DNA from: Pigoraptor vietnamica
Lineage: Eukaryota; Opisthokonta; Filasterea
Reading direction: 5' to 3'
DNA: 64,000 nt
Assembly: GCA_943704525.1 (NCBI GenBank)
Contig: CALSCQ010003162.1
Coordinates: forward strand, 60,644-124,643
Part shown: piece by piece, positions 1-64,000 of the stretch
How positions within the stretch are numbered: the stretch's first letter is position 1
Layout: every line of letters starts with the position of its first letter
Position numbers and translations under genes: made by a program
Notes under the pieces: generated by a model
What the model saw: the letters and a program-made list of their open reading frames with translations, nothing else
Told to the model about the DNA's origin: nothing
Databases searched by the model: none

Positions 1-1671
1 GCCGAGGACGGCCCCAAGAAAGGTGCCAGCGACGCGACGCTTGTTGACACGCTTCGGCTGGACGTGGCACGTGAGCGCTCACAACGCGTTGCCGCCGAAG
101 AGGAGTGCGGCCGGCTTTCTGGCGTGCTTGATTCGCAACGGGCGGCGCATGCGGCGTGGCAGGAGGACAAGCTGGCACTCGAGGCGCGTGTCGCTGAGCT
201 GATGCACGATGTGGAAGCTGCGCGCGCATCCGTCGCGGAAATGGAAGAGGAGCGGAAGAAGGACAAGCGCCGCCTGGGTGTTGTGAAGGACTTCCTGGAG
301 GAAGAGACGGCGAAGGCCAAGGCCCGCGCCGCCGAGTGCGAGGCACGGGAAGAGAGCGCCCGCAACGAGCTCGGCGGGCGCATTACGGCGCTTGAGCGGC
401 AGTTGGCGGAGGCGCGCGGGCTGTGCGCGGCGCTGGAGCGCAAGGGTGCGGACGCCGAGGAGGCGCACGCGGCGCAGCTGGCGGAGGTCCAGCAGGCGCA
501 GGCGGCGTACATCGAAGAGATGCACCAGTCGCACGCCGCATACATCAACGAGCTGCAGCAGATGCACGCGGCGCAGGTCGCCGAGCTGCGGCACACATTT
601 TCCGCGCAGGTGGCCACCCTCCAGCAGTCGCATGCGGCTGCGCTCTCGGCAAGCCAGTTTGAGGCGGCATCGGCACAGGCGCGCGCGGACGCGGCGCACA
701 CGTCGGGAGCGCAGGCTGTGGAGAGCATGCGCACCGAGCACGAGCGCGTGTTCGCGGAAGTCACGCGGCGGCTTGCGGAGACGGAGCGGTTGTTGGAGGA
801 GCGCACGAAGGAGGTCGGCTTCCTCCGCGGGCGCCTGCAGGAACTGACGGACGCCAACCGCAAGATGCAGCAACAGCTCGCGGCGCGCCCGCGTACCCCG
901 CATGGCGCACCTCCGCCGTCGCAGGCGCCTACCGGACAGCACACTTCGCCCGTTACTGCTGCGGCTGCTCCCCTGCCGCCTCCCGGCGGACGCCACACCC
1001 CCGTGGGCTACGGTGCGCCGCAGTATGCAGACGGCGGTGCGCAGGGTCATGCACCCGCGTATCCCCCGGCCCATGCTGCTCACGGTGGACATCCACCCCA
1101 GGGGCCGCCACACGGCCAGCCTCCTGGCGTGCGTGCCCCGGCACCCGTGCCGACACGCCCGGCAGGCCCCGCCGGGCAACCCATGCCGCCACGCCCCCCC
1201 GGTGCATCGGGAGTCGCGCAGCCTCCCTTTGGGCAGCAGCCGCAACCGCAACAGCAGCAACAGCACCCGCCGCAGCATGCGCACCCACCACCCCGCGGTC
1301 CTCCGGCGTCCACTCCCGGCGCACCGCCGCCTGGTGCGCAGCAGCCTGGCGCGCCGCAGCCGCAGCGGCCACAGCGGCCTCCGTCGGCGGGACCACCGGC
1401 CGCGCAGTCACCTCCACGCGGGCCGCCGGATGCGAGCGGGATGGCACCGGCGGGACGGGGTGCGCCTGTGCGTCCTGGTGGACGGCGCCCGCCTCCGCCG
1501 CAGGGAGCGCAGCAGGCCCAGGGAGCAGCACTCGCCGCGGGGGCCTATCCGCCCAACGAAGGGCGGCCGCCGTCGGTGCAGCGTCAGCCCATTGCGGCAC
1601 CGCAGGGATACGGCAACGGCGATGGCGGCGACGGCCAACCGATGGAGCCCGTGTGGGTGACGATGACCTAG
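1..1671 (+). CDS. Coiled-coil protein with Pro/Gln-rich tail (5' partial)
   Basis: The reading frame is open from base 1, so the gene starts upstream of the window and the 5' end is missing. The first ~290 visible residues are rich in E, A, R, Q and L with heptad-like spacing and read as a long coiled coil. They include short near-repeats of the form Q-S/M-H-A-A around 480-640. From ~900 on, the protein turns abruptly to a low-complexity tail rich in P, Q, G, A and H, with no domain I can name, ending at a TAG at 1669-1671. The coiled-coil plus disordered Pro-rich layout is common in cytoskeletal, trafficking or condensate-forming scaffolds, but that is only a guess. No intron is needed in the visible part. 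The stop is 60 bp from the stop of the convergent glutaredoxin gene. Confidence 0.75.
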   Translation, partial: AEDGPKKGASDATLVDTLRLDVARERSQRVAAEEECGRLSGVLDSQRAAHAAWQEDKLALEARVAELMHDVEAARASVAEMEEERKKDKRRLGVVKDFLEEETAKAKARAAECEAREESARNELGGRITALERQLAEARGLCAALERKGADAEEAHAAQLAEVQQAQAAYIEEMHQSHAAYINELQQMHAAQVAELRHTFSAQVATLQQSHAAALSASQFEAASAQARADAAHTSGAQAVESMRTEHERVFAEVTRRLAETERLLEERTKEVGFLRGRLQELTDANRKMQQQLAARPRTPHGAPPPSQAPTGQHTSPVTAAAAPLPPPGGRHTPVGYGAPQYADGGAQGHAPAYPPAHAAHGGHPPQGPPHGQPPGVRAPAPVPTRPAGPAGQPMPPRPPGASGVAQPPFGQQPQPQQQQQHPPQHAHPPPRGPPASTPGAPPPGAQQPGAPQPQRPQRPPSAGPPAAQSPPRGPPDASGMAPAGRGAPVRPGGRRPPPPQGAQQAQGAALAAGAYPPNEGRPPSVQRQPIAAPQGYGNGDGGDGQPMEPVWVTMT

Positions 1672-1730
1672 GCGCTCAATGAAATCGTGTAATGTGTGGG
1701 AGATGAGGGGGCGTGACTTCTTTAATGGAG

Positions 1731-2408
1731 TTATGCAAGAAGAGTGGCGAGCTCCCCACTCTGGTGCTTTCGGTGCGTGTCGTCGCAGCCCCCGACGTGC
1801 TTGCCCTTGATGAAGACGTTGGGGACGGTCGACTGCCCCGTAAGCTGCTTCAGGGCGTCCTGCATCTGCGAACCCTTGGCTGCGCATGTGATACGTTCAC
1901 CGAGAATGAGAACGGCGGAAATGCTGTTGGCCGGAGACGCAAAACGCGACCAAACGGTCCCCTTCTACCGTGGCGGTGTTCTCCCACAGCACTAGCAAGA
2001 CACTGTTCTCCCACAGCAATGGCAAGACACAGCACTCGAGTGCACACCGCAGCCACGCACCAACGGTGTCCAGTTCGACGGCATGGAACGAAACGCCAAT
2101 CTTGTCAAAGAGACCCTTCACCTTCACGCAGTACCTGCTCAGCAAGGCAGCGGCAATAAGCGCAATACTCGCAAGCCAGCGAACAGAAGCACACGCGCGT
2201 CTGCCCCGGGGACTATGGACATTGCCCATACGCACGGGCAATAGGTCTTTGAGAAGACGACGACATTGTGCGCTGCGATGGTCCGCTGGACCTCCTCCTT
2301 CACATCGGCCATGTTGTGGGCGAGGGCGCGCGGGGCGACTTGCGGCAGGCGGGCAGAGAACAGACGGGCGGCGTAAAGGGGCTGGCGCGTGGCACCAACA
2401 AGGCTCAT
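1731..2408 (-). CDS. Dithiol glutaredoxin
   Basis: Three exons close in phase: 2236-2408, 2061-2134 and 1731-1879, giving 131 aa. Exon 1 ends inside the active site and exon 2 resumes with G-TAC-TGC, so splicing rebuilds a CPYC dithiol motif (SKTYCPYCVKVKGLF). Exon 3 carries GSQMQDALKQLTGQ, TVPNVFIKG (the cis-Pro TVP motif) and HVGGCDD (the GG glutathione-binding motif), all standard for the CPYC glutaredoxin class that reduces glutathione mixed disulfides. About 30 residues precede the internal Met of MADVKEEV; this stretch is rich in R, A, L and S and lacks acidic residues, so mitochondrial targeting from the first Met and a cytosolic form from the second are both possible. The gene is head to head with LRR1, only 140 bp between start codons. 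Confidence 0.9.
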
Positions 2409-2469
2409 CTTGGCTAATCTACGGAGGAGCGGGTGACTGCTGCCTGTTGTGCATGTGGGTCACCCATCG

Positions 2470-2477
2470 CACGTGAC
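2470..2477 (+). promoter_or_regulatory. CACGTGAC element in a 140-bp divergent promoter
   Basis: CACGTGAC lies between the divergent starts of the glutaredoxin (2408, minus) and LRR1 (2549, plus) genes. The core is an E-box/G-box, bound by bHLH-type factors in many eukaryotes. The same 8-mer recurs upstream of other genes in the window. Function is inferred only. Confidence 0.3.
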
Positions 2478-2548
2478 ACACTGCGCGCCAAAAATCAAAA
2501 AAACACCGCCGGCAATGGCAAACCCTGCCGATACCGAAACGGCTGCGA

Positions 2549-4106
2549 ATGAAGCTGCTCTGCGACGCCGAGCTGGTCGCCGGAGGGGCCGCCGCGACGG
2601 GCGCTCCGTCACGGCGGCCTGCGGCGGCGGCGGCGCTGGTGGTCTCACGGGAGGGCGGGCGATTGCGCCTCACGGTGCGAATGGCACGGGGCGGCGGGGC
2701 GTACGACGTGGGTGCTTTGTTTCTCATCCCATTCTCAGCCCATCTCCCTCACTTCCCATGGCGCCTCTGCTCATGATGCCGTTTGGTCCCTGTTTATTCA
2801 CGGCGCGCAGCTTGAGGGGAATGTGGCTCGCATCTTCTCGAAATTTGCGGACACGGGCAAGGCCACTATTCGCTTAGTGCGGCCGCCACACGACATATGC
2901 ATCAGCCGTGTGGGTGTGCGTTCTCATTCGCACATGTGGGGGCTTGTAATCGCATGGCCTTGCGCACTGCAGTCGTTGCAATGCAGTCTGACCTACCTGT
3001 GTGTACCGATCTCTCACTTTCAGGCCAAGGCGCCGTCGCTGCTCCGCTTTCTGTCTCTAGTCCACCGCGCTTCGGAGAAACCGTCCACTATTGCCGACGA
3101 AGACCTTTCTATCGGCGAAACTCCCTCTGTTCCTGTCAAGAAAAACGCCGAGGTGACAGCGCCAGTGGTGGGTGATCGGCCGAAGGGAGGCCTTGTCGGC
3201 GCCACGGACCTGCAGCGCCGCATGACGGTTGCGAAGGGGGCGCGCGCCATTCCAGCCGTCGTTCCGCCACAGCTGAGTGCGCTTGCCATCGAGGACCGCC
3301 GCGCACTCGAGTTGCTGCAGCAGACGGACGCGCTCGTGCTGCTCGAGACGCTCGAATTGTGCGGGTGTGCGCTTGACAAGGTGCCGCCGGCCGTGTCCTC
3401 CCTCACGGCGCTGACGACGCTCCGACTCCGGGGCAACCGCCTGCGCTCGCTGCCGGAGAGCATTGGGCGCCTGAGGGCCCTTGCGCACCTCGATGTGAGC
3501 GACAATGCCCTCGCGTGCCTCCCGCGAGCCCTTTTTGGCCTGCGTTCGCTCGCAACCCTCCGCGCGGCCAACAACAGGATCGCCGAACTGCCAGCGGCCA
3601 TTGCAGGCTTGAGCGCTCTACGTCACCTCGACGTCAGCGGAAATGCGCTCACGGCGCTTCCGCGCGAGCTCTTCCGACTGTCCCTGCGCGAGTTTCGCTT
3701 TGCGGGCAATGCCTTTGAGCGGCAGCGTCGCCTGGACCTCTCTGGCGTGCGCGCGCCAACACTCTTCGAGATCAGTGCGCGCGCGCTCCTGGCCATGCAC
3801 GTTGCCGACCGCGCCGTTCTCATGGGCGCGATGTTTGGCGACGCGGCGGAACTCCCGCCCTTTGTGGCCGAGGCGCTCGACGGCCGGCTGTGCATGCGCT
3901 GCGGCGGGGCTTACTACCAAGGCAACTGCATTGTGCTCGTGGACGTTGCGCGGCTGCCGCCCTCGTTCGCGTGCCAGACGGACGCCGACTGCGCCTCGCC
4001 CATGGTTGCCATCGAGCATAGGTGGTGCGCATGGCGTTGCGCGGCCGAAAATCCCGCTTTCCGGCGCGCACTCTCGGCGCGGCAGGGCGGCGAGCACCCC
4101 TCATGA
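2549..4106 (+). CDS. LRR1: LRR1 (PPIL5)-type leucine-rich repeat protein
   Basis: Exons 2549-2707, 2811-2909 and 3024-4106 join in phase 0 and give 446 aa. The N-terminus (MKLLCDAELV, then ARIFSKFADTGKATIRL and PPHDICIS) matches the PH-like start of animal LRR1, where M-K-L-x-C and F-x-K-F-x-D-x-G-K-A-T-x-R-L are conserved. Five or six leucine-rich repeats follow (~residues 195-320). The C-terminal domain has four or more cysteines (LCMRCGGAYYQ, later C-x-TDADC and C-AWRC) as in LRR1. In animals LRR1 is the substrate receptor of Cullin-2 E3 ligase that ubiquitylates the MCM7 subunit of terminated CMG helicase. I infer the same role here from the family. It shares a short promoter with glutaredoxin and ends 41 bp from the stop of the convergent PHLPP-kinase gene. 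Confidence 0.88.
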
Positions 4107-4147
4107 GATTCCCGATACCTGTTTTTATTGCGCGCGTGACGGCCGCT

Positions 4148-7100
4148 TTAGATCCATCCCTCGAAATCCGCCGGGTTCTGCGGCTCGATCTTCTTTGCGT
4201 CGGGCTTTGACGGGGGTGCGGCGGTGCCGTTCTCGAGCTTGGCCCACTCGACGCCCTTGAAGAAGGCGTGGTGGATGACGTCCTCCTCGTCCGCCGTGGA
4301 TCCGAGGCGCGCCGCAGGGTCGCGCTGGAGGAGCGCCTTGAGGAATTCGCGCGCGCCCTTGTTGAGGCTGTGGGGAAAGTACGGGTCGCGCCCGGTGATC
4401 TGCAGAGGGCACAAGTCAGTCGGCATGCGACACTAACAGGGGACGCAGGCGGGTGTGGGTTGCGCACCTGTGCGTTGAGGTCGGCAATGTTGTCCGAGAA
4501 GAACGGCGGGCGGCCGACGAGCATCATGTAGAGCACGACGCCGACGCCCCACCAGTCGACCGCCTTGCCGTACGTCTCCTTGCGCACCATCTCGGGCGCC
4601 ATGAAGGCGGGCGTCCCGCAAAACTCCTTTGAGCTCAGCCCGCTCGAGGAGAGGCCGAAGTCGGCAATCTGCGACAAATTAAACACGACATTAGGCAACG
4701 CATGCGCACGCACCCCGCCGGCGCACGTGACCCACCTTGACATTTCCGTGCTCGTCCAGCAGGAGGTTGTGGAGGCTCATGTCGCGGTAGATGATGCCGT
4801 GCCGGTGCAAGAACCGCAGCCCCAGCGAAATCTGCGCGCCGTAGAAACGCGCCCGCTTCTCAGGGAAAGCGTCCTCGGGGCGGTCGGGCACTTTGAACGT
4901 GCCGCCGCCGACGTACTCCATCACGAGGTAGATGCGCCGCGGCGACTCAAAGTGCGCGCGCAGGCACACGAGGCTTGGGTGCTGCAGCTTGGCCATCGAC
5001 TTCTCAACGTCGACCTCGGACGTCGTGGCGCTCGCGCGGCTGAGGATTTTGACGGCGACAAGCTTGTTGTTGTGCTTCGCGAGGACGACCTTGCCGAACG
5101 AGCCCTCGCCCAGCACGCGCACAAACGCATAGTCGGCCATGAATCCGCTGGGCGCCGACCCCTGCGACGCCGACGGGGCATCTGCGGTCTCCTGGAGCGC
5201 TTCGGGCGCAATGTCCGGATCGGCGCTGCGCTCGACTGCGGGTATATAACGGACAAAGTGAGCAGGGACGAGCAATCAAAACATTCCACAGCATGGCAAT
5301 TAGACGGCGCCACTCACACGGCGAGAAAGAGATGACCATGACCGTGATGTTATCCTCGGACCCAAGCGCGTACGCAAGGTCGCGGAGGCGCCGCGCCGCA
5401 AGCACGGGGTCGCCGTTCGCCGCCTCAACCTCGCGCGCGGCTTCTTCGTACGACAAGACGTCCCAGATCCCGTCGCATGCCATGATCGCAAAGCGGTCGG
5501 CTGCCTCCAGGTACGTCTGCGCGATCGCGGGGATCGGCGTGACAAAGGGGTGCATGTACGTGTCGCCAAGGCAGCGCGACGTGGCCAACACGCCACACAC
5601 GCGGTCCTCGTCGCCCAAAAATCCGCCGGACATCGAGATGCGCTCGCGCTCCGAGAGCGTCGACGCCTTGTGCTTCGTGCTGAGGACCTCGGTCGTGCCG
5701 TTAGCGCGCTGGACGACGAGCTCGGAGTCGCCGACATTCGCAACAAATGTGTGCGTGCGCGCACCCTCCAAGTTGCTGTACATGACCACGCCGGTCGAGC
5801 CACAGCGACGCGAAATGGCGCCGAGCGACCGGTGCGCCTGCAAGAACGATGTGTAAAGGGCGCGCTCCGCATTGCCGCCGTACGTGCGGAGCTCGTCCGC
5901 AAGGATCTGCGGATAAGTCTTCTCGAGCTGCTGCGCGACCTCCGGGCCGGAGTGCCCGTCGAACACGGCAAACAGCGCCGAGCCGTCGTTGCCGCCGTAC
6001 CCGGGCCGGCAAATGCGGCTGTCCTCCATGCGGGGGCGACGACCAAGCAGCTCGGCACACCCAAAGCACCACCGCCCCTTCATCGCCGTGCTCACGTGCT
6101 CGACCACGCCCGCGAGTTCCTTGGGCGGCTCGGGGACGGCGCCGGGGGCCAGGCCCTCGAGCGTGAGGCGGCGCAGCTTGGAGAGCGGGCGGGGGTCCCA
6201 CGACGACCAGTTGACCTTGAGGGAGGCGTTGCCCGAGAGGTCAATGTTCTCGATGCCGGTGCAGCGGAGCAGGCACTGGGGCGGCTCGCGCAGGCGGTTG
6301 CAGCTGAGGTCCACCGTGGCAAACGCGGCGTCCGTCGGCAGCGCCTTGACCTGCACAATGTGGTTGCCGGAGAGCGTCAGGTACACGAGCTTCTTCAGGC
6401 GCGCGATGCCCTCGGGGACCGACTGGATCTTGTTGCCAGCGAGGTGCAGGCCCTCGAGCGCCTCGCAGTGGCTGATCGACGACGGAATGGCGTCGATGTT
6501 GTTGAAATTCATCGCAACCACGCGCAGCTTGGGCGACGCGAGCACGCGCTTGAGGACGTCCGTGCCGAGATTGTTCTTCGCGAGGTACAGCTCCTCGATG
6601 CCGTTGATTTGCGGGTCCGCGAGGGGCGGCAGGTCCGACAGCTTGTTCTCGCTCACGTTGAGCACGCGGAGCATGAAGGCCAGCTCAAAGAGGCGCGGGG
6701 GCAGCTGGGCAATGCGGTTGCGCTGCAGCTCCATAATCTGGATGCGGCACTTGCCGACCTTCTGCGGTATCTCCTCCAGCTCGTTGTCGCCTACGAACAG
6801 CCACTTGAGCGAGGGCACGTTGAAGATGCGCTCGGGCAGCGTGCGGAGGCGGTTCCCCTTCAGGATGAGGCTCTCGATCGCGGGCAGGTCGCACACGGCG
6901 TCGGTGAGCTCTGAGAGCCCGTTGTGCGCGAGATTGATCTTGGTGATCAGCTGCGGAACAACGCCGCCAAACGAGAACGACGAGATCGAGTTCTCTTGGA
7001 GCGCAATGGCCGTGGCGCCCTCCATGGCCACGACCGCCTCCCCACCGATGGAGCAGTGCGTCAGGTCCACCGTCGACAGCTTCGCGAGGCGCGCAATTGC

Positions 7101-8439
7101 CTGCGGATACGCCGTGAAAATGTTGCCTCGAGCGTCGAGCTTTGTGAGCGAGCCGAGCGAGGCGATCGATGCCGGCAGGGACGAGAGGCGGTTGTGGCCG
7201 ACTTCGAGCCGCTCGAGCGCGCTGAGCGAGCCAATGTCGTCCGGCAGCTTGTAGATCAGATTGCCCGTCGCGATGAGCGACCGCAGCGACTTGAGCGACG
7301 ACACAAACGCGGGCAGCTCGGAGAACTTGTTGAAGGCAATCACGAGCGTCTGGAGGTTGAGGCGTGCGAGGTCGTCCGGGAGCGACGAGAGGCGGTTGGC
7401 GTGCACGGCCAGCGTGCGCAGCTTCGTCAGGCGTGCGATGTCGCGGGGTATCTCCGAGATGAGGTTGCGGCTGAGGTCGAGCTGCGAGCGTGCGTGTGAG
7501 CCGCGTGCAAGGGAATAGCCGCAAATGCACCACGCGCGATTTCCGCGTCTCACCTCCTCCAGTTGGCCGAGCTCGAACAGGCCGTCGGGCACTGCACGGA
7601 GCTCGTTCTCGCTGATGATGACGGTGACCATCGACTTGAAAGGCGCGAGGCTGGCGACCGACGTGAAGCAGTTGCGCGTGAGGTTCACGAGCGTCGTCGT
7701 CCCCGCGACGTTGTGGTAGTCCGCGGGCACGGCCGTGATGCTCTGCCCGGTGAGGTCGAGGATGTTCGGGTTCATGGAAATGGCCGACTTGATCTTCGTC
7801 ACCCACTTCTTGTGATCGACCTTCGTTTCAGCGGCAAAGTAGAACGACTTGCTGCCGCCGCTCGCAGGCTGGATCATGAAGCTGAGGTCGCGCTTGTTGG
7901 GCGTCTCCTCAAACCGCGCGCCAATGAGCTCAATCACGCCCTTCGCGTCCGACTCGCCCGGCGCAAAGTACTTGAGGCGCGATCCGACAATCTCGCAGTT
8001 GCGCTTCTCCCACTTTTTGATGAGCGCGTGGCCCTCCTTGAGCAGCGAGCCCCGCAGCGACGCGCTCTCGACATGCCCGCCGACGGCATTCGTCTGGCGC
8101 CCCGACAGAAAGCGGAAGTAGTACGAGTGGTCGCCGTCACTGACGTCCGCGAGCTGTCCCGCAGAAAAGCCCAGCCGCAGCAGCAGCTCAAAGTGCAGCT
8201 CGAGGGGGCGCGTGGAGGGAGGGAGCGGTCGCTCGCACCCATTGCTCGTGCTCAGGAACAGCGCGCCCCCAATGTCCGCGACGGTGGTCGCGAGGGTGCA
8301 TTTGACCACGGAGAACGTCGACAAGTCGGGCTGTGAAGCAGGCGTGTGAGTTGCGGTGCTGACACGGAGCGGCGACGGACCACGCATCACGCCCACACAC
8401 CTTGTAGACGCGAATCGCGCCCTCCTTGGGGTAATCCAT
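4148..8439 (-). CDS. PHLPP-like RA/PH/LRR/PP2C phosphatase fused to AGC kinase
   Basis: Six exons (8401-8439, 7554-8330, 5318-7481, 4736-5235, 4468-4668, 4148-4399) close in phase and give 1310 aa. Domains in order: RA-like segment (residues ~5-90, GAIRVYKPDLSTFSVV); PH domain (~98-200, ending KKWVTKIKSAI); about 18-20 leucine-rich repeats (~205-700); PP2C domain (~740-993) with RRPRMED, FAVFDGHSG, ANVGDSE, ACDGIWD and SEDN; then a kinase (~1025-1280) with LGEGSFGKV, VAVKIL, YRDMSLHN, IADFG, APEM and DWWGVG. RA-PH-LRR-PP2C is the PHLPP order; PHLPP dephosphorylates the tails of AGC kinases such as Akt. The kinase belongs to the AGC group and ends with FEGWI. All PP2C metal-binding acids are present. 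In the kinase catalytic loop the usual Lys of D-L-K-x-x-N is Ser. The fusion intron (5236-5317) has a GTGAGT donor and CAG acceptor and no in-frame stop precedes it. Confidence 0.85.
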
Positions 8440-9028
8440 TGCCGAAGAAACACGCCCCACGCGAATGACACCGGCACGTAGCGCAGGGCGACACAAGAGA
8501 GCCGTGTGCGTGTGCGCGATCGCAGTTGAAGGGGTGAATTGGTGCCCGGCTCTTTGTTGACAGTCGGTTCTCACCCCGGATGAACCGTTACATTACTGTT
8601 ACAAACCAAAACCCCCGGATCGACCGCCACCCTCCCACCCCGGATGAGGATGGCCTGTCGTGTGCCAATTGCCACACACACGGCTGATCCCTCCGTTCGT
8701 CGTCGCATCGTTCAAAGCGCACATCCCCATCCCCACGACCCAGCCCTCTTTTTACCCGACAGTGCGCGGAGTGCATCCAACCGTTTGGTCGGTCGCAACT
8801 TCGCGTCCATCCACACTCTGTCGCTCTCGTCCGCCGAGCAGGCTTCCTAAACGTGCGTAGTGGCTGGTTGTGCTGCGATGGGGGATGGGGTTATGGGCGC
8901 TTAGAGTGGGCGACTGAGGCAGCGCAGTCTATTAGGGGGATAGCGCTGGGTGTTGATCAGCACTGGCTTCACTAGTTTGAGTTGTTGCGGCTCTGAGCGT
9001 TGCTGTGTGTGTGCTCTGCAGACTCAAA
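8440..9028. other. Intergenic region, divergent promoter of PHLPP-kinase and RPL12
   Basis: This holds the upstream sequences of two head-to-head genes. Short open frames here have no recognisable product. I see no clear TATA box, repeat or RNA gene. The 30 bp before the L12 start include a GTGTGTGTGCTCTGCAG stretch that could be the acceptor of a 5' UTR intron. Confidence 0.5.
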
Positions 9029-9984
9029 ATGCCGCCCAAGATCGACCCCAACGAGATCAAGATTGGTGAGCGTCGTGTTGCTGGGACTCCGCTCACTGTC
9101 CCGTGTGCCCCTCCCGTATGCCCGCTGGCTGTCGTTTGCGTCGTTGTCACCTTTCGTGCGGCCTTGCGTCTATTGCCGACTGTCACCTGCACAGTCTGCC
9201 GTGGGTGTTCACTGGCTGAGTGAGTGTCGCTTGTTGCGTTTGCAGTCTACCTCCGCACGACGGGTGGTGAGGCTGGCGCTGCGTCGTCGCTCGCCCCCAA
9301 AGTCGGTCCCCTCGGTCTGGTGAGTGTGGCGATGTTGTATCGAGAAGAGCTATTGCGGTGTGCGAGGAAACGTGTTACTGAGACGGTACGCGCGCTACAG
9401 GCCCCCAAGAAGGTCGGCGACGACATCGCCAAGGCCACGCAGGACTGGAAGGGCCTCAAGATCACGGTCAAGCTCACGATTCAGAACCGTCAGGCCAAGA
9501 TTGACGTTGTCCCCAGCGCCTCGTCGCTCGTCATCAAGTACCTGAAGGAGCCTCCCCGTGACCGCAAGAAGGAGAAGAACAGTGGGTGTTGTGCAGTGCA
9601 CTGCCTTTGCCGTATCTCATGCTGCTTGGTTCCGCGCATTTCTTCGGGGGCTGTTTGTTGACGCTTTGATATTGTTGCTTTTCAGTCAAGCACAGCGGCA
9701 ACCTCACCCTTGACGAGATCATCGAGATTGCGCGCGTTATGCGCGAGCGGTCGATGGCGCGCACGCTCCAGGGCACCGTGAAGGAGATCCTCGGCACGGC
9801 CCAGTCTGTTGGCTGCACGGTCGATGGCCAGCCGCCGCACGACATCATTGACGGTATCAAGGCCGGCTCTGTCTCGATCCCGGTACGTTGAGTTGGACTT
9901 TGGTTTGGCCCGCGCACTCGCTTTCTTGCAGTTTTTGGGCATCGTCTTACGCTGTTCTTTCTTGTGCCATTTCAGGAGAAGTAA
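9029..9984 (+). CDS. RPL12: 60S ribosomal protein L12 (uL11)
   Basis: Five exons (9029-9065, 9246-9319, 9401-9581, 9686-9882, 9976-9984) close in phase and give 165 aa, the same length as animal L12. The protein starts [20 protein letters not shown] and contains [17 protein letters not shown]-like [14 protein letters not shown], the C-terminal rRNA-binding domain with [16 protein letters not shown] and [19 protein letters not shown], and PHDIIDGI. uL11 sits at the base of the ribosomal P-stalk and binds the GTPase-associated centre of 25S/28S rRNA. The last coding exon is only 9 nt (Glu-Lys-stop), so the reading frame depends on one late splice. Highly expressed in all eukaryotes; here it stands alone as usual for protists. 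Confidence 0.97.
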
Positions 9985-10176
9985 GGCCTCGAGGGCGGAT
10001 CATCCAATACAGAAAATGTGGATAACAACATTGGTGCGACGAATAAGTAATATTGTTGATTCTTCGAGAGGCGACGCGAAACGAAACGCAGCCAACACGC
10101 GCAATGGGCACATTGTTCAACGCGCACGCGCCAAGCGTGCGACGCTAACAGCGGAAGGGACTCTATGGCTAGACGG

Positions 10177-11117
10177 CTAGACAGCCTCGTGATGGGCAAG
10201 GATGACCATCGTGCGGTTGTGGTCGCGGAGCTTTCGGAAAAGCGAGGCGTAGAAGCGGCCGTGTAGGTAGAAGAGCACGGCCCACACGAGCCAGCAGAAG
10301 ATCATGAGGAACAGCTTGAAGTAGAAGGCAAAGTTGGTCGAGTTGGCGCCCAACAGGGGAATAAGAAATGAGCTGATGGTCCAGCCGATCGTGAAGCCCG
10401 CAATCACATACGAAGCAAGGTAAATCTTGAGCCGGCGTGACTCGGTCGAAGTGAGCGACACACGCCGCCACTGCGAGGGACCAAACTATGTGAGTAACGG
10501 TCACCCGCGCATTGAACCACAGAATTCGCATTGGAAATAAATGCATTGCGAATCCACTGCACCTGTTTCCATGGCTTGGTGCGGTACTCGACAATGTAGG
10601 GGAACTGGCAAATTTCGCAGCACATCTCGTCGGCCTTCTTGTTCGAGACGTTGATCCAATGCATGAGACATTCTTCGTGAACGAAACCGCCCGTACCCCG
10701 GCACAGACACGGCGAGAAGAGTCGCAGCGAGTCGTCGTGGACTCGGCAAATCCGGCATATGTCCCCGCACTCGGAGAACGCGGACCGCGTCGATTCCGAG
10801 CCCAACATGTTCAACGGCACCCGCAGCTCGGAAGTGTGTAATGCCACTACGCGCGACGTCTGTGCTTGTTCCGCACAGGGCCCCGCAGCCCCGCGCGGGA
10901 TGGGTCGCGGGACGCCACTGCCCGGCAATGCCTCGCCGCATTCCGTGAACTCAACCACGATCGAGTAAGCAGGCGGGTCGCGACTCTCGCCATACGACGA
11001 GCGCGCGCACGAGCGACTGCATGCTTCCTCATCAACCACGCTACTTGGCAGCGCCACGAAACACTCGACGTCGCGTCCGTCGGGCGCGTCCCTCACAGCC
11101 GCGAGCGCACTGTCCAT
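10177..11117 (-). CDS. MARCH-type RING-CH membrane E3 ubiquitin ligase
   Basis: Two exons (10521-11117 and 10177-10470) with a 50-nt intron give 296 aa. A RING-CH (C4HC3) finger lies near residues 118-170: CRICRVHDD, SPCLCRGTGGFVHEECLMHWI, CCEICQFPY, the Cys/His order of MARCH ligases. Downstream are two hydrophobic helices (LASYVIAGFTIGWTISSFLI and a second ending WAVLFYLHG), giving an N-in, C-in hairpin typical of the family. The ~115 residues before the finger are probably disordered. MARCH ligases ubiquitylate membrane proteins in the endomembrane system; substrate unknown. The gene converges on RPL12, with 192 bp between stops. Confidence 0.88.
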
Positions 11118-11456
11118 CTCCGTCCCGAAGGCCCCCCAAGGTCACTATCGCGAGCCCACAATGCCGTTCTCGCCAGGCATGTTCTTCTGACGCTGCGCTC
11201 GTTTCGTGGGCGAAGTCTTCCGTTCTTCAGCGATGCGACAAACACCTTCTGCGCCCACGTGAAAAGGTTGACCGTGACGTCCACCAGCGGACAACCCGGA
11301 CAATTAACACCCTATTCCATTTTGGGAACGTCCAGACATTCTGACGTCCAGACACAACTATATCGTCAATACTTTCACGGTTCCTCGTCGTTCAAAGTCA
11401 AGCGACGTTGACCAGTGCGGACATAGTGCGGCGCTGTCACAGGCGCGTCGTTGGCC
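11118..11456. other. Divergent promoter between MARCH and Aven genes
   Basis: About 340 bp between two start codons. It carries a short direct repeat, GACGTCCAG plus flank, near 11276-11284 and 11329-11352 (ACGTCCAGACA twice). I see no RNA gene or further coding exon. Confidence 0.4.
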
Positions 11457-12964
11457 ATGAGACCGGACGACAACAAGCACCGTGATGCCCTCCGCAAGCA
11501 GCACCAACAAGCAGCCAAGCGGCGGGATGCGCGGGCTGCGGGGTCAGCGCACGCAGAGCCCCAACGAGCAAACGATGCGCGCGGGAGAGGCAGGGGGAGA
11601 GGAAGTGGTGGAGCGGGGAAACATGCCGAGGGCCATGATTTCAGAGAGACGCCGAGCACAACACGGGCGGACGACGCACCGCACGTTGAGGACGAGGGCG
11701 AAAGTGACGGAGAAAGCGCGCCAAAGCACTTTGGGCGGCGGCAAATTTCGAGCAATTGGAGCCGCTATGAGTTGCCAGTTGCAGGCATGTGCTTGTGCGC
11801 TGTGTTTTTTGACTCGCCACCCACTCATTCGGCGATGCGCAGATAAGGACGTTGGCGCGCTCGATTTTGCCGAGGCCGTGGAGAGTTCCGGTGTGTGCCG
11901 ATCGCCCGTTTGCACGAGCGTGTACAACGGGATCTTGCGTGCGCGCTGTCTATTTTTCCATTGTGAAGACACCGGCAAACACATGCGAGCGAAAGACTGA
12001 CGCTCATTGGCCCTCCTTCCTCAGCTGCGCGCACGAGTGCGCCTGATGACACGTTTCGCTTCCGCGACGAGAAGGACTGGCAGGCCCGCCCTCTCTTTCT
12101 AGTTGACGCTCCGCCGGTGTGTGTGCCGCACTGTCTTCTCTGTGCGCATTTGCAGTTTGCACTTGCTTGCCACTACTTGTGCCCGAGTGCTGACTCGCCT
12201 TCGCCAGGACGTCGCATCGTATCTTTCGCTCGACTGCGACCGAATAGCTGCGATGCTCATGACCGTGCCGCTGCACAAACGCATTGATATCTCTCGCGAC
12301 AAAATGGACGTGGGTGATGCCTGCATACACTCGTGTGCACATCCCGCACGCTGACTTACGCACGCACAGGCGTCGGCGCTCGCCTTTGCCGAGGAAGACG
12401 CGGCCTTCAGGGCGCGGGCGCTTCGCAACGTACCAAGCGCAACACCCGCGGTCACAATGTCAGGTTCTTCGATGAGGGCTTTGCCGTCGCGCGTGACGAC
12501 GACGGCGGTGCAAGTCGCACCACACATCGGAATTTCCGAGAGCTCGCAGGAGAGACTGCCAGGGCGACCCCCACAACAGAGCACGGCTGCGCCTGCACCG
12601 AGCGACGACGAACTCGACGCACTCCTTGCGGGAGGTCAGCCGTATCGTTGTCATTGGTTTTGCAAACGTGAGCGTGCCTGGTCTGATATCTTATTCCCTC
12701 TATTTTACCACCCACGCACACGCACACACACGCCCAAACAAACAAACGCACGCAGACTCCGGCCCACAGCGCGCACCGTCACCGACATCCTTGACGAATG
12801 CACCCGCGTTCATTGCGCACCACGCTGCGCCCTCGCCCACCCAAGACCCCGCGCCACCGCACACGGAAGCAAGCGTCCCGGCCGAATCCACTTCGCCGGT
12901 GGCCCGCCCGTCCGTGTCCGCTCCGCCGTCGCTGGACGACTGGCTTGATTCAATGCTGGAGTGA
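11457..12964 (+). CDS. AVEN: Aven-like cell death regulator / RG-rich RNA-binding protein
   Basis: Six exons (11457-11784, 11843-11890, 12025-12116, 12208-12309, 12370-12634, 12756-12964) close in phase and give 347 aa. Landmarks follow animal Aven in order: an RG-rich N-terminus (GRGRGRGSGG), HFGRRQISSNWSRYE (Aven F-S-R-R-K-x-x-S-N-W-x-R-Y), DDTFRFRDEKDW (F-x-Q-F-R-F-A-E-E-K-E-W), LFLVDAPP, then DELDALL and the C-terminal LDDWLDSMLE (Aven ends with E-L-E-D-W-L-D-S-M). Aven binds structured mRNAs through its RGG region and modulates apoptosis and ATM signalling in animals. Here only the conserved blocks are sure; the role is inferred. Intron 1 uses a GC donor (CAG then GCATGT), the only way to keep the frame. 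The stop is 32 bp from the stop of the convergent neighbour. Confidence 0.85.
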
Positions 12965-12996
12965 GGGCAACTGCTCCTTTCGGTGTCGCATGCACC

Positions 12997-14235
12997 TCAC
13001 GCGTGCCTGCGCGACAGAAGCCGCTCGAGGCCGTCGATGAGGTCGCCGTTTCGCTCGCCGAATATGCTGCGGACGCGCGCGAGTGTCGTGTCCTTGGACT
13101 GTGTGCCGGCGTTGAGCGCCTTGATATTGTGGATGAAATCCTCAAACTGCGCGATAAGCGAAAGAGGCGGATGAAGCAGGCCGTGAGTGACACAGGCGCC
13201 CATGTGAACAGCAACGGCAACGTGCAGCACACGCTTTCATGCGAGAGCACCCACGTCCTCGGCCGCCAGCCGCGCCTTGACGGTGCGGAAAAACTCCTTC
13301 GACTCGCCCGCACTGCTGGCCGTGCTGAGTGTGGGGCTCGCGGGGCCTGCGCGGCAACAAAGTCACGTGAGCGCTGCGAAACAGCAGGACAGTCGCACCG
13401 GGCACACTCACGCTTGTGCACGGAGAGGAACTGGTTGCGCGGCGTGGACGAAGCGCCCGCAGCACCCCCCGCGCCGTGGGATGGGTGGCCACCGGACGAC
13501 ACGCCGTCGAGAAAGTCACTGCGCACAGAGCGTTAAACAAACACACAACGTCCCAACTCAAGGGCCATCAATCACGCACACGCACACACCTGTAGTCCCC
13601 AGTGTAGTCATCGCCACGGCGCTTGACGGGCGAGAGGGTCGCGGCGGGCGGGGCTGGCGACCCGCCCTGCGCGGCCGGGGTGCCACCCGGTGTGCCGTAC
13701 CTCCCTTCCACGCGGCGCGAGGCCTCTGCGCTGAGTTCCGACTCGTCAAACACCGAGATAATGGCCTGCTTGAATGCCGACAGCTTCGACACGTCGACGG
13801 AGACGCGCTTGAGGGCCTGGTTCGCGCGCGCAAGCTCCTGCTCGAGCTGCTCCGCACGGCGCTGCTGCTGGGCCAGCGCGTCTGTGCGCTCCGCCAGAAG
13901 AGCCTGCAGGCGCGCAATCTCCCCTTGCTTCTCGGCGACCTGCGCGCGAGCTGTGTCAGCGTGTGGGAGCTCAACATGCGTGGGTGTGCATGGGCGTGTA
14001 TGCATGTAGAGGAATGCACAGGTATTCACGCCTGCTCGCGCGCGATTTCACGCCCGCTTGTTCGCGCGTTTATCCCTCCTCACGTGCATGCTTGCGGGCG
14101 CGAGTGGGTTGCGGCTGCACTGTGTCTCGTGCACGGCAGGATGGAACACACCTTCTGACGAAAGCCCTGCCGCAGCATGCGCACCGCAGTCTCAAACTGC
14201 TCATCGGCCGCCGTCATCTCGCCGTCGGTGTCCAT
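12997..14235 (-). CDS. At4g15545-like coiled-coil protein
   Basis: Five exons (14152-14235, 13590-13939, 13412-13518, 13255-13346, 12997-13146) close in phase and give 260 aa. A coiled coil covers residues ~28-85 (EKQGEIARLQALLAERTDAL onward), followed by LSAFKQAIISVF. A low-complexity linker leads to the C-terminal block SKEFFRTVKARLAAEDFEDF, then NIKALNAGTQSKDTTL and IFGERNGDLIDGLERLL. This block has the spacing of the plant At4g15545 family (GKEFFRQAR, then F-x-x-F-L-x-N-V-K-x-L-N, then T-x-E-E-T-L and IFG-x-x-N-x-D-L). The family has no settled function that I know of. The start was chosen as the first Met before a clean GTGTGT donor. Confidence 0.75.
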
Positions 14236-14545
14236 TTCGCACGTCGCCGCAAAGAGAGACGGTTTTCTTGCCGCACTAAGCTAACGCAAGGCAGATTCGC
14301 CGAGTCGATCATGGCCTTGAGCACTTTGCGCCTTCAAATAGCTGAGAGCGGATCAGTCGTCACGTGCCCGTCACTGCGGCGAATCGAACCGAGTGTTCCG
14401 TTTTTGTAACCGATTACGCTGACAGGCACTGTCCCTTTGTTTCAGGTGCGCTCGATCGCTGTCGTCGAGTCAACGCCCGTGTGCTGCGAACGAGGAGTCT
14501 GCTGTGGCGCGCGTGCTTGCTGGAATGTGAGGGATCGCCGGAGCA
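14236..14545. other. Divergent promoter with tRNA-like inverted repeat
   Basis: 310 bp between the At4g15545-like gene and the site-1 protease. It contains a CACGTG at 14361-14366 and, overlapping it, an inverted structure at 14364-14429 described under findings. No complete tRNA or coding exon is evident. Confidence 0.4.
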
Positions 14546-17500
14546 ATGCGCGGCGTGCGCGTGGCCGCAGCGCTGGTTCTCGCGTCGGCGGCGCTCTTCT
14601 GCGTGGAAGTCGCGCGTGCGGTGCCCAAAGATGCGTGCGGCAGTGGCGAGCTGCTGTCGAATGGCACCGGCGCGTTCCGCTTTGCCGCCGACTCGGACGG
14701 CCGCGAGTACATTGTAACGCTGCGGGGTTACTACGCGAGGGATGCCGGCGCGCGCATCGTGCATCGCGCACTGCGCTCCATTGCGCCGGACGGGCGCGGT
14801 CTCTGTGAGGTCGTCGAGAGGGACAATGCGCTGCGGCGGCTTCCGTCGGACTTTGTTCTGCTGCGCGTGGGTTGGGTTTTTCACAAGTTGCATGACACCT
14901 CCCTGTCTATTCACACTCTGCCTATTCACCATTCGCTGTCCCACTCATGCATTGTGTTTACGGACTACCCGTTTGTCACAGTTTTACAACACGAGCTCTG
15001 ACGGCGCGCTGACCGAGGCGCTCGCGGCACTCCGTCGGTACCCACTCGTGCGTCGCGTCTCGCCAAACATGCGCCTCACGCGCTCCCCGCTTGCGCTGGC
15101 CGACGGCGGGGACGACGGTGCCGCGTTTGAGCCACCGCGTCTGGCGCGCCGCCTTGCGTTCGATCCCACTGAGGACGAGATGGAAGACAGCGGTGGCGCG
15201 CAGTGGCCGGGGCAATGGGACGGGTGGGACGGTGCGGGTGTCGGGGGCCGGAGGCTGTTGGGCAAGGGCGTGCAGCGACCAGTGAGCGCACTCCTCCAGG
15301 CAGACCTGCTGTGGACGAGGGGCTTTACAGGCAAGGTGGGCCACATGCGCTCGGTCCTCTCTTGTGGCGCCGTTGGGGCTGTGTGTGTGTTGCCTGCAGT
15401 GGCGCTGAGACGCTGTCGGTCGCAGGGCATTCGCGTGGCCATCTTCGACACGGGCCTTCGGGAAGACCACCCGCACTTCCGCAATGTAGTCGACCGCACC
15501 GACTGGACGGACGAGGAGACGCTGGTGGGTGGCGTGTGCCGTGGCCAAGTGTCTGGGGGCTGCAGAGGCAGTGTGAGATGCATTCGTCGCTCAACGGTCG
15601 CACGCGCAGGACGACAACCTCGGCCACGGCACGTTCGTTGCGGGCGTCATCGCAAGCTCCCGCGAGTGCCTTGGGATCGCGCCGGATGCCGATCTCTTTA
15701 TCTTCCGCGTGTTCACCGTTAACCAAGTGGGCCTCGTTCTCGTGTGGCATTATGCGCGCCATGTGCGCTCTCCTTGCAGTGTGTGCGCACGACATCAGCG
15801 CGCACTTGGCGTGGCGCACGACATCAGCGCGCACTTAAATATCGGCGCCTCTGACAAACCTGACGTGCGTGGGTCTCACTTGCTCACAGCGCCTCGTCCC
15901 CGCGCGCAGGTGTCGTACACGTCGTGGTTCCTGGACGCCTTCAACTACGCCATCCTCAAGCGCATCCACGTGCTCAATCTTAGCATCGGTGGACCCGACT
16001 TTCTCGACCAGCCGTTTGTGGAAAAGGTCCGTTGTGCACGCGCCTTTTCTTGCTCTGCACACAAGTCACTGCTGTCTGTCCCTTATCCATACACCTTCGT
16101 TTCTGTGTCAGGTGTGGGAGCTGTCCGCGAACGGCGTCGTCATGGTCTCCGCGATCGGCAACGACGGTCCCCTCTACGGCACGCTCAACAACCCCGCCGA
16201 CATGATGGACGTCGTCGGCGTCGGCGGCACCGACTACGAGCAGAACATTGCCGCGTTCTCGTCGCGTGGGATGACGGCGTGGGAGCTGCCCGCTGGGTAT
16301 GGCCGCGTCAAGCCAGACGTCGTCACCTACGGGTATCAGGTTGCTGGCTCGCACAAGCGCTCCGGCTGTCGCACGCTCTCTGGAACGAGCGTTGCGTCGC
16401 CCGTCGTCGCCGGCGCGGTGGCCCTCCTCTGCAGCGTGATACCGGAGGCGCGGCGCGGCGCCCTGATCAATCCGGCGACGCTCAAGCAGGCGCTCGTCGA
16501 GTCTGCGGTGCGCATCGAGGGGCCAAACATGTTCGAGCAGGGCGCGGGGCGTCTGGACCTCGTCGCGGCATACGAACGGCTGAGCAACTACCAGCCCCGC
16601 GCGAGTGCCGTGCCGCCATCGCTCGATCTTACGCAGTGCCCCTACGCGTGGCCGTACTGCACGCAGCCGCTGTATTATGGCGCGCTCCCGATCTACGTCA
16701 ACGTCACGGTGCTGAACGGCATGGGTGTTGCCGGGGTTTTCGCGCGCCCGCCGGTGTTTGTGCCGGCCACAGGAAGCGCGGGAGTTCTGAGCGTCAAGTT
16801 TCGATGGAGCGATGTGCTGTGGCCGTGGTCGGGGTATCTCAGCGTCGGCCTCACTGTGCTGGAGAAGGGCTTTGAATACGACGGCGTGGTGTCGGGCACG
16901 ATCGAGTTTGAAGTGCGATCGCCGGGGCAGGTGGGTTGGGTGCCGAGGGTAGCCGCTTCGCTCCAACCGCATCGCCTCCCAAAGCCACGACCACGCACGC
17001 GTCTCTCTGTAGCTGATTGTTTCTGTACTGCGCGCAGGGCCACGGGCTCATTTCGGCGGTGACCGTGCCGCTGTCCGTGCGGGTAGTGCCGACGCCGCCG
17101 CGCAGCCAGCGGGTGCTGTGGGACCAGTTCCACAGCCTGCGGTACCCGTCGGGCTACTTCCCACGCGACAACCTGCGCATGAAGATGGACCCGCTGGACT
17201 GGAACGGCGATCACGTGCACACGAACTTCAGAGACCTCTACGGCGCCCTCCGCGAGGTGCGGCTCAGTGCGATGCATTTTTTTCGTTGCCTCGGACATGC
17301 GACCCTAGCCATTTATCGTCATATTGCCGTTTTGCATTGTTGTTCTTCACATTGCATCAGTTTCAATGTGCTGTGCCGTACTGCCTTTGCAGCCTCTAAT
17401 TGTCCGCGCCTCGGCTGCGCTTACGTGTTCGCGTGCTCACATTGCCTTTTCCTGGGTGACCAGCGCGGGTACTTTGTGGAGGTGCTCGGCGAGCCGCTCA

Positions 17501-19024
17501 CGTGCTTTGACGCGCGCCAATACGGCACGCTCATTATTGCGGATTCGGAGGACGAGTTTCATCCGTCGGAGGTGGAAAAGCTCCGCGCGGACGTCGAAGA
17601 CCTCGGCCTCTCCGTGCTCGTGCTGGCCGAGTGGTTCAGCACGGACATTATGAAGGACAAGATTCGCTTCTTCGACGAGAACACGCGGCAGTGGTGGACG
17701 CCGGGTGTGTGCTGCAATGCCGTGGGCTGTGAATGTGCCGTGTGCTGTGGATGTGCCGTGTGCTGTGGATGTGAGCGTCGGCGATTGGCCGGTCAGTAGA
17801 TGTGCACTGAATGACCATATTCGCACGGCCGCAGAGACCGGCGGCGGCAATGTGCCCGCCCTCAACGACCTCCTCGACCATTTTGGCGTTGCGCTCGGCG
17901 GCGACGTGTACGAGGGCGTCGTCGCTGCGGGGGATGACGACGTCGACGTTCTCTCCGCCAGCAGCATTGTGCGCTTCCCGCAGCGCGGCTTTCTGCTCCA
18001 AGCCGATCTCATGGACCTCGTGGGTGGCCACTGTTCTCGTCGCTGAGACGCCTGTCCGCGCGGTGGATGCCATTCAGTTTTCCGCACACGCGGTCGCTGA
18101 CGGAGTGCCTCGCAGGGCGCTGAGATGGTGAAGGGTCTCGTGCATAAGGCGCAGGATGTCGCCATTCTCGGGCTGCTGCAGACGCCCGTCGACGGCGGCC
18201 GAATTGTCGTGTACACGGATTCAACCTGTGCGGATTCGGCGCACGCTAAGGGCACGTGCTTTCCCTTCATGGTGAGTGCCGTTTACGCCTGTGCGAGTGC
18301 TTGCACGCACACCGTGACACGCTCGTTCGCACCCGCAGGGCAAACTGGTGGAGTATGCCGCCACGGGAATTCTTGACACAGCGCTTGCGCGAAGTTGCAA
18401 GCGCCTGACGGAGCGCTACGAAAACGGTGCGCGGCGTTCTGCGCGTTTTCAGTTTCGCGCAGCAATTGCGGCCTGTGCGTCTCATGCCTTGTCTTGCAGG
18501 AGTGCCTCCCAAGCGGGTGCAGACGAATCTCCGCAGCTACTCGCGCGTGCTAGATCCGCGCGCGGGCTTTCGCACGCTGCCGACGTGCGGCAATGGAACG
18601 GTCATCGATCGGCGGCCTGACGCGGCGCTTGTCGGTGAGTGCCCGCGCGTTTTCGCACGCTCTTTTTTGTGCTAATTTCGTGCGCTCTTTTTCGTGCTAA
18701 TCTCGTGTGCTCGCAGGCGAAGCGGCTGTTGACGGTTTGCTGAATGCGAAGCGAGGATGGTGCGTTTTGCAGCTGGTTGCTACCGCTGTTGTTGCTGTTC
18801 GTCGCCGAGCCTCTCACCATTTTTTCCCCAACCGCCCGTGCAGGGTCCACCCGTCCTTTTCAGGCCCTCGCGATGGAGATGCGGCTGTCGGTCCCCGTGG
18901 CCGTGCGGGCGACAGCCGCATCCAGTGGTTTCTCTTTGTCGTCGGAGTCATGGCATTCGTCGGTTACTCGGTGTGCGGGCCGCGCGGTCGGCGGCGTGTG
19001 AAGACGGTCGTCCCTTCCGTGTAG
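14546..19024 (+). CDS. MBTPS1: Site-1 protease (membrane-bound subtilisin-kexin isozyme)
   Basis: Fourteen exons (14546-14866, 14982-15335, 15426-15524, 15610-15726, 15910-16026, 16112-16930, 17038-17256, 17464-17704, 17835-18019, 18116-18271, 18339-18426, 18500-18634, 17-nt-spaced 18717-18759, 18844-19024) give 1024 aa; human S1P has 1052. A signal peptide (residues 1-25) and prodomain end at RRLL (~197-200), the autoprocessing site of S1P. Catalytic residues: D233 in FDTGL, H264 in [12 protein letters not shown], oxyanion N353 in [16 protein letters not shown]429 in SGTSVASP; the spacing equals that of human S1P. A long lumenal region (RQWWTPETGG block) precedes one membrane helix ([17 protein letters not shown]) and a basic cytosolic tail. 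S1P works in the Golgi, cutting SREBP/ATF6-type factors and GlcNAc-phosphotransferase in animals. Confidence 0.95.
15784..15835 (+). repeat. 23-nt direct repeat pair in S1P intron 4
   Basis: Two perfect 23-nt copies (15784-15806 and 15813-15835), each starting GCGCACGACATCAGCG, lie six bases apart inside intron 4. They do not touch the splice sites. Confidence 0.85.
17733..17768 (+). repeat. 18-nt tandem repeat in S1P intron 8
   Basis: Two adjacent copies of ATGTGCCGTGTGCTGTGG plus degenerate flanking half-units begin about 30 nt after the exon 8 donor. Confidence 0.8.
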
Positions 19025-19399
19025 CAGCTCCCGCTCCCTGCGTCAGCTGCGTGCGCGTGCTGGCGTGTGCTGCCTGCCTTGCTGCGTCCGTTTGCTGGCG
19101 TGCGTCTGCGTTTGTGTGCGTTGCGTGCGGCAGGCGTACTGAAAGAGCGCCTTGATGGCGCCTGGACATGGCGAGGGGTAACCGGATCACCATAGTCAAC
19201 ACATTGTACGAATACACAAGAGAGAGTGAGAGAGTGAAGAAAAGAACGGGCGCGCACACACAAAACACACACGCACACACAAAGAGTTACACAACGCGCG
19301 CATCGTGTGGGCTTCATTTACTGCGTTCGTGTGTCTCTTGTTGCGCACGCGTTGATTTGAACTTCAATACCGTAGCCGGCGTCACATTGCATTCGAGGC
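19025..19399. other. Intergenic region between S1P and UPF0669 gene
   Basis: S1P 3' flank plus promoter of the next gene. It holds a short purine/AC-rich low-complexity stretch (19200-19300, AGAGAG and ACACAC runs). No gene seen. Confidence 0.5.
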
Positions 19400-20146
19400 A
19401 TGAGGATGACGCGCCCGCTCGTGCTGTGCGTCGTCGTCCTCGCCGCACTCGTTGCCGCGCGTGCGGACACCAACCCCTACGAACGCGCCGAACACGTTGC
19501 GTCGGAGTCGCATTCCGACGCCCTCCAAGGGGGGGCATTCGGAGACGACGCGAACCCAACGTCCCTTGACGCTCCCTTCGAGACGAGCGAGGAGCGAGCT
19601 ATGCGTGTGCCCGCTGTGAGCCTTCAGGTCGGCGGATCCGCGGAAGGGCACGTGCTGCCGGACTCCTTCGCGCACTACCGCGTGTCTGCGCAGAGCGACT
19701 TTGCGGTCATTTTGGAGACGCTGTCGGGTGATGCCGATGCGTATGTGCGCAAGGGCGCGCGGGCGACCGTGCTGGACTTTGACGTCTCTTCCACGAGTTG
19801 TGGGCTCGACGTCCTCAACGTGACGGTCCACGTGTCGGATACGCCGAACGGGCAGCAAACGAGCGCGAACCCGGAGGACTACTACGTGTCTGTCTATGGG
19901 CATCCGCTGGCGGTCGAGGGCTCGTCGTACGTGCTGCATGTCGTGGGGAGCGCGAGCCCCGTTCCCTACGACGAAGAGGACGAGCCAAAGGCACACCGCA
20001 CAGGGCACAGCGCGTCAGGGCAGGCGGCACACGCGCAGCAGCCGCGGCGAAACTACGGGCCGAAAGAGCCGCGCAAGGAACCGTCGACGCTGTGGGACTT
20101 GCTGGGCATTATGGCGCAGATGCTGTTTCAGGCACTCGAGCCATGA
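19400..20146 (+). CDS. UPF0669 (C6orf120-like) secreted protein
   Basis: A single exon of 248 aa. Residues 1-22 (MTRPLVLCVVVLAALVAARA after an initial MR) form a signal peptide. The core SDFAVILETLSGDADAYV, the conserved TSCGLDVLNV, YYVSVYGHP and YVLHVVG, and the terminal WDLLGIMAQMLFQ match animal C6orf120 (which has LRMRSLKGDADLYVS, SATCGPD, GIGVYGHP and a hydrophobic end). The fold resembles a pre-peptidase C-terminal beta-sandwich, as the GDADLYV motif is typical of it. Human C6orf120 is an N-glycosylated secreted protein of unclear role; one NVT sequon is visible here. A Lys/Glu/Gln-rich linker precedes the hydrophobic C-terminal helix. No intron, unlike almost all neighbours. Confidence 0.85.
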   Translation: MRMTRPLVLCVVVLAALVAARADTNPYERAEHVASESHSDALQGGAFGDDANPTSLDAPFETSEERAMRVPAVSLQVGGSAEGHVLPDSFAHYRVSAQSDFAVILETLSGDADAYVRKGARATVLDFDVSSTSCGLDVLNVTVHVSDTPNGQQTSANPEDYYVSVYGHPLAVEGSSYVLHVVGSASPVPYDEEDEPKAHRTGHSASGQAAHAQQPRRNYGPKEPRKEPSTLWDLLGIMAQMLFQALEP

Positions 20147-20277
20147 GATAAAATTGACCAAGAAAGCGAGCAAAAGAATAGTGCGTCTCGTCGCTGGGAA
20201 ATGCCGTGACACTGTGCACACAACGGCGCACACTTTAGAGACGCAGGCACACCAAAGGCATCTTCATTCAGAGGGCA

Positions 20278-23200
20278 TCAAAACTGCGTCCAGTCGATTG
20301 TGTTGGAGGACTGGTCGAGCGCCCGCGCAATGTCCGTCGCCACCGCGTGCGACAGCCACATGCGGTTCAGCTGGGCGTACCTCTGCGCGTTGAGGAAGAG
20401 CGGATGCCCGCGGCTGCACACACGCAGGAGCCAGCCAGTCAGCACACGGCAACCGAAGCACGCTCACGGCGCGGACACTTGGAGCCATTGACCCACCGTA
20501 GCAACACGTCCGTCTCGCCGTGTGCGTCCAGGTACGGCGCGTTGAAGAATGTGCCGCGGTCAATGTGGGTGACGACAATCACGCACCGCTTCACGAGCAG
20601 AAAGAGGCCCATACCGGCGCCGCAGCTGCGGGATGACAGAGGAGCGAGCAGTTAGTTGTGCACGCGGTCCATACACACACCACGACACGCGCCAACCACA
20701 GCGAGGGGCAGACACAAGCGAAACCGCCAATCACCTCAGCGAATGCACGCGGCACTCTCCGCCGGCCTTGCCGTGGCAGCACTGGCTCTGTGCGCAGAGG
20801 CACCGCCCGCACGTGAGACACAGCGCGGGAAGCGACGGGATCGTCTTGCAGTTGACGCAGCGAATGGACGTCGCCTCGTGGAACAGGTCGTTGAAGTCCG
20901 TCGCCAGCGGAACGAGCGCCATCGATCCAATGTCGCCAAAGCCGGGCAGCAGCGAGCGCGCGACGGCGGCCGCATCCGAGTCGGCAGGGGACGCCGTCGC
21001 GACCAGCGTCGTGCGGTAGGCGTCGCACCAGCGCTCCAGCAGGCTGCCATCGCCAAACGGAGACGGGGCGGCGAGGTCCCTGCACACGTCCACAAGGGCG
21101 CCCGGAAGGCCCAGCATGCCCAGAAGGCTCTCAATTTCCCCTTCGTGCACGCGCGGAATCGGCATCTCCAGTGCGGCGTGCATCAGCAGCGCGGCGCGGC
21201 GGAGGAAAGTGCGCGACATGTGCCGGAAGCGCAGCGCTAAGCGAGCGCCGTCGTCCGCGCCGCACGCCGTCGCGAGGCCAGCGCATTGCGCCGTGCGCTG
21301 GACGATTTCGGCGGCAGCAGCGCACTCCGCAGGGAGAGGGAGAAGGCCGTCATTCTCACACTCGGTGTCCAGGAGCGCAAATTCGGGCGAGTCCTCGGGA
21401 CCGACAGCGAGAGCGAGTGCCGTCTGTGTCACGTGCGCAAGGTACGCCAGCCGCACCGAGTGGTGGAAGTGCGACACACTGAACCGCCCCGAGACCTCTG
21501 GCGGAAGCACAAAGCACAGCCAGACGAGGACGTTGAAGGGATCCGCGGACAGCAGGGACAGGTCGCCCGTCGACTCGCGCGCAGACACCACTGCGAGCAG
21601 CAACATACGTTAGTGTACGCTACAGAAAAATGACAAAGTCGCTGCAATTTAACGACGGCGCACACCATACATCGTCACCCATCGCACGTGCACACGTGCA
21701 ACAACATGCCGACGAGGTCACACGCGACGACACCCACAATTGAGGACGGCCTTGAGATGCTCGGGCATGCCCGCGAAGAGGCCGCCGTCGCACGCCGTGC
21801 CAAGCGCGCGGAACAGCGACCGCGCGCACGTGATGGCGCGCTCCGGAACGCCGTCAGGCAGAGAAATTCCAGACTCGGACGCCCGCGCCGCGGCTTCGAG
21901 GCTCGCCAGCGTGTAAGAGCACGCGTTCCAACCCGCAGGACCGAGCGCGAGCGGGTCGGCACCAATGACGCCGCCGTCCATTTGCTGGATGCGCGAGAGA
22001 AAGCACTCGACCATCTCGCTTACGCTGCTCCCGCCGTCGCGCGCGTCATCCTCGCGTTTTCGCCGGTGACCCAGAAATTCGCGCAGGCGCGCGAGGAAAG
22101 ACAAGGGGGCATCGACGGGATTGCCGCTTGCGCCCGACGCACCACCCGCGCCGTTCACACTCGCTGCAGTGGCTGCCGCACCGCCATCGACACTCCGTTC
22201 CTCGTCTGCGCCTCCAGGGCCACCGAGGAGGCGCGCGAGCATGGGGAGATAGACAGCGCGGAATTCGCCCTCGGGATACTCCGTTTCCATGGTCGGCTCC
22301 GGCGCCGACGTCCGCGGACGCGCAGGGACCAGCGGAAGAAAGGCGTTGCCGAGGGCCTTGCACAGCGGGCAAATAAACTCGCTGCGCTCGACACGCTCGA
22401 CGCGGAGGCGGGTGTGCATGCTGGTCACGTGTTTCTGCATCACCATGCGGAAGTACCGGTCGAAGCAGTCAAAGTGCATCGCGTGCCCGCAGCTGCCCAC
22501 GTGCACGCCCACGGACAGGCTCGGGTGTCGGTGGACGCCCGTCGGCGCAGGATGCTGCGGACCCCCCGCGACCGTGTGCCGCCGCCGGGGCGTGTCATCC
22601 GTCGAGTTGTTGTCGTCATAAGACGCCTCGCGCAACCGGCCTGCAAACCGCGGCGGCTGCACAGGCGGCGTCGTTGACGATGGCCGCATCGGGGACGTCG
22701 GCGTCGCTGACCGGCTAGGAATGTGGAGCATGGGAGGAACGGTAGGCTCGGGATTTGGGACGCGGAGAGGGGAATCGACCCGCATTCCCGCGCCCGAGCT
22801 CTGCGCGTGGCCGTCGTGCACGTGACCGGCGGGATCGTCCCGCGGCTCCGTCGTCTTGTTGAGCGAGCGCAGGACACCGGACGACTGCACGAGCGCCACG
22901 AGGCCTGCCGCGCGATCGCCGTGATCGCCAATGCGGGCCTCCTCCTGACAAAGGATGCACGTGACCGTCTCCGCCAGCGGCGCGAGGGTCGACTCCGCGA
23001 CGCCGGAGGCAGCGCCAGCGTTGCCCGCGGCTGCAGCTGCCTCGTCAACCTGCGACTGCGACGACGGGCCATCCCCGGCCGCCTCCGCCTCGGCAAGCAT
23101 GTCCGCATTCTTGGCGACGAACGACTTCTGCATCGCCGCAAACTGCGCCATGACCTTGTTGCGCCGCTCCAGGGCCTCGCGCGCTCGCTTCGCCTTCGGA

Positions 23201-26200
23201 TCCTCTCCGCCATCCTCGCCCGCAGTCGCGCCGCCCAGCACCGCCAGCACTTCTGGCAGCCCCGTCTCCCGAGCCGTGCGCAGGACCCACAATATCACCG
23301 GCCGGAGATCGGCCGCGGAACGCTGGTCCGCGAGCCGCGCCAACAAGCCGAGAATGCTCTCCGCACCACCCTCCGCACACAGCAGCGCAAAACGTGTCCG
23401 TAACTCGGGTGCGCCACCGTCGCCGTTTTCCTCCGACGCGTCCACAGGCGCGGCTATGAGCGCGAGGGCGGCAATGTGCACGGCGGCATACACAAGAGCG
23501 TCCGACGGCGCAAAGGGATCCGCGGGGGTGTTGGGATCGCTCGTCGCCGCCACCACGGCACGCCTCAGCACCGTGCGCACTATGCCTGCAACGGCGTGAC
23601 TGTGAAGCACGTGCGCGAGGCCGGCAAACGGGACAGTGAGCCGCGGCGGCACCGTCACGGGCTGCGTCGGCTCGGAGCGCTTCCGCAGGCGCTCAACGCG
23701 CGCTGCCTCGGCCTTCTCGCGTTCCCGCCGCGTGTAGTGGAAAAAGTACGGGTCGTACTCCGCAAGCATTTCCGGCCGCAGCTCGTACATGCCGCTGTCG
23801 AGCCCGAGCGGCTGGCGGAAGACGGCGATGGCGCGCAGTGTGGCCTCGAACGAGGGATCCTCGGAAATCGGGCGGCCGACGGCCACGGCGAGCTCGCTGT
23901 AGGCGATGGGGCCGAGGCACAGCCGGTGCACAATTTCGCGGCGGACAATGTCGGCGAACGAGACGCGCCCGACGCCGGGCCGCATGCGCTCGCCGACAAC
24001 CGTGATGAGCAGCTGCAGGAATTCCTCGGCGAGGACCATGTCCTTGCGGCGCGCGTCGGCGTCCTTCTCGAGCTGAGCGGCAAAGGCAGCGGCGTCCCCA
24101 AGGAAGAAGTCGAGGAGGTTGAACTTGTGCAGCGCGGCCGCAATGAACATGTCGGGGCCGAGCAGCGCCGCGGCCGCCTGGAGGACGGTGAGGTCGCGGT
24201 CGAACATTTGGTCGCGGAAGTTCACTCCGACATAGTTGAAGATCTGCATAGCACGTGGCACGTGTCAGCGGAGAAAGGGCACAAGCCGATGGGCACAGAC
24301 GGATTCCGGGACAGTGCGCTTGGCAATCGCTGCCAGATAGTGAGTACACACCTGGTTCTGAATCGAGAAGCCGTTCAGCACCCACATCCCCGCCTTGGCC
24401 TGCGCGAGGAAGGCGGCGACGCGGAGGGGGTGCTCGAGGAGCATCAGCACGGCCTCCGCGGGGTCCATGTTGCGCTCACCGAGGTGCAGCACGTCGTGCA
24501 GCAGAAGGCTGTGGCGGTGCGCGTCCTGGAGGAGACCTGGGGATTGAAACGCGTGCAAAGGCAAAATGACGGAGGTCAACGCACTGGTGGCAACTCCCAA
24601 CAACAATAAGATGCACAAGTGACAGGCGACCAACGCCTGACCTGCAAGCGCGCGATGAAGCGGAAGGTGGAGGGACACGGGCTGCGTCGCCATGTCGAAG
24701 TGCACAAAGCGACCGTGCGGCGTGTCATCAAACACGAAGCCCTGCATCGACGGATGCATGTGGAGCGCCTCGAGCGTCCGCAGGGACGCGACGCGGAGTC
24801 CTTCGGGCGACGACGCGTAGGCCTTGGACAACAGCGGCGTGATCGGCATGACGTGGAGGCACAGCGTGAAGGCACCCATCCAAGACTCGCTCTCGATCTC
24901 CACGTGCTCGCCAGTCTGACGCGTGACCTCGTCCATGTGCTGCGAGACAAACAAACACACGCGCACAAGTGGATGAGCACCTTCAATGCAAGGCGTGCGA
25001 GTAACCAACGGGCGGCTGTGCAGCAGAGCAACACTTAAGCACCTGCATCAGGAAGAGGAACTCGAGCAGGTGGCGCAGGAAGTTGGTCGACGCAAAGTCA
25101 ATGCTGTCGTGTCGAAGAATGTACCTGCGCAAAACACGGAAAAATCAGACGAGCCACAAAATAAAAAAAAAAATAAAAAAAATTCATTGCACGCGCACCA
25201 AAACAAGAGAAGAAGGGCATTTTCAACGGGGCACGCAACGTACACGCACCTGAGGTCCACAAACATATGGAAGTAGCGGTGGCTGAGCATGACGGGCGCC
25301 GTGCAGTCGATAGGACCGCCCTCGTGGACGACCGCCGTGCGAAAGAGGCGGAGGAGCGTCTCCATAATAGAGTCGAGGAGGCCGTACTCGGCGACCAGCA
25401 TGCGCACGATGCTGGGCACGGTGAACACCTGCACGGACATCTGGATCACGGAATCGCCCGCCGTGTGCGAGTCCTCCAGGAACTGCTCCTGCAGCACGAC
25501 GTAATTGCGCGCAAACGCGACGGAGAAGTCGCGCTTGAAGGCCGCGTCGACGATGAGGCAGCCCATGTACATGTCGTGCAGCCGCGACCGCGCGTTCTTC
25601 CACAGCGAGGCATCCGCCAGGAGCGCGAGCTCGACGAGCGACTGCCCGGGGGCGCGTGTCGGCGAGAAATCCGAGCGCACAAACTCACGGCCGATAATCG
25701 CGCGGAGGGCGTCCGATGCCTTGGACACCGAGTGGAGCCACGACAGCAAAAGCAGCGAGCACAACTGATGCGCGACGACGGACGCATCCTTGACGTCCAC
25801 GACAAGATCAATCTGATTGCGCAGGTCCTGCATTACGCGCTCGCACCGCGTGCTATCCCCCATGCAGACGACGGCGCGTCCCTACAGGCGACGAGGGCGG
25901 AGCACGTGCACGTGAGCACGTGTGTACGGGGTTGTGTAACAGCACATATGCTCTATAACCCGGCACACGGTAGCAAAAAAAAACAAAAAAAAAACGGTTG
26001 CGCTTATCAGCATAACCGCACCTCTTTGTCGATGAGCTCGGCATACTTCTGCGCGTCCTTACGCGTGCATCCGACGGCGACGACAAGCTTTCGAATGACC
26101 TCGTCAAAAGTGTGCGTTTCGTCGTTGTACACCATCGTCGTCTGCAGAGTGCCGCGCACGAGGTCGCTCGCGAACAATTCCGGCGCGCGGCGGGCCTTCT

Positions 26201-26868
26201 CCGGCAAACTCAAGCTGTCCGACACGTACTCAAGAATCGTGCGAAACACGCTCGTGGCACGCTCTCGCAGATCCGTACTGATATCAGAAACGGGATCGTG
26301 CACGTGGGCATCAGCGGACGGGCGGTGAACGTCGCAAAAGGGCTCGCCAGCCCACGCCTCCCTGTCGCCGCAGTCGCACATTCCGCCGCCGTTCGAGTTG
26401 TTCATGCGGTAATTGTGTCCGCGGTGTGGCCCCGCCTTAAAGCAGCGCACGCACAGCACGCAGGTCGGGTCGTTGCCGCAATCCCTAAAGACACCACGCA
26501 CACGCACACGCACACAATGGAAAACAGATTCTCAGCATGGAGCTCCTTCGCGCACGCAATGCACCACAGCGTCCGCACCTGCACTGATAAGTCGGCTCAT
26601 TCTTCTCAAACACGTGGCCGCACGTCGGCTGCGGCCTGTTCAGGGCCTGCAGTCGCTCCCACGTGAGCGAGAAGTCCCTCCCAAACAACGCTTGGCTCAG
26701 AGAGAGGAAGAACCACGGCGCATCCGTCCGGTGGTTGTTCATCACAATGTCCGACTCTGTGTATAGCGACCGCGAGCAGTCGATGAGGTACTGGCGCAGC
26801 GGCCCGTGGAGCTGGGACGCCGGCAGGGTCGTCACCGCCAACGGCAGCTTGGGCCCCGAGTCCACCAT
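20278..26868 (-). CDS. UBR1: UBR1-type N-recognin E3 ubiquitin ligase
   Basis: Ten exons (26579-26868, 26022-26484, 25250-25881, 25043-25124, 24642-24939, 24352-24536, 21738-24243, 20735-21590, 20497-20625, 20278-20413) close in phase and give 1858 aa, in the size range of UBR1/UBR2. The UBR box (residues ~83-150) reads CGHVFEKNEPTYQCRDCGND, CVLCVRCF, HNYRM, CDCGD and FCDVH, the zinc ligands that bind basic N-degrons. A ClpS-like N-domain follows (~195-250, YNDETHTFDEVI), which reads bulky hydrophobic N-ends. The RING region (~1078-1280) has CILCQEEA, CGHAMHFDCFDRYF and CPLCK. The C-terminal cap (UBLC) carries CVNCKTIPSLPALCLTCGR-type cysteines and ends DWTQF. Acts in the N-degron pathway upstream of the proteasome, one ATPase of which (Rpt1) is also in this window. 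Confidence 0.95.
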
Positions 26869-27787
26869 TTTGTGCGGCGCAAACTACGCCCACCGGCGAC
26901 GGTGACCCTTAGCACACGCCGTCTGCAGGCATGCGGAAGCAGGTTTTTAGACAACTGCAACAGAATCCCACATCAAAGCAAGGCAAGCGAGCGAGAACTC
27001 AACACATAACCGGCCACTTCAAATTCACCTCCCATAGCTTTTTGAGATGACACAATGGCAAAATAGGAAAGAGGAAAGAAAGGAAGGAGATGAAGGTGAA
27101 GAGAGGAGACTTCGGCTCCATTGAACCCACTGACTGAGAGAAGCATGCAGAAACAGCACGGAAAGCACATTAACGAAAAACAAAGAGGCAAAGAGCAGAG
27201 GAATGCCACAAACTGAGCATAGAAGAGAGCTGTGGGCGCAGCACTCACTCACAGCCGCCACTTACCAGCACGGCCAGGTCTCCGTGCACGCTTGTGCAGC
27301 CCAATGGTCACGCGCCGCGCAGAGCAGAGAAAAAAGAATATTGCATCCACCCGACAAACAGACGAAGGCCTCAAATAAAAAACAGGCGTGCGCAAACGGA
27401 AAATAAGCTCTTGTCGCAGTCACAGTGCCCCACTCTGCACGGAGAGTCCCGGGACGCTGGTTTAAGAGCGCTGTGGCGTGCGTGCGTGTGTGTGCGTGCG
27501 TGCGTGCCTTGTGCGTGTGTGAAAGTGTCGCCACACGACCCATTGGACGGCGTGACGTCGACAAGGGGTGGTTCCAACGACCAATTGAATTGAATGTTTC
27601 GCGAATTAACGCGGAAAATGGAAGTTACTGCAATCTAAAGGCCAGTCAGTCAGTGCGTAAAGTACGCGACTGTGAGAGAGTCGAGATGCAAACGGCTGAA
27701 ACAAAGACAACATGGCGTACTAACGAAACGGACGCAGAGGGATTTCCGGTGGTCGGCGGGTCATTGCCATAAAGAGTGTTGGAATTG
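26869..27787. other. Gene-free stretch upstream of UBR1
   Basis: About 920 bp, AT-richer than the genes, with purine-rich tracts (27050-27120) and CGTGCGTGTG-type repeats (27475-27525). On the minus strand a strong GTAAGT donor sits at 27267 and a CTGCAG acceptor near 26931, so a non-coding 5' exon of UBR1 with a ~335-nt leader intron is possible. No coding exon recognised. Confidence 0.35.
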
Positions 27788-28745
27788 TCATTTGGACGCC
27801 TTCTCCATCAGCACGAGGGGCGTGAGAATGTTCGTCTTGTTGTTCTCGACCACGTAGCCGTTGGCAATCATCTCGTCTAAGATCATGTGCGCCTTGTCGA
27901 GGCCAAACATAATCTGTTGCAGAGCGCACGGAAGCGAAGGAGTTGCAGCGGCAGAGTTTTCGGGGGGGAGTTAAGTCAAAAAGACCACACTACGACAAGC
28001 GATGGGGCCCTACGCACAGATGTGAGCAAATGCAAACAAGGGGATGGAGCGAACGGAATTGGAAGTGGGATGGGATACGTCCAATTCGCACTGCCGTAGG
28101 TGGCGTCGTCGCGAGGGCCATGATCGGCGGATCCATGAGGTTTTGATTGTCAGAGCCATTTCAGAGGGAAACTGTACAACACTGGGTGACGCTAGAGAAC
28201 ACCCACCACAGTATCAAAGTATCGGATTTCAGAGGGAAACGGTACAACAACTGCGTGACGCTAGAGAGCACCCACCACAGTATCAAAGTATCGGTCAAAC
28301 GTTTCGACGAGGTTATGAATGAACTCGAGAATGCCGAGCTCATTCTGTGAGTGCAACGCAAAAACGTCAGCGCACAATCACGTCAGAGGACACACAACGA
28401 CGCAATCAGACTCACTCACCTCTGCGCCATCGATTCCCATGATAAAATACAGCGAGGCGTATCTTCGGTAGACGACCTTCATGTTCTTGAACTCCATAAA
28501 CGAACACTGCGAGTCGTGTACGAAACATGAGGAGAAGGCGCCAAAGAGCAGAAAGAAATGCGGCGCGAAGAGGATGACGACGACCAAGTGAGGGGGGGCA
28601 CGCTCACCTGATTCTCGTTGCGACCGAGACATTTTCGGATGATCTCGGCCTCTGCGTTGACGCGCTCTTGCACGGGCGTGTATTCGTAGTACTGCGACAG
28701 GCGCGTCTGCCCCTGCTTGTTCACGAGCAGCACAAATTTGATCAT
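27788..28745 (-). CDS. AP4S1: AP-4 complex sigma subunit
   Basis: Five exons (28608-28745, 28420-28506, 28276-28344, 28079-28090, 27788-27913) close in phase 0 and give 143 aa, the standard sigma-chain length. The start is the ATG of MIKFVLLVNKQGQTRLSQYY. Later blocks are CSFMEFKNMKVVYRRYASLY, FIMGIDGAENELGILEFIH, VETFDRYFDTV, CELDIMFGLDKAHMILDEM and GYVVENNKTNIL. CELDIMF and the QGQTRL start fit AP-4 sigma better than AP-1/2/3. AP-4 sorts cargo at the trans-Golgi network. Exon 4 is a 12-nt microexon coding Cys-Glu-Leu-Asp; without it the invariant CELD motif is lost though the frame is kept. The exon 3 donor region is tandemly duplicated. Confidence 0.95.
28158..28294 (-). repeat. 68-nt tandem duplication across an exon/intron junction
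   Basis: Two head-to-tail copies (28158-28225 and 28226-28294) differ at only a few positions. The copy at 28226-28294 spans the last 19 nt of AP4S1 exon 3 plus 50 nt of intron; the other is wholly intronic and repeats the same exon end and GTGGGT donor. Confidence 0.9.
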
Positions 28746-29472
28746 CTTCGCCAAACAACGGCGACGGAAACGAAGGGAATGCAGGCGACACTAGTCCACG
28801 CGCGCGTTCACACGCAAACGCAGAAGCTAACATGGAACGCAGAAAGAAGTGGACTTCTGTCGTTCTGCGTAAAGGCGCGCAGACTGCCCTCACTCCTGGG
28901 CCAGGGTCAGGGTTCGGGCAAGTGGAGCCGAGTTGCATACGGGGGTGTGCCTGTTCTCAAAACAAGCACGAACCATGCGCTCGCATTTAAGTAGAAATAT
29001 CTCACTATACAACAATATGCAAATTGTCCCTCCTGACGTCCGAGTAAAGTCTACTCAACGCACAGAATTTGGCGCATCAGGGCCATTCGTCAGTGTGTGT
29101 GTGTGTGTTGTGCGCGCGTTTTGTGTGCAAGTTCATCCTCTCTTCCACGAGTGCCTCTCTCAAGGCGTCGTGTGGCGAGGCTCGTCTGCTCGTGCAAGCG
29201 CTGAAGTGCAAAGGTTCTGGGCCTTCTCTCTTCAATCGCACCACTTTTCAATTTGGGCGTTTGAAGCGTCGTTCGCCGACATCGACGCGTCCTGCGCGCT
29301 TTGGTGCGTTTTCGCCAGAAATCGCGGCGGTCGCTCTCTTTGCATCCACAATTGTGGCGACGAATCCGTTCAGCCATTGTGATTGTTCCCTTTATATTGT
29401 CATTCCTTCCTGTTTTTTGAAAAGTCATCTCACGCGTGGCGCACGCAGGCGGCCGCGCGTCGTCCGATTATT
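28746..29472. other. Divergent promoter of AP4S1 and striatin
   Basis: 727 bp between two start codons. It includes a GTGTGTGTGTG stretch (29092-29108). Several short open frames here show no family resemblance. No RNA gene seen. Confidence 0.4.
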
Positions 29473-32400
29473 ATGGAGGCGGAGGGTGGCCCCTTCGTCC
29501 CCCCCACGGGCCCGCGCCCTGCGGCCCTGGGCGGTGGTCAGCTCAACCCGCCGACATTCAACGAGTACTCGATCGCGGGCGTGCTCAACTATCTGCACCA
29601 ACAATGGACCAAGTGCGTGGGACTGTTGCTATGTGGATGCCCACCTGGGGGAGAGTCGTCCTGTATTAATCCTTTAGAAGCTCTGCCTTTGAACCTATTG
29701 TGTGTGTTGCGGCTGTAGGATTTCAAGTGTTGATGAGTGTGCTGCTGTAGGTTTGAGCGCGAGCGCGCTGTGTGGGAGGCGGAGCGGGCGGACTTGCTCC
29801 AGCGCGTTTCGGTGTTGGAGGGTGAGCGCCGTGGTCACGATAACCTGAAGAGGGATCTTGTGCGACGCATCAAGATGCTCGAGTACGCGCTGAAGCAGGA
29901 GCGCGCGAAGCACGCTCAGCCGATCGGCGGACAGCCGGTGGCGCCCGCAGTAAGCGCGACCGCGTCAACGCTGGCAGAGGAGTCGGCGTCGCGCACGCGG
30001 GCAGTGGCGGCCACCGGTCGCGAGGTTCTCCGGCGGTATCTCAGCGAGCTGGGCCTCACGGACCAGGCGATTCAGGTGCGCGCCGCCCAGGCCGAGAAGT
30101 CGCTCGAGGCGCTCACTCGGCCGCGCGAGGAGGTGCCGCTCATGTCGGCCACCACCACGCTTCCCCGCCGTTCGACGGAAGATCAGTCGGCGCCATCGAC
30201 GCAGGGTGCTTCGTCTGAAGAGGAGGCGCTCGCGGCGGCGGACGCCATTTTGGACGCCGTCGCCGACGCAGCGGAGAATGCGGCGGAGACGGAGGCGCTG
30301 TCGGACTTTGATTTCCTGCAGGACGTGGACGACGGCGAGGAGGACAAGTCGTCGGGATCGGAGGGCTCGGATGAGGAGGGCGAGTCCGGCGCGGCGCCAC
30401 CGAAGATTGAGAGCGCGCCGAAGGAAGAACCGCCGCAGCCGCAGCAGAACAACTGGCTCGACGCCCTGTCGAAGCCCAAGGCGGCGGCGGCGGCGCCGTC
30501 CCCGTCTGCGTCTGCATCGTCGCGGGGTGCAAAGGCAGCCGCACCCGCGCCTGCGGAGGTTGGTTTGCTGCATGGGCCCATGCATTGTAGATGTGCTCGT
30601 GCGATTCTGTTTCGTAGATCGACGCAATGCGGGCGATCCATATGCTCACCCGTGTGACTCGTCGCGCAGTCGTTTGAGCCGAAGTTCGACTCGAACCAGC
30701 TCGCGAAGGTCATGAAACACTGGGAGCGCGGCAAGAAGTCGTCGCCCTCCAAGTCGTCCGGAAAGAGTGGGTCGCCTTGCTCGTGCACCACTGCATTGCA
30801 CCTCGCGGCTGCTGACGGTTGTGTTTTTACTCCAGCGGGTGCGAAGGGCAAGCCCGCAGAACTGGAGGAGGCGGAATTGAGCGTCGACGATGTGCTCGGC
30901 GAGCTTGCGTCTCTGTCTGTGCAGGCGGAGCAGGCGCCGCAGGAGGCGAGTGATGGCGTCTAGGCTGGTCGCTGTCTTGGCCTTCGGACGTTGCTGCGTG
31001 TCTTACTAGGAATTGCAATTGCAGGCGTCTGCCGCTGCGGCCACAAAGAACTGGAAGCCAAAGTACACACTACGGGGGTGGGGATGCGACGCCTTGTCAC
31101 ACGCACACATGTCTGGACCATGTTATGATATGACGATGCGCCTTCGTCGAGCCTAGTGTTGACGATGCTCCGTTTATGTGCAGGCACTACGACGGCGTGC
31201 GTGCGCTCGCGTTCCACGACAGTGACCACCTTCTGCTGTCGGCATCGGAAGACCACACTGTGATGCTGTGGAACCTCCGCACGGTGCCCCCCGGCGGCGG
31301 CAAGAAGTGGGTGACGTGCTTGAGATTGGCCCTCATCTCAGCTGTTTTGACGTCGCTGCGTGCGCACATTCTGGCTGGTTGAATTTGCATTTGCAGACAG
31401 CAGATGACTGCCATATTTAACGGCGCCCCTTTCCGTATTGCAGGACGGCGCAATCGCCCGATATCGAGCCCCTCCAGACGTACCGTGGCCACCTGGCGCC
31501 CGTCTTTGCTCTCGCGTACTCACCGCTCGAGTCAGTCTTCTTCTCGGGATCGGCCGATCGGACGGTGAAGGTGTGGCGGCTGGCCCCGGCCGAGCTGCTG
31601 GAGCCCTTTGGCAAGTACGGTGAGTATCCACAACGTGGCGATTCGTGCTCGCTGTTATACCTTCTCTTAACCGCACAACCGCGCACCATGCAGATCCGCT
31701 TGTGTGTGTATCGACTCTTGTTGGGCACACGGACGCCGTGTGGGACGTTTCGTCGCACCCGCTTCACGCCGTTGTCCTGTCGGCGTCGGCGGACGGCTCG
31801 TGCCGCGTGTGGCGCTACGGGCAGCAGTCGCCCCTTGTGCAGTCGTACAGGCCGCAGGAGTCGACGGGCGTCCCCACCTCCACGTCCTTCATTCCGGCGG
31901 ACCCGAACCGCCTCGTGACAACGTATTCGGATTCGACGGCGTGCGTGTTTGACATTGAGACGGGGAAGCAAATTCTCACGCTCGCGAGTAACGAGACGTA
32001 CGGTGGGTGTGCGCCTTTTTTCGTCTGCTTCTGGTACCAAAGGTGCCGCGTTTCTGTTCGCTGATACATTGCTCGGCGCGCAGACGGCACTGTGGCCACG
32101 CAGATCAACAAGGTGGTCACGCACCCGACGCTTCCAATGGCCATCACGGCGCACGAGGACAAGTACATCCGTTACTTCGACCTCAATTCCGGTACCGTGC
32201 CATTCCGATGTGTCACGTGGGCATGGCTAGGCTATGGGTGTGCAGAGGTGCTTATTATGCTCCATGTCACGTTGCAGGCAAGTGCACCCATTCGATGGTT
32301 GCGCATCTCGACGCCGTTGGCACCGTTGCCGTTGACCCCAGCGGCCTCTACCTTCTCTCGGGCGGTGAGTGCTTTACCTGAGGCTGCACTGGGAGTGATT

Positions 32401-32704
32401 CCGTGCGACTGTTTGGTGGTATGCTCGAATGCGCAGCATTGTCGCCCGTGAGCTGTATTATTGATTCGGTATACTCGTGTCTCCCTTGTGTGTCGTCGTG
32501 CTCATCGCAAGGCCGTGCCGCTTGTTATTCGCAGGCCACGACTGCTCTGTCCGCGTGTGGGACATTGGGCGCAAGGCGTGCATACAGGAAGTGTCGCAAC
32601 ACCGCAAGAAGTTCGACGAGGGCGTGCAGTCGCTTGCGTTCCACCCCACGCAGCCTTACATTGCCAGCGGTGGCGCGGACGGCTGCGTCAAGGTCTATGT
32701 GTGA
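29473..32704 (+). CDS. STRN: Striatin (PP2A B''' subunit, STRIPAK scaffold)
   Basis: Eleven exons (29473-29612, 29751-30558, 30670-30766, 30836-30957, 31025-31077, 31184-31306, 31444-31619, 31694-32002, 32084-32191, 32278-32364, 32535-32704) close in phase and give 730 aa. The N-terminus has YSIAGVLNYLHQQWTKFERE, then a coiled coil with DLVRRIKMLEYALKQERAKH, a hallmark of striatins that binds PP2A and caveolin/Mob3-type partners. A disordered acidic middle follows. The C-terminal WD40 propeller starts at TLRGHYDGVRALAF and has seven repeats, with SASEDHTVMLWNL, SGSADRTVKVWRL, SASADGSCRVWRY, and the last SGGADGCVKVYV. Striatin recruits GCK-type kinases to PP2A in STRIPAK. Regulation is not visible. 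Shares an upstream region with AP4S1. Confidence 0.96.
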
Positions 32705-32732
32705 GACTATTGAAAAAATTATCAAATTACTG

Positions 32733-32742
32733 ATCACGTGAT
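32733..32742 (+). promoter_or_regulatory. Palindromic ATCACGTGAT element
   Basis: A perfect 10-bp palindrome lies 29 bp after the striatin stop and ~120 bp before a TATA box for the next gene. The same 10-mer occurs twice upstream of AK7. Confidence 0.35.
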
Positions 32743-32856
32743 TGTTCCACTTTGTAACGGTTGTGGTTTGCGGGTTTTTTGGCGCCTATTGTTGTTGTCG
32801 GGCAAAAAAACCGCAGCCAATCTGCGCGTGCAGCGACACACCTCCGCACGCGTCGT

Positions 32857-32863
32857 TATATAA
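32857..32863 (+). promoter_or_regulatory. TATA box (TATATAA) of the small-protein gene
   Basis: TATATAAG in a GC-rich context (…GTCGTTATATAAGGCCGG) about 100 bp upstream of the ATG at 32960. It is one of the few convincing TATA elements in the window and supports a transcription start near 32890. Confidence 0.5.
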
Positions 32864-32959
32864 GGCCGGCCAGATCCCGTACCTTGCAGGGGGAAGAAAC
32901 CGTTGGCATTAATTTTCGACGACATTTATCTTCCTGTAACAAGCTCAAAAGCAAAGAAG

Positions 32960-33353
32960 ATGGACGCGGTTACGGACGTGCACGGTAACAACGGTGAGGC
33001 TCAAAGACGCGTCTTATGATGGGGCAACATTTGCGTGTGAGAATGCCGACTGTTTTGACTGCCAAGTACGAGCGAGCACGCGGCACCGTCTGTCCTTCGT
33101 CAAAAAATAATTGAAAAGTCCTCAAAAAAAGTTTTAACGCACGACTTTTCTCCACCGCACCCTAAAAACAGCTCCCCAAGTGTGGCACAAGTGCCCGGAG
33201 AAGAGGGCGCAGCAGCAGAAACTCGTTGCGAAGCTCGAGCCCGATGAGAATGGCTATGTGCGCACTCCCATTCCGCCACGCAGGAGATCTTCCACACACC
33301 GCAGCGCACTCTCCTTGCTCAGCACAGGAGACGAGGAGCCCACGCATTCGTAA
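32960..33353 (+). CDS. Small two-exon protein, 71 aa, function unknown
   Basis: Exons 32960-32993 and 33172-33353 join G|GTGAGG to ACAG in phase 1 and give a 71-residue protein. It starts MDAVTDVHGNNAPQVWHKCP and is followed by EKRAQQQKLVAKLE, PDENGYVRTPIPP, a basic RRRSST patch and a Ser-rich acidic end (LLSTGDEEPTHS) before TAA. The coding exons are GC-rich while the 178-nt intron and flanks are AT-rich, as in real genes here. A TATA box sits 100 bp upstream. RRRSST is a plausible AGC-kinase site. I do not recognise the family. It could be a small phosphoregulated inhibitor, but nothing proves that. Confidence 0.55.
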
Positions 33354-34239
33354 CCGGTCGCAACGGTTACCGTACAGCATGCGTTTCAAGCACATACTGT
33401 TCGCCTTTGCCCGGCCTCAGCGTTGAGCGAAATCTTCTTATGATTAATGTAACATCAACTGGTGGTGACCAGCCTCACGGACCATTGACGGGCTAGCTAC
33501 AACGTCTCCCTAATATGTCTTCTCCACATTACATGTCCATTATCTTTCATTGTGGCTAGAGTGTAATGTGTTCGAGTGAAGGTTTGCCGCAGAGGCGCGT
33601 GTTGAGCCATAAAAGATGTTGCGGACATAGTAACACCGACCAACGCGGCCAATCCACTGTGGAAAAATCGATCTAACCGCGGCTGTCGTGCACGAACAAA
33701 GCATGCGCCTTCACAGCATGTGACAGACCGAAAGCAAACGGTCAATTATTGCGATCAGGCAGGCACACAGACGGCAATCTGAGTTTCTATTGTGCTCAGT
33801 AATGGGAGAAACCCAACAGCCACATGCACCAGCTCACGAGAGAAGAAAAGGGCATTCCTCGAGTATGTCAGCTACACCAGCTCTTTTCGCTTGAACTCAA
33901 ACGGTGCATCTTGCAACCGTCCACGGAAAAAGGAAATGACGCACTTATTGTAGTGACGTCCTTCGGCCCTGCCAACGCATTGTGTATTAATAAATTCGAT
34001 TTCATACAAATTGCATTGTAAATTTTGGAAAAAATAATTCTCCGGCACTGTTTACGTTTTGCCAACTTTGCGTTTGTTGCGTCGCGACACAGCACACGCA
34101 CACGCACACAGCAGCGCGCGCGCACACACACACACGATCGTCTTGACGAACAGCAGAAAACGTGTGCACTTTGTACAACAGACGGAGATCCCGGCATTCT
34201 CAGTGCGAACGCCAAGCGCATCCTACGAAAACAACGAAG
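33354..34239. other. AT-rich gene-free stretch upstream of the LIM gene
   Basis: About 890 bp. The part 33920-34040 is strongly AT-rich (ATTAATAAATTCG, AAAATAATT). A CACACGCACACA tract lies at 34090-34135, ~110 bp before the LIM start. No coding exon or RNA gene found. Confidence 0.4.
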
Positions 34240-35150
34240 ATGGCGTCCAAGTGCGCAAAGTGCGACAAGACGGTCTACTCGACCGAAGAGATCAAGGCCG
34301 CCGGCTCGACGTGGCACAAGCTTTGCTTCCAGTGTGAGTGCATGGAGTGAGATGCACTTTTCCCGCTGCCATGAGCCACTCGTATGTAAGATCGGAGGGT
34401 AATGATCGCGTGCGTATGCGCAGGCTGCGACCCCAAGTGCGGCATCACGCTCAAGCTGAACACGTACAAGGGCCACGAGGGCAAGGTGTACTGCGATAAG
34501 CACGTCCCCAAGCCCACGGCGACGGCCGTCATGGACTCGAAGACGGAGGCCGCGCTGAGTGAGTGCAGAGACGAGCCCGCTGCGTTGAACTGATGCAATT
34601 TCACGTGGGCGGGGCGCCGGGTTCAAAACTACTGGTGCGTTCGTGTTGACGTCCAATCACGTCGCAGATGCCCCCAAGAAGGGAGCGGAGGGACTCGGCA
34701 ATGTTCAGAAGGGCACTGGCGAGAAGCCCAACGTTGGCGCCGACTCGATGAGCGTCCACCACGCCACGTGTGAGTGTCAATGGCTGCCAGTGTGTGCGGG
34801 TGCTTGTGGTCGCCATCAGCCGCTTCTAAGCGCATGCGTGTCTCATCGCGCAGCCGCGCCGAGCAAGGAGTCTGGAACCACGGGCAAGTTCCAGAAGGGC
34901 ACTGGCGAGAAGCCCAACGTCGGCGCCGACTCGATGAGCGTCCAGCACGCGACGAGTGGGTGCTCTCTTGCGGACGTCGCTCCGGTGTTTGTGACGGACG
35001 GCTGACTCTTTCCTCCCTTTGATCGCTACAGATGCGCCCAAGAAGTTTGACGACTCGTCGGTCAAGTTCCAGAAGGGCGGCAGCGCAGCGAGCCTCAACG
35101 CGGAGGACATGGCGGCTGCCAACGAAGCGGCGCCCGCTGAAGACGAATAG
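34240..35150 (+). CDS. LIM-domain protein with exon-encoded repeats
   Basis: Five exons (34240-34333, 34424-34558, 34668-34769, 34854-34955, 35033-1 to 35150) close in phase 1 and give 183 aa. The single LIM domain (residues 3-~60) has CAKCDKTVYSTEEI, WHKLCFQCCDPKCG and VYCDKH, eight zinc ligands of C/H type. Three repeats of ~34 residues follow, one per exon, with the core KGTGEKPNVGADSMSV in the first two and a diverged third (KFQKGGSAASLNAEDM). The layout, a single N-terminal LIM plus short C-terminal repeats, recalls actin-linked LIM proteins such as LASP/CRP relatives, but the repeats are not clear nebulin units. An acidic end (PAEDE) closes the protein. Likely cytoskeletal, unproven. 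Confidence 0.85.
34668..34955 (+). repeat. Duplicated 102-nt exon pair in the LIM gene
   Basis: Exons 34668-34769 and 34854-34955 are both exactly 102 nt, both phase 1-1, and are nearly identical over their last ~70 nt, while the introns between them differ. This is a tandem exon duplication that preserved frame. Confidence 0.85.
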
Positions 35151-35403
35151 ATGCGACGAAGCCCCGTGGCTCATTGCGGCATTGCGTTTTGGCACAAATG
35201 TACAGGGAATATTGCACGCACGCGCTTGGCCTGAATGGGTGGGACCCGAGAGACTAGTCGCAAAGGGGCATCTTTGTTTCCGCACGGGAAAAGAGTATCA
35301 TACAACGCCGCTGGCGCGCAACGCAATGCGCAATGCAAGTGCAGCAAGAAGACGGTGTGCGTGTGTACGAGTGCGAGTGAGGGAGTTGGTTGGTTCAGTG
35401 GCT

Positions 35404-38400
35404 CTATTCGGCCTGCGGGTTGTTGCGGAAGAGGTACTCTGCGAGGTAGTCGATGGGATCCTCCGGGCGCGTCTTGCACACCTCAATAAGACCCTGCTCA
35501 ACAGGGGAAAGGGCGCTGCGTCAGCGCACAGGCAAACCAACATGTGACAACATTCACGGGCACAACACACGTGCACACACACACACACACACACCATACT
35601 ACGCGCATACGCCACACAACGCACAGAACGCACCTTAGTGAGGGCCGGCATCACGTGCCGCATGAGGTAGTTGCGGAGGGGAATAGACTGCGCCTCAAGC
35701 ACCTCCTGTTCCTGCCGCTTGACCTCCTCGAGCCGCGATTTCTGCACGCACACACATGCGAGTTGTCAGCACATGCCCTCACCCCTCGCGCACACGCACA
35801 CGACATCCCGCATTGCATTTGTATGGCGAGGCTCACCCATTCGGCCTCCTTCTTGGTGCGGTCCGCGGCTTCCTCCGCCTCTCTTCGCTCCCTCTCCTCG
35901 TTCTCAAGCGCCTCGCGACGAGCCTACAAGAGTGCCACAAATAAGCCACAGCATTACAAATACATACCTCGCACACCAAAATTGAAACTCGCCAACGACA
36001 CACACAGCACTGACGCGGCACACTCACCCTCTCCTCGGCACTGAGGCGGTTGATCTCGGCAAGCTCTTCGGCGGTGGGACCGTAGTTGTGGGGCTCGCCG
36101 ACGGCGCGGAGCATCTCCTCAAACAGCTTGACGGGGTCCTCGTCGGCCTTGAGGATGATAGGGTGCACCTCGCGCTCGTCGAAAAAGTTGAGCACAGTGT
36201 CGTCCTCCGTGTTGGCCTGGCGGAACGACGCCAGCCGCCGCAGAAGTCCTGCAGACAAGACGAAGGAAGGGCGTGGGTTTAGGTTCAGGATGCATTGCAC
36301 AGGGTGCTGCCGCACACGCAATAGTAGGGAGTACGACGATGTGAACACGCGGCGCACCTTCTTCCGTGTTGTGCGTGCCCGCGACCTCCGCCTCGGGAAG
36401 GTTCATCACGCGCTCCTTGAGGAACTCGTCCGTCGTCTCGAGCGAAATGACAAACTCGGGCATAATGTTATTGGGGTCGTTCCGCTTGGCGTCGTCGTAC
36501 GTCTCTCCCTCGGGCACTGCGGGCCAGCAGACATATTAGCAACGTCATTCGACAAATCTTGTGCAAAGCAAAGGACAGCGCTCGCATGATACGCCACAAT
36601 GGGCAAGGCACGCGCACGCGACACTCACGCTTGAACAGCTCCTGCGCCTGCTCGTTCGTCTTCGGGAAGCCATCGAGCACATAACCCTGGTTGCGGCACG
36701 GCATCGACGACAGCTTCTCGCGGAAAAACTGGACGACGTGCTCGTCAGAGTACCGTCCGGCGTTCTCTCGCGCGCTGTCCCTCAGCTCCTCGAGCAGCTC
36801 CTTGTCGGCCTCCGCCTGAGCGTTCGCCTCCTCATCGTCCTCGTCGCCGTCGCCGCCGCCGTTCTCGCGGCCGACGCGGCCGGCACTGGCAGCGAGGCGC
36901 CTGAGCGAGTCGTTGATGACGTCCTGGACCTTGATGTGGTGGAGCTTGTAGTGCGTGCACAGCTTGGACGCAAAGAACGTCTTGCCGGAGGCCGGCGGCC
37001 CGTGGATCATGATGCGGAGAGGGTGGAGGTTGCGCGCCGTGCGGTACTCGGCGATAACGGCGTCAATGTTGTCGAGGAGACCCTCCTGCGATTGCACCGT
37101 CGGTCAGTCGTCGGGTGTGTGTGGCATACAGGCCTATCTATTGTGGTGATGTGCTCTGTGATTTCGTAAGGGTGTGCCCGTGTGCATGCTCGTGCTGCTT
37201 GCTTGCAGCAGCAAGCGTACCTCGCTCGTCCACTCGAACTTGAAGTCTTTGATGAGCGTGGCGTCGAGGCGCACGTCGACGAGCAGCATGTCGTAGTTGG
37301 CCTGCTCGAGGTCCTTCGTCAAGAGCGCGTCCTCCTTCGAGATCTTCTTCGTCTTGCCCGTGCCGAGGTTCACCGAGATGCACTGCGGGCGGGTAAGAGC
37401 GTCGTGTCAGCTTGTCATTATCCCAATTGTCCGAAATTCGCGCGCAGTGGGGGTACGCTGCATTAGGGCGCAACATAGATAGGGAAGGGCCCGCTCAGAG
37501 CCAAACATAGACGTCCATTTCCCGCTATCGCTTCCCCAGGATTTCAATTACGGGAGACCCCTTCCACACACAGCCACTTCTGAACGCACCTTGACAATGT
37601 CCTCGAGGGTGATCTTTGAGTCGTCCACGCACACAATGTAGCGCGTCTCCGGCTGCCGATCGACAATGTGGTGCAGCGAGCTTGCGAGGTCGTCGATGTG
37701 GATCGTGGGGACAACGTTGTCGCCGCGGCCAAAGATGTGCAGTTCCTGCGGCTCGCCATGCCAAGCGGCCTGTCGCGAGACGGGAAGCGAGGAAAGGTGA
37801 GACGTGAATTGCAGACAACGGCCTCATGGGACCATAGGTCGTGCAGTTCACGAGCACGAGTTCGCGAACGCAAGATCGGGTGCGAGTACCCTAGTTGCCT
37901 CACGGAACATCGAGATGAACAGCGAGAGAGCACCGACGCACCTTGAAGAGGAAGTGGAAAATGTTCTCGCCGCGCCCGTACGTGAGCCCAGTTGCGACGA
38001 CGTACGTGCTGAGCTTCGAGCGGTCGCCCTTGCCGGCCTTCACCACCGCCTTCTCGCAGTTGAGGTGCGGGCGGAAGTTGGGGTGGGCCTTGCGGCGACG
38101 ATAGTCGTCCTCCGTGAAGGGCGCGTCGGGCTCGTCCTGTAGAGTGCCAAGCACGCACGTGCGAGTGAGTACGCGCACATTTGACACAGGCGGACAACGA
38201 GCGCTTCGGCACAACGGAAGCAACCTGACACCCGGTAAGCACTAAACTAGTTACATCGAAACAGAGACTCACCCGATCGACCTTTGTCCGCGCCCACGTG
38301 AGCACCGTCGAGAGACACACAAAGACCTTCTTCCGCTCAAAGTTCTCGCTCTCCTTACGCAGCACTGCGCGTTTGCAGCAATGCAAGTCTCAGACACCCC

Positions 38401-39228
38401 AAACGAAATGCAGCGAAACGGCGGGGACAAAAAGAAACTGCTATAGAAAGAGGCACCGCAAGAGACTGATAGAAATAGCGCACGCAAGAAGGAGTGCGCA
38501 GAGTCAACAACAGAGAGCAAGAGACGAGACGCAACACGCGAGGAGAGACTGCGGGCGCACCTTCCACCGCCCAAAGCGCCTCCTCGACCTGGTCGATCTG
38601 CTCGCAAATGTCGTATATGATGTAGTCGCACTTCAGGAGGACGTCCCGCAGCGCCTCCCGCGTCATGTTCTGCAGTTCGACAGAGGGCAGATGCACATTA
38701 GTCACCGAATAACACGCAGTGAACCGCAGTCAGCTCAATGTGCACGTCACTCGTTTCTTGAAGCATTGCGCAGGGCGGCGGCATATAACAAGGCGACACT
38801 CTCAAGTCGGACAATGTTGGCACTCCAAACAACACAAAAAGTTGCGCCAATGGCGAACCACAACGGGCATCCCACGCACCCGCAGGGGCTCCTTGACCCA
38901 TTTCGGGACGTCTGCGTCCGGGTCGCGCATCGTGCCAACGACCTCATAGCGCAGCTCCTCCTTCACTTCGGCCTCCGAGTCGTTCGTCTCGGCCTCATCG
39001 CCCGACTCGTCGTCCTTGGCAAGCAAGCCGACGATCTGATCCGCAAATTTCTACAATGCCAGCACACACAGTGCGGTCAGTTCCCATCCACTGCGTGCAC
39101 ACACATAACAGCCGAGGAGACAGAATGCACGGTTCGTAAACAGCGGATACAGAAGGAGGGAAGCGCACCTTTGAGAGGGCCTTGCCCGTGTATGTGTCGA
39201 CGTGGTTGATGAAAATCTTGGCCGCCAT
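35404..39228 (-). CDS. AK7: Adenylate kinase 7 (ciliary)
   Basis: Thirteen exons (39169-39228, 38880-39050, 38561-38669, 38273-38364, 37942-38136, 37590-37769, 37221-37382, 36629-37085, 36358-36516, 36028-36248, 35837-35923, 35634-35741, 35404-35493) close in phase and give 696 aa; human AK7 has 723. The N-terminal half is a degenerate Rossmann/epimerase-like domain ([45 protein letters not shown]). The kinase domain has the P-loop HGPPASGKT (~352) and [13 protein letters not shown]. An acidic insert (EDDEEANAQ) lies between. A Glu/Arg-rich helix leads to a DPY-30 motif at the end ([16 protein letters not shown]). AK7 buffers adenine nucleotides in motile cilia, so the organism most likely has flagella. 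Confidence 0.95.
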
Positions 39229-39434
39229 TGTCGCTCCCACACGGCACGCACGCGGCGTCGCACGGCCCAGCCCACTCGACTACGAATGCGACCCACAAGC
39301 ACACACAACAAGCACCACTGGAACCGACGTTCGCTGTGCGCGCTGCTACTTGGAGGTGTCAGTGGAGCGGTGTTTCTGCTTGAGCGGGTGGATCTCCGTA
39401 CTCTCACTACTGCGCACGGGCCGTTGGCATTCTC

Positions 39435-39448
39435 ATCCCCATAGCAAC
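39435..39448 (-). promoter_or_regulatory. X-box-like RFX site upstream of AK7
   Basis: ATCCCCATAGCAAC fits the degenerate ciliary X-box consensus RYYNYY-AT-RRNRAC at every defined position. It lies about 207-220 bp upstream of the AK7 start codon. In animals RFX factors bind such sites to drive ciliary genes. Confidence 0.4.
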
Positions 39449-39456
39449 CACCGCAC

Positions 39457-39477
39457 ATCACGTGATGATCACGTGAT
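39457..39477 (+). promoter_or_regulatory. Tandem ATCACGTGAT palindromes
   Basis: Two perfect copies (39457-39466 and 39468-39477), one base apart, sit immediately next to the X-box-like site. CACGTG is the E-box core. The tandem arrangement suggests a cooperative dimer site. Confidence 0.4.
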
Positions 39478-39856
39478 ACGACTGTTTCACGTCCGATCAG
39501 GTGGAAGGCTAAGGTGGGTGTTTCAGGATGCGAACACTATGTGGCTGCTGACTTCATGCGACGACACACGAAATGCGAAACTAAGAGTTGCACGAAACAA
39601 GACAAGCGTATTATTCCCGCGGACTTTCTGGCACCCTTCGCAATGTGGCTACAGGACGAGGATCCAGTTTCTCGAGCCTTCTTACACGAACACACCACAC
39701 GCACAGACCACACGCACAGCTTCCTTGGCACCCAGCGCAATTCATTTTGACGATTACATTACGGGACGCGGCTTTCTCAGGCCCAGGTCCCGGCCAGACA
39801 GACAATGACGACGCAAAAAACGAAAGCGTTCGGCCCAAGGCACGCACGCGAAACGC

Positions 39857-41299
39857 TCAGCAGCAGCCGCCACCCGACTTCCCGTCAATCTTCGTGGTAC
39901 CCGACACGTTAATCGTCTCCTTCTTGCCGCCCGCATTGCTGGGGCTGGGGCCCATCCTGCACACAAACGGAACGAGCCGTCAGCCGCTGTTCGCAGCTCA
40001 ATCGCTGCCTTTCCGCCCACTTCCAACGGCCATCAAGTGAGCAGACAGTCACCCGCGCGGCAGAGAGCACCCACCGGTTCTTGATCTCAGCAGCCATCGT
40101 CATGAAAGCCTGCTCAACGTTCGTCGCGTTCTTCGCAGACGTCTCGAGGAAAGGAATGCCAAGAGTGTCGGCAAACTCCTGCACGATGCACGCAAAGATA
40201 GAGAGGTGAGCCGTAGAAGCACAGACAAAAAAGCTGACATCACGAACAACCGCTTTCCAGACCCCGCTCCAAGCAAACGTGACACTCATGTAACCTCAGG
40301 AACGAACCTTTGCGGTTGTGTAGTCGACGACCTTCTTCGTCGTGAGGTCGCTCTTGTTGCCGACGAGAAGCTTGTTGACGTTCTCGCAAGCATAGCGGTC
40401 AATCTCCTGCAGCCACTGCTTGACGTTGTTGAACGACTCCTGGTCCGTCACGTCGTACACGACGATAATGCCGTGTGCGCCGCGGTAGTACGACGACGTA
40501 ATTGTCCGGAAGCGCTCCTGGCCAGCAGTGTCCCACTACACACAGGCAAACAAAAAAACCGGTAAGCACAAAACCTTCCGCGGCTCTTAACGCGACACGT
40601 AACACAAAGGCAAAAACGCCGTAACTCAGCGGAAAATCTCGTAAGCGAGCATGCGAGTGACTGAGAAGCACGGAGAAGACCTAAACATAAGCGCGCAAAC
40701 GGCTGCCGCAACAAGCGATGCCCACAATCTGCAGCTTGATCGTCTTGCCGTCGAGGTCAATCGTGCGGATTTTCTGTGGACAAAACGACACAATTGAGCG
40801 CGTGCAAAAAGACACCACAGACCATCCCACCATCCACAGCTTCGGACGCGTTCGCAGAAACAAACAACGGCAAAGCGAAACAGAGAGGGAGAAGCGGCAC
40901 TCACGAAGTCAACACCGATCGTGCTAATATAGCTCTCCGTGTAGGTGTCATCCTGCAAAATTAGCGCAAAACGTGAGACGACGGACGCTCTTTTCGAGGC
41001 AGCCAAACGCAACGCGCAGCCCAGATGGTCTACACTGCATCTCTGGTCGCCGTGCGTGCGTGCGTGAACAACGGCACTCACCGCAAACCGCAGAAGGAGG
41101 CAAGACTTGCCGACACCGGAGTCCCCGATAAGGAGGAGCTTGAACAGGTAGTCGCTACGGCACGACAGACACACACACGTGAGCACAACGTCTTTTTCGA
41201 CAAAAAAACAGAACACTCCGCCCACATTTGCCGCCCAATAAAAAACCACAGCCAATTATCGCCCCGACAGCACGCCGACACTCACTACTCGGGCGTCAT
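39857..41299 (-). CDS. RAB1: Rab1/Ypt1 GTPase
   Basis: Seven exons (41286-41299, 41082-41154, 40905-40952, 40726-40773, 40308-40535, 40075-40178, 39857-39956) close in phase and give 204 aa. It starts [20 protein letters not shown] and has GDSGVGKS (P-loop), the effector [31 protein letters not shown] (NKxD), ETSAKN (SAK) and a C-terminal GGGCC for double geranylgeranylation. The switch regions are essentially those of Rab1. Rab1 drives ER-to-Golgi vesicle tethering. The first coding exon is only 14 nt and the WDTAGQ motif begins an exon. NKSDLT has Ser where animal Rab1 has Cys, a harmless change. Confidence 0.97.
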
Positions 41300-42065
41300 T
41301 TTCTGTGAAGGTCCCTTGTGGCGGGCGCACGAAAGCGACTAGTGCCGGGACCGAAAAAGAAACGTGTCGCGGTTTCAAAACGCGACCGGTTGACGAAAAG
41401 AAGCGAAGGATGGCGTGCACACACGCTCCTAACGAATGCCGCACGCAAAGACCGCACGCCGCTAATATACGCTGCTGAGGAAGGCCGTGTGCGAGTCAGA
41501 GAGCCCAAAATGAGGCGGATGAGCGCGAGTGCCACGTTGCAGCAACTGCGCCGACTGCGCCGATGCAACGGAACAACGCGACCACACACGCACACACACA
41601 CACACTCGGCAACGCACACGCACACGCTGTTCAAATTGCGGCGGGCGGCGCGTAATAAAAATCGGCGCGGTACAAATTTGATAGTGAAGGACGGCGGTAA
41701 TAAAAGCGGCGACCTTTTCGATGATTTTTCCGAAACGGCTTTAATTTGGCGGCACAGTATGGGATTTGTATGGGACACCCGCGGGTGCCCAAATCCCCGA
41801 ATAAGCCGATATTGTGGGCCGATACCACACGCCCTCGCACTAAGGGGCACGTGACCAGATCTTCCAAGCCCAGAAATTGCTTGTAATGGAAATCTTGTCC
41901 CGTCACGTATAACCTTATCTAGTCTAATAAATACGAAGAAGCTAAATATGGTCAACATGGAAAGCGAGGGCTCGCCGAACATTTTGCTCCACTTGAAGTA
42001 ACGGATTAGTCCATCGTTTGTTACAGCACCACACAAGAGCGCGCGTATGGTGAGGGTTTTACGAT
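41300..42065. other. Rab1 upstream region with CA-rich tract
   Basis: 766 bp. A CACACACACA tract lies at 41586-41626. CACGTGACCAGA occurs at 41848-41859 and is repeated exactly upstream of Rpt1 (60676). The stretch 41640-42000 is AT-richer. Open frames on both strands have no family resemblance. Confidence 0.4.
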
Positions 42066-43004
42066 TCAGAGCACCATGGAAGCAGACGCATAGCTCACGC
42101 TGCTGTCCTTTGGGTTTGTCACTTGACTCGACTGCGCATATGCCACGAACTGCAGCTTCGGATTTGCGGCGGTATTCGCGCGGCTGTATGCGGCAATAGC
42201 CTGCAACCAACACTGCACTTCAGCACTGCGAAACGTGGACAGCACAGCCGAGATCTACTCACATGGAGAAGGACGGAGATCGGGTGGCGGCCGCATATTG
42301 TGTTCTTGTGCGCCTTCAGATAGTCCGAGAAGCCCTTTGCGTCCAGTTGCTCGATGAGGGTCATGCCTGTGCCAGAGACGTTGAGCAGAATGCCAGTCAC
42401 ATGTAACACGTAACAGCATTGCTCACCGCGCCTGTCGAGGTCCTCAATAAACTGGTGGATCTTCGCAAAGCGCGCGTCCGTTGGCGTGTAATCGAAGCGA
42501 CGGCCCCAGTGGCAAAAATCCGAGGAGACGACAAAGAGGTTCGCTGGATCGCCCAAGTACTTTGCGAAGATGCCGCCGTACGCCGCCTCGCGATCATTCT
42601 TGAGCGCACCAACAAGCACGGGAATGACGGTGAAATCGCGGCTGTGGTTTTGCAGAGCGACATGAACACATTGTTTTGTCAAACACAGCGTGCACGATAA
42701 GGAAGTGGGGATGCAATGCGTGCGTGCCCAGTGCGTGTGCCAACAGACAAGGTCCATCCGTGTGTACACGTCGAGAGAGGCAGCATAAGACGCACCCCTG
42801 CATGACCTTCTTGATGTACGGCAGGTGCATTTCGATGCTGTGCTCGTCCTCGTCGGTGCTGCGGCTCATTGTCTCAAACGCGCCCGTTGCTTGCAATTCG
42901 GCGACCACTGAAATTGCGTTGATTAACCGACGACGCACGCACGCACGGACGGACACACACACACACACATGCACACTGACATGCACGCACACACACCACA
43001 CACA

Positions 43005-43048
<44 letters not shown>

Positions 43049-43737
43049 TGCACACAAAGACATACACATACACGCACACAGACACACAGAGGCAACGCAA
43101 ACTAAGCGAGCGCACCGTCTTTGTCGATGACGAGGGGCCCGAGGGGTGTCTCGTACGTCGCCATGCCAGTCAGCGCACAGCCGGCAAGATACACGTGGTG
43201 GGATGGCCCGAGGATGAACACGCGCTTGCTGCGACACCACACGCCACGCACAGATCGGATTAATAATGAATTCCGGTCGATCGAGAGAACAAGGCAATAC
43301 GCACATATTTGTGGGGTCGATTTGCTTGTATGCGTGCGCCGCAGTCGGTCCGCTGTAACTGTAGCCGGCGTGCCTGAAGACGAGTCAAGGTAAGGTCGCA
43401 AGCCAATACAAACTCACACATCCGTACTTTAACACACAAGGGACACGCACAATCCACAGACCCCACCACCCACTACGCATGCATGTGCGCACTCGATACA
43501 TCTGCAACACAACATGACAGAGCAAAGCGGATACGGTGCTATGATCGCCCTCGCCGGCGCGTGCTTCAACGCGGCCGAAGACAGCCACTGCGACAGCTGC
43601 GCGTCGAGCACAGCGCCTGCGCACACAACAACACAATCTCTCTGTCAATACACTACACCACGCCACAGAAGACGCGAGCGTACCCCACCTGCGCTCTCGT
43701 ACCAGCTACCCGCGTGGGACGCGCTCCTCGCCGCCAT
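42066..43737 (-). CDS. MEMO1: MEMO1 family protein
   Basis: Eight exons (43689-43737, 43535-43616, 43305-43373, 43116-43228, 42796-42907, 42427-42641, 42263-42366, 42066-42200) close in phase and give 292 aa; human MEMO1 has 297. It starts [17 protein letters not shown] and has [84 protein letters not shown] and a [17 protein letters not shown] end. The His and Cys metal ligands (HAGY, GPSHH, TICGRHP) are in place. MEMO is related to class III extradiol dioxygenases and in animals relays ErbB2 to microtubules and binds copper. The role in a protist is unknown. Splicing of the first introns rebuilds the APHAGY motif exactly. Confidence 0.95.
42940..43085 (-). repeat. CA/GT microsatellite in MEMO1 intron 4
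   Basis: An imperfect (CA)n tract with CACG and CATACA interruptions fills most of the intron between 42908 and 43115. The longest clean run is 43014-43039. Confidence 0.9.
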
Positions 43738-44084
43738 GTTCTACAAATATAACCCAGCGAGCACGGTGTGGCTGCCACTATCGGCTGGGACGCCGCACGT
43801 CGCGCAAACGGGCGGTCAGACCAAGCTCCCGCCTCCTCTGCCGAGCTTCTTTCTTTGTATGTGGGCACGCGAGCAGTTCTTGGACGCCGTCAGACAGTAT
43901 GGGCCGAGATATAAAAACGTGTGCGGCAGACTCGTGGGCCGTGACGCGAAATTTGATGACGTCGGCGCACCGCCGGTCTTCACGCACGGTGCCAGTACTC
44001 AATCTTTTTCAAACCGAGCTGCTTCGAGTGGCTCACGCGACGCCACACTCGCAGCGCTGTTGCAAGTGCTTGTGTTGGGCCGCC
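43738..44084. other. Divergent promoter of MEMO1 and the 174-aa gene
   Basis: 347 bp between start codons. It includes an ATATAAAAACG stretch at 43908-43918, possibly TATA-like for the plus-strand gene. No coding exon recognised. Confidence 0.4.
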
Positions 44085-45480
<1,396 letters not shown>

Positions 45481-45718
45481 GTTCTGAACGTAGAGAGAGA
45501 GATTAAAACGCGGTCGCTTGCCTTGGAGGCAGGGGACCGTTGCGTATGCTGTGAATTGAAGAAGGGCTCACTGTGCGCACCACATAGTTCGACTTTAGCT
45601 CTGTACAACGCAAGGGGACAAACAGCCGCAACACGCGCGCGCACGCGCCGAAGAACGCAGCGACGCCTCAGGACGCCCCACGTCGAATCGATGCACACGC
45701 TGCCAACGCATCTCCACG

Positions 45719-47871
45719 CTATTCCCACTCGTCGTCGTTGTTGTCGTCGTCGTCGTCCTCTTCCGAGTCGCTCATCTCGATGGCCATGCGCCGCATAAGA
45801 ATCGACGCGACGTCCGACTTGGGCTTCTCCTCCTGCTTGGCCTCCTCCTTCTTCGCCTCCACCTTGCGCAGCTCGCGTCCCTGCCGAATCGACGCAAGCA
45901 AGTCCGTGCGCGCGTCCACCTGCTTCGGCGCAACCTCCACCTTCTTGAGCTGGACGCTCGCCGGAATGACCAGCCCGCTCATGCCGCCGGGCGGCGGAGG
46001 CACCGGCGGTCCCATCATCGGTGGCGGCGGCGCCGCGGGCGCTGCGGGCGGTGGCGGCGGGGCAGGCGCGGGCGGGGGTGGCGGTGGCGCGGCTGCCATC
46101 GCCTGCCGCGGGGGCATGGCCATGGGCGGCGGGGGCGCGTCCATCATGGGAGGCGGTCCCATGTGGGGCGGGGGCATGCCCTTTGGGGGCGGCGGCGGCA
46201 TGCCCATCGGGGGTGGTGGGGGCATGCCCATCGGTGGGGCGCCCGTCGGCGGCGGCGGCGGCGGCGCTGCCGGGTGGTGCGGCGCGGCGGGCGGCGGAAG
46301 GCCCGGCTTTGGCGGCGGGCCACCGGGAAGGCTAGGCTTCGGAGGAGGTCCGCCGGGCAGCGACGGCTTCGGCGGGGGCGGGCCAGAGGGCTTTGGGGGC
46401 GGCGCGCCCGTGGGCTTGGGGGGAGCCGCAGACGGCGCCGGTCGTTCGAGGGCCGGCGAGTGGTGGTGTTGGACCTCGGCGGGCGGCGGGGGCGGGGGAA
46501 GCTCGTACGCCTCCGGAGGGGGAGGCGGCGGAGGCTCAAACTGCTGCTGCTGTTGTTGGTACTGCTGTTGGTATGCCTCGTACTGCGCCTGCTGCTGCTG
46601 GTAGGCTGCGTATGGGTCGGTCGGCGGGGGTGGCGGCGGCTCAAAGTACGCGGGGCCCTCGGGGGGAGGCGGCGGCGGAATAAAGTCTGTTGTGGGCGAC
46701 AAGTTCCAGATTGTCAGTGGAAATGTGAAAACAGCGACGAATTATGCGAACGGCGAAGAAGCTACGTTATAAAGAGTCGGCAAGACGGCACAACACATTC
46801 ACACGCAGCCACGATGCGGTCACATGCCTTGGGCGGCGCGCGACGTCGACGCCGTGCGCGGCTGCTGCTGCTGCTGTGCCATCTGCGGCGGTGGGGCGGC
46901 CTGTTGCTGTGGGGCCTGCGACTGCGCCTGTGCCTGTGCTTGCGGGGAGTCGGCAAACTCGCGCCCCATTGCGCTGTACTTGACGACCTTCACCTGCGCG
47001 ACCTTGCGCTGCTCGGCGTGCGCCTTCTTCGGGCCCCCTTGTTTCTGGTGGTCCAAAGCGGTCTGAGAATTAGCGCCTATCTTCGACAACACACGCACGC
47101 AGATAACCTACACACGCCGCACGCCAACAGACACAGCACACCATCGGCGAACCGCACCTTCTTCTTGCCCTTCTGCTTCTTCAGGTCCTCGTACTGCTTC
47201 TGCATCTCCTCCATCCACAGGTCGAAGAAGTACGCGGGATTCGTGTACAGCTTCATCGACGACTTGCCGTCCTCGCGATAGGCGTCCATCACGGCGAGCG
47301 GCGGCGGGGGCACGCACGCAGAGTACGTCTCCAGAATGGACGGCGGCATGCTAGCCTTTGTCAGCACCTGCTGGTCCTGATTCATGTTGCTGCGGTACGA
47401 GCGCGCGCCGAAGCGGAATGTTGTGCCTGTACCAATGCAAACTCAGCGACGCAACCAAAAATTGTGCACGCACTTGCGTGGTGTAAAAACGAAGAGAAAA
47501 AAGACGAAAGCAGACACATAATGCACACACGGGCATGCACAGCACGGACAGCCACACATAATGCACGCGCGGGATGCACAACACGGACAGAAGCACCCAC
47601 TGCTCTTCTCAGGCGACATCTTTGCGAGATTGTCCTTGGCGGTGTTCAGGCGCCCGCGAATTTGCTGCGTGCGATTGTGGCACGTCGTCGCCTCCTTCAC
47701 GAGCTCCCCAAAGATAGTGTCCGCATAGTGCGAGAGCGAGCTCAGCTGACGAATGATGTTCGCAAGCCCCTTCACGGCAACAGCGTCCAACATCGAGTCA
47801 CGCGGCACATCGTCAGAAACATGGCCCCGGCAGACGTGCACGGGCTGCACATGGCTCCGCTCGATCGGCAT
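45719..47871 (-). CDS. SCAR/WAVE protein (Arp2/3 activator)
   Basis: Four exons (47601-47871, 47158-47426, 46828-47062, 45719-46686) close in phase and give 580 aa. The WAVE homology domain starts MPIERSHVQPVHVCRGHVSD, with GLANIIRQLSSLSHYADTIF and NRTQQIRGRL, the helix that binds Abi/Brk1 in the WAVE complex. YFFDLWMEEMQKQ and a basic KKQKGKKK patch follow. Then come a Gln/Ala stretch and a long polyproline region (~260-490). The C-terminus is a VCA module: WH2 (RTDLLASIRQGRELRKVE), central helix (VASILMRRMAIEMS) and acidic tail ending DDEWE. It drives branched actin assembly under Rac. Intron 3 (46687-46827) needs a GC donor, CAAG then GCATGT, as no GT gives the right phase. Confidence 0.95.
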
Positions 47872-48242
47872 CTTGCCTTCTCGCTCCTCGCGGGGGGCCT
47901 TTAGGTGGGGTCCCGCGCGCAAAGCAATTGGGCAGAAACCGATGAAGGAAGAGCGAAAAGTAAGCGCCTCTTTTTCTCTGCTGGAGTGCCGATGTCAACA
48001 AACAGGCCCTCCACCCCGGATGATAATGGAAATGATATCAAAACCCTTCAGCTTGCAATCTAACCTGCAAGCCGAAGTATGGCACACAGAAGCCTCCAAC
48101 TGCCGCGAAGATACATACAGACATTCGTGACGTTTTACGCGCGAGTTTACTGGAGCAAGTCCGACCGAACCGGCGGTCGGACCACTCGTGACAAATCCAT
48201 TGTTCCTGAACGTCGCCACCAAGCACGTGACGTTGCCGCACT
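47872..48242. other. WAVE upstream region / TRANK1-like 3' flank
   Basis: 371 bp. It carries CACGTGAC at 48224-48231, 18 bp beyond the stop of the TRANK1-like gene and 353 bp upstream of the WAVE start. No coding exon. Confidence 0.4.
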
Positions 48243-51200
48243 TCAGTACCGCCCGCCCTTCTTGCGCCCGTGACGCACCACCTTGCGACGAACTTCTTGC
48301 TTTGTCCATCCCAGCTCTTCGTCCTCGTCGGCGTCCACCTGACAAACACGGATTACAAACAGGTCAGCGACAGTTGCACGCAACAACAGCCATGCAGCAC
48401 AAGCAATGAAGCACAAACACTTCAAAAAAAAAAACACACCTTCGCCTCCTTTCCTTCCGCCGCGGCGCGCGTGCGCTCCTCGAGCGACGCCTCGACATTC
48501 TTCAGCCACTCGGCGCCCTTTACAATCAGCTTAGCGTCCCACTCCTTCGCGTACTCGACGAGCTTGACTGCCGACGACCACGAGCCGTGGCTCTCGATCC
48601 CCTTGACCATCGCGAACATGCCGCTCCACACCATCTCGATGCCCGACGACAGCCGCAGCAGCAGCTGCTCCTCCTCGGCGTCCTCCAGAATGCCGATCGC
48701 CCGCACGCGCTGGTACAGCGAATCGACGTGCTCGAGGAAGGGGCACACCGTCGAGACGTAGACTTCCACGAACGAATCAAACGCCTTCAGGTTCTCGGCG
48801 TGCGTGGCGGCCGTCAAGTGCGTCCCGTCCGCCATCACGTTGCACACAAAGCAGCGCGCCGTGGCGCCCGCGCCCATCGGCAGCGTCTCCGCGCAACGCC
48901 GACGCTCCTGCAGTGCGGCGACGTTTGCCTTGAGTTGCCTGGCGAGACCACTGCCCTCGGCCTGCAACACGGGCGCCGCATCTCCGGCGCCGCCGACGGC
49001 CATCTGGCCAAACTTCGCCCGCAGAATGGCGCGGAACCAACGCTGAATCCTAACGGCCGCAACGTGCGTCCGGCGGTGGCGGTAAAATTCGAAGACAGTC
49101 GCACCCGCGCGCCCGACGACCTCGTCGTACGTAGCGCTGTCGTCGAGCGTCTTGAGGTCGCGCGGCTTGGAAATGCGGGGTATCGCTGTCTCCCCACTCG
49201 TTGTGCCCAGGGCGATGCGGACGTCGGAGAACGCGCACTCCGTCACGACAGGCCTATAGGTGATTACGCCGCTCGGTGCGTCGCGGCGAACCTCCATCAA
49301 TTCGTCGCCGCGTTCGCGGAGGAACCGCTGCACGTCGGCTGTGAACGCGCGCAGGGGTCCGCCGTCGACAAAGTTTGCAGCGGCCTTCTGAACGCGCTCG
49401 GGGACCGAAAGGCCTTCCTCCTTGGACCGCCTGTACATCGCCACGTTGCCGAAGACGTTCTGCAGATGGAGTGGCCCGAGCGGCACGTACTTGGCGCACG
49501 CGTTGAGGGCGAGGATGAGGTGCACCGTGGCGATGCGCTCGCCGACCGACGCGAAGAGCACGGGGTCGCGCTGGTTCGCGTTCTGGAGGTTGATTTCCTG
49601 TAGAAGGAAGAACATCATCGCGAGGGGCTGCGACGACGCCATTCCGTCTCCCGGAGAGATGCGGGGCGCGTCCCCGTACGTGGCCAGCATGGCGCGCACG
49701 GCGTGGGCAGGCGCCACAATTGTACCCTCAACCACCGACGCCATGAGGAGAAGTAGAACGACGGCCTGCTCCTCGATGAAGTCGAGGCAATTGTGGAACG
49801 AGGGCGCGCGCAGGCCGGCGCTCGGGTACGCCCACAGAAAATCCAGCCTCAGCCTCGCGCCGCTCAGGGCGCTCACCTCGTTGCAAGCATCGACGAGCAA
49901 CCGCGCGATAATTTTCCCGCTGCCGTCCTTCGGTCCGATCTTTCCGTTTGCGCTGCGCTTGCGGAGGTTCACGCGAAGCCGCAACCACGCGCGACCGAGC
50001 AACAGCGAGAACGACCCGGAGTCCCCCGCATCCCTCAGCACCCTCGACGCCTTCAGCGCGAGATCGCCATCGGCCAACTGACGGTCACCGCGCGACGACG
50101 ACCACTCGGCCTGCGCACGTGCGCGCAGGAGTTCAACGAGGCCGGACCGCGCCTCCGAAGAGCGCATGAGCAGTTCGTGTGCGAGCGACCCGCACGCCAG
50201 TGTCGGGGACGGCGGGTGGAGCAGAGTGTAGAGCACGTCAACGGCCTCTTGCAGCGCCGTATCGTCGAACCACGACGGCAACCACCCGGGGTCCTCTGCG
50301 CCCACGTTCGCGGGGCTGAGTGACCGGACGTCGTCGACGGCCTCTCCCGAAATGTGTTCTGGGAGACTCCGACGGAAGAACGGCGCGAGCTCAAACACGC
50401 GGGCGCGTCCCTTGGACGTCGCCAGCGCAGCAAGCTCAGCGAGGCGAAAGCACGCCTCGATGCGCTCGCGACTGACGGGCTCGTGGCTCTTGGCACAGCT
50501 CTCCTTGCTAGGACACTCAATTCCGAGCGACGCGGCGTGGCAAGTGACTGCGCGGCGGATCGACGACTTGGCGCTGAGCTGGGCCATGCGCAGTGCCTCG
50601 ACCGACCGCCAGGCCGCCTCGCGCGCGATGGTCCGCCAAAAGACCATAGGATCGACGACGAAGAGGGTGCCGCGCGAACCGGGCACGTCCGCGAGACCCT
50701 GCTCGACGCGGTGGTCGCGCAGCAGCTGCGAATACATGATGTTCGCAGAGTCGATCACCAGCAGACCGTCCTCTTCGCGGCGGCGAATGTCGTAGAAGCG
50801 CTCGCACTGCATCACGACGTCCGACTGCACCGCGGGGAGCGACGCCTCCGCCACGGAAATGCGCCGGACAAACTCGACGGCCACCTTGTAGTAGAGCCGC
50901 GCCACTTCGAGGGCTTCCACGATCGACCGAATGATCAGTGCAGCCTCCGGCAGCATGAGCTCGCCGCTCGGCGCTGCCTCAGCCGACCGCGCGTCGACCT
51001 TCTTCACGGGGAGAACCGCAAAACGACGCAGCATGGCCAGCTGAACGACAGCCTCGCCGTAAGTGTTCCCCTTCGCACGGTACGCGGTCTGTGCGTCGCG
51101 GAGCATCAATTCGTCGCTGAGGGCGCGGCCAAGCAGAAGCTTAACGCCGCTCTCCTCGTCCGTCGCGCCGAGGCCCGAGAAGATGTTCAGCGCCCGTCGG

Positions 51201-54200
51201 AGGTAGACCTCCTGTTCGCCCTTGTCCTTGGAAGCCGTCGCGACCTTCGCATAAAAGTTTGCGGCGCGACGGCGCTCGTCCTTCGTAGCCTTGGCGTCGT
51301 CGAGTAGCTCGGCGGCGCGCGCCACCTGGCCAGAGTTCGCGAGCACCTCGGCAGCCTCCGCGCGGTGCCCTGCCTTCGTGAGCATCTTGACGAGCTGGTC
51401 CGCGTAGCCGTAACGCGTGAGGAAAGCGACCTGTTCCTGCAGGGGAAGGCGCTCGACCGCGCGAAGCACCGCGGCCGTGTCCTTGCGCGCATGGTGATGT
51501 GCGGCGGCGAGCTGCGCAAACTGCGCGACCGACTGGTTGCCGGCGGGGCGGAACTCGGGGTGCTGCTCGAGGAGCTCGATGCACTTGTCGTACAGCCGCG
51601 CCTTGCGGAGCAACTGCAGCGCGTGCTCGTACATGCCGGCCTGGACCAACATCGCCGACGCGCTCTCGCGGTCGCCCGAGCGCAGGCGGCACTGTGCGGA
51701 CAGCTTGAACTCCCCCAGTGCACGGTAGATGCGGCTCGCAAAGTCGTACTCGCCCGCAGTGTAGAAGCAGCGCGCGGCGTACGCGCCGTTCGACACGGAA
51801 AGGAAGTGGTAGCCGGCCTCGAAGAACATCTCGCGACGACGACGCTCGTTGGTCTCGTACTGCGCGCGCTTCGTGAGCTGGCGCGCGAGCGCGAGCCGCT
51901 CGAGGCGCCTGTCGCCACTCTTCTTGTAGCACTGGGCTGCCAGCGAGAAGCACTGCGACTCGAACAGGTTGTTTCCGCGCTTGCGCCACTCTGCCGCGCT
52001 GCTGCCCACGGCAAGGCCGCTCCCCCTCGACGCCTGCTCCCCACGGAGCACAGAGACCGTCTCGACGAGCCCGCGCGCCTGCAGAAAGTGGAACATGGGC
52101 TGGCGCTTCGACACGGACTGGTCGTAGATGGCGACGCGGACGCGCGCACGCGTGAGCGCCGTGTAGAGGTGCTTGAGCTCTTCGCCAAGCAGGATGTGCT
52201 GCTTCTCGTCAAACTTGAGGGGGCGCGGTGCGTCGATCGAGTCCGTGATCTCGGCGACATCCTCGTCGGCGCCCTCCGGCTGCTGAGCATGCGTATCCTG
52301 CTCGTACTGCGTGACGACGCGCCATTCCTTGTCCGCCGGGGAGTCGTGGAAGAAGTTGTAGAGGAACACGTCGTCAAACTCGAGTCCCTTCGCCTCGAAA
52401 ACCGTCATGACGAGCGCGCCGTCAAATTCCTCGGGAAGCGAGTTCTTCGCTTCCTGAGACCGAACGATAATAACCTGCGAGAGAGCGGCGCCCTGGTAAA
52501 CACACCACAGGCATTTTCCGAGCACATTTCGACTATCACTTAGCCAGCACATCTGCGATGAATACAAGCAACGCAGCACACCTGGTGAGCACCGAACTCA
52601 ATCTGCGAGGCCTTCTTGTCGGACCCGACGAGCAACACGCAGAGGTCGTCCGAATTCGTCTCGGAAAGGAGGAGCGGCTTAGGCCCCTCAAAGTGGCCCC
52701 GCTCGCGCTTCAGCTTGTCCACGCTCGCCGGGAAGTAGTTGATGAGCATCTCGACGACGGCGTTGGCGCAGTTGAGGATGCCGGAGTGCGTGCGATAGTT
52801 GACCGTCAGCTGGTGGATGCGCGGGACCTGCACGGGGACGAGCTGTTGCCAGTCCACGCGAGCGGCCCCCGCAACGCTGCCGTTCGCGTTCGTGGCATCG
52901 GCGGCGGCGCCCTCCGCGCCCTCCTTCGCCGCCTGCTGATCCAGTGCGCGCGCGCGAGCTTGCTGGAGCTCCGCTTCCGCGTGGAACATCGTCCGGACGT
53001 CCTGGAAGCGGAAGCCAACGCCGCGGGCGATTGTCTGGCACGTGTCACCGGTGAGGAAGAGGTCGTTCTTGTCGTTGGCCACAAGCAGGAACAGGCGCAG
53101 CTCAGCCTGCAAGAATAAAGAGGAACGAAAGACTCGTTAGCACTCAAGCGCGGCGGGTGACCGCGTGCATACGCACAGCATGAGCATTTTCATATATTGT
53201 GCCCTTGAAACTCCAACGATCCCAACCTGAGTAAAGTCCTGCACTTCGTCGACCGTGATGCTGTCGATGCGCACGCCGCGGTATCCGTGCGTCGCTATCT
53301 GGCGGTAGATGTGCCAAATGACGTCCGCAATGTCGTAGCAGTTCTCGTCGCGCTTGATCTTCTCGTAACGCTCGTAGAGGTGGTAGATCAGCCCACGCCC
53401 GACATCCTCGCTGCCGTCGCCGGCGTCCCCCGGGCGGAAGGACGGCGCCATCTTCGTCGGCAGCTTGAGGTAGTCGTCCTGGCTCAGTCGCCCGCGCTCG
53501 CGCTCCATCGCAAGCATCGACCCCTTGATGAACGAGAAGATCTCTGTAAAGACCGTGCTCGGGGACAGCGCTTTGGCCGCGCGCGCGTTGTTCGAGACCA
53601 TCTTCGGCCACATGTGCGACTCAAAGTACGCGTAGTCCACCTCGCGCCGCGACCCGGACCTGTTCAGCTGTGGCTGCTGCTGCTGAGCAGAACCGTCCGC
53701 GCCCTCCGCCTTCGCCACGTCCATGTCGTCGAGGCCGTCGTCGAGCGACGGGAGCGCGTCTAGCGACCCAATCTCCTCGTGCCACTCAATGTTGAACTCC
53801 TGCGCAGCGACAGTGCCGTCGGGGTTGCGCGGGAAGAACGGCTCCGGCAGGGTCGCGTCTATCATGCTGAGCCACTCGGTCGCGGTGAGAAACATCGGAA
53901 AGTGGCCGTCGCCGATCACCTCCGCCGAGAATGACGCCGGAATGACGTCCGTTGGCTCGAACTTCTCGCCGCGCCCCTGCATGTAGACCTGCTGCTGCCC
54001 TCGGAATGACTTGCGCACTTGGTCCCTCAGGATCTTGTTGCGCGTGACGAACAGTTGGCGCCGCGTGAAAGTCCCGTCGGGCGCATCCTCGGGCTTCTTC
54101 CCCTCGTCGCCGTGAGCAGCCGACTGCTCGGTCGCCGCGGCATCGACGCCGGCGATCATCCGGCCCGCACGGTACTTTGCCCACATGCGCTGCACGGCGA

Positions 54201-57200
54201 CGGTCGTTTTGCCCGTACCACTGCGCCCGAGCAGGAGGATGGAGCTCGGCGGCGTCGGCGTGAGGTTGATCAGCATCGACTCGGTCTGGTCGGCGCGGAA
54301 GGCCAGGTCCACGTGCGACAGCGGCTGCTGCTCGAGCGCCGTGTGCAGAAGCACGCGGAAGAGCTCGTTCGATAGAGAGTAGAACTTCATGATCGTGTAC
54401 GCGTTCTGAGAGGCCGACGCAGGAGGGAAGTACGTCATCTCCGAGTCGCCATCCGCGCGCATGGGTGCCGGCGTCTCCTCGAGAGAGTCAAAGTGTGGCG
54501 ACGATTCCGTAGGGGCGGCACCGGCGTCGAGCAGTGTGTACGTGTGAGGGATGCGCAGCTCCGTCCCGTCGGCGTCTCGCAGGGCCGTCTCGCCCTTGTT
54601 CGCCTGCAAGCGCTTCCGGATGCTCGCGTGCGCGCCGAGACGGTGGCATCCGACGACGTAGGCGATGCCGTTGGGGACGTCGTCGTGGTGCATGTGCACG
54701 GACCACACGCGAATCGTGTCCGTGTACATCCGTGTGCGCTCGGAGAAGTCGATGCCCCTCTCCCACAGCACGCGGGCGCCCTTGGTGAGCTTGAGCTCGT
54801 AGAGCCGGAGTGTGGGGGGCACGCCGACGAGGCCCTTCGCGAGCGTTTTGGACCAGAACCCCGACGCAAGCAGGCGCAGCTTCTCGATCAGCGCCACACG
54901 CAGGCGGCTCTCTAGCGTCAGAATCGTCTCCTTCGCGGCACGCGTGAACACAATCTCCCACGGCAGGCCCTCAAACGTCGTCTGCAAGAGCTCGCGCACA
55001 ACAGACGTGATCGTGCGCTTCCCCGCGGGCACTTCGGTCGTGGGCGCAGAAATGACAGTCGCGGGCTCACTCGCAATAATGTCGTCGGCGGAATCATCGG
55101 CCTCGTCCTCGGACGGCGGCTGCGCAAATTCCGCGGACGACAGGGTGGGCTGCGGGGCGGGCGCACTCACTGCGTCGGTTGCTGCAACAGGGGCCGCATC
55201 GGACAGCGGAGCAGTCGCCGCCGGAACGGGCGTCGCTACCGCCGCGGCAGGTGCCGTCTCCTGCACTCCTTCGTCCGCATCCATCGATGTGGAAGGGTCG
55301 GGCGGCGGTTCCTTGAATCCGGACGTCTCGAGCTCCACAAGTAGCCTCTCCGCGAGCGTGCGCGTGTCCCCTTCGTCCTCGTCGTCCTTCTCGGCCGTGC
55401 CAGGGGCGGCCTCCTCCGTCTTCAAGTCCGCCTTGCGCAGCTCGTGGAGGCGCGTCGCTTCGTCGTACTTCTCCGTTTCGCCGTCCGCCGCCTTCTTCTT
55501 CTTCTTGCGCTTCTTCGTGCCCTCCGCAGCAGCTGCGCCTGCCGCCTGCGCCGACGCGGCCGCCTTGGCCAGGCGCTGCGCGCGCGCGTCGACGGCGTCC
55601 TGGAGGGCCTTGCGCACGTTCTTGTTGCGCGCAAGCACGAACGCCGTCTGTCCCTTGGCATTCTGCACTGTTGCGCTCGCACCGGCGTCGATGAGCTCCC
55701 GGATCACGTCCACGTCGCCGCGATCGCACGCGAGATGAAGCGGGGTGTTGTCGTTCGCATCGCCCAGCGTTATATCCGCGCCCTTTGCGATCAGCAGGCG
55801 CGCCATCGCCGGGTCCGACACGACGTGAAGGGGCGTCTCGAGCGACTTTTTCCGCCTCGCATTGACAGCGGCGCCGTGGTTGATCAGCTGTTCGACAACG
55901 TCCACGAACGACCCGTCTCTGCTCTCGCTCACAAACGCGTAGATGGAAATGCCGGACGCCTTGAACTCTCCGCTGTGCAGCACACCCTTTCGCGCCGCAT
56001 ACGCCACGATCTTCGCAGACACATCCGTCCTGCTGCGGGACACCGCCGTCTCCAGCTCTGCCTCGACCGTGGTGCGCTTCATCAGCGTATCGAGAATCGC
56101 TTCGTTTTGCGGGGCGTCGAGAGCGAGCGACAAGGCCCATTCCTTGTCGTGATTCCTGTCGGCGAGGCTGACGTTGAGGCCCACGAGGTACGCAACGAGA
56201 TCGTCCCTCGCAGTGAAGTTGCCGCTCGCCGGTCGCGACTTGATCGCACACATGAGGGGCGTGTTTCCGCCACCGTCCGCGACGTCCAGGTACTTGGACA
56301 CCTGCTCTTTACCACCCTCGACTATCGTCTTGACAATGTCCGTCATCGCATTGCGACACGCCATGAGCAGCGGCGATTCCCCGGACGGCACGCTCATGAA
56401 CGTCGCCATACCGTACTTGTGCACGAGGCGTCCCACGAGATCGGCGCGACCGTGCTGAACCGCCAGCTGCGCAAGCGACTTGTTACCCGCCGTGGGAATC
56501 CGGTCGTTGAAGGCGACGTCCAAAAGCGCCTGAAACACCTCGTCCGGGACGTTTCGCCTCAACATCTCCAGCAGCCACGCGTCCGCGCCCGACTGCGCCC
56601 TCCCCGTGACGTCCGACAGACGCGGCATCTTGCGGACAATTTCGCCCACGAGCCCGTCGCTGTTCGAGAAGAGCGACAAGCGCACATCCTCCAGCGACGG
56701 CTTGCAGCCGTAGCGCGACATGAGCATCAGCGCGAGGTCGATGTGCTTCTTGGCAATCGCGGTCGTCAACAGCCTCTCCCCGGAATCAAAGACGTGCGCC
56801 ACAACGTCGGTCACAAGCGGCGCGGCCTCGCGTATGTACTTGATGTCGCCGGTCTGCACGCGCCGAAGGAGCTCGTCCACAACACCCTCCCGCCCGTTCT
56901 TGACCGCGCGGTAGCACGTGTCGAGAAAGTCGCGCCGGTAGAGGCCTTTCTTCGCTATGGCGAGACGCGTGCGAATGGCGCCCAAGTCGCCAGCTTCCGC
57001 GAAACGGCCGAGCCACGTCTGATCGCCGCTACCGCCCGACTCCACGTAGCGCGCATACTCCTGCTCGCTCTGCGTCTGCTGCGGCTGCGGAGGCGGCGCC
57101 GCGGCCTTGTTAAGGAATCCAGAGCGCATGCCGCCCATCGTCGACGCGGCCTGCGGCTGCGGCTGCTTCTTCGCGGCCGAGGGCGCTGGAGGGAGGACGT

Positions 57201-58392
57201 CGTCGTCCTCGCCCGCGACAAGGTCGGGCAAATCCTCGTCCGAGTCTTCCAAAAGGTCGGGAATATTGTCGTCATTACCCTGCGATGGCGGAGGCGCGGG
57301 CGCTTTCTTCGGCGGTTCGGCAGCTTTCTTGGCTGCGTTGGGCTGCGGCTGCGGTTGCGGCTGCGATTGTGGTTGCGATTCCTTGCCCTTCGACGCCGGC
57401 GCAGCGCTCGACCCCTGCGGCTGCCCTTTCCCCGTCGCCGGCTGCTGCTGTCCTTTCCCCGCCGCCGGTTGCTGCTGTCCTTTCCCTGTCGCCGGTTGCT
57501 GCTGTCCTTTCCCTGCCGCCGGTTGCTGCTGCGCTGGTGGCGCGGCCTTCTTGCCGGCATCGTCAGCCTTCGCGTTCCCCGATATGCCGAAAACCGCCTG
57601 CGTGCGCCCGCCCTTCACCGGCGCCTTGCTCTCGCGGGCGGCGTGCTCGTCCTCCTCCGTACCCCACCCCTCGTCGTCCTCGTCGTGCGACGTTAGGTCC
57701 GGACAGCTGTCGGAAGTGGCGTCGGAGAGAATCTCCAGCTCGTTCTCGTCGAACGACGAGTCCGTCAGAATCCCCCCATCAACATCGGCCGCAGCAGGTC
57801 GACCCGTGTTGCCGCTTGACGCGGCGCTCTTTGTCGCCGGAGGCTTCTTCTCCTGCTCGGACTCTTCCCCGCTGGAGTGCAACGACGGCATATCGTCTTC
57901 GTCGTCTTCCGAATCCACCAGCGCCGGAATTTCGTCGTCATCAAAGTCATCTCGACCGGGCGGACCCTCCTTTGCGCCCGAGGAAGGCAATGTGCCTTCC
58001 TCGTCAGAGTACTCCAACTCCGGCAGGGATTCCAGCAGCTCTTCGACCGACTCGGCCTCCGGCGCGCCCTTGGTAGCGCCTTTCGCCGGAGCCGCAGTCC
58101 CCTTTGCCCCATTATTCGACTGCGCCGCCTGCCTCGACGGCCCGTTCCGCGCGTTCGCCGCGGGCTTCGCAGCATCCGCCCGCACCGATTGCTCTGGCGC
58201 CGCGGATCGAGAAGCGCCCGTGTTCTTTGCCTGCTTTCCCTTCTGCTTGCCCCCCGACGCCGCCGCAGCTTCGTCGCCCGCCCCATCGAGCGCCTGAAAC
58301 ATGTTTGCTGTTGAAACACCGCTCGATTTTCCCTTCGCATTCGCATTCCCCGTTGAGGCTCCCTTGGGAGGCCCCCCGCGACGCCCGTCCAT
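48243..58392 (-). CDS. TRANK1-like ankyrin / SF1 helicase giant protein
   Basis: Four exons (53227-58392, 52582-53106, 48440-52474, 48243-48338) close in phase 0 and give 3273 aa. Residues 1-430 are disordered, rich in acidic, Gln and Pro stretches. About 440-930 hold ankyrin repeats (TPLHVVSDPAMARLLIAKGA, TPLHLACDRGDVDVIRELID). A UvrD/Rep-type ATPase follows: Walker A LLLGRSGTGKTT (~1384), DEVQDFTQ (~1715), LTGDTCQTIARG (~1742), VNYRTHSG (~1824), MTVFEAKGLEFDDV and HLYTALTRARVRV (~1925-1985). Next are helical TPR-like repeats (~2000-2250), a long helical region, an IQ motif (VRIQRWFRAILRAKF, ~3035) and a basic end (VVRHGRKKGGRY). This is the TRANK1 (lupus brain antigen 1) layout; its biochemistry is poorly known. 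All SF1 motifs look intact, unlike a dead ATPase. Confidence 0.88.
57421..57540 (-). repeat. 30-nt minisatellite coding QQQPA(A/T)GKG units
   Basis: Four tandem 30-nt units in the disordered N-terminus of the TRANK1-like gene encode near-identical decapeptides of the form GKGQQQPA-A/T. Length in multiples of three keeps the frame. Confidence 0.9.
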
Positions 58393-59373
58393 TTCTGGGG
58401 GCTGCGCTCGGGGCGCGCAGACACGACGAAGTGCTCAGCCCCCTCACGCGCTCGTTCTGCGTCAAGCACCAACATCACACAAGCAAGGGCGTTTAGTTGT
58501 GGGGCGCAGCAACTCCCGAGTGGAAAATGCACACAAAGTGGGATTAAACTCACCGAGACGCTGTGAGGATGGTTTGGGAACTCCTTATTCCGTGGATTGC
58601 GCCACGGCCGTGGTTCACGCACAGTTGGTGCGATAGTCGACAAACAAGCGAGCGGCGTGCACTGCAAGCCACCGCCGCAGGAGAACCACGAAGGTTCCTG
58701 AAGTGACTCGGGCACAAAAGCGCGCGCAGCGTGTGCATATAATGTGCTGCGCGCGTTGCCAGAGGCTGTGCGAGAATGGGGCCTGGTCCAGCACCATGCT
58801 GTCGTTCCCGCGTTTTCTGTTTCAGACTGTTATGATATTTAATTTTTATAATGTACTTTATTCTACTTTTTAATACCGTTTCTGATGAAATACTGTTTGC
58901 AGAGAAGTAGTTAAAATTTCCAATACATTTTGTTATACATTTGCATTGTCCGGCGACATCGCTACATAATTTTCAGGATGTGATGGGGCACGTGCGTCCA
59001 TCTTTCCCGCCACACAGTCGGAAAGCGCTGCGGTTCTTCTCTTCCTGCGCACTTTTCGCTGCAACCCCTCACACCAGGACACCTTTCATTAGCAATAATA
59101 ACCGTCTCGACAACGCAGAATTGAGATCTGTGGGCATATACTTTGTACGGTGAACTCACGCAAGTCAAATTCAAAGCCTTGATCTTGATAAACACTCACT
59201 CTTTGCCACGCAGATCTGTGGGCAAAGACTTGTACGGTGAACGCAAGTCAAATCTTCGACAAACACTCACTTTGCCACATTTTTTTTTAATGCGTCTCAT
59301 TGAGGAAAGCGAGCAGTCGCTCTCTGTTCCGTTCTCTCTGCGCGCACAAGAGCAAATGTGAGCAAGTCCGACA
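58393..59373. other. Gene-free stretch with AT-rich island
   Basis: About 980 bp upstream of the TRANK1-like gene and downstream of the RS-rich gene. The part 58825-58960 is very AT-rich for this window (TTAATTTTTATAATG and similar). A tandem duplication lies at 59124-59278. No coding exon found. Confidence 0.5.
59124..59278. repeat. Imperfect tandem duplication
   Basis: Copy 1 (59124-59209) and copy 2 (59212-59278) both start AGATCTGTGGGCA and end AACACTCAC…TTTGCCAC. Copy 2 lacks about 19 nt. It lies in the 3' flank of the RS-rich gene, so it may be part of that transcript's 3' UTR. Confidence 0.9.
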
Positions 59374-60532
59374 TCACAGGGCTTGCTCCCGCCAACTGAC
59401 AGCCGGCATGTTTCGCACCTCCTTGTCCTCGCTTGATTTCTTGAGCTTCATCTTTATCTTCTTCCCGGAAATTGCGCTCCGTGCACGATCCTTCATGTAC
59501 TGCATTGCCATTCGACACATGACGACAACCCCAGCGTCAGACGGCTCACACACAACACCTCCAAGCGAATTCTATGTGTTGACTGCCGCACCTTTGAAAG
59601 TTTTACCGGTCCGTCGCCATCCTTGTCCTTCTTATGCTGCACAAGCCATTTGCCCATCCAAGAGTTACATTCAGCGTGCGGACACCACCATGTTGACACC
59701 GATAGATGAACGCCACCACATCGATGACGAGGAACTCATGCGCAAATTTCAAACCAGTGGACAACACGGCCGCACCCTTTTGGTCTTCTTATGCTTCTTG
59801 CTCTTCTTGTGCTTGCTGCTCTTCTTTGGCTTTCGCCGCTCTGAAAACAACGTACGCAAGCGCCGAATCAGCCAAAACCGTGGACGAGCAACCCATGGAC
59901 GCCACAACCCATCGAATGAAAAAGACGCGATGTGGCGCCAGACACGATGCATATTGACGAAGGCAGTGCGTCGACTGCGAGACACCCATCCATACCTTCA
60001 GAACTCGAGCCGCTTTCAGAGCTCGATCCGCTGCTGCTATCAGAGGCGCTCGAGCTGTTGCTACCGGAGTTGTCTGACGATGAACTTTCTTCGTCCCGGC
60101 CTTTTCGCCGGTCTGCGACATTTCATCCGTCAATAAACTAGAAACGCCCGCAAACGCAGCCACTTTTCACACCGTACCTTTCGACCTGCTTCTGCTCCGA
60201 CTGCGTTTTCGCTCATTGGCAGACGCCCGCACGTCACGGCCTGGACTTCTGCTTCTTTCCCGCCGCTCAACACTCGGCCGGTCAAGCGGGCTTCGGCTGC
60301 GACGGCGTCCGTCCCGATCCCTTTCCCGGTCACGCGAGCGCTCCCTCACGGCATCTCGGGAATCTCTCCGAGCATCGTCTCTCCTCTTCTCGTCACGCCC
60401 CCGGCTCCTGCTCCTGCTCCTGCTCCTGCTGCGACTTCGGCTCCGCCCACGTCGACTGTCACGTGCATCGCGCCGACTGTCGTCGCTCCGGTCGCGGCGC
60501 CGATCTATCTCTCGCCCGCTGTCACGGTCCAT
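59374..60532 (-). CDS. RS/RD-rich, Ser- and Lys-rich nuclear protein
   Basis: Five exons (60178-60532, 59996-60112, 59776-59840, 59592-59636, 59374-59499) close in phase and give 235 aa. Residues 1-118 are almost only R, S, D and E, with an unbroken run of seven to eight RS dipeptides. A polyserine stretch (EESSSSDNSGSNSSSASD) follows, then a Lys/His-rich stretch (KKSSKHKKSKKHKKTKR) and a compact C-terminus with YMKDRARSAISGKKIKMKLK. RS domains are phosphorylated by SRPK/CLK kinases and occur in splicing factors, but no RRM or zinc finger is present. The C-terminal block may define a family I cannot name. Role in pre-mRNA splicing is inferred, and is plausible in such an intron-rich genome. 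Confidence 0.75.
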
Positions 60533-61049
60533 CCTCCATGGGGCACGTCATGCGTCACTGGCTTTGCGTAAAGATGTACAAGGGTCCGACTTGCGAAAGC
60601 ACGGTTTGTGAAAAGTTCTGGGTTCCAGTTTTCCGACTCGGTAACAGCATTTCCGATATATCGGAATATCTCCTTCACGTGACCAGAGTAACCCACCCAG
60701 AACTTTTGTTCTCGACAGATTTATTTGGACTTCTGTTGCTCCATCTTCAAAATCTTTGAAATTTTCAAATAAAAAGTCTCCCACCACTCGGGCCATACAG
60801 CTGACGACTTGCAAACCGAAACACTGGTCGATCGAAATCACATCTGGAGCGTTTCTCATAATGAGCTTCGTTCTCTTATTGACAGTGTCTGCGGCTATCG
60901 TGCGTTGTGGGTGAAAGGCTTGCGTTGAAAGGCTAGGGCGCATCCGTAACGCCTCTGTTTGACTTTGCGTCGAAATCGGCTCGGTGTTCGTCGCTGAGCG
61001 AGTAACCTTTTTTACTTTCTTGTGTGTGGCGAACGCCATCCCCTGAAAA
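60533..61049. other. Divergent promoter of RS-rich gene and Rpt1
   Basis: 517 bp between start codons, lower in GC than the genes. It carries CACGTGACCAGA at 60676-60687, identical to the Rab1 upstream site. A 169-codon open frame covers it on the minus strand but is judged spurious. Confidence 0.5.
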
Positions 61050-63115
<2,066 letters not shown>

Positions 63116-63357
63116 GGTGTCGGCGCCGAATGGACTAGGGTCAATGGGCCAATACATGTGGAGATCTCGATATTAGCAGCGTGTGCGCTGACTTGGTCGC
63201 TACCGCACTTTCGCTCACATTGTGACTCATACTGTTTCCCGTCAAGGCGTTCCTTGATGTAACTCGATGTAACTCGCTGAACGATTCGTTTTTCACAAAC
63301 GCAAACGGACTGTATAGAGCTGTGCATTAACGCAACGCGCCGCGATTCGCTGAGCGT

Positions 63358-63898
63358 TCACTTGGCATCGCGCTTGGGGGGCGCCGGAAGGTATCTGAGG
63401 GAAGAGGGAGCATGTCAGCAACGGCTTGACGAAACTCGATACACACACATATAATGGGGGGTCACTCACTTTCGGAGCTCGGGCAACAGGTCCTCGTAAT
63501 TGCTGCCGGCGGCGGGAGTTCCGATGGCAAGCGCGTTCCACACGCCCTTCTCCTTGTACAGCTGCAGGAAATTGACACGAGCAAATAAGATTCCATGCAC
63601 ACACGCGTCTCGCACGCACAGAAGCCACACACGCGCCCACACGCACACGCACATACACACACGCGCGCGCGCGCGGACGCTCAACGCACCTTTCCAAAGA
63701 TGAGACCCTGGTTCTCGTCGCGGTGGGCCGAGGGAAGGCTGAACGAGCACAGCTCGGCGCCAGAGTCCTCCGCCACGAACCTGAGGTTGAGGCCCTCGAC
63801 GTCGCGGAAAGTGCCGCCGTGGAAGCAGTTCACGACGACGCAAATGCTGTTCGCGCGCTGAACCTTGTTGAAGTCGATGAGGAAGTCGTCGTTCGCAC
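63358..63898 (-). CDS. TerD-domain protein (5' partial)
   Basis: The last three exons are visible (63690-63898, 63470-63561, 63358-63394). Exon 63690-63898 begins with a split codon after a CAG acceptor, so more exons lie beyond the window. The visible protein reads NDDFLIDFNKVQRANSICVV, GGTFRDVEGLNLRFV, SGAELCSFSLPSAHRDENQG, LIFGKLYKEKGVWNALAIGT and ELRKYLPAPPKRDAK. This is the C-terminal part of a TerD domain, a calcium-binding beta-sandwich first known from bacterial tellurite resistance and also found in some protists and fungi (for example Dictyostelium cAMP-binding proteins). The conserved FxDVxxLxL and LIFGKLYKxxGxW motifs are present. Possibly an old bacterial acquisition, now with introns. 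Confidence 0.8.
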
Positions 63899-63962
63899 CT
63901 GCGCACGCGACATCGCGTCAGAAGCATGCTCGTGGCAAACACGTGCAATCAATGACTCCTCC

Positions 63963-63963
<1 letters not shown>

Positions 63964-64000
<37 letters not shown>
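63964..64000 (+). repeat. C homopolymer at the window edge
   Basis: An unbroken run of 37 C runs to the last base and may continue. It lies upstream of the visible TerD exons, in an intron or promoter. A run this long may also be an assembly or sequencing artefact. Confidence 0.9.

Follow-up and report, generated by a model that had tools for sequence, protein, structure and literature searches.

The filasterean Pigoraptor vietnamica encodes a PHLPP-type protein in which RA, PH, LRR and PP2C domains are followed, in a single predicted polypeptide, by an AGC-type kinase core whose three classical phosphorylation sites are missing. We hypothesize that this protein is a membrane-recruited, active phosphatase carrying an AGC domain that has been released from PDK1/mTORC2-type control, and that this domain would be a weak or dead kinase serving docking or regulation. 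Judging from the encoded residues, we give this reading a probability of about one half. The gene lies in a stretch of 64,000 nucleotides, here called the window.

Fusions of a PHLPP with an AGC kinase are already known. Some PHLPP homologues of unicellular holozoans are described as carrying a C-terminal kinase, assigned to the AGC group by phylogeny, and as keeping their active-site residues (Husremovic et al. 2025, PMC12002173). The gene reported here is a pre-metazoan-type PHLPP, and the belief of an earlier, sequence-only reading of this DNA that no PHLPP-kinase fusion had been described does not stand. In the text of that study available to us, its authors left open what the kinase does, and the legend of Fig. 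6B names Capsaspora and Corallochytrium among the species, not which of them carry the kinase. The same history of PHLPP is retold in Leonard 2026 (PMC13358185, in the part available).

Joining the exons of the gene (8439-4148) gives 3933 nt, that is, 1310 amino acids and a stop codon, with no internal stop, all phases closing and GT-AG borders in five out of five introns (Table 1). Exon joining and Pfam searches therefore bear out the coordinates, introns, domain order and protein length of the sequence-only reading, as well as its 82-nt junction intron between the PP2C side and the kinase side. Two wrongly joined neighbours, namely a kinase-less PHLPP and an AGC kinase of its own that begins with the Met at 5140, could in principle give the same picture. 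An in-frame Met (aa 1026) does stand three residues ahead of the kinase core, the junction is predicted from genomic sequence, and base composition says little about one gene versus two: the GC content of the junction intron is 0.51, against 0.61-0.66 in the other four introns and 0.61 in the window. However, the PP2C reading frame is open down to 5006, a position already within the kinase exon, no AATAAA or ATTAAA hexamer occurs between 5345 and 5100, around the PP2C-kinase junction, and the exon phases close across it. Moreover, fusions of this type have been published from other species (PMC12002173, text as available). We consider two separate genes very improbable and reject them as an artefact. 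With the AATAAA at 4129 beyond the kinase, these observations support RA-PH-LRR-PP2C-kinase as one gene and a single polypeptide, with its splicing predicted from the sequence. Any extra 3' exons of the fusion would overlap the neighbouring LRR frame on the plus strand, which closes at 4106.

Table 1. Features of the PHLPP-kinase gene, in positions of the window.
Feature	Positions	Strand	Residues (aa)	Remarks
Whole gene	4148..8439	-	1-1310	6 exons, 1310 aa; stop codon 4150-4148
Intron 1	8331..8400	-		70 nt
Intron 2	7482..7553	-		72 nt
Intron 3, junction intron (PP2C side to kinase side)	5236..5317	-		82 nt, phase 1, GTGAGT...CAG
Intron 4	4669..4735	-		67 nt
Intron 5	4400..4467	-		68 nt
RA_3 (PF23010, 'PHLPP protein RA domain')	8106..8415	-	9-88	E 1.4e-9, 38.6 bits vs cut-off 27; split by intron 1
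PH	7779..8054	-	106-197	E 2.3e-11
LRR	6093..7742	-	about 210-735	LRR_8 E 5.7e-47; split by intron 2; outer bounds judged by eye
PP2C	5346..6047	-	751-984	E 5.6e-51; RMED 756-759, DGHSG 780-784, CDG 941-943, EDN 981-983 present
AGC-type kinase core (Pkinase)	4262..5131	-	1029-1273	E 3.3e-58; split by introns 4 and 5
Catalytic-loop Lys position, Ser in YRDMSLHN	4775..4777	-	Ser1147	loop scan and pairwise alignment to PKA
Activation-loop Thr position, Glu in SSKEFCGTP	4624..4626	-	Glu1175	PKA T197 equivalent
Short C-terminal end	4151..4261	-	1274-1310	neither turn nor hydrophobic motif; Pkinase_C unmatched
AATAAA, polyadenylation-like signal	4124..4129	-		18 nt beyond kinase stop codon

The domains, called with Pfam and each above its curated cut-off, follow each other as RA_3, PH, LRR, PP2C and kinase within one frame, and a Ser-rich linker of 44 residues separates the last two. 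An RA_3 above cut-off, PH, LRR and PP2C in that order and a C-terminal AGC-type kinase core mark the protein as PHLPP-type. Guanylate_cyc had no Pfam match in it, so it does not have the C-terminal cyclase that characterizes Cyr1. Searched against the PDB, the RA-PH part gave weak PH matches only (best E 0.0022), and the NCBIfam matches were to distant kinase families of bacteria and archaea, all of them under the cut-off.

In plants, PP2C, cyclic-nucleotide-binding and kinase domains are also found in one protein. The oomycete PP2C-CAP-kinase proteins (5/29 P. sojae PPMs, PMC10925823) likewise combine a PP2C and a Ser/Thr kinase in one chain, but a CAP domain stands beside their kinase, and the available parts of that report do not mention RA, PH or LRR in them. 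Closer to our protein, as far as published descriptions allow the comparison, are the PHLPP-kinases of unicellular holozoans, which share with it the PH domain, the PP2C active-site residues and the C-terminal AGC kinase, and whose owners retain a Cyr1 paralogue alongside PHLPP. Metazoan PHLPP1 and PHLPP2 have the RA-PH-LRR-PP2C order too; however, they are reported as pseudophosphatases without a kinase (PMC12002173, available text), whereas the fusion keeps both the PP2C residues and a kinase.

The PP2C domain of the fusion contains the stretches RPRMED, DGHSG, ACDGIWD and SEDN. Its closest solved relatives in the PDB come from plants and bear names such as 'Protein phosphatase 2C 56', which we take to be ABI1. 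When aligned to these plant PP2Cs, which are active enzymes, the domain keeps the RxxxED, DGH, DG and DN residues that form the PP2C metal site. In addition, a related LRR-PP2C from Stenamoeba is reported to be active in experiments by others (PMC12002173, available text). On both grounds, the PP2C of the fusion is probably a working metal-dependent phosphatase. The same source reports that purified human PHLPP2 is without activity, and the premise of the sequence-only reading that PHLPP dephosphorylates the tails of Akt and PKC is now disputed there.

Fungal and holozoan Cyr1 proteins resemble the fusion in that an output enzyme follows the RA-LRR-PP2C body at the C-terminus, a cyclase in Cyr1 and a kinase in the fusion. 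The sequence-only reading had pointed to this scaffold in fungi, and the same genome does hold such a gene: on contig C799, pieces of RA_3, LRR, PP2C and a cyclase follow one another in this order on the same strand. No PH was detected in the six C799 pieces scanned, and the PP2C is degenerate, reading ATGSVWE in place of the expected ACDGIWD. An intact PP2C in the fusion together with a degenerate one in the Cyr1-type gene agrees with the published pattern, in which the active-site residues are present in holozoan PHLPP and lacking in ancestral Cyr1 (PMC12002173, available text). A third RA_3-LRR gene lies on contig C847; one of its pieces, near the contig edge, reads DGQGG where PP2Cs have DGHGG, and Pfam called no PP2C there. 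The genome as a whole is consistent with a unicellular holozoan, in its Cyr1-type gene, in the tyrosine-kinase motifs given below and in its EF-1A. A human EF-1A query matched the first 77 residues at a contig edge with 97% identity, and 33-residue C-terminal pieces (85%) at the edges of contigs C310 and C435, so that these pieces do not cover the opisthokont insertion. An EF-Tu/EF-1A domain search gave 3 matches, by eye to other members of the family, and an rRNA pattern had 0 hits.

Turning to the kinase half, its best PDB match is PKC-alpha (E 3.6e-68), followed by PKC-eta, PKC-beta and Akt2. These matches and the Pfam call uphold the AGC-type core of what had been termed a full AGC kinase; full it is not, because the C-terminal AGC tail is missing. 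Pairwise alignment to PKA, in PKA numbering, gives K168S, E127T, E170H, E230M, K189S and T197E, with no S338 and no hydrophobic motif; E230M is read from a single pairwise alignment, and a regular expression for E230 matched nothing, fusion included. In PKA, E127, E170 and E230 are the three acids that bind basic substrate residues. Kept are the glycine loop, the VAVK Lys, the HRD Arg and Asp, the catalytic Asn, DFG and APE, and with these the kinase may yet be active. The position of the alpha-C Glu is ambiguous by a single residue: the pairwise alignment places a Val there with a Glu one position further, and phmmer aligns the VEK stretch.

How unusual these losses are was gauged within the genome (32.5 Mb in 1395 contigs), at 41 partly overlapping kinase loci: 11 were found with Pkinase_C, 30 are the top matches to the fusion kinase as query, and three of the loci are the fusion itself. 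A pattern that demands RD and N, and would let odder loops escape, caught 26 distinct catalytic loops at these loci: Lys is present in 25/26 and Ser in the fusion alone, and none of the 26 has the Ala of tyrosine kinases. At the E127 position, 19/22 distinct strings are acidic, and Thr occurs in the fusion and in loci L061 and L062. A tyrosine-kinase pattern (HRDLAARN and a few near forms, with Ala at the place of the Lys) matched 28 times in the genome and 0 times in reverse. Kinases without the catalytic-loop Lys are thus not rare in this genome, which counts against a dead kinase. In tyrosine kinases an Arg takes over the role of this Lys, and in the fusion His1149 might do likewise. According to the literature available to us, VRK3, which is a pseudokinase, is also without this Lys, amid several further losses.

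At the same loci, 18 distinct activation segments were caught, 14 of them of the CGT type; counted by eye, Thr stands two residues before the Cys in 12/14, with Glu in the fusion and Gln in L057. The four non-CGT segments have Ser at this place (L043) or Val, Met and Ala at or near it (L018, L017 and L061). Other loops in the genome are thus also without Thr, which counts against the reading that we favour. The beta-9 Lys, which pairs with the phosphate, is Ser in the fusion kinase. The abstract of Somale et al. 2020 (PMC6969211) states that AGC evolution shows no acidic substitutions at this site of the activation loop, and the introduction speaks of an 'unusually low frequency'; the kinases examined there were the human set, AGC1 kinases of plants and a few more. 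In the experiments reviewed in the available text of that paper, acidic residues at this site strongly lowered AGC activity, with PKC-delta as the sole exception, and the beta-9 Lys is missing in AGC subfamilies that are independent of loop phosphorylation, MAST excepted. Given these results and the loss of the beta-9 Lys, Glu1175 should not be taken as simple constitutive activation. More probably, phosphorylation no longer controls this activation loop.

The protein stops 37 residues past the Pfam kinase core. Pfam finds no Pkinase_C in the fusion protein and finds it at 11 places in the same genome. Neither a turn motif nor a hydrophobic motif is present in the protein, there is no TP among its last 45 residues, and a pattern for a 3' exon with a hydrophobic motif had no match in the three minus-strand frames of positions 2000-4260. 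The fusion therefore has neither the activation-loop Ser/Thr, nor the tail with turn and hydrophobic motifs, nor the catalytic-loop Lys of a phosphorylation-controlled AGC kinase. The missing tail does not by itself show inactivity, since the hydrophobic motif of PKA is truncated too (PMC6969211, available text).

These absences bear directly on the self-contained phosphorylation switch proposed in the sequence-only reading, in which the PP2C would dephosphorylate the loop or the regulatory tail of its own kinase. The two domains do share a chain, with a linker rich in Ser between them, but a switch needs sites on the kinase for the phosphatase, and the classical three are not encoded: turn and hydrophobic motifs are absent and the activation-loop Thr is Glu1175. 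We thus reject a tail switch at the classical sites and regard a self-contained switch in general as very unlikely. Non-classical sites could be used instead: the stretch aa 986-1030 has eight Ser/Thr, and the short C-terminal end has T1286 and S1291; regulation in cis at such residues has, in our opinion, a slim chance.

A different possibility is a bifunctional enzyme, with a kinase that is active without the need of loop phosphorylation, Glu1175 taking the place of phospho-Thr, and that shares third-party membrane substrates with the phosphatase. Most catalytic residues are kept, as this would require, and the KEFCGTP loop resembles the REFCGTP of the crystallised PKC-alpha chain 3iw4; PKC-alpha chain 4ra4 has Thr at that place, from which we infer that the Glu in 3iw4 was engineered. 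The oomycete PP2C-CAP-kinase proteins have also been termed bifunctional by their authors, from their domains (PMC10925823, available text). The strong reduction of AGC activity by acidic loop residues outside PKC-delta speaks against such an enzyme, as do the Ser at the beta-9 Lys and the loss of the catalytic Lys together with the three substrate-pocket acids (the third as aligned once to PKA). We hold an active kinase of this kind to be possible but doubtful. Tentatively, and still with less than even confidence, we propose that the AGC domain has evolved into a pseudokinase or a phosphorylation-independent kinase, which an active PHLPP phosphatase has kept for docking or for allosteric control.

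In the mechanism that we favour, that of a membrane-recruited phosphatase with a released AGC domain, the RA and PH domains would take the protein to the membrane via a small GTPase and/or a phosphoinositide. There, the LRR-PP2C body would dephosphorylate other membrane proteins as a metal-dependent enzyme. The kinase core would no longer answer to PDK1/mTORC2-type phosphorylation, nor to its own phosphatase, at the classical sites. As a weak or dead kinase, it may dock substrates or partners for the phosphatase, from the C-terminal output position, which in the sister Cyr1 gene belongs to the cyclase.

In summary, the residues encoded here indicate that the kinase of this species cannot serve as a classical tail substrate for the phosphatase attached to it, and it is perhaps no conventional AGC kinase. 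If the AGC domain is indeed a pseudokinase or a phosphorylation-independent module, Glu1175 would be a naturally occurring departure from the published absence of acidic activation-loop substitutions in AGC evolution (PMC6969211, abstract). The two halves of PHLPP would then decay in opposite ways: in this lineage the kinase decays and the phosphatase stays intact, while in animals the phosphatase would have lost its activity and the kinase would have disappeared. This residue-level evidence bears on the question left by the 2025 PHLPP study, that is, the role of the kinase in pre-metazoan PHLPP.

The PHLPP-kinase, the minus-strand gene that joins RA_3, PH, LRR and PP2C domains to an AGC kinase, and a Cyr1-type adenylyl cyclase gene on another contig are both present in one genome, G000. 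On a further contig, a third RA_3-LRR gene carries, close to the contig edge, a PP2C-like piece with the sequence DGQGG, in which Pfam made no PP2C call.

Features in the window and elsewhere in genome G000 (L065 and L066 are stretches of contigs C799 and C847)
Feature	Location	Strand	Basis
Leucine-rich-repeat protein frame	window 3003-4103	+	LRR_8, E 2.1e-20
Frame with RINGv-like pattern	window 10404-11141	-	Cys/His pattern in frame
Cyr1-type gene	C799, L065:2116-7510		successive pieces of RA_3, LRR, a degenerate PP2C and an adenylyl cyclase
Third RA_3-LRR gene	C847, L066:188-6411	-	RA_3, LRR, PP2C-like piece
AGC kinase bearing a Pkinase_C tail; PP2C pieces apart from it	C1305:30646-31716 and 37958-39035

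The AGC kinase and the PP2C pieces are separated by about 6 kb and lie on the window's own contig, ahead of the window. Within the window, the leucine-rich-repeat frame is convergent with the fusion gene and closes at 4106, which leaves about 40 nt between it and that gene's end; its C-terminal part is Cys-rich, as judged by eye. The RINGv-like frame may encode a MARCH-type ubiquitin ligase.

Across the whole genome, the tyrosine-kinase catalytic-loop pattern gave 28 matches, against 0 for the reversed control. Guanylate_cyc gave 96 separate matches, which were counted exon-wise and thus represent fewer genes; three of the 96 lie in open frames longer than 1400 aa. The nucleotide-cyclase family of this organism is large.
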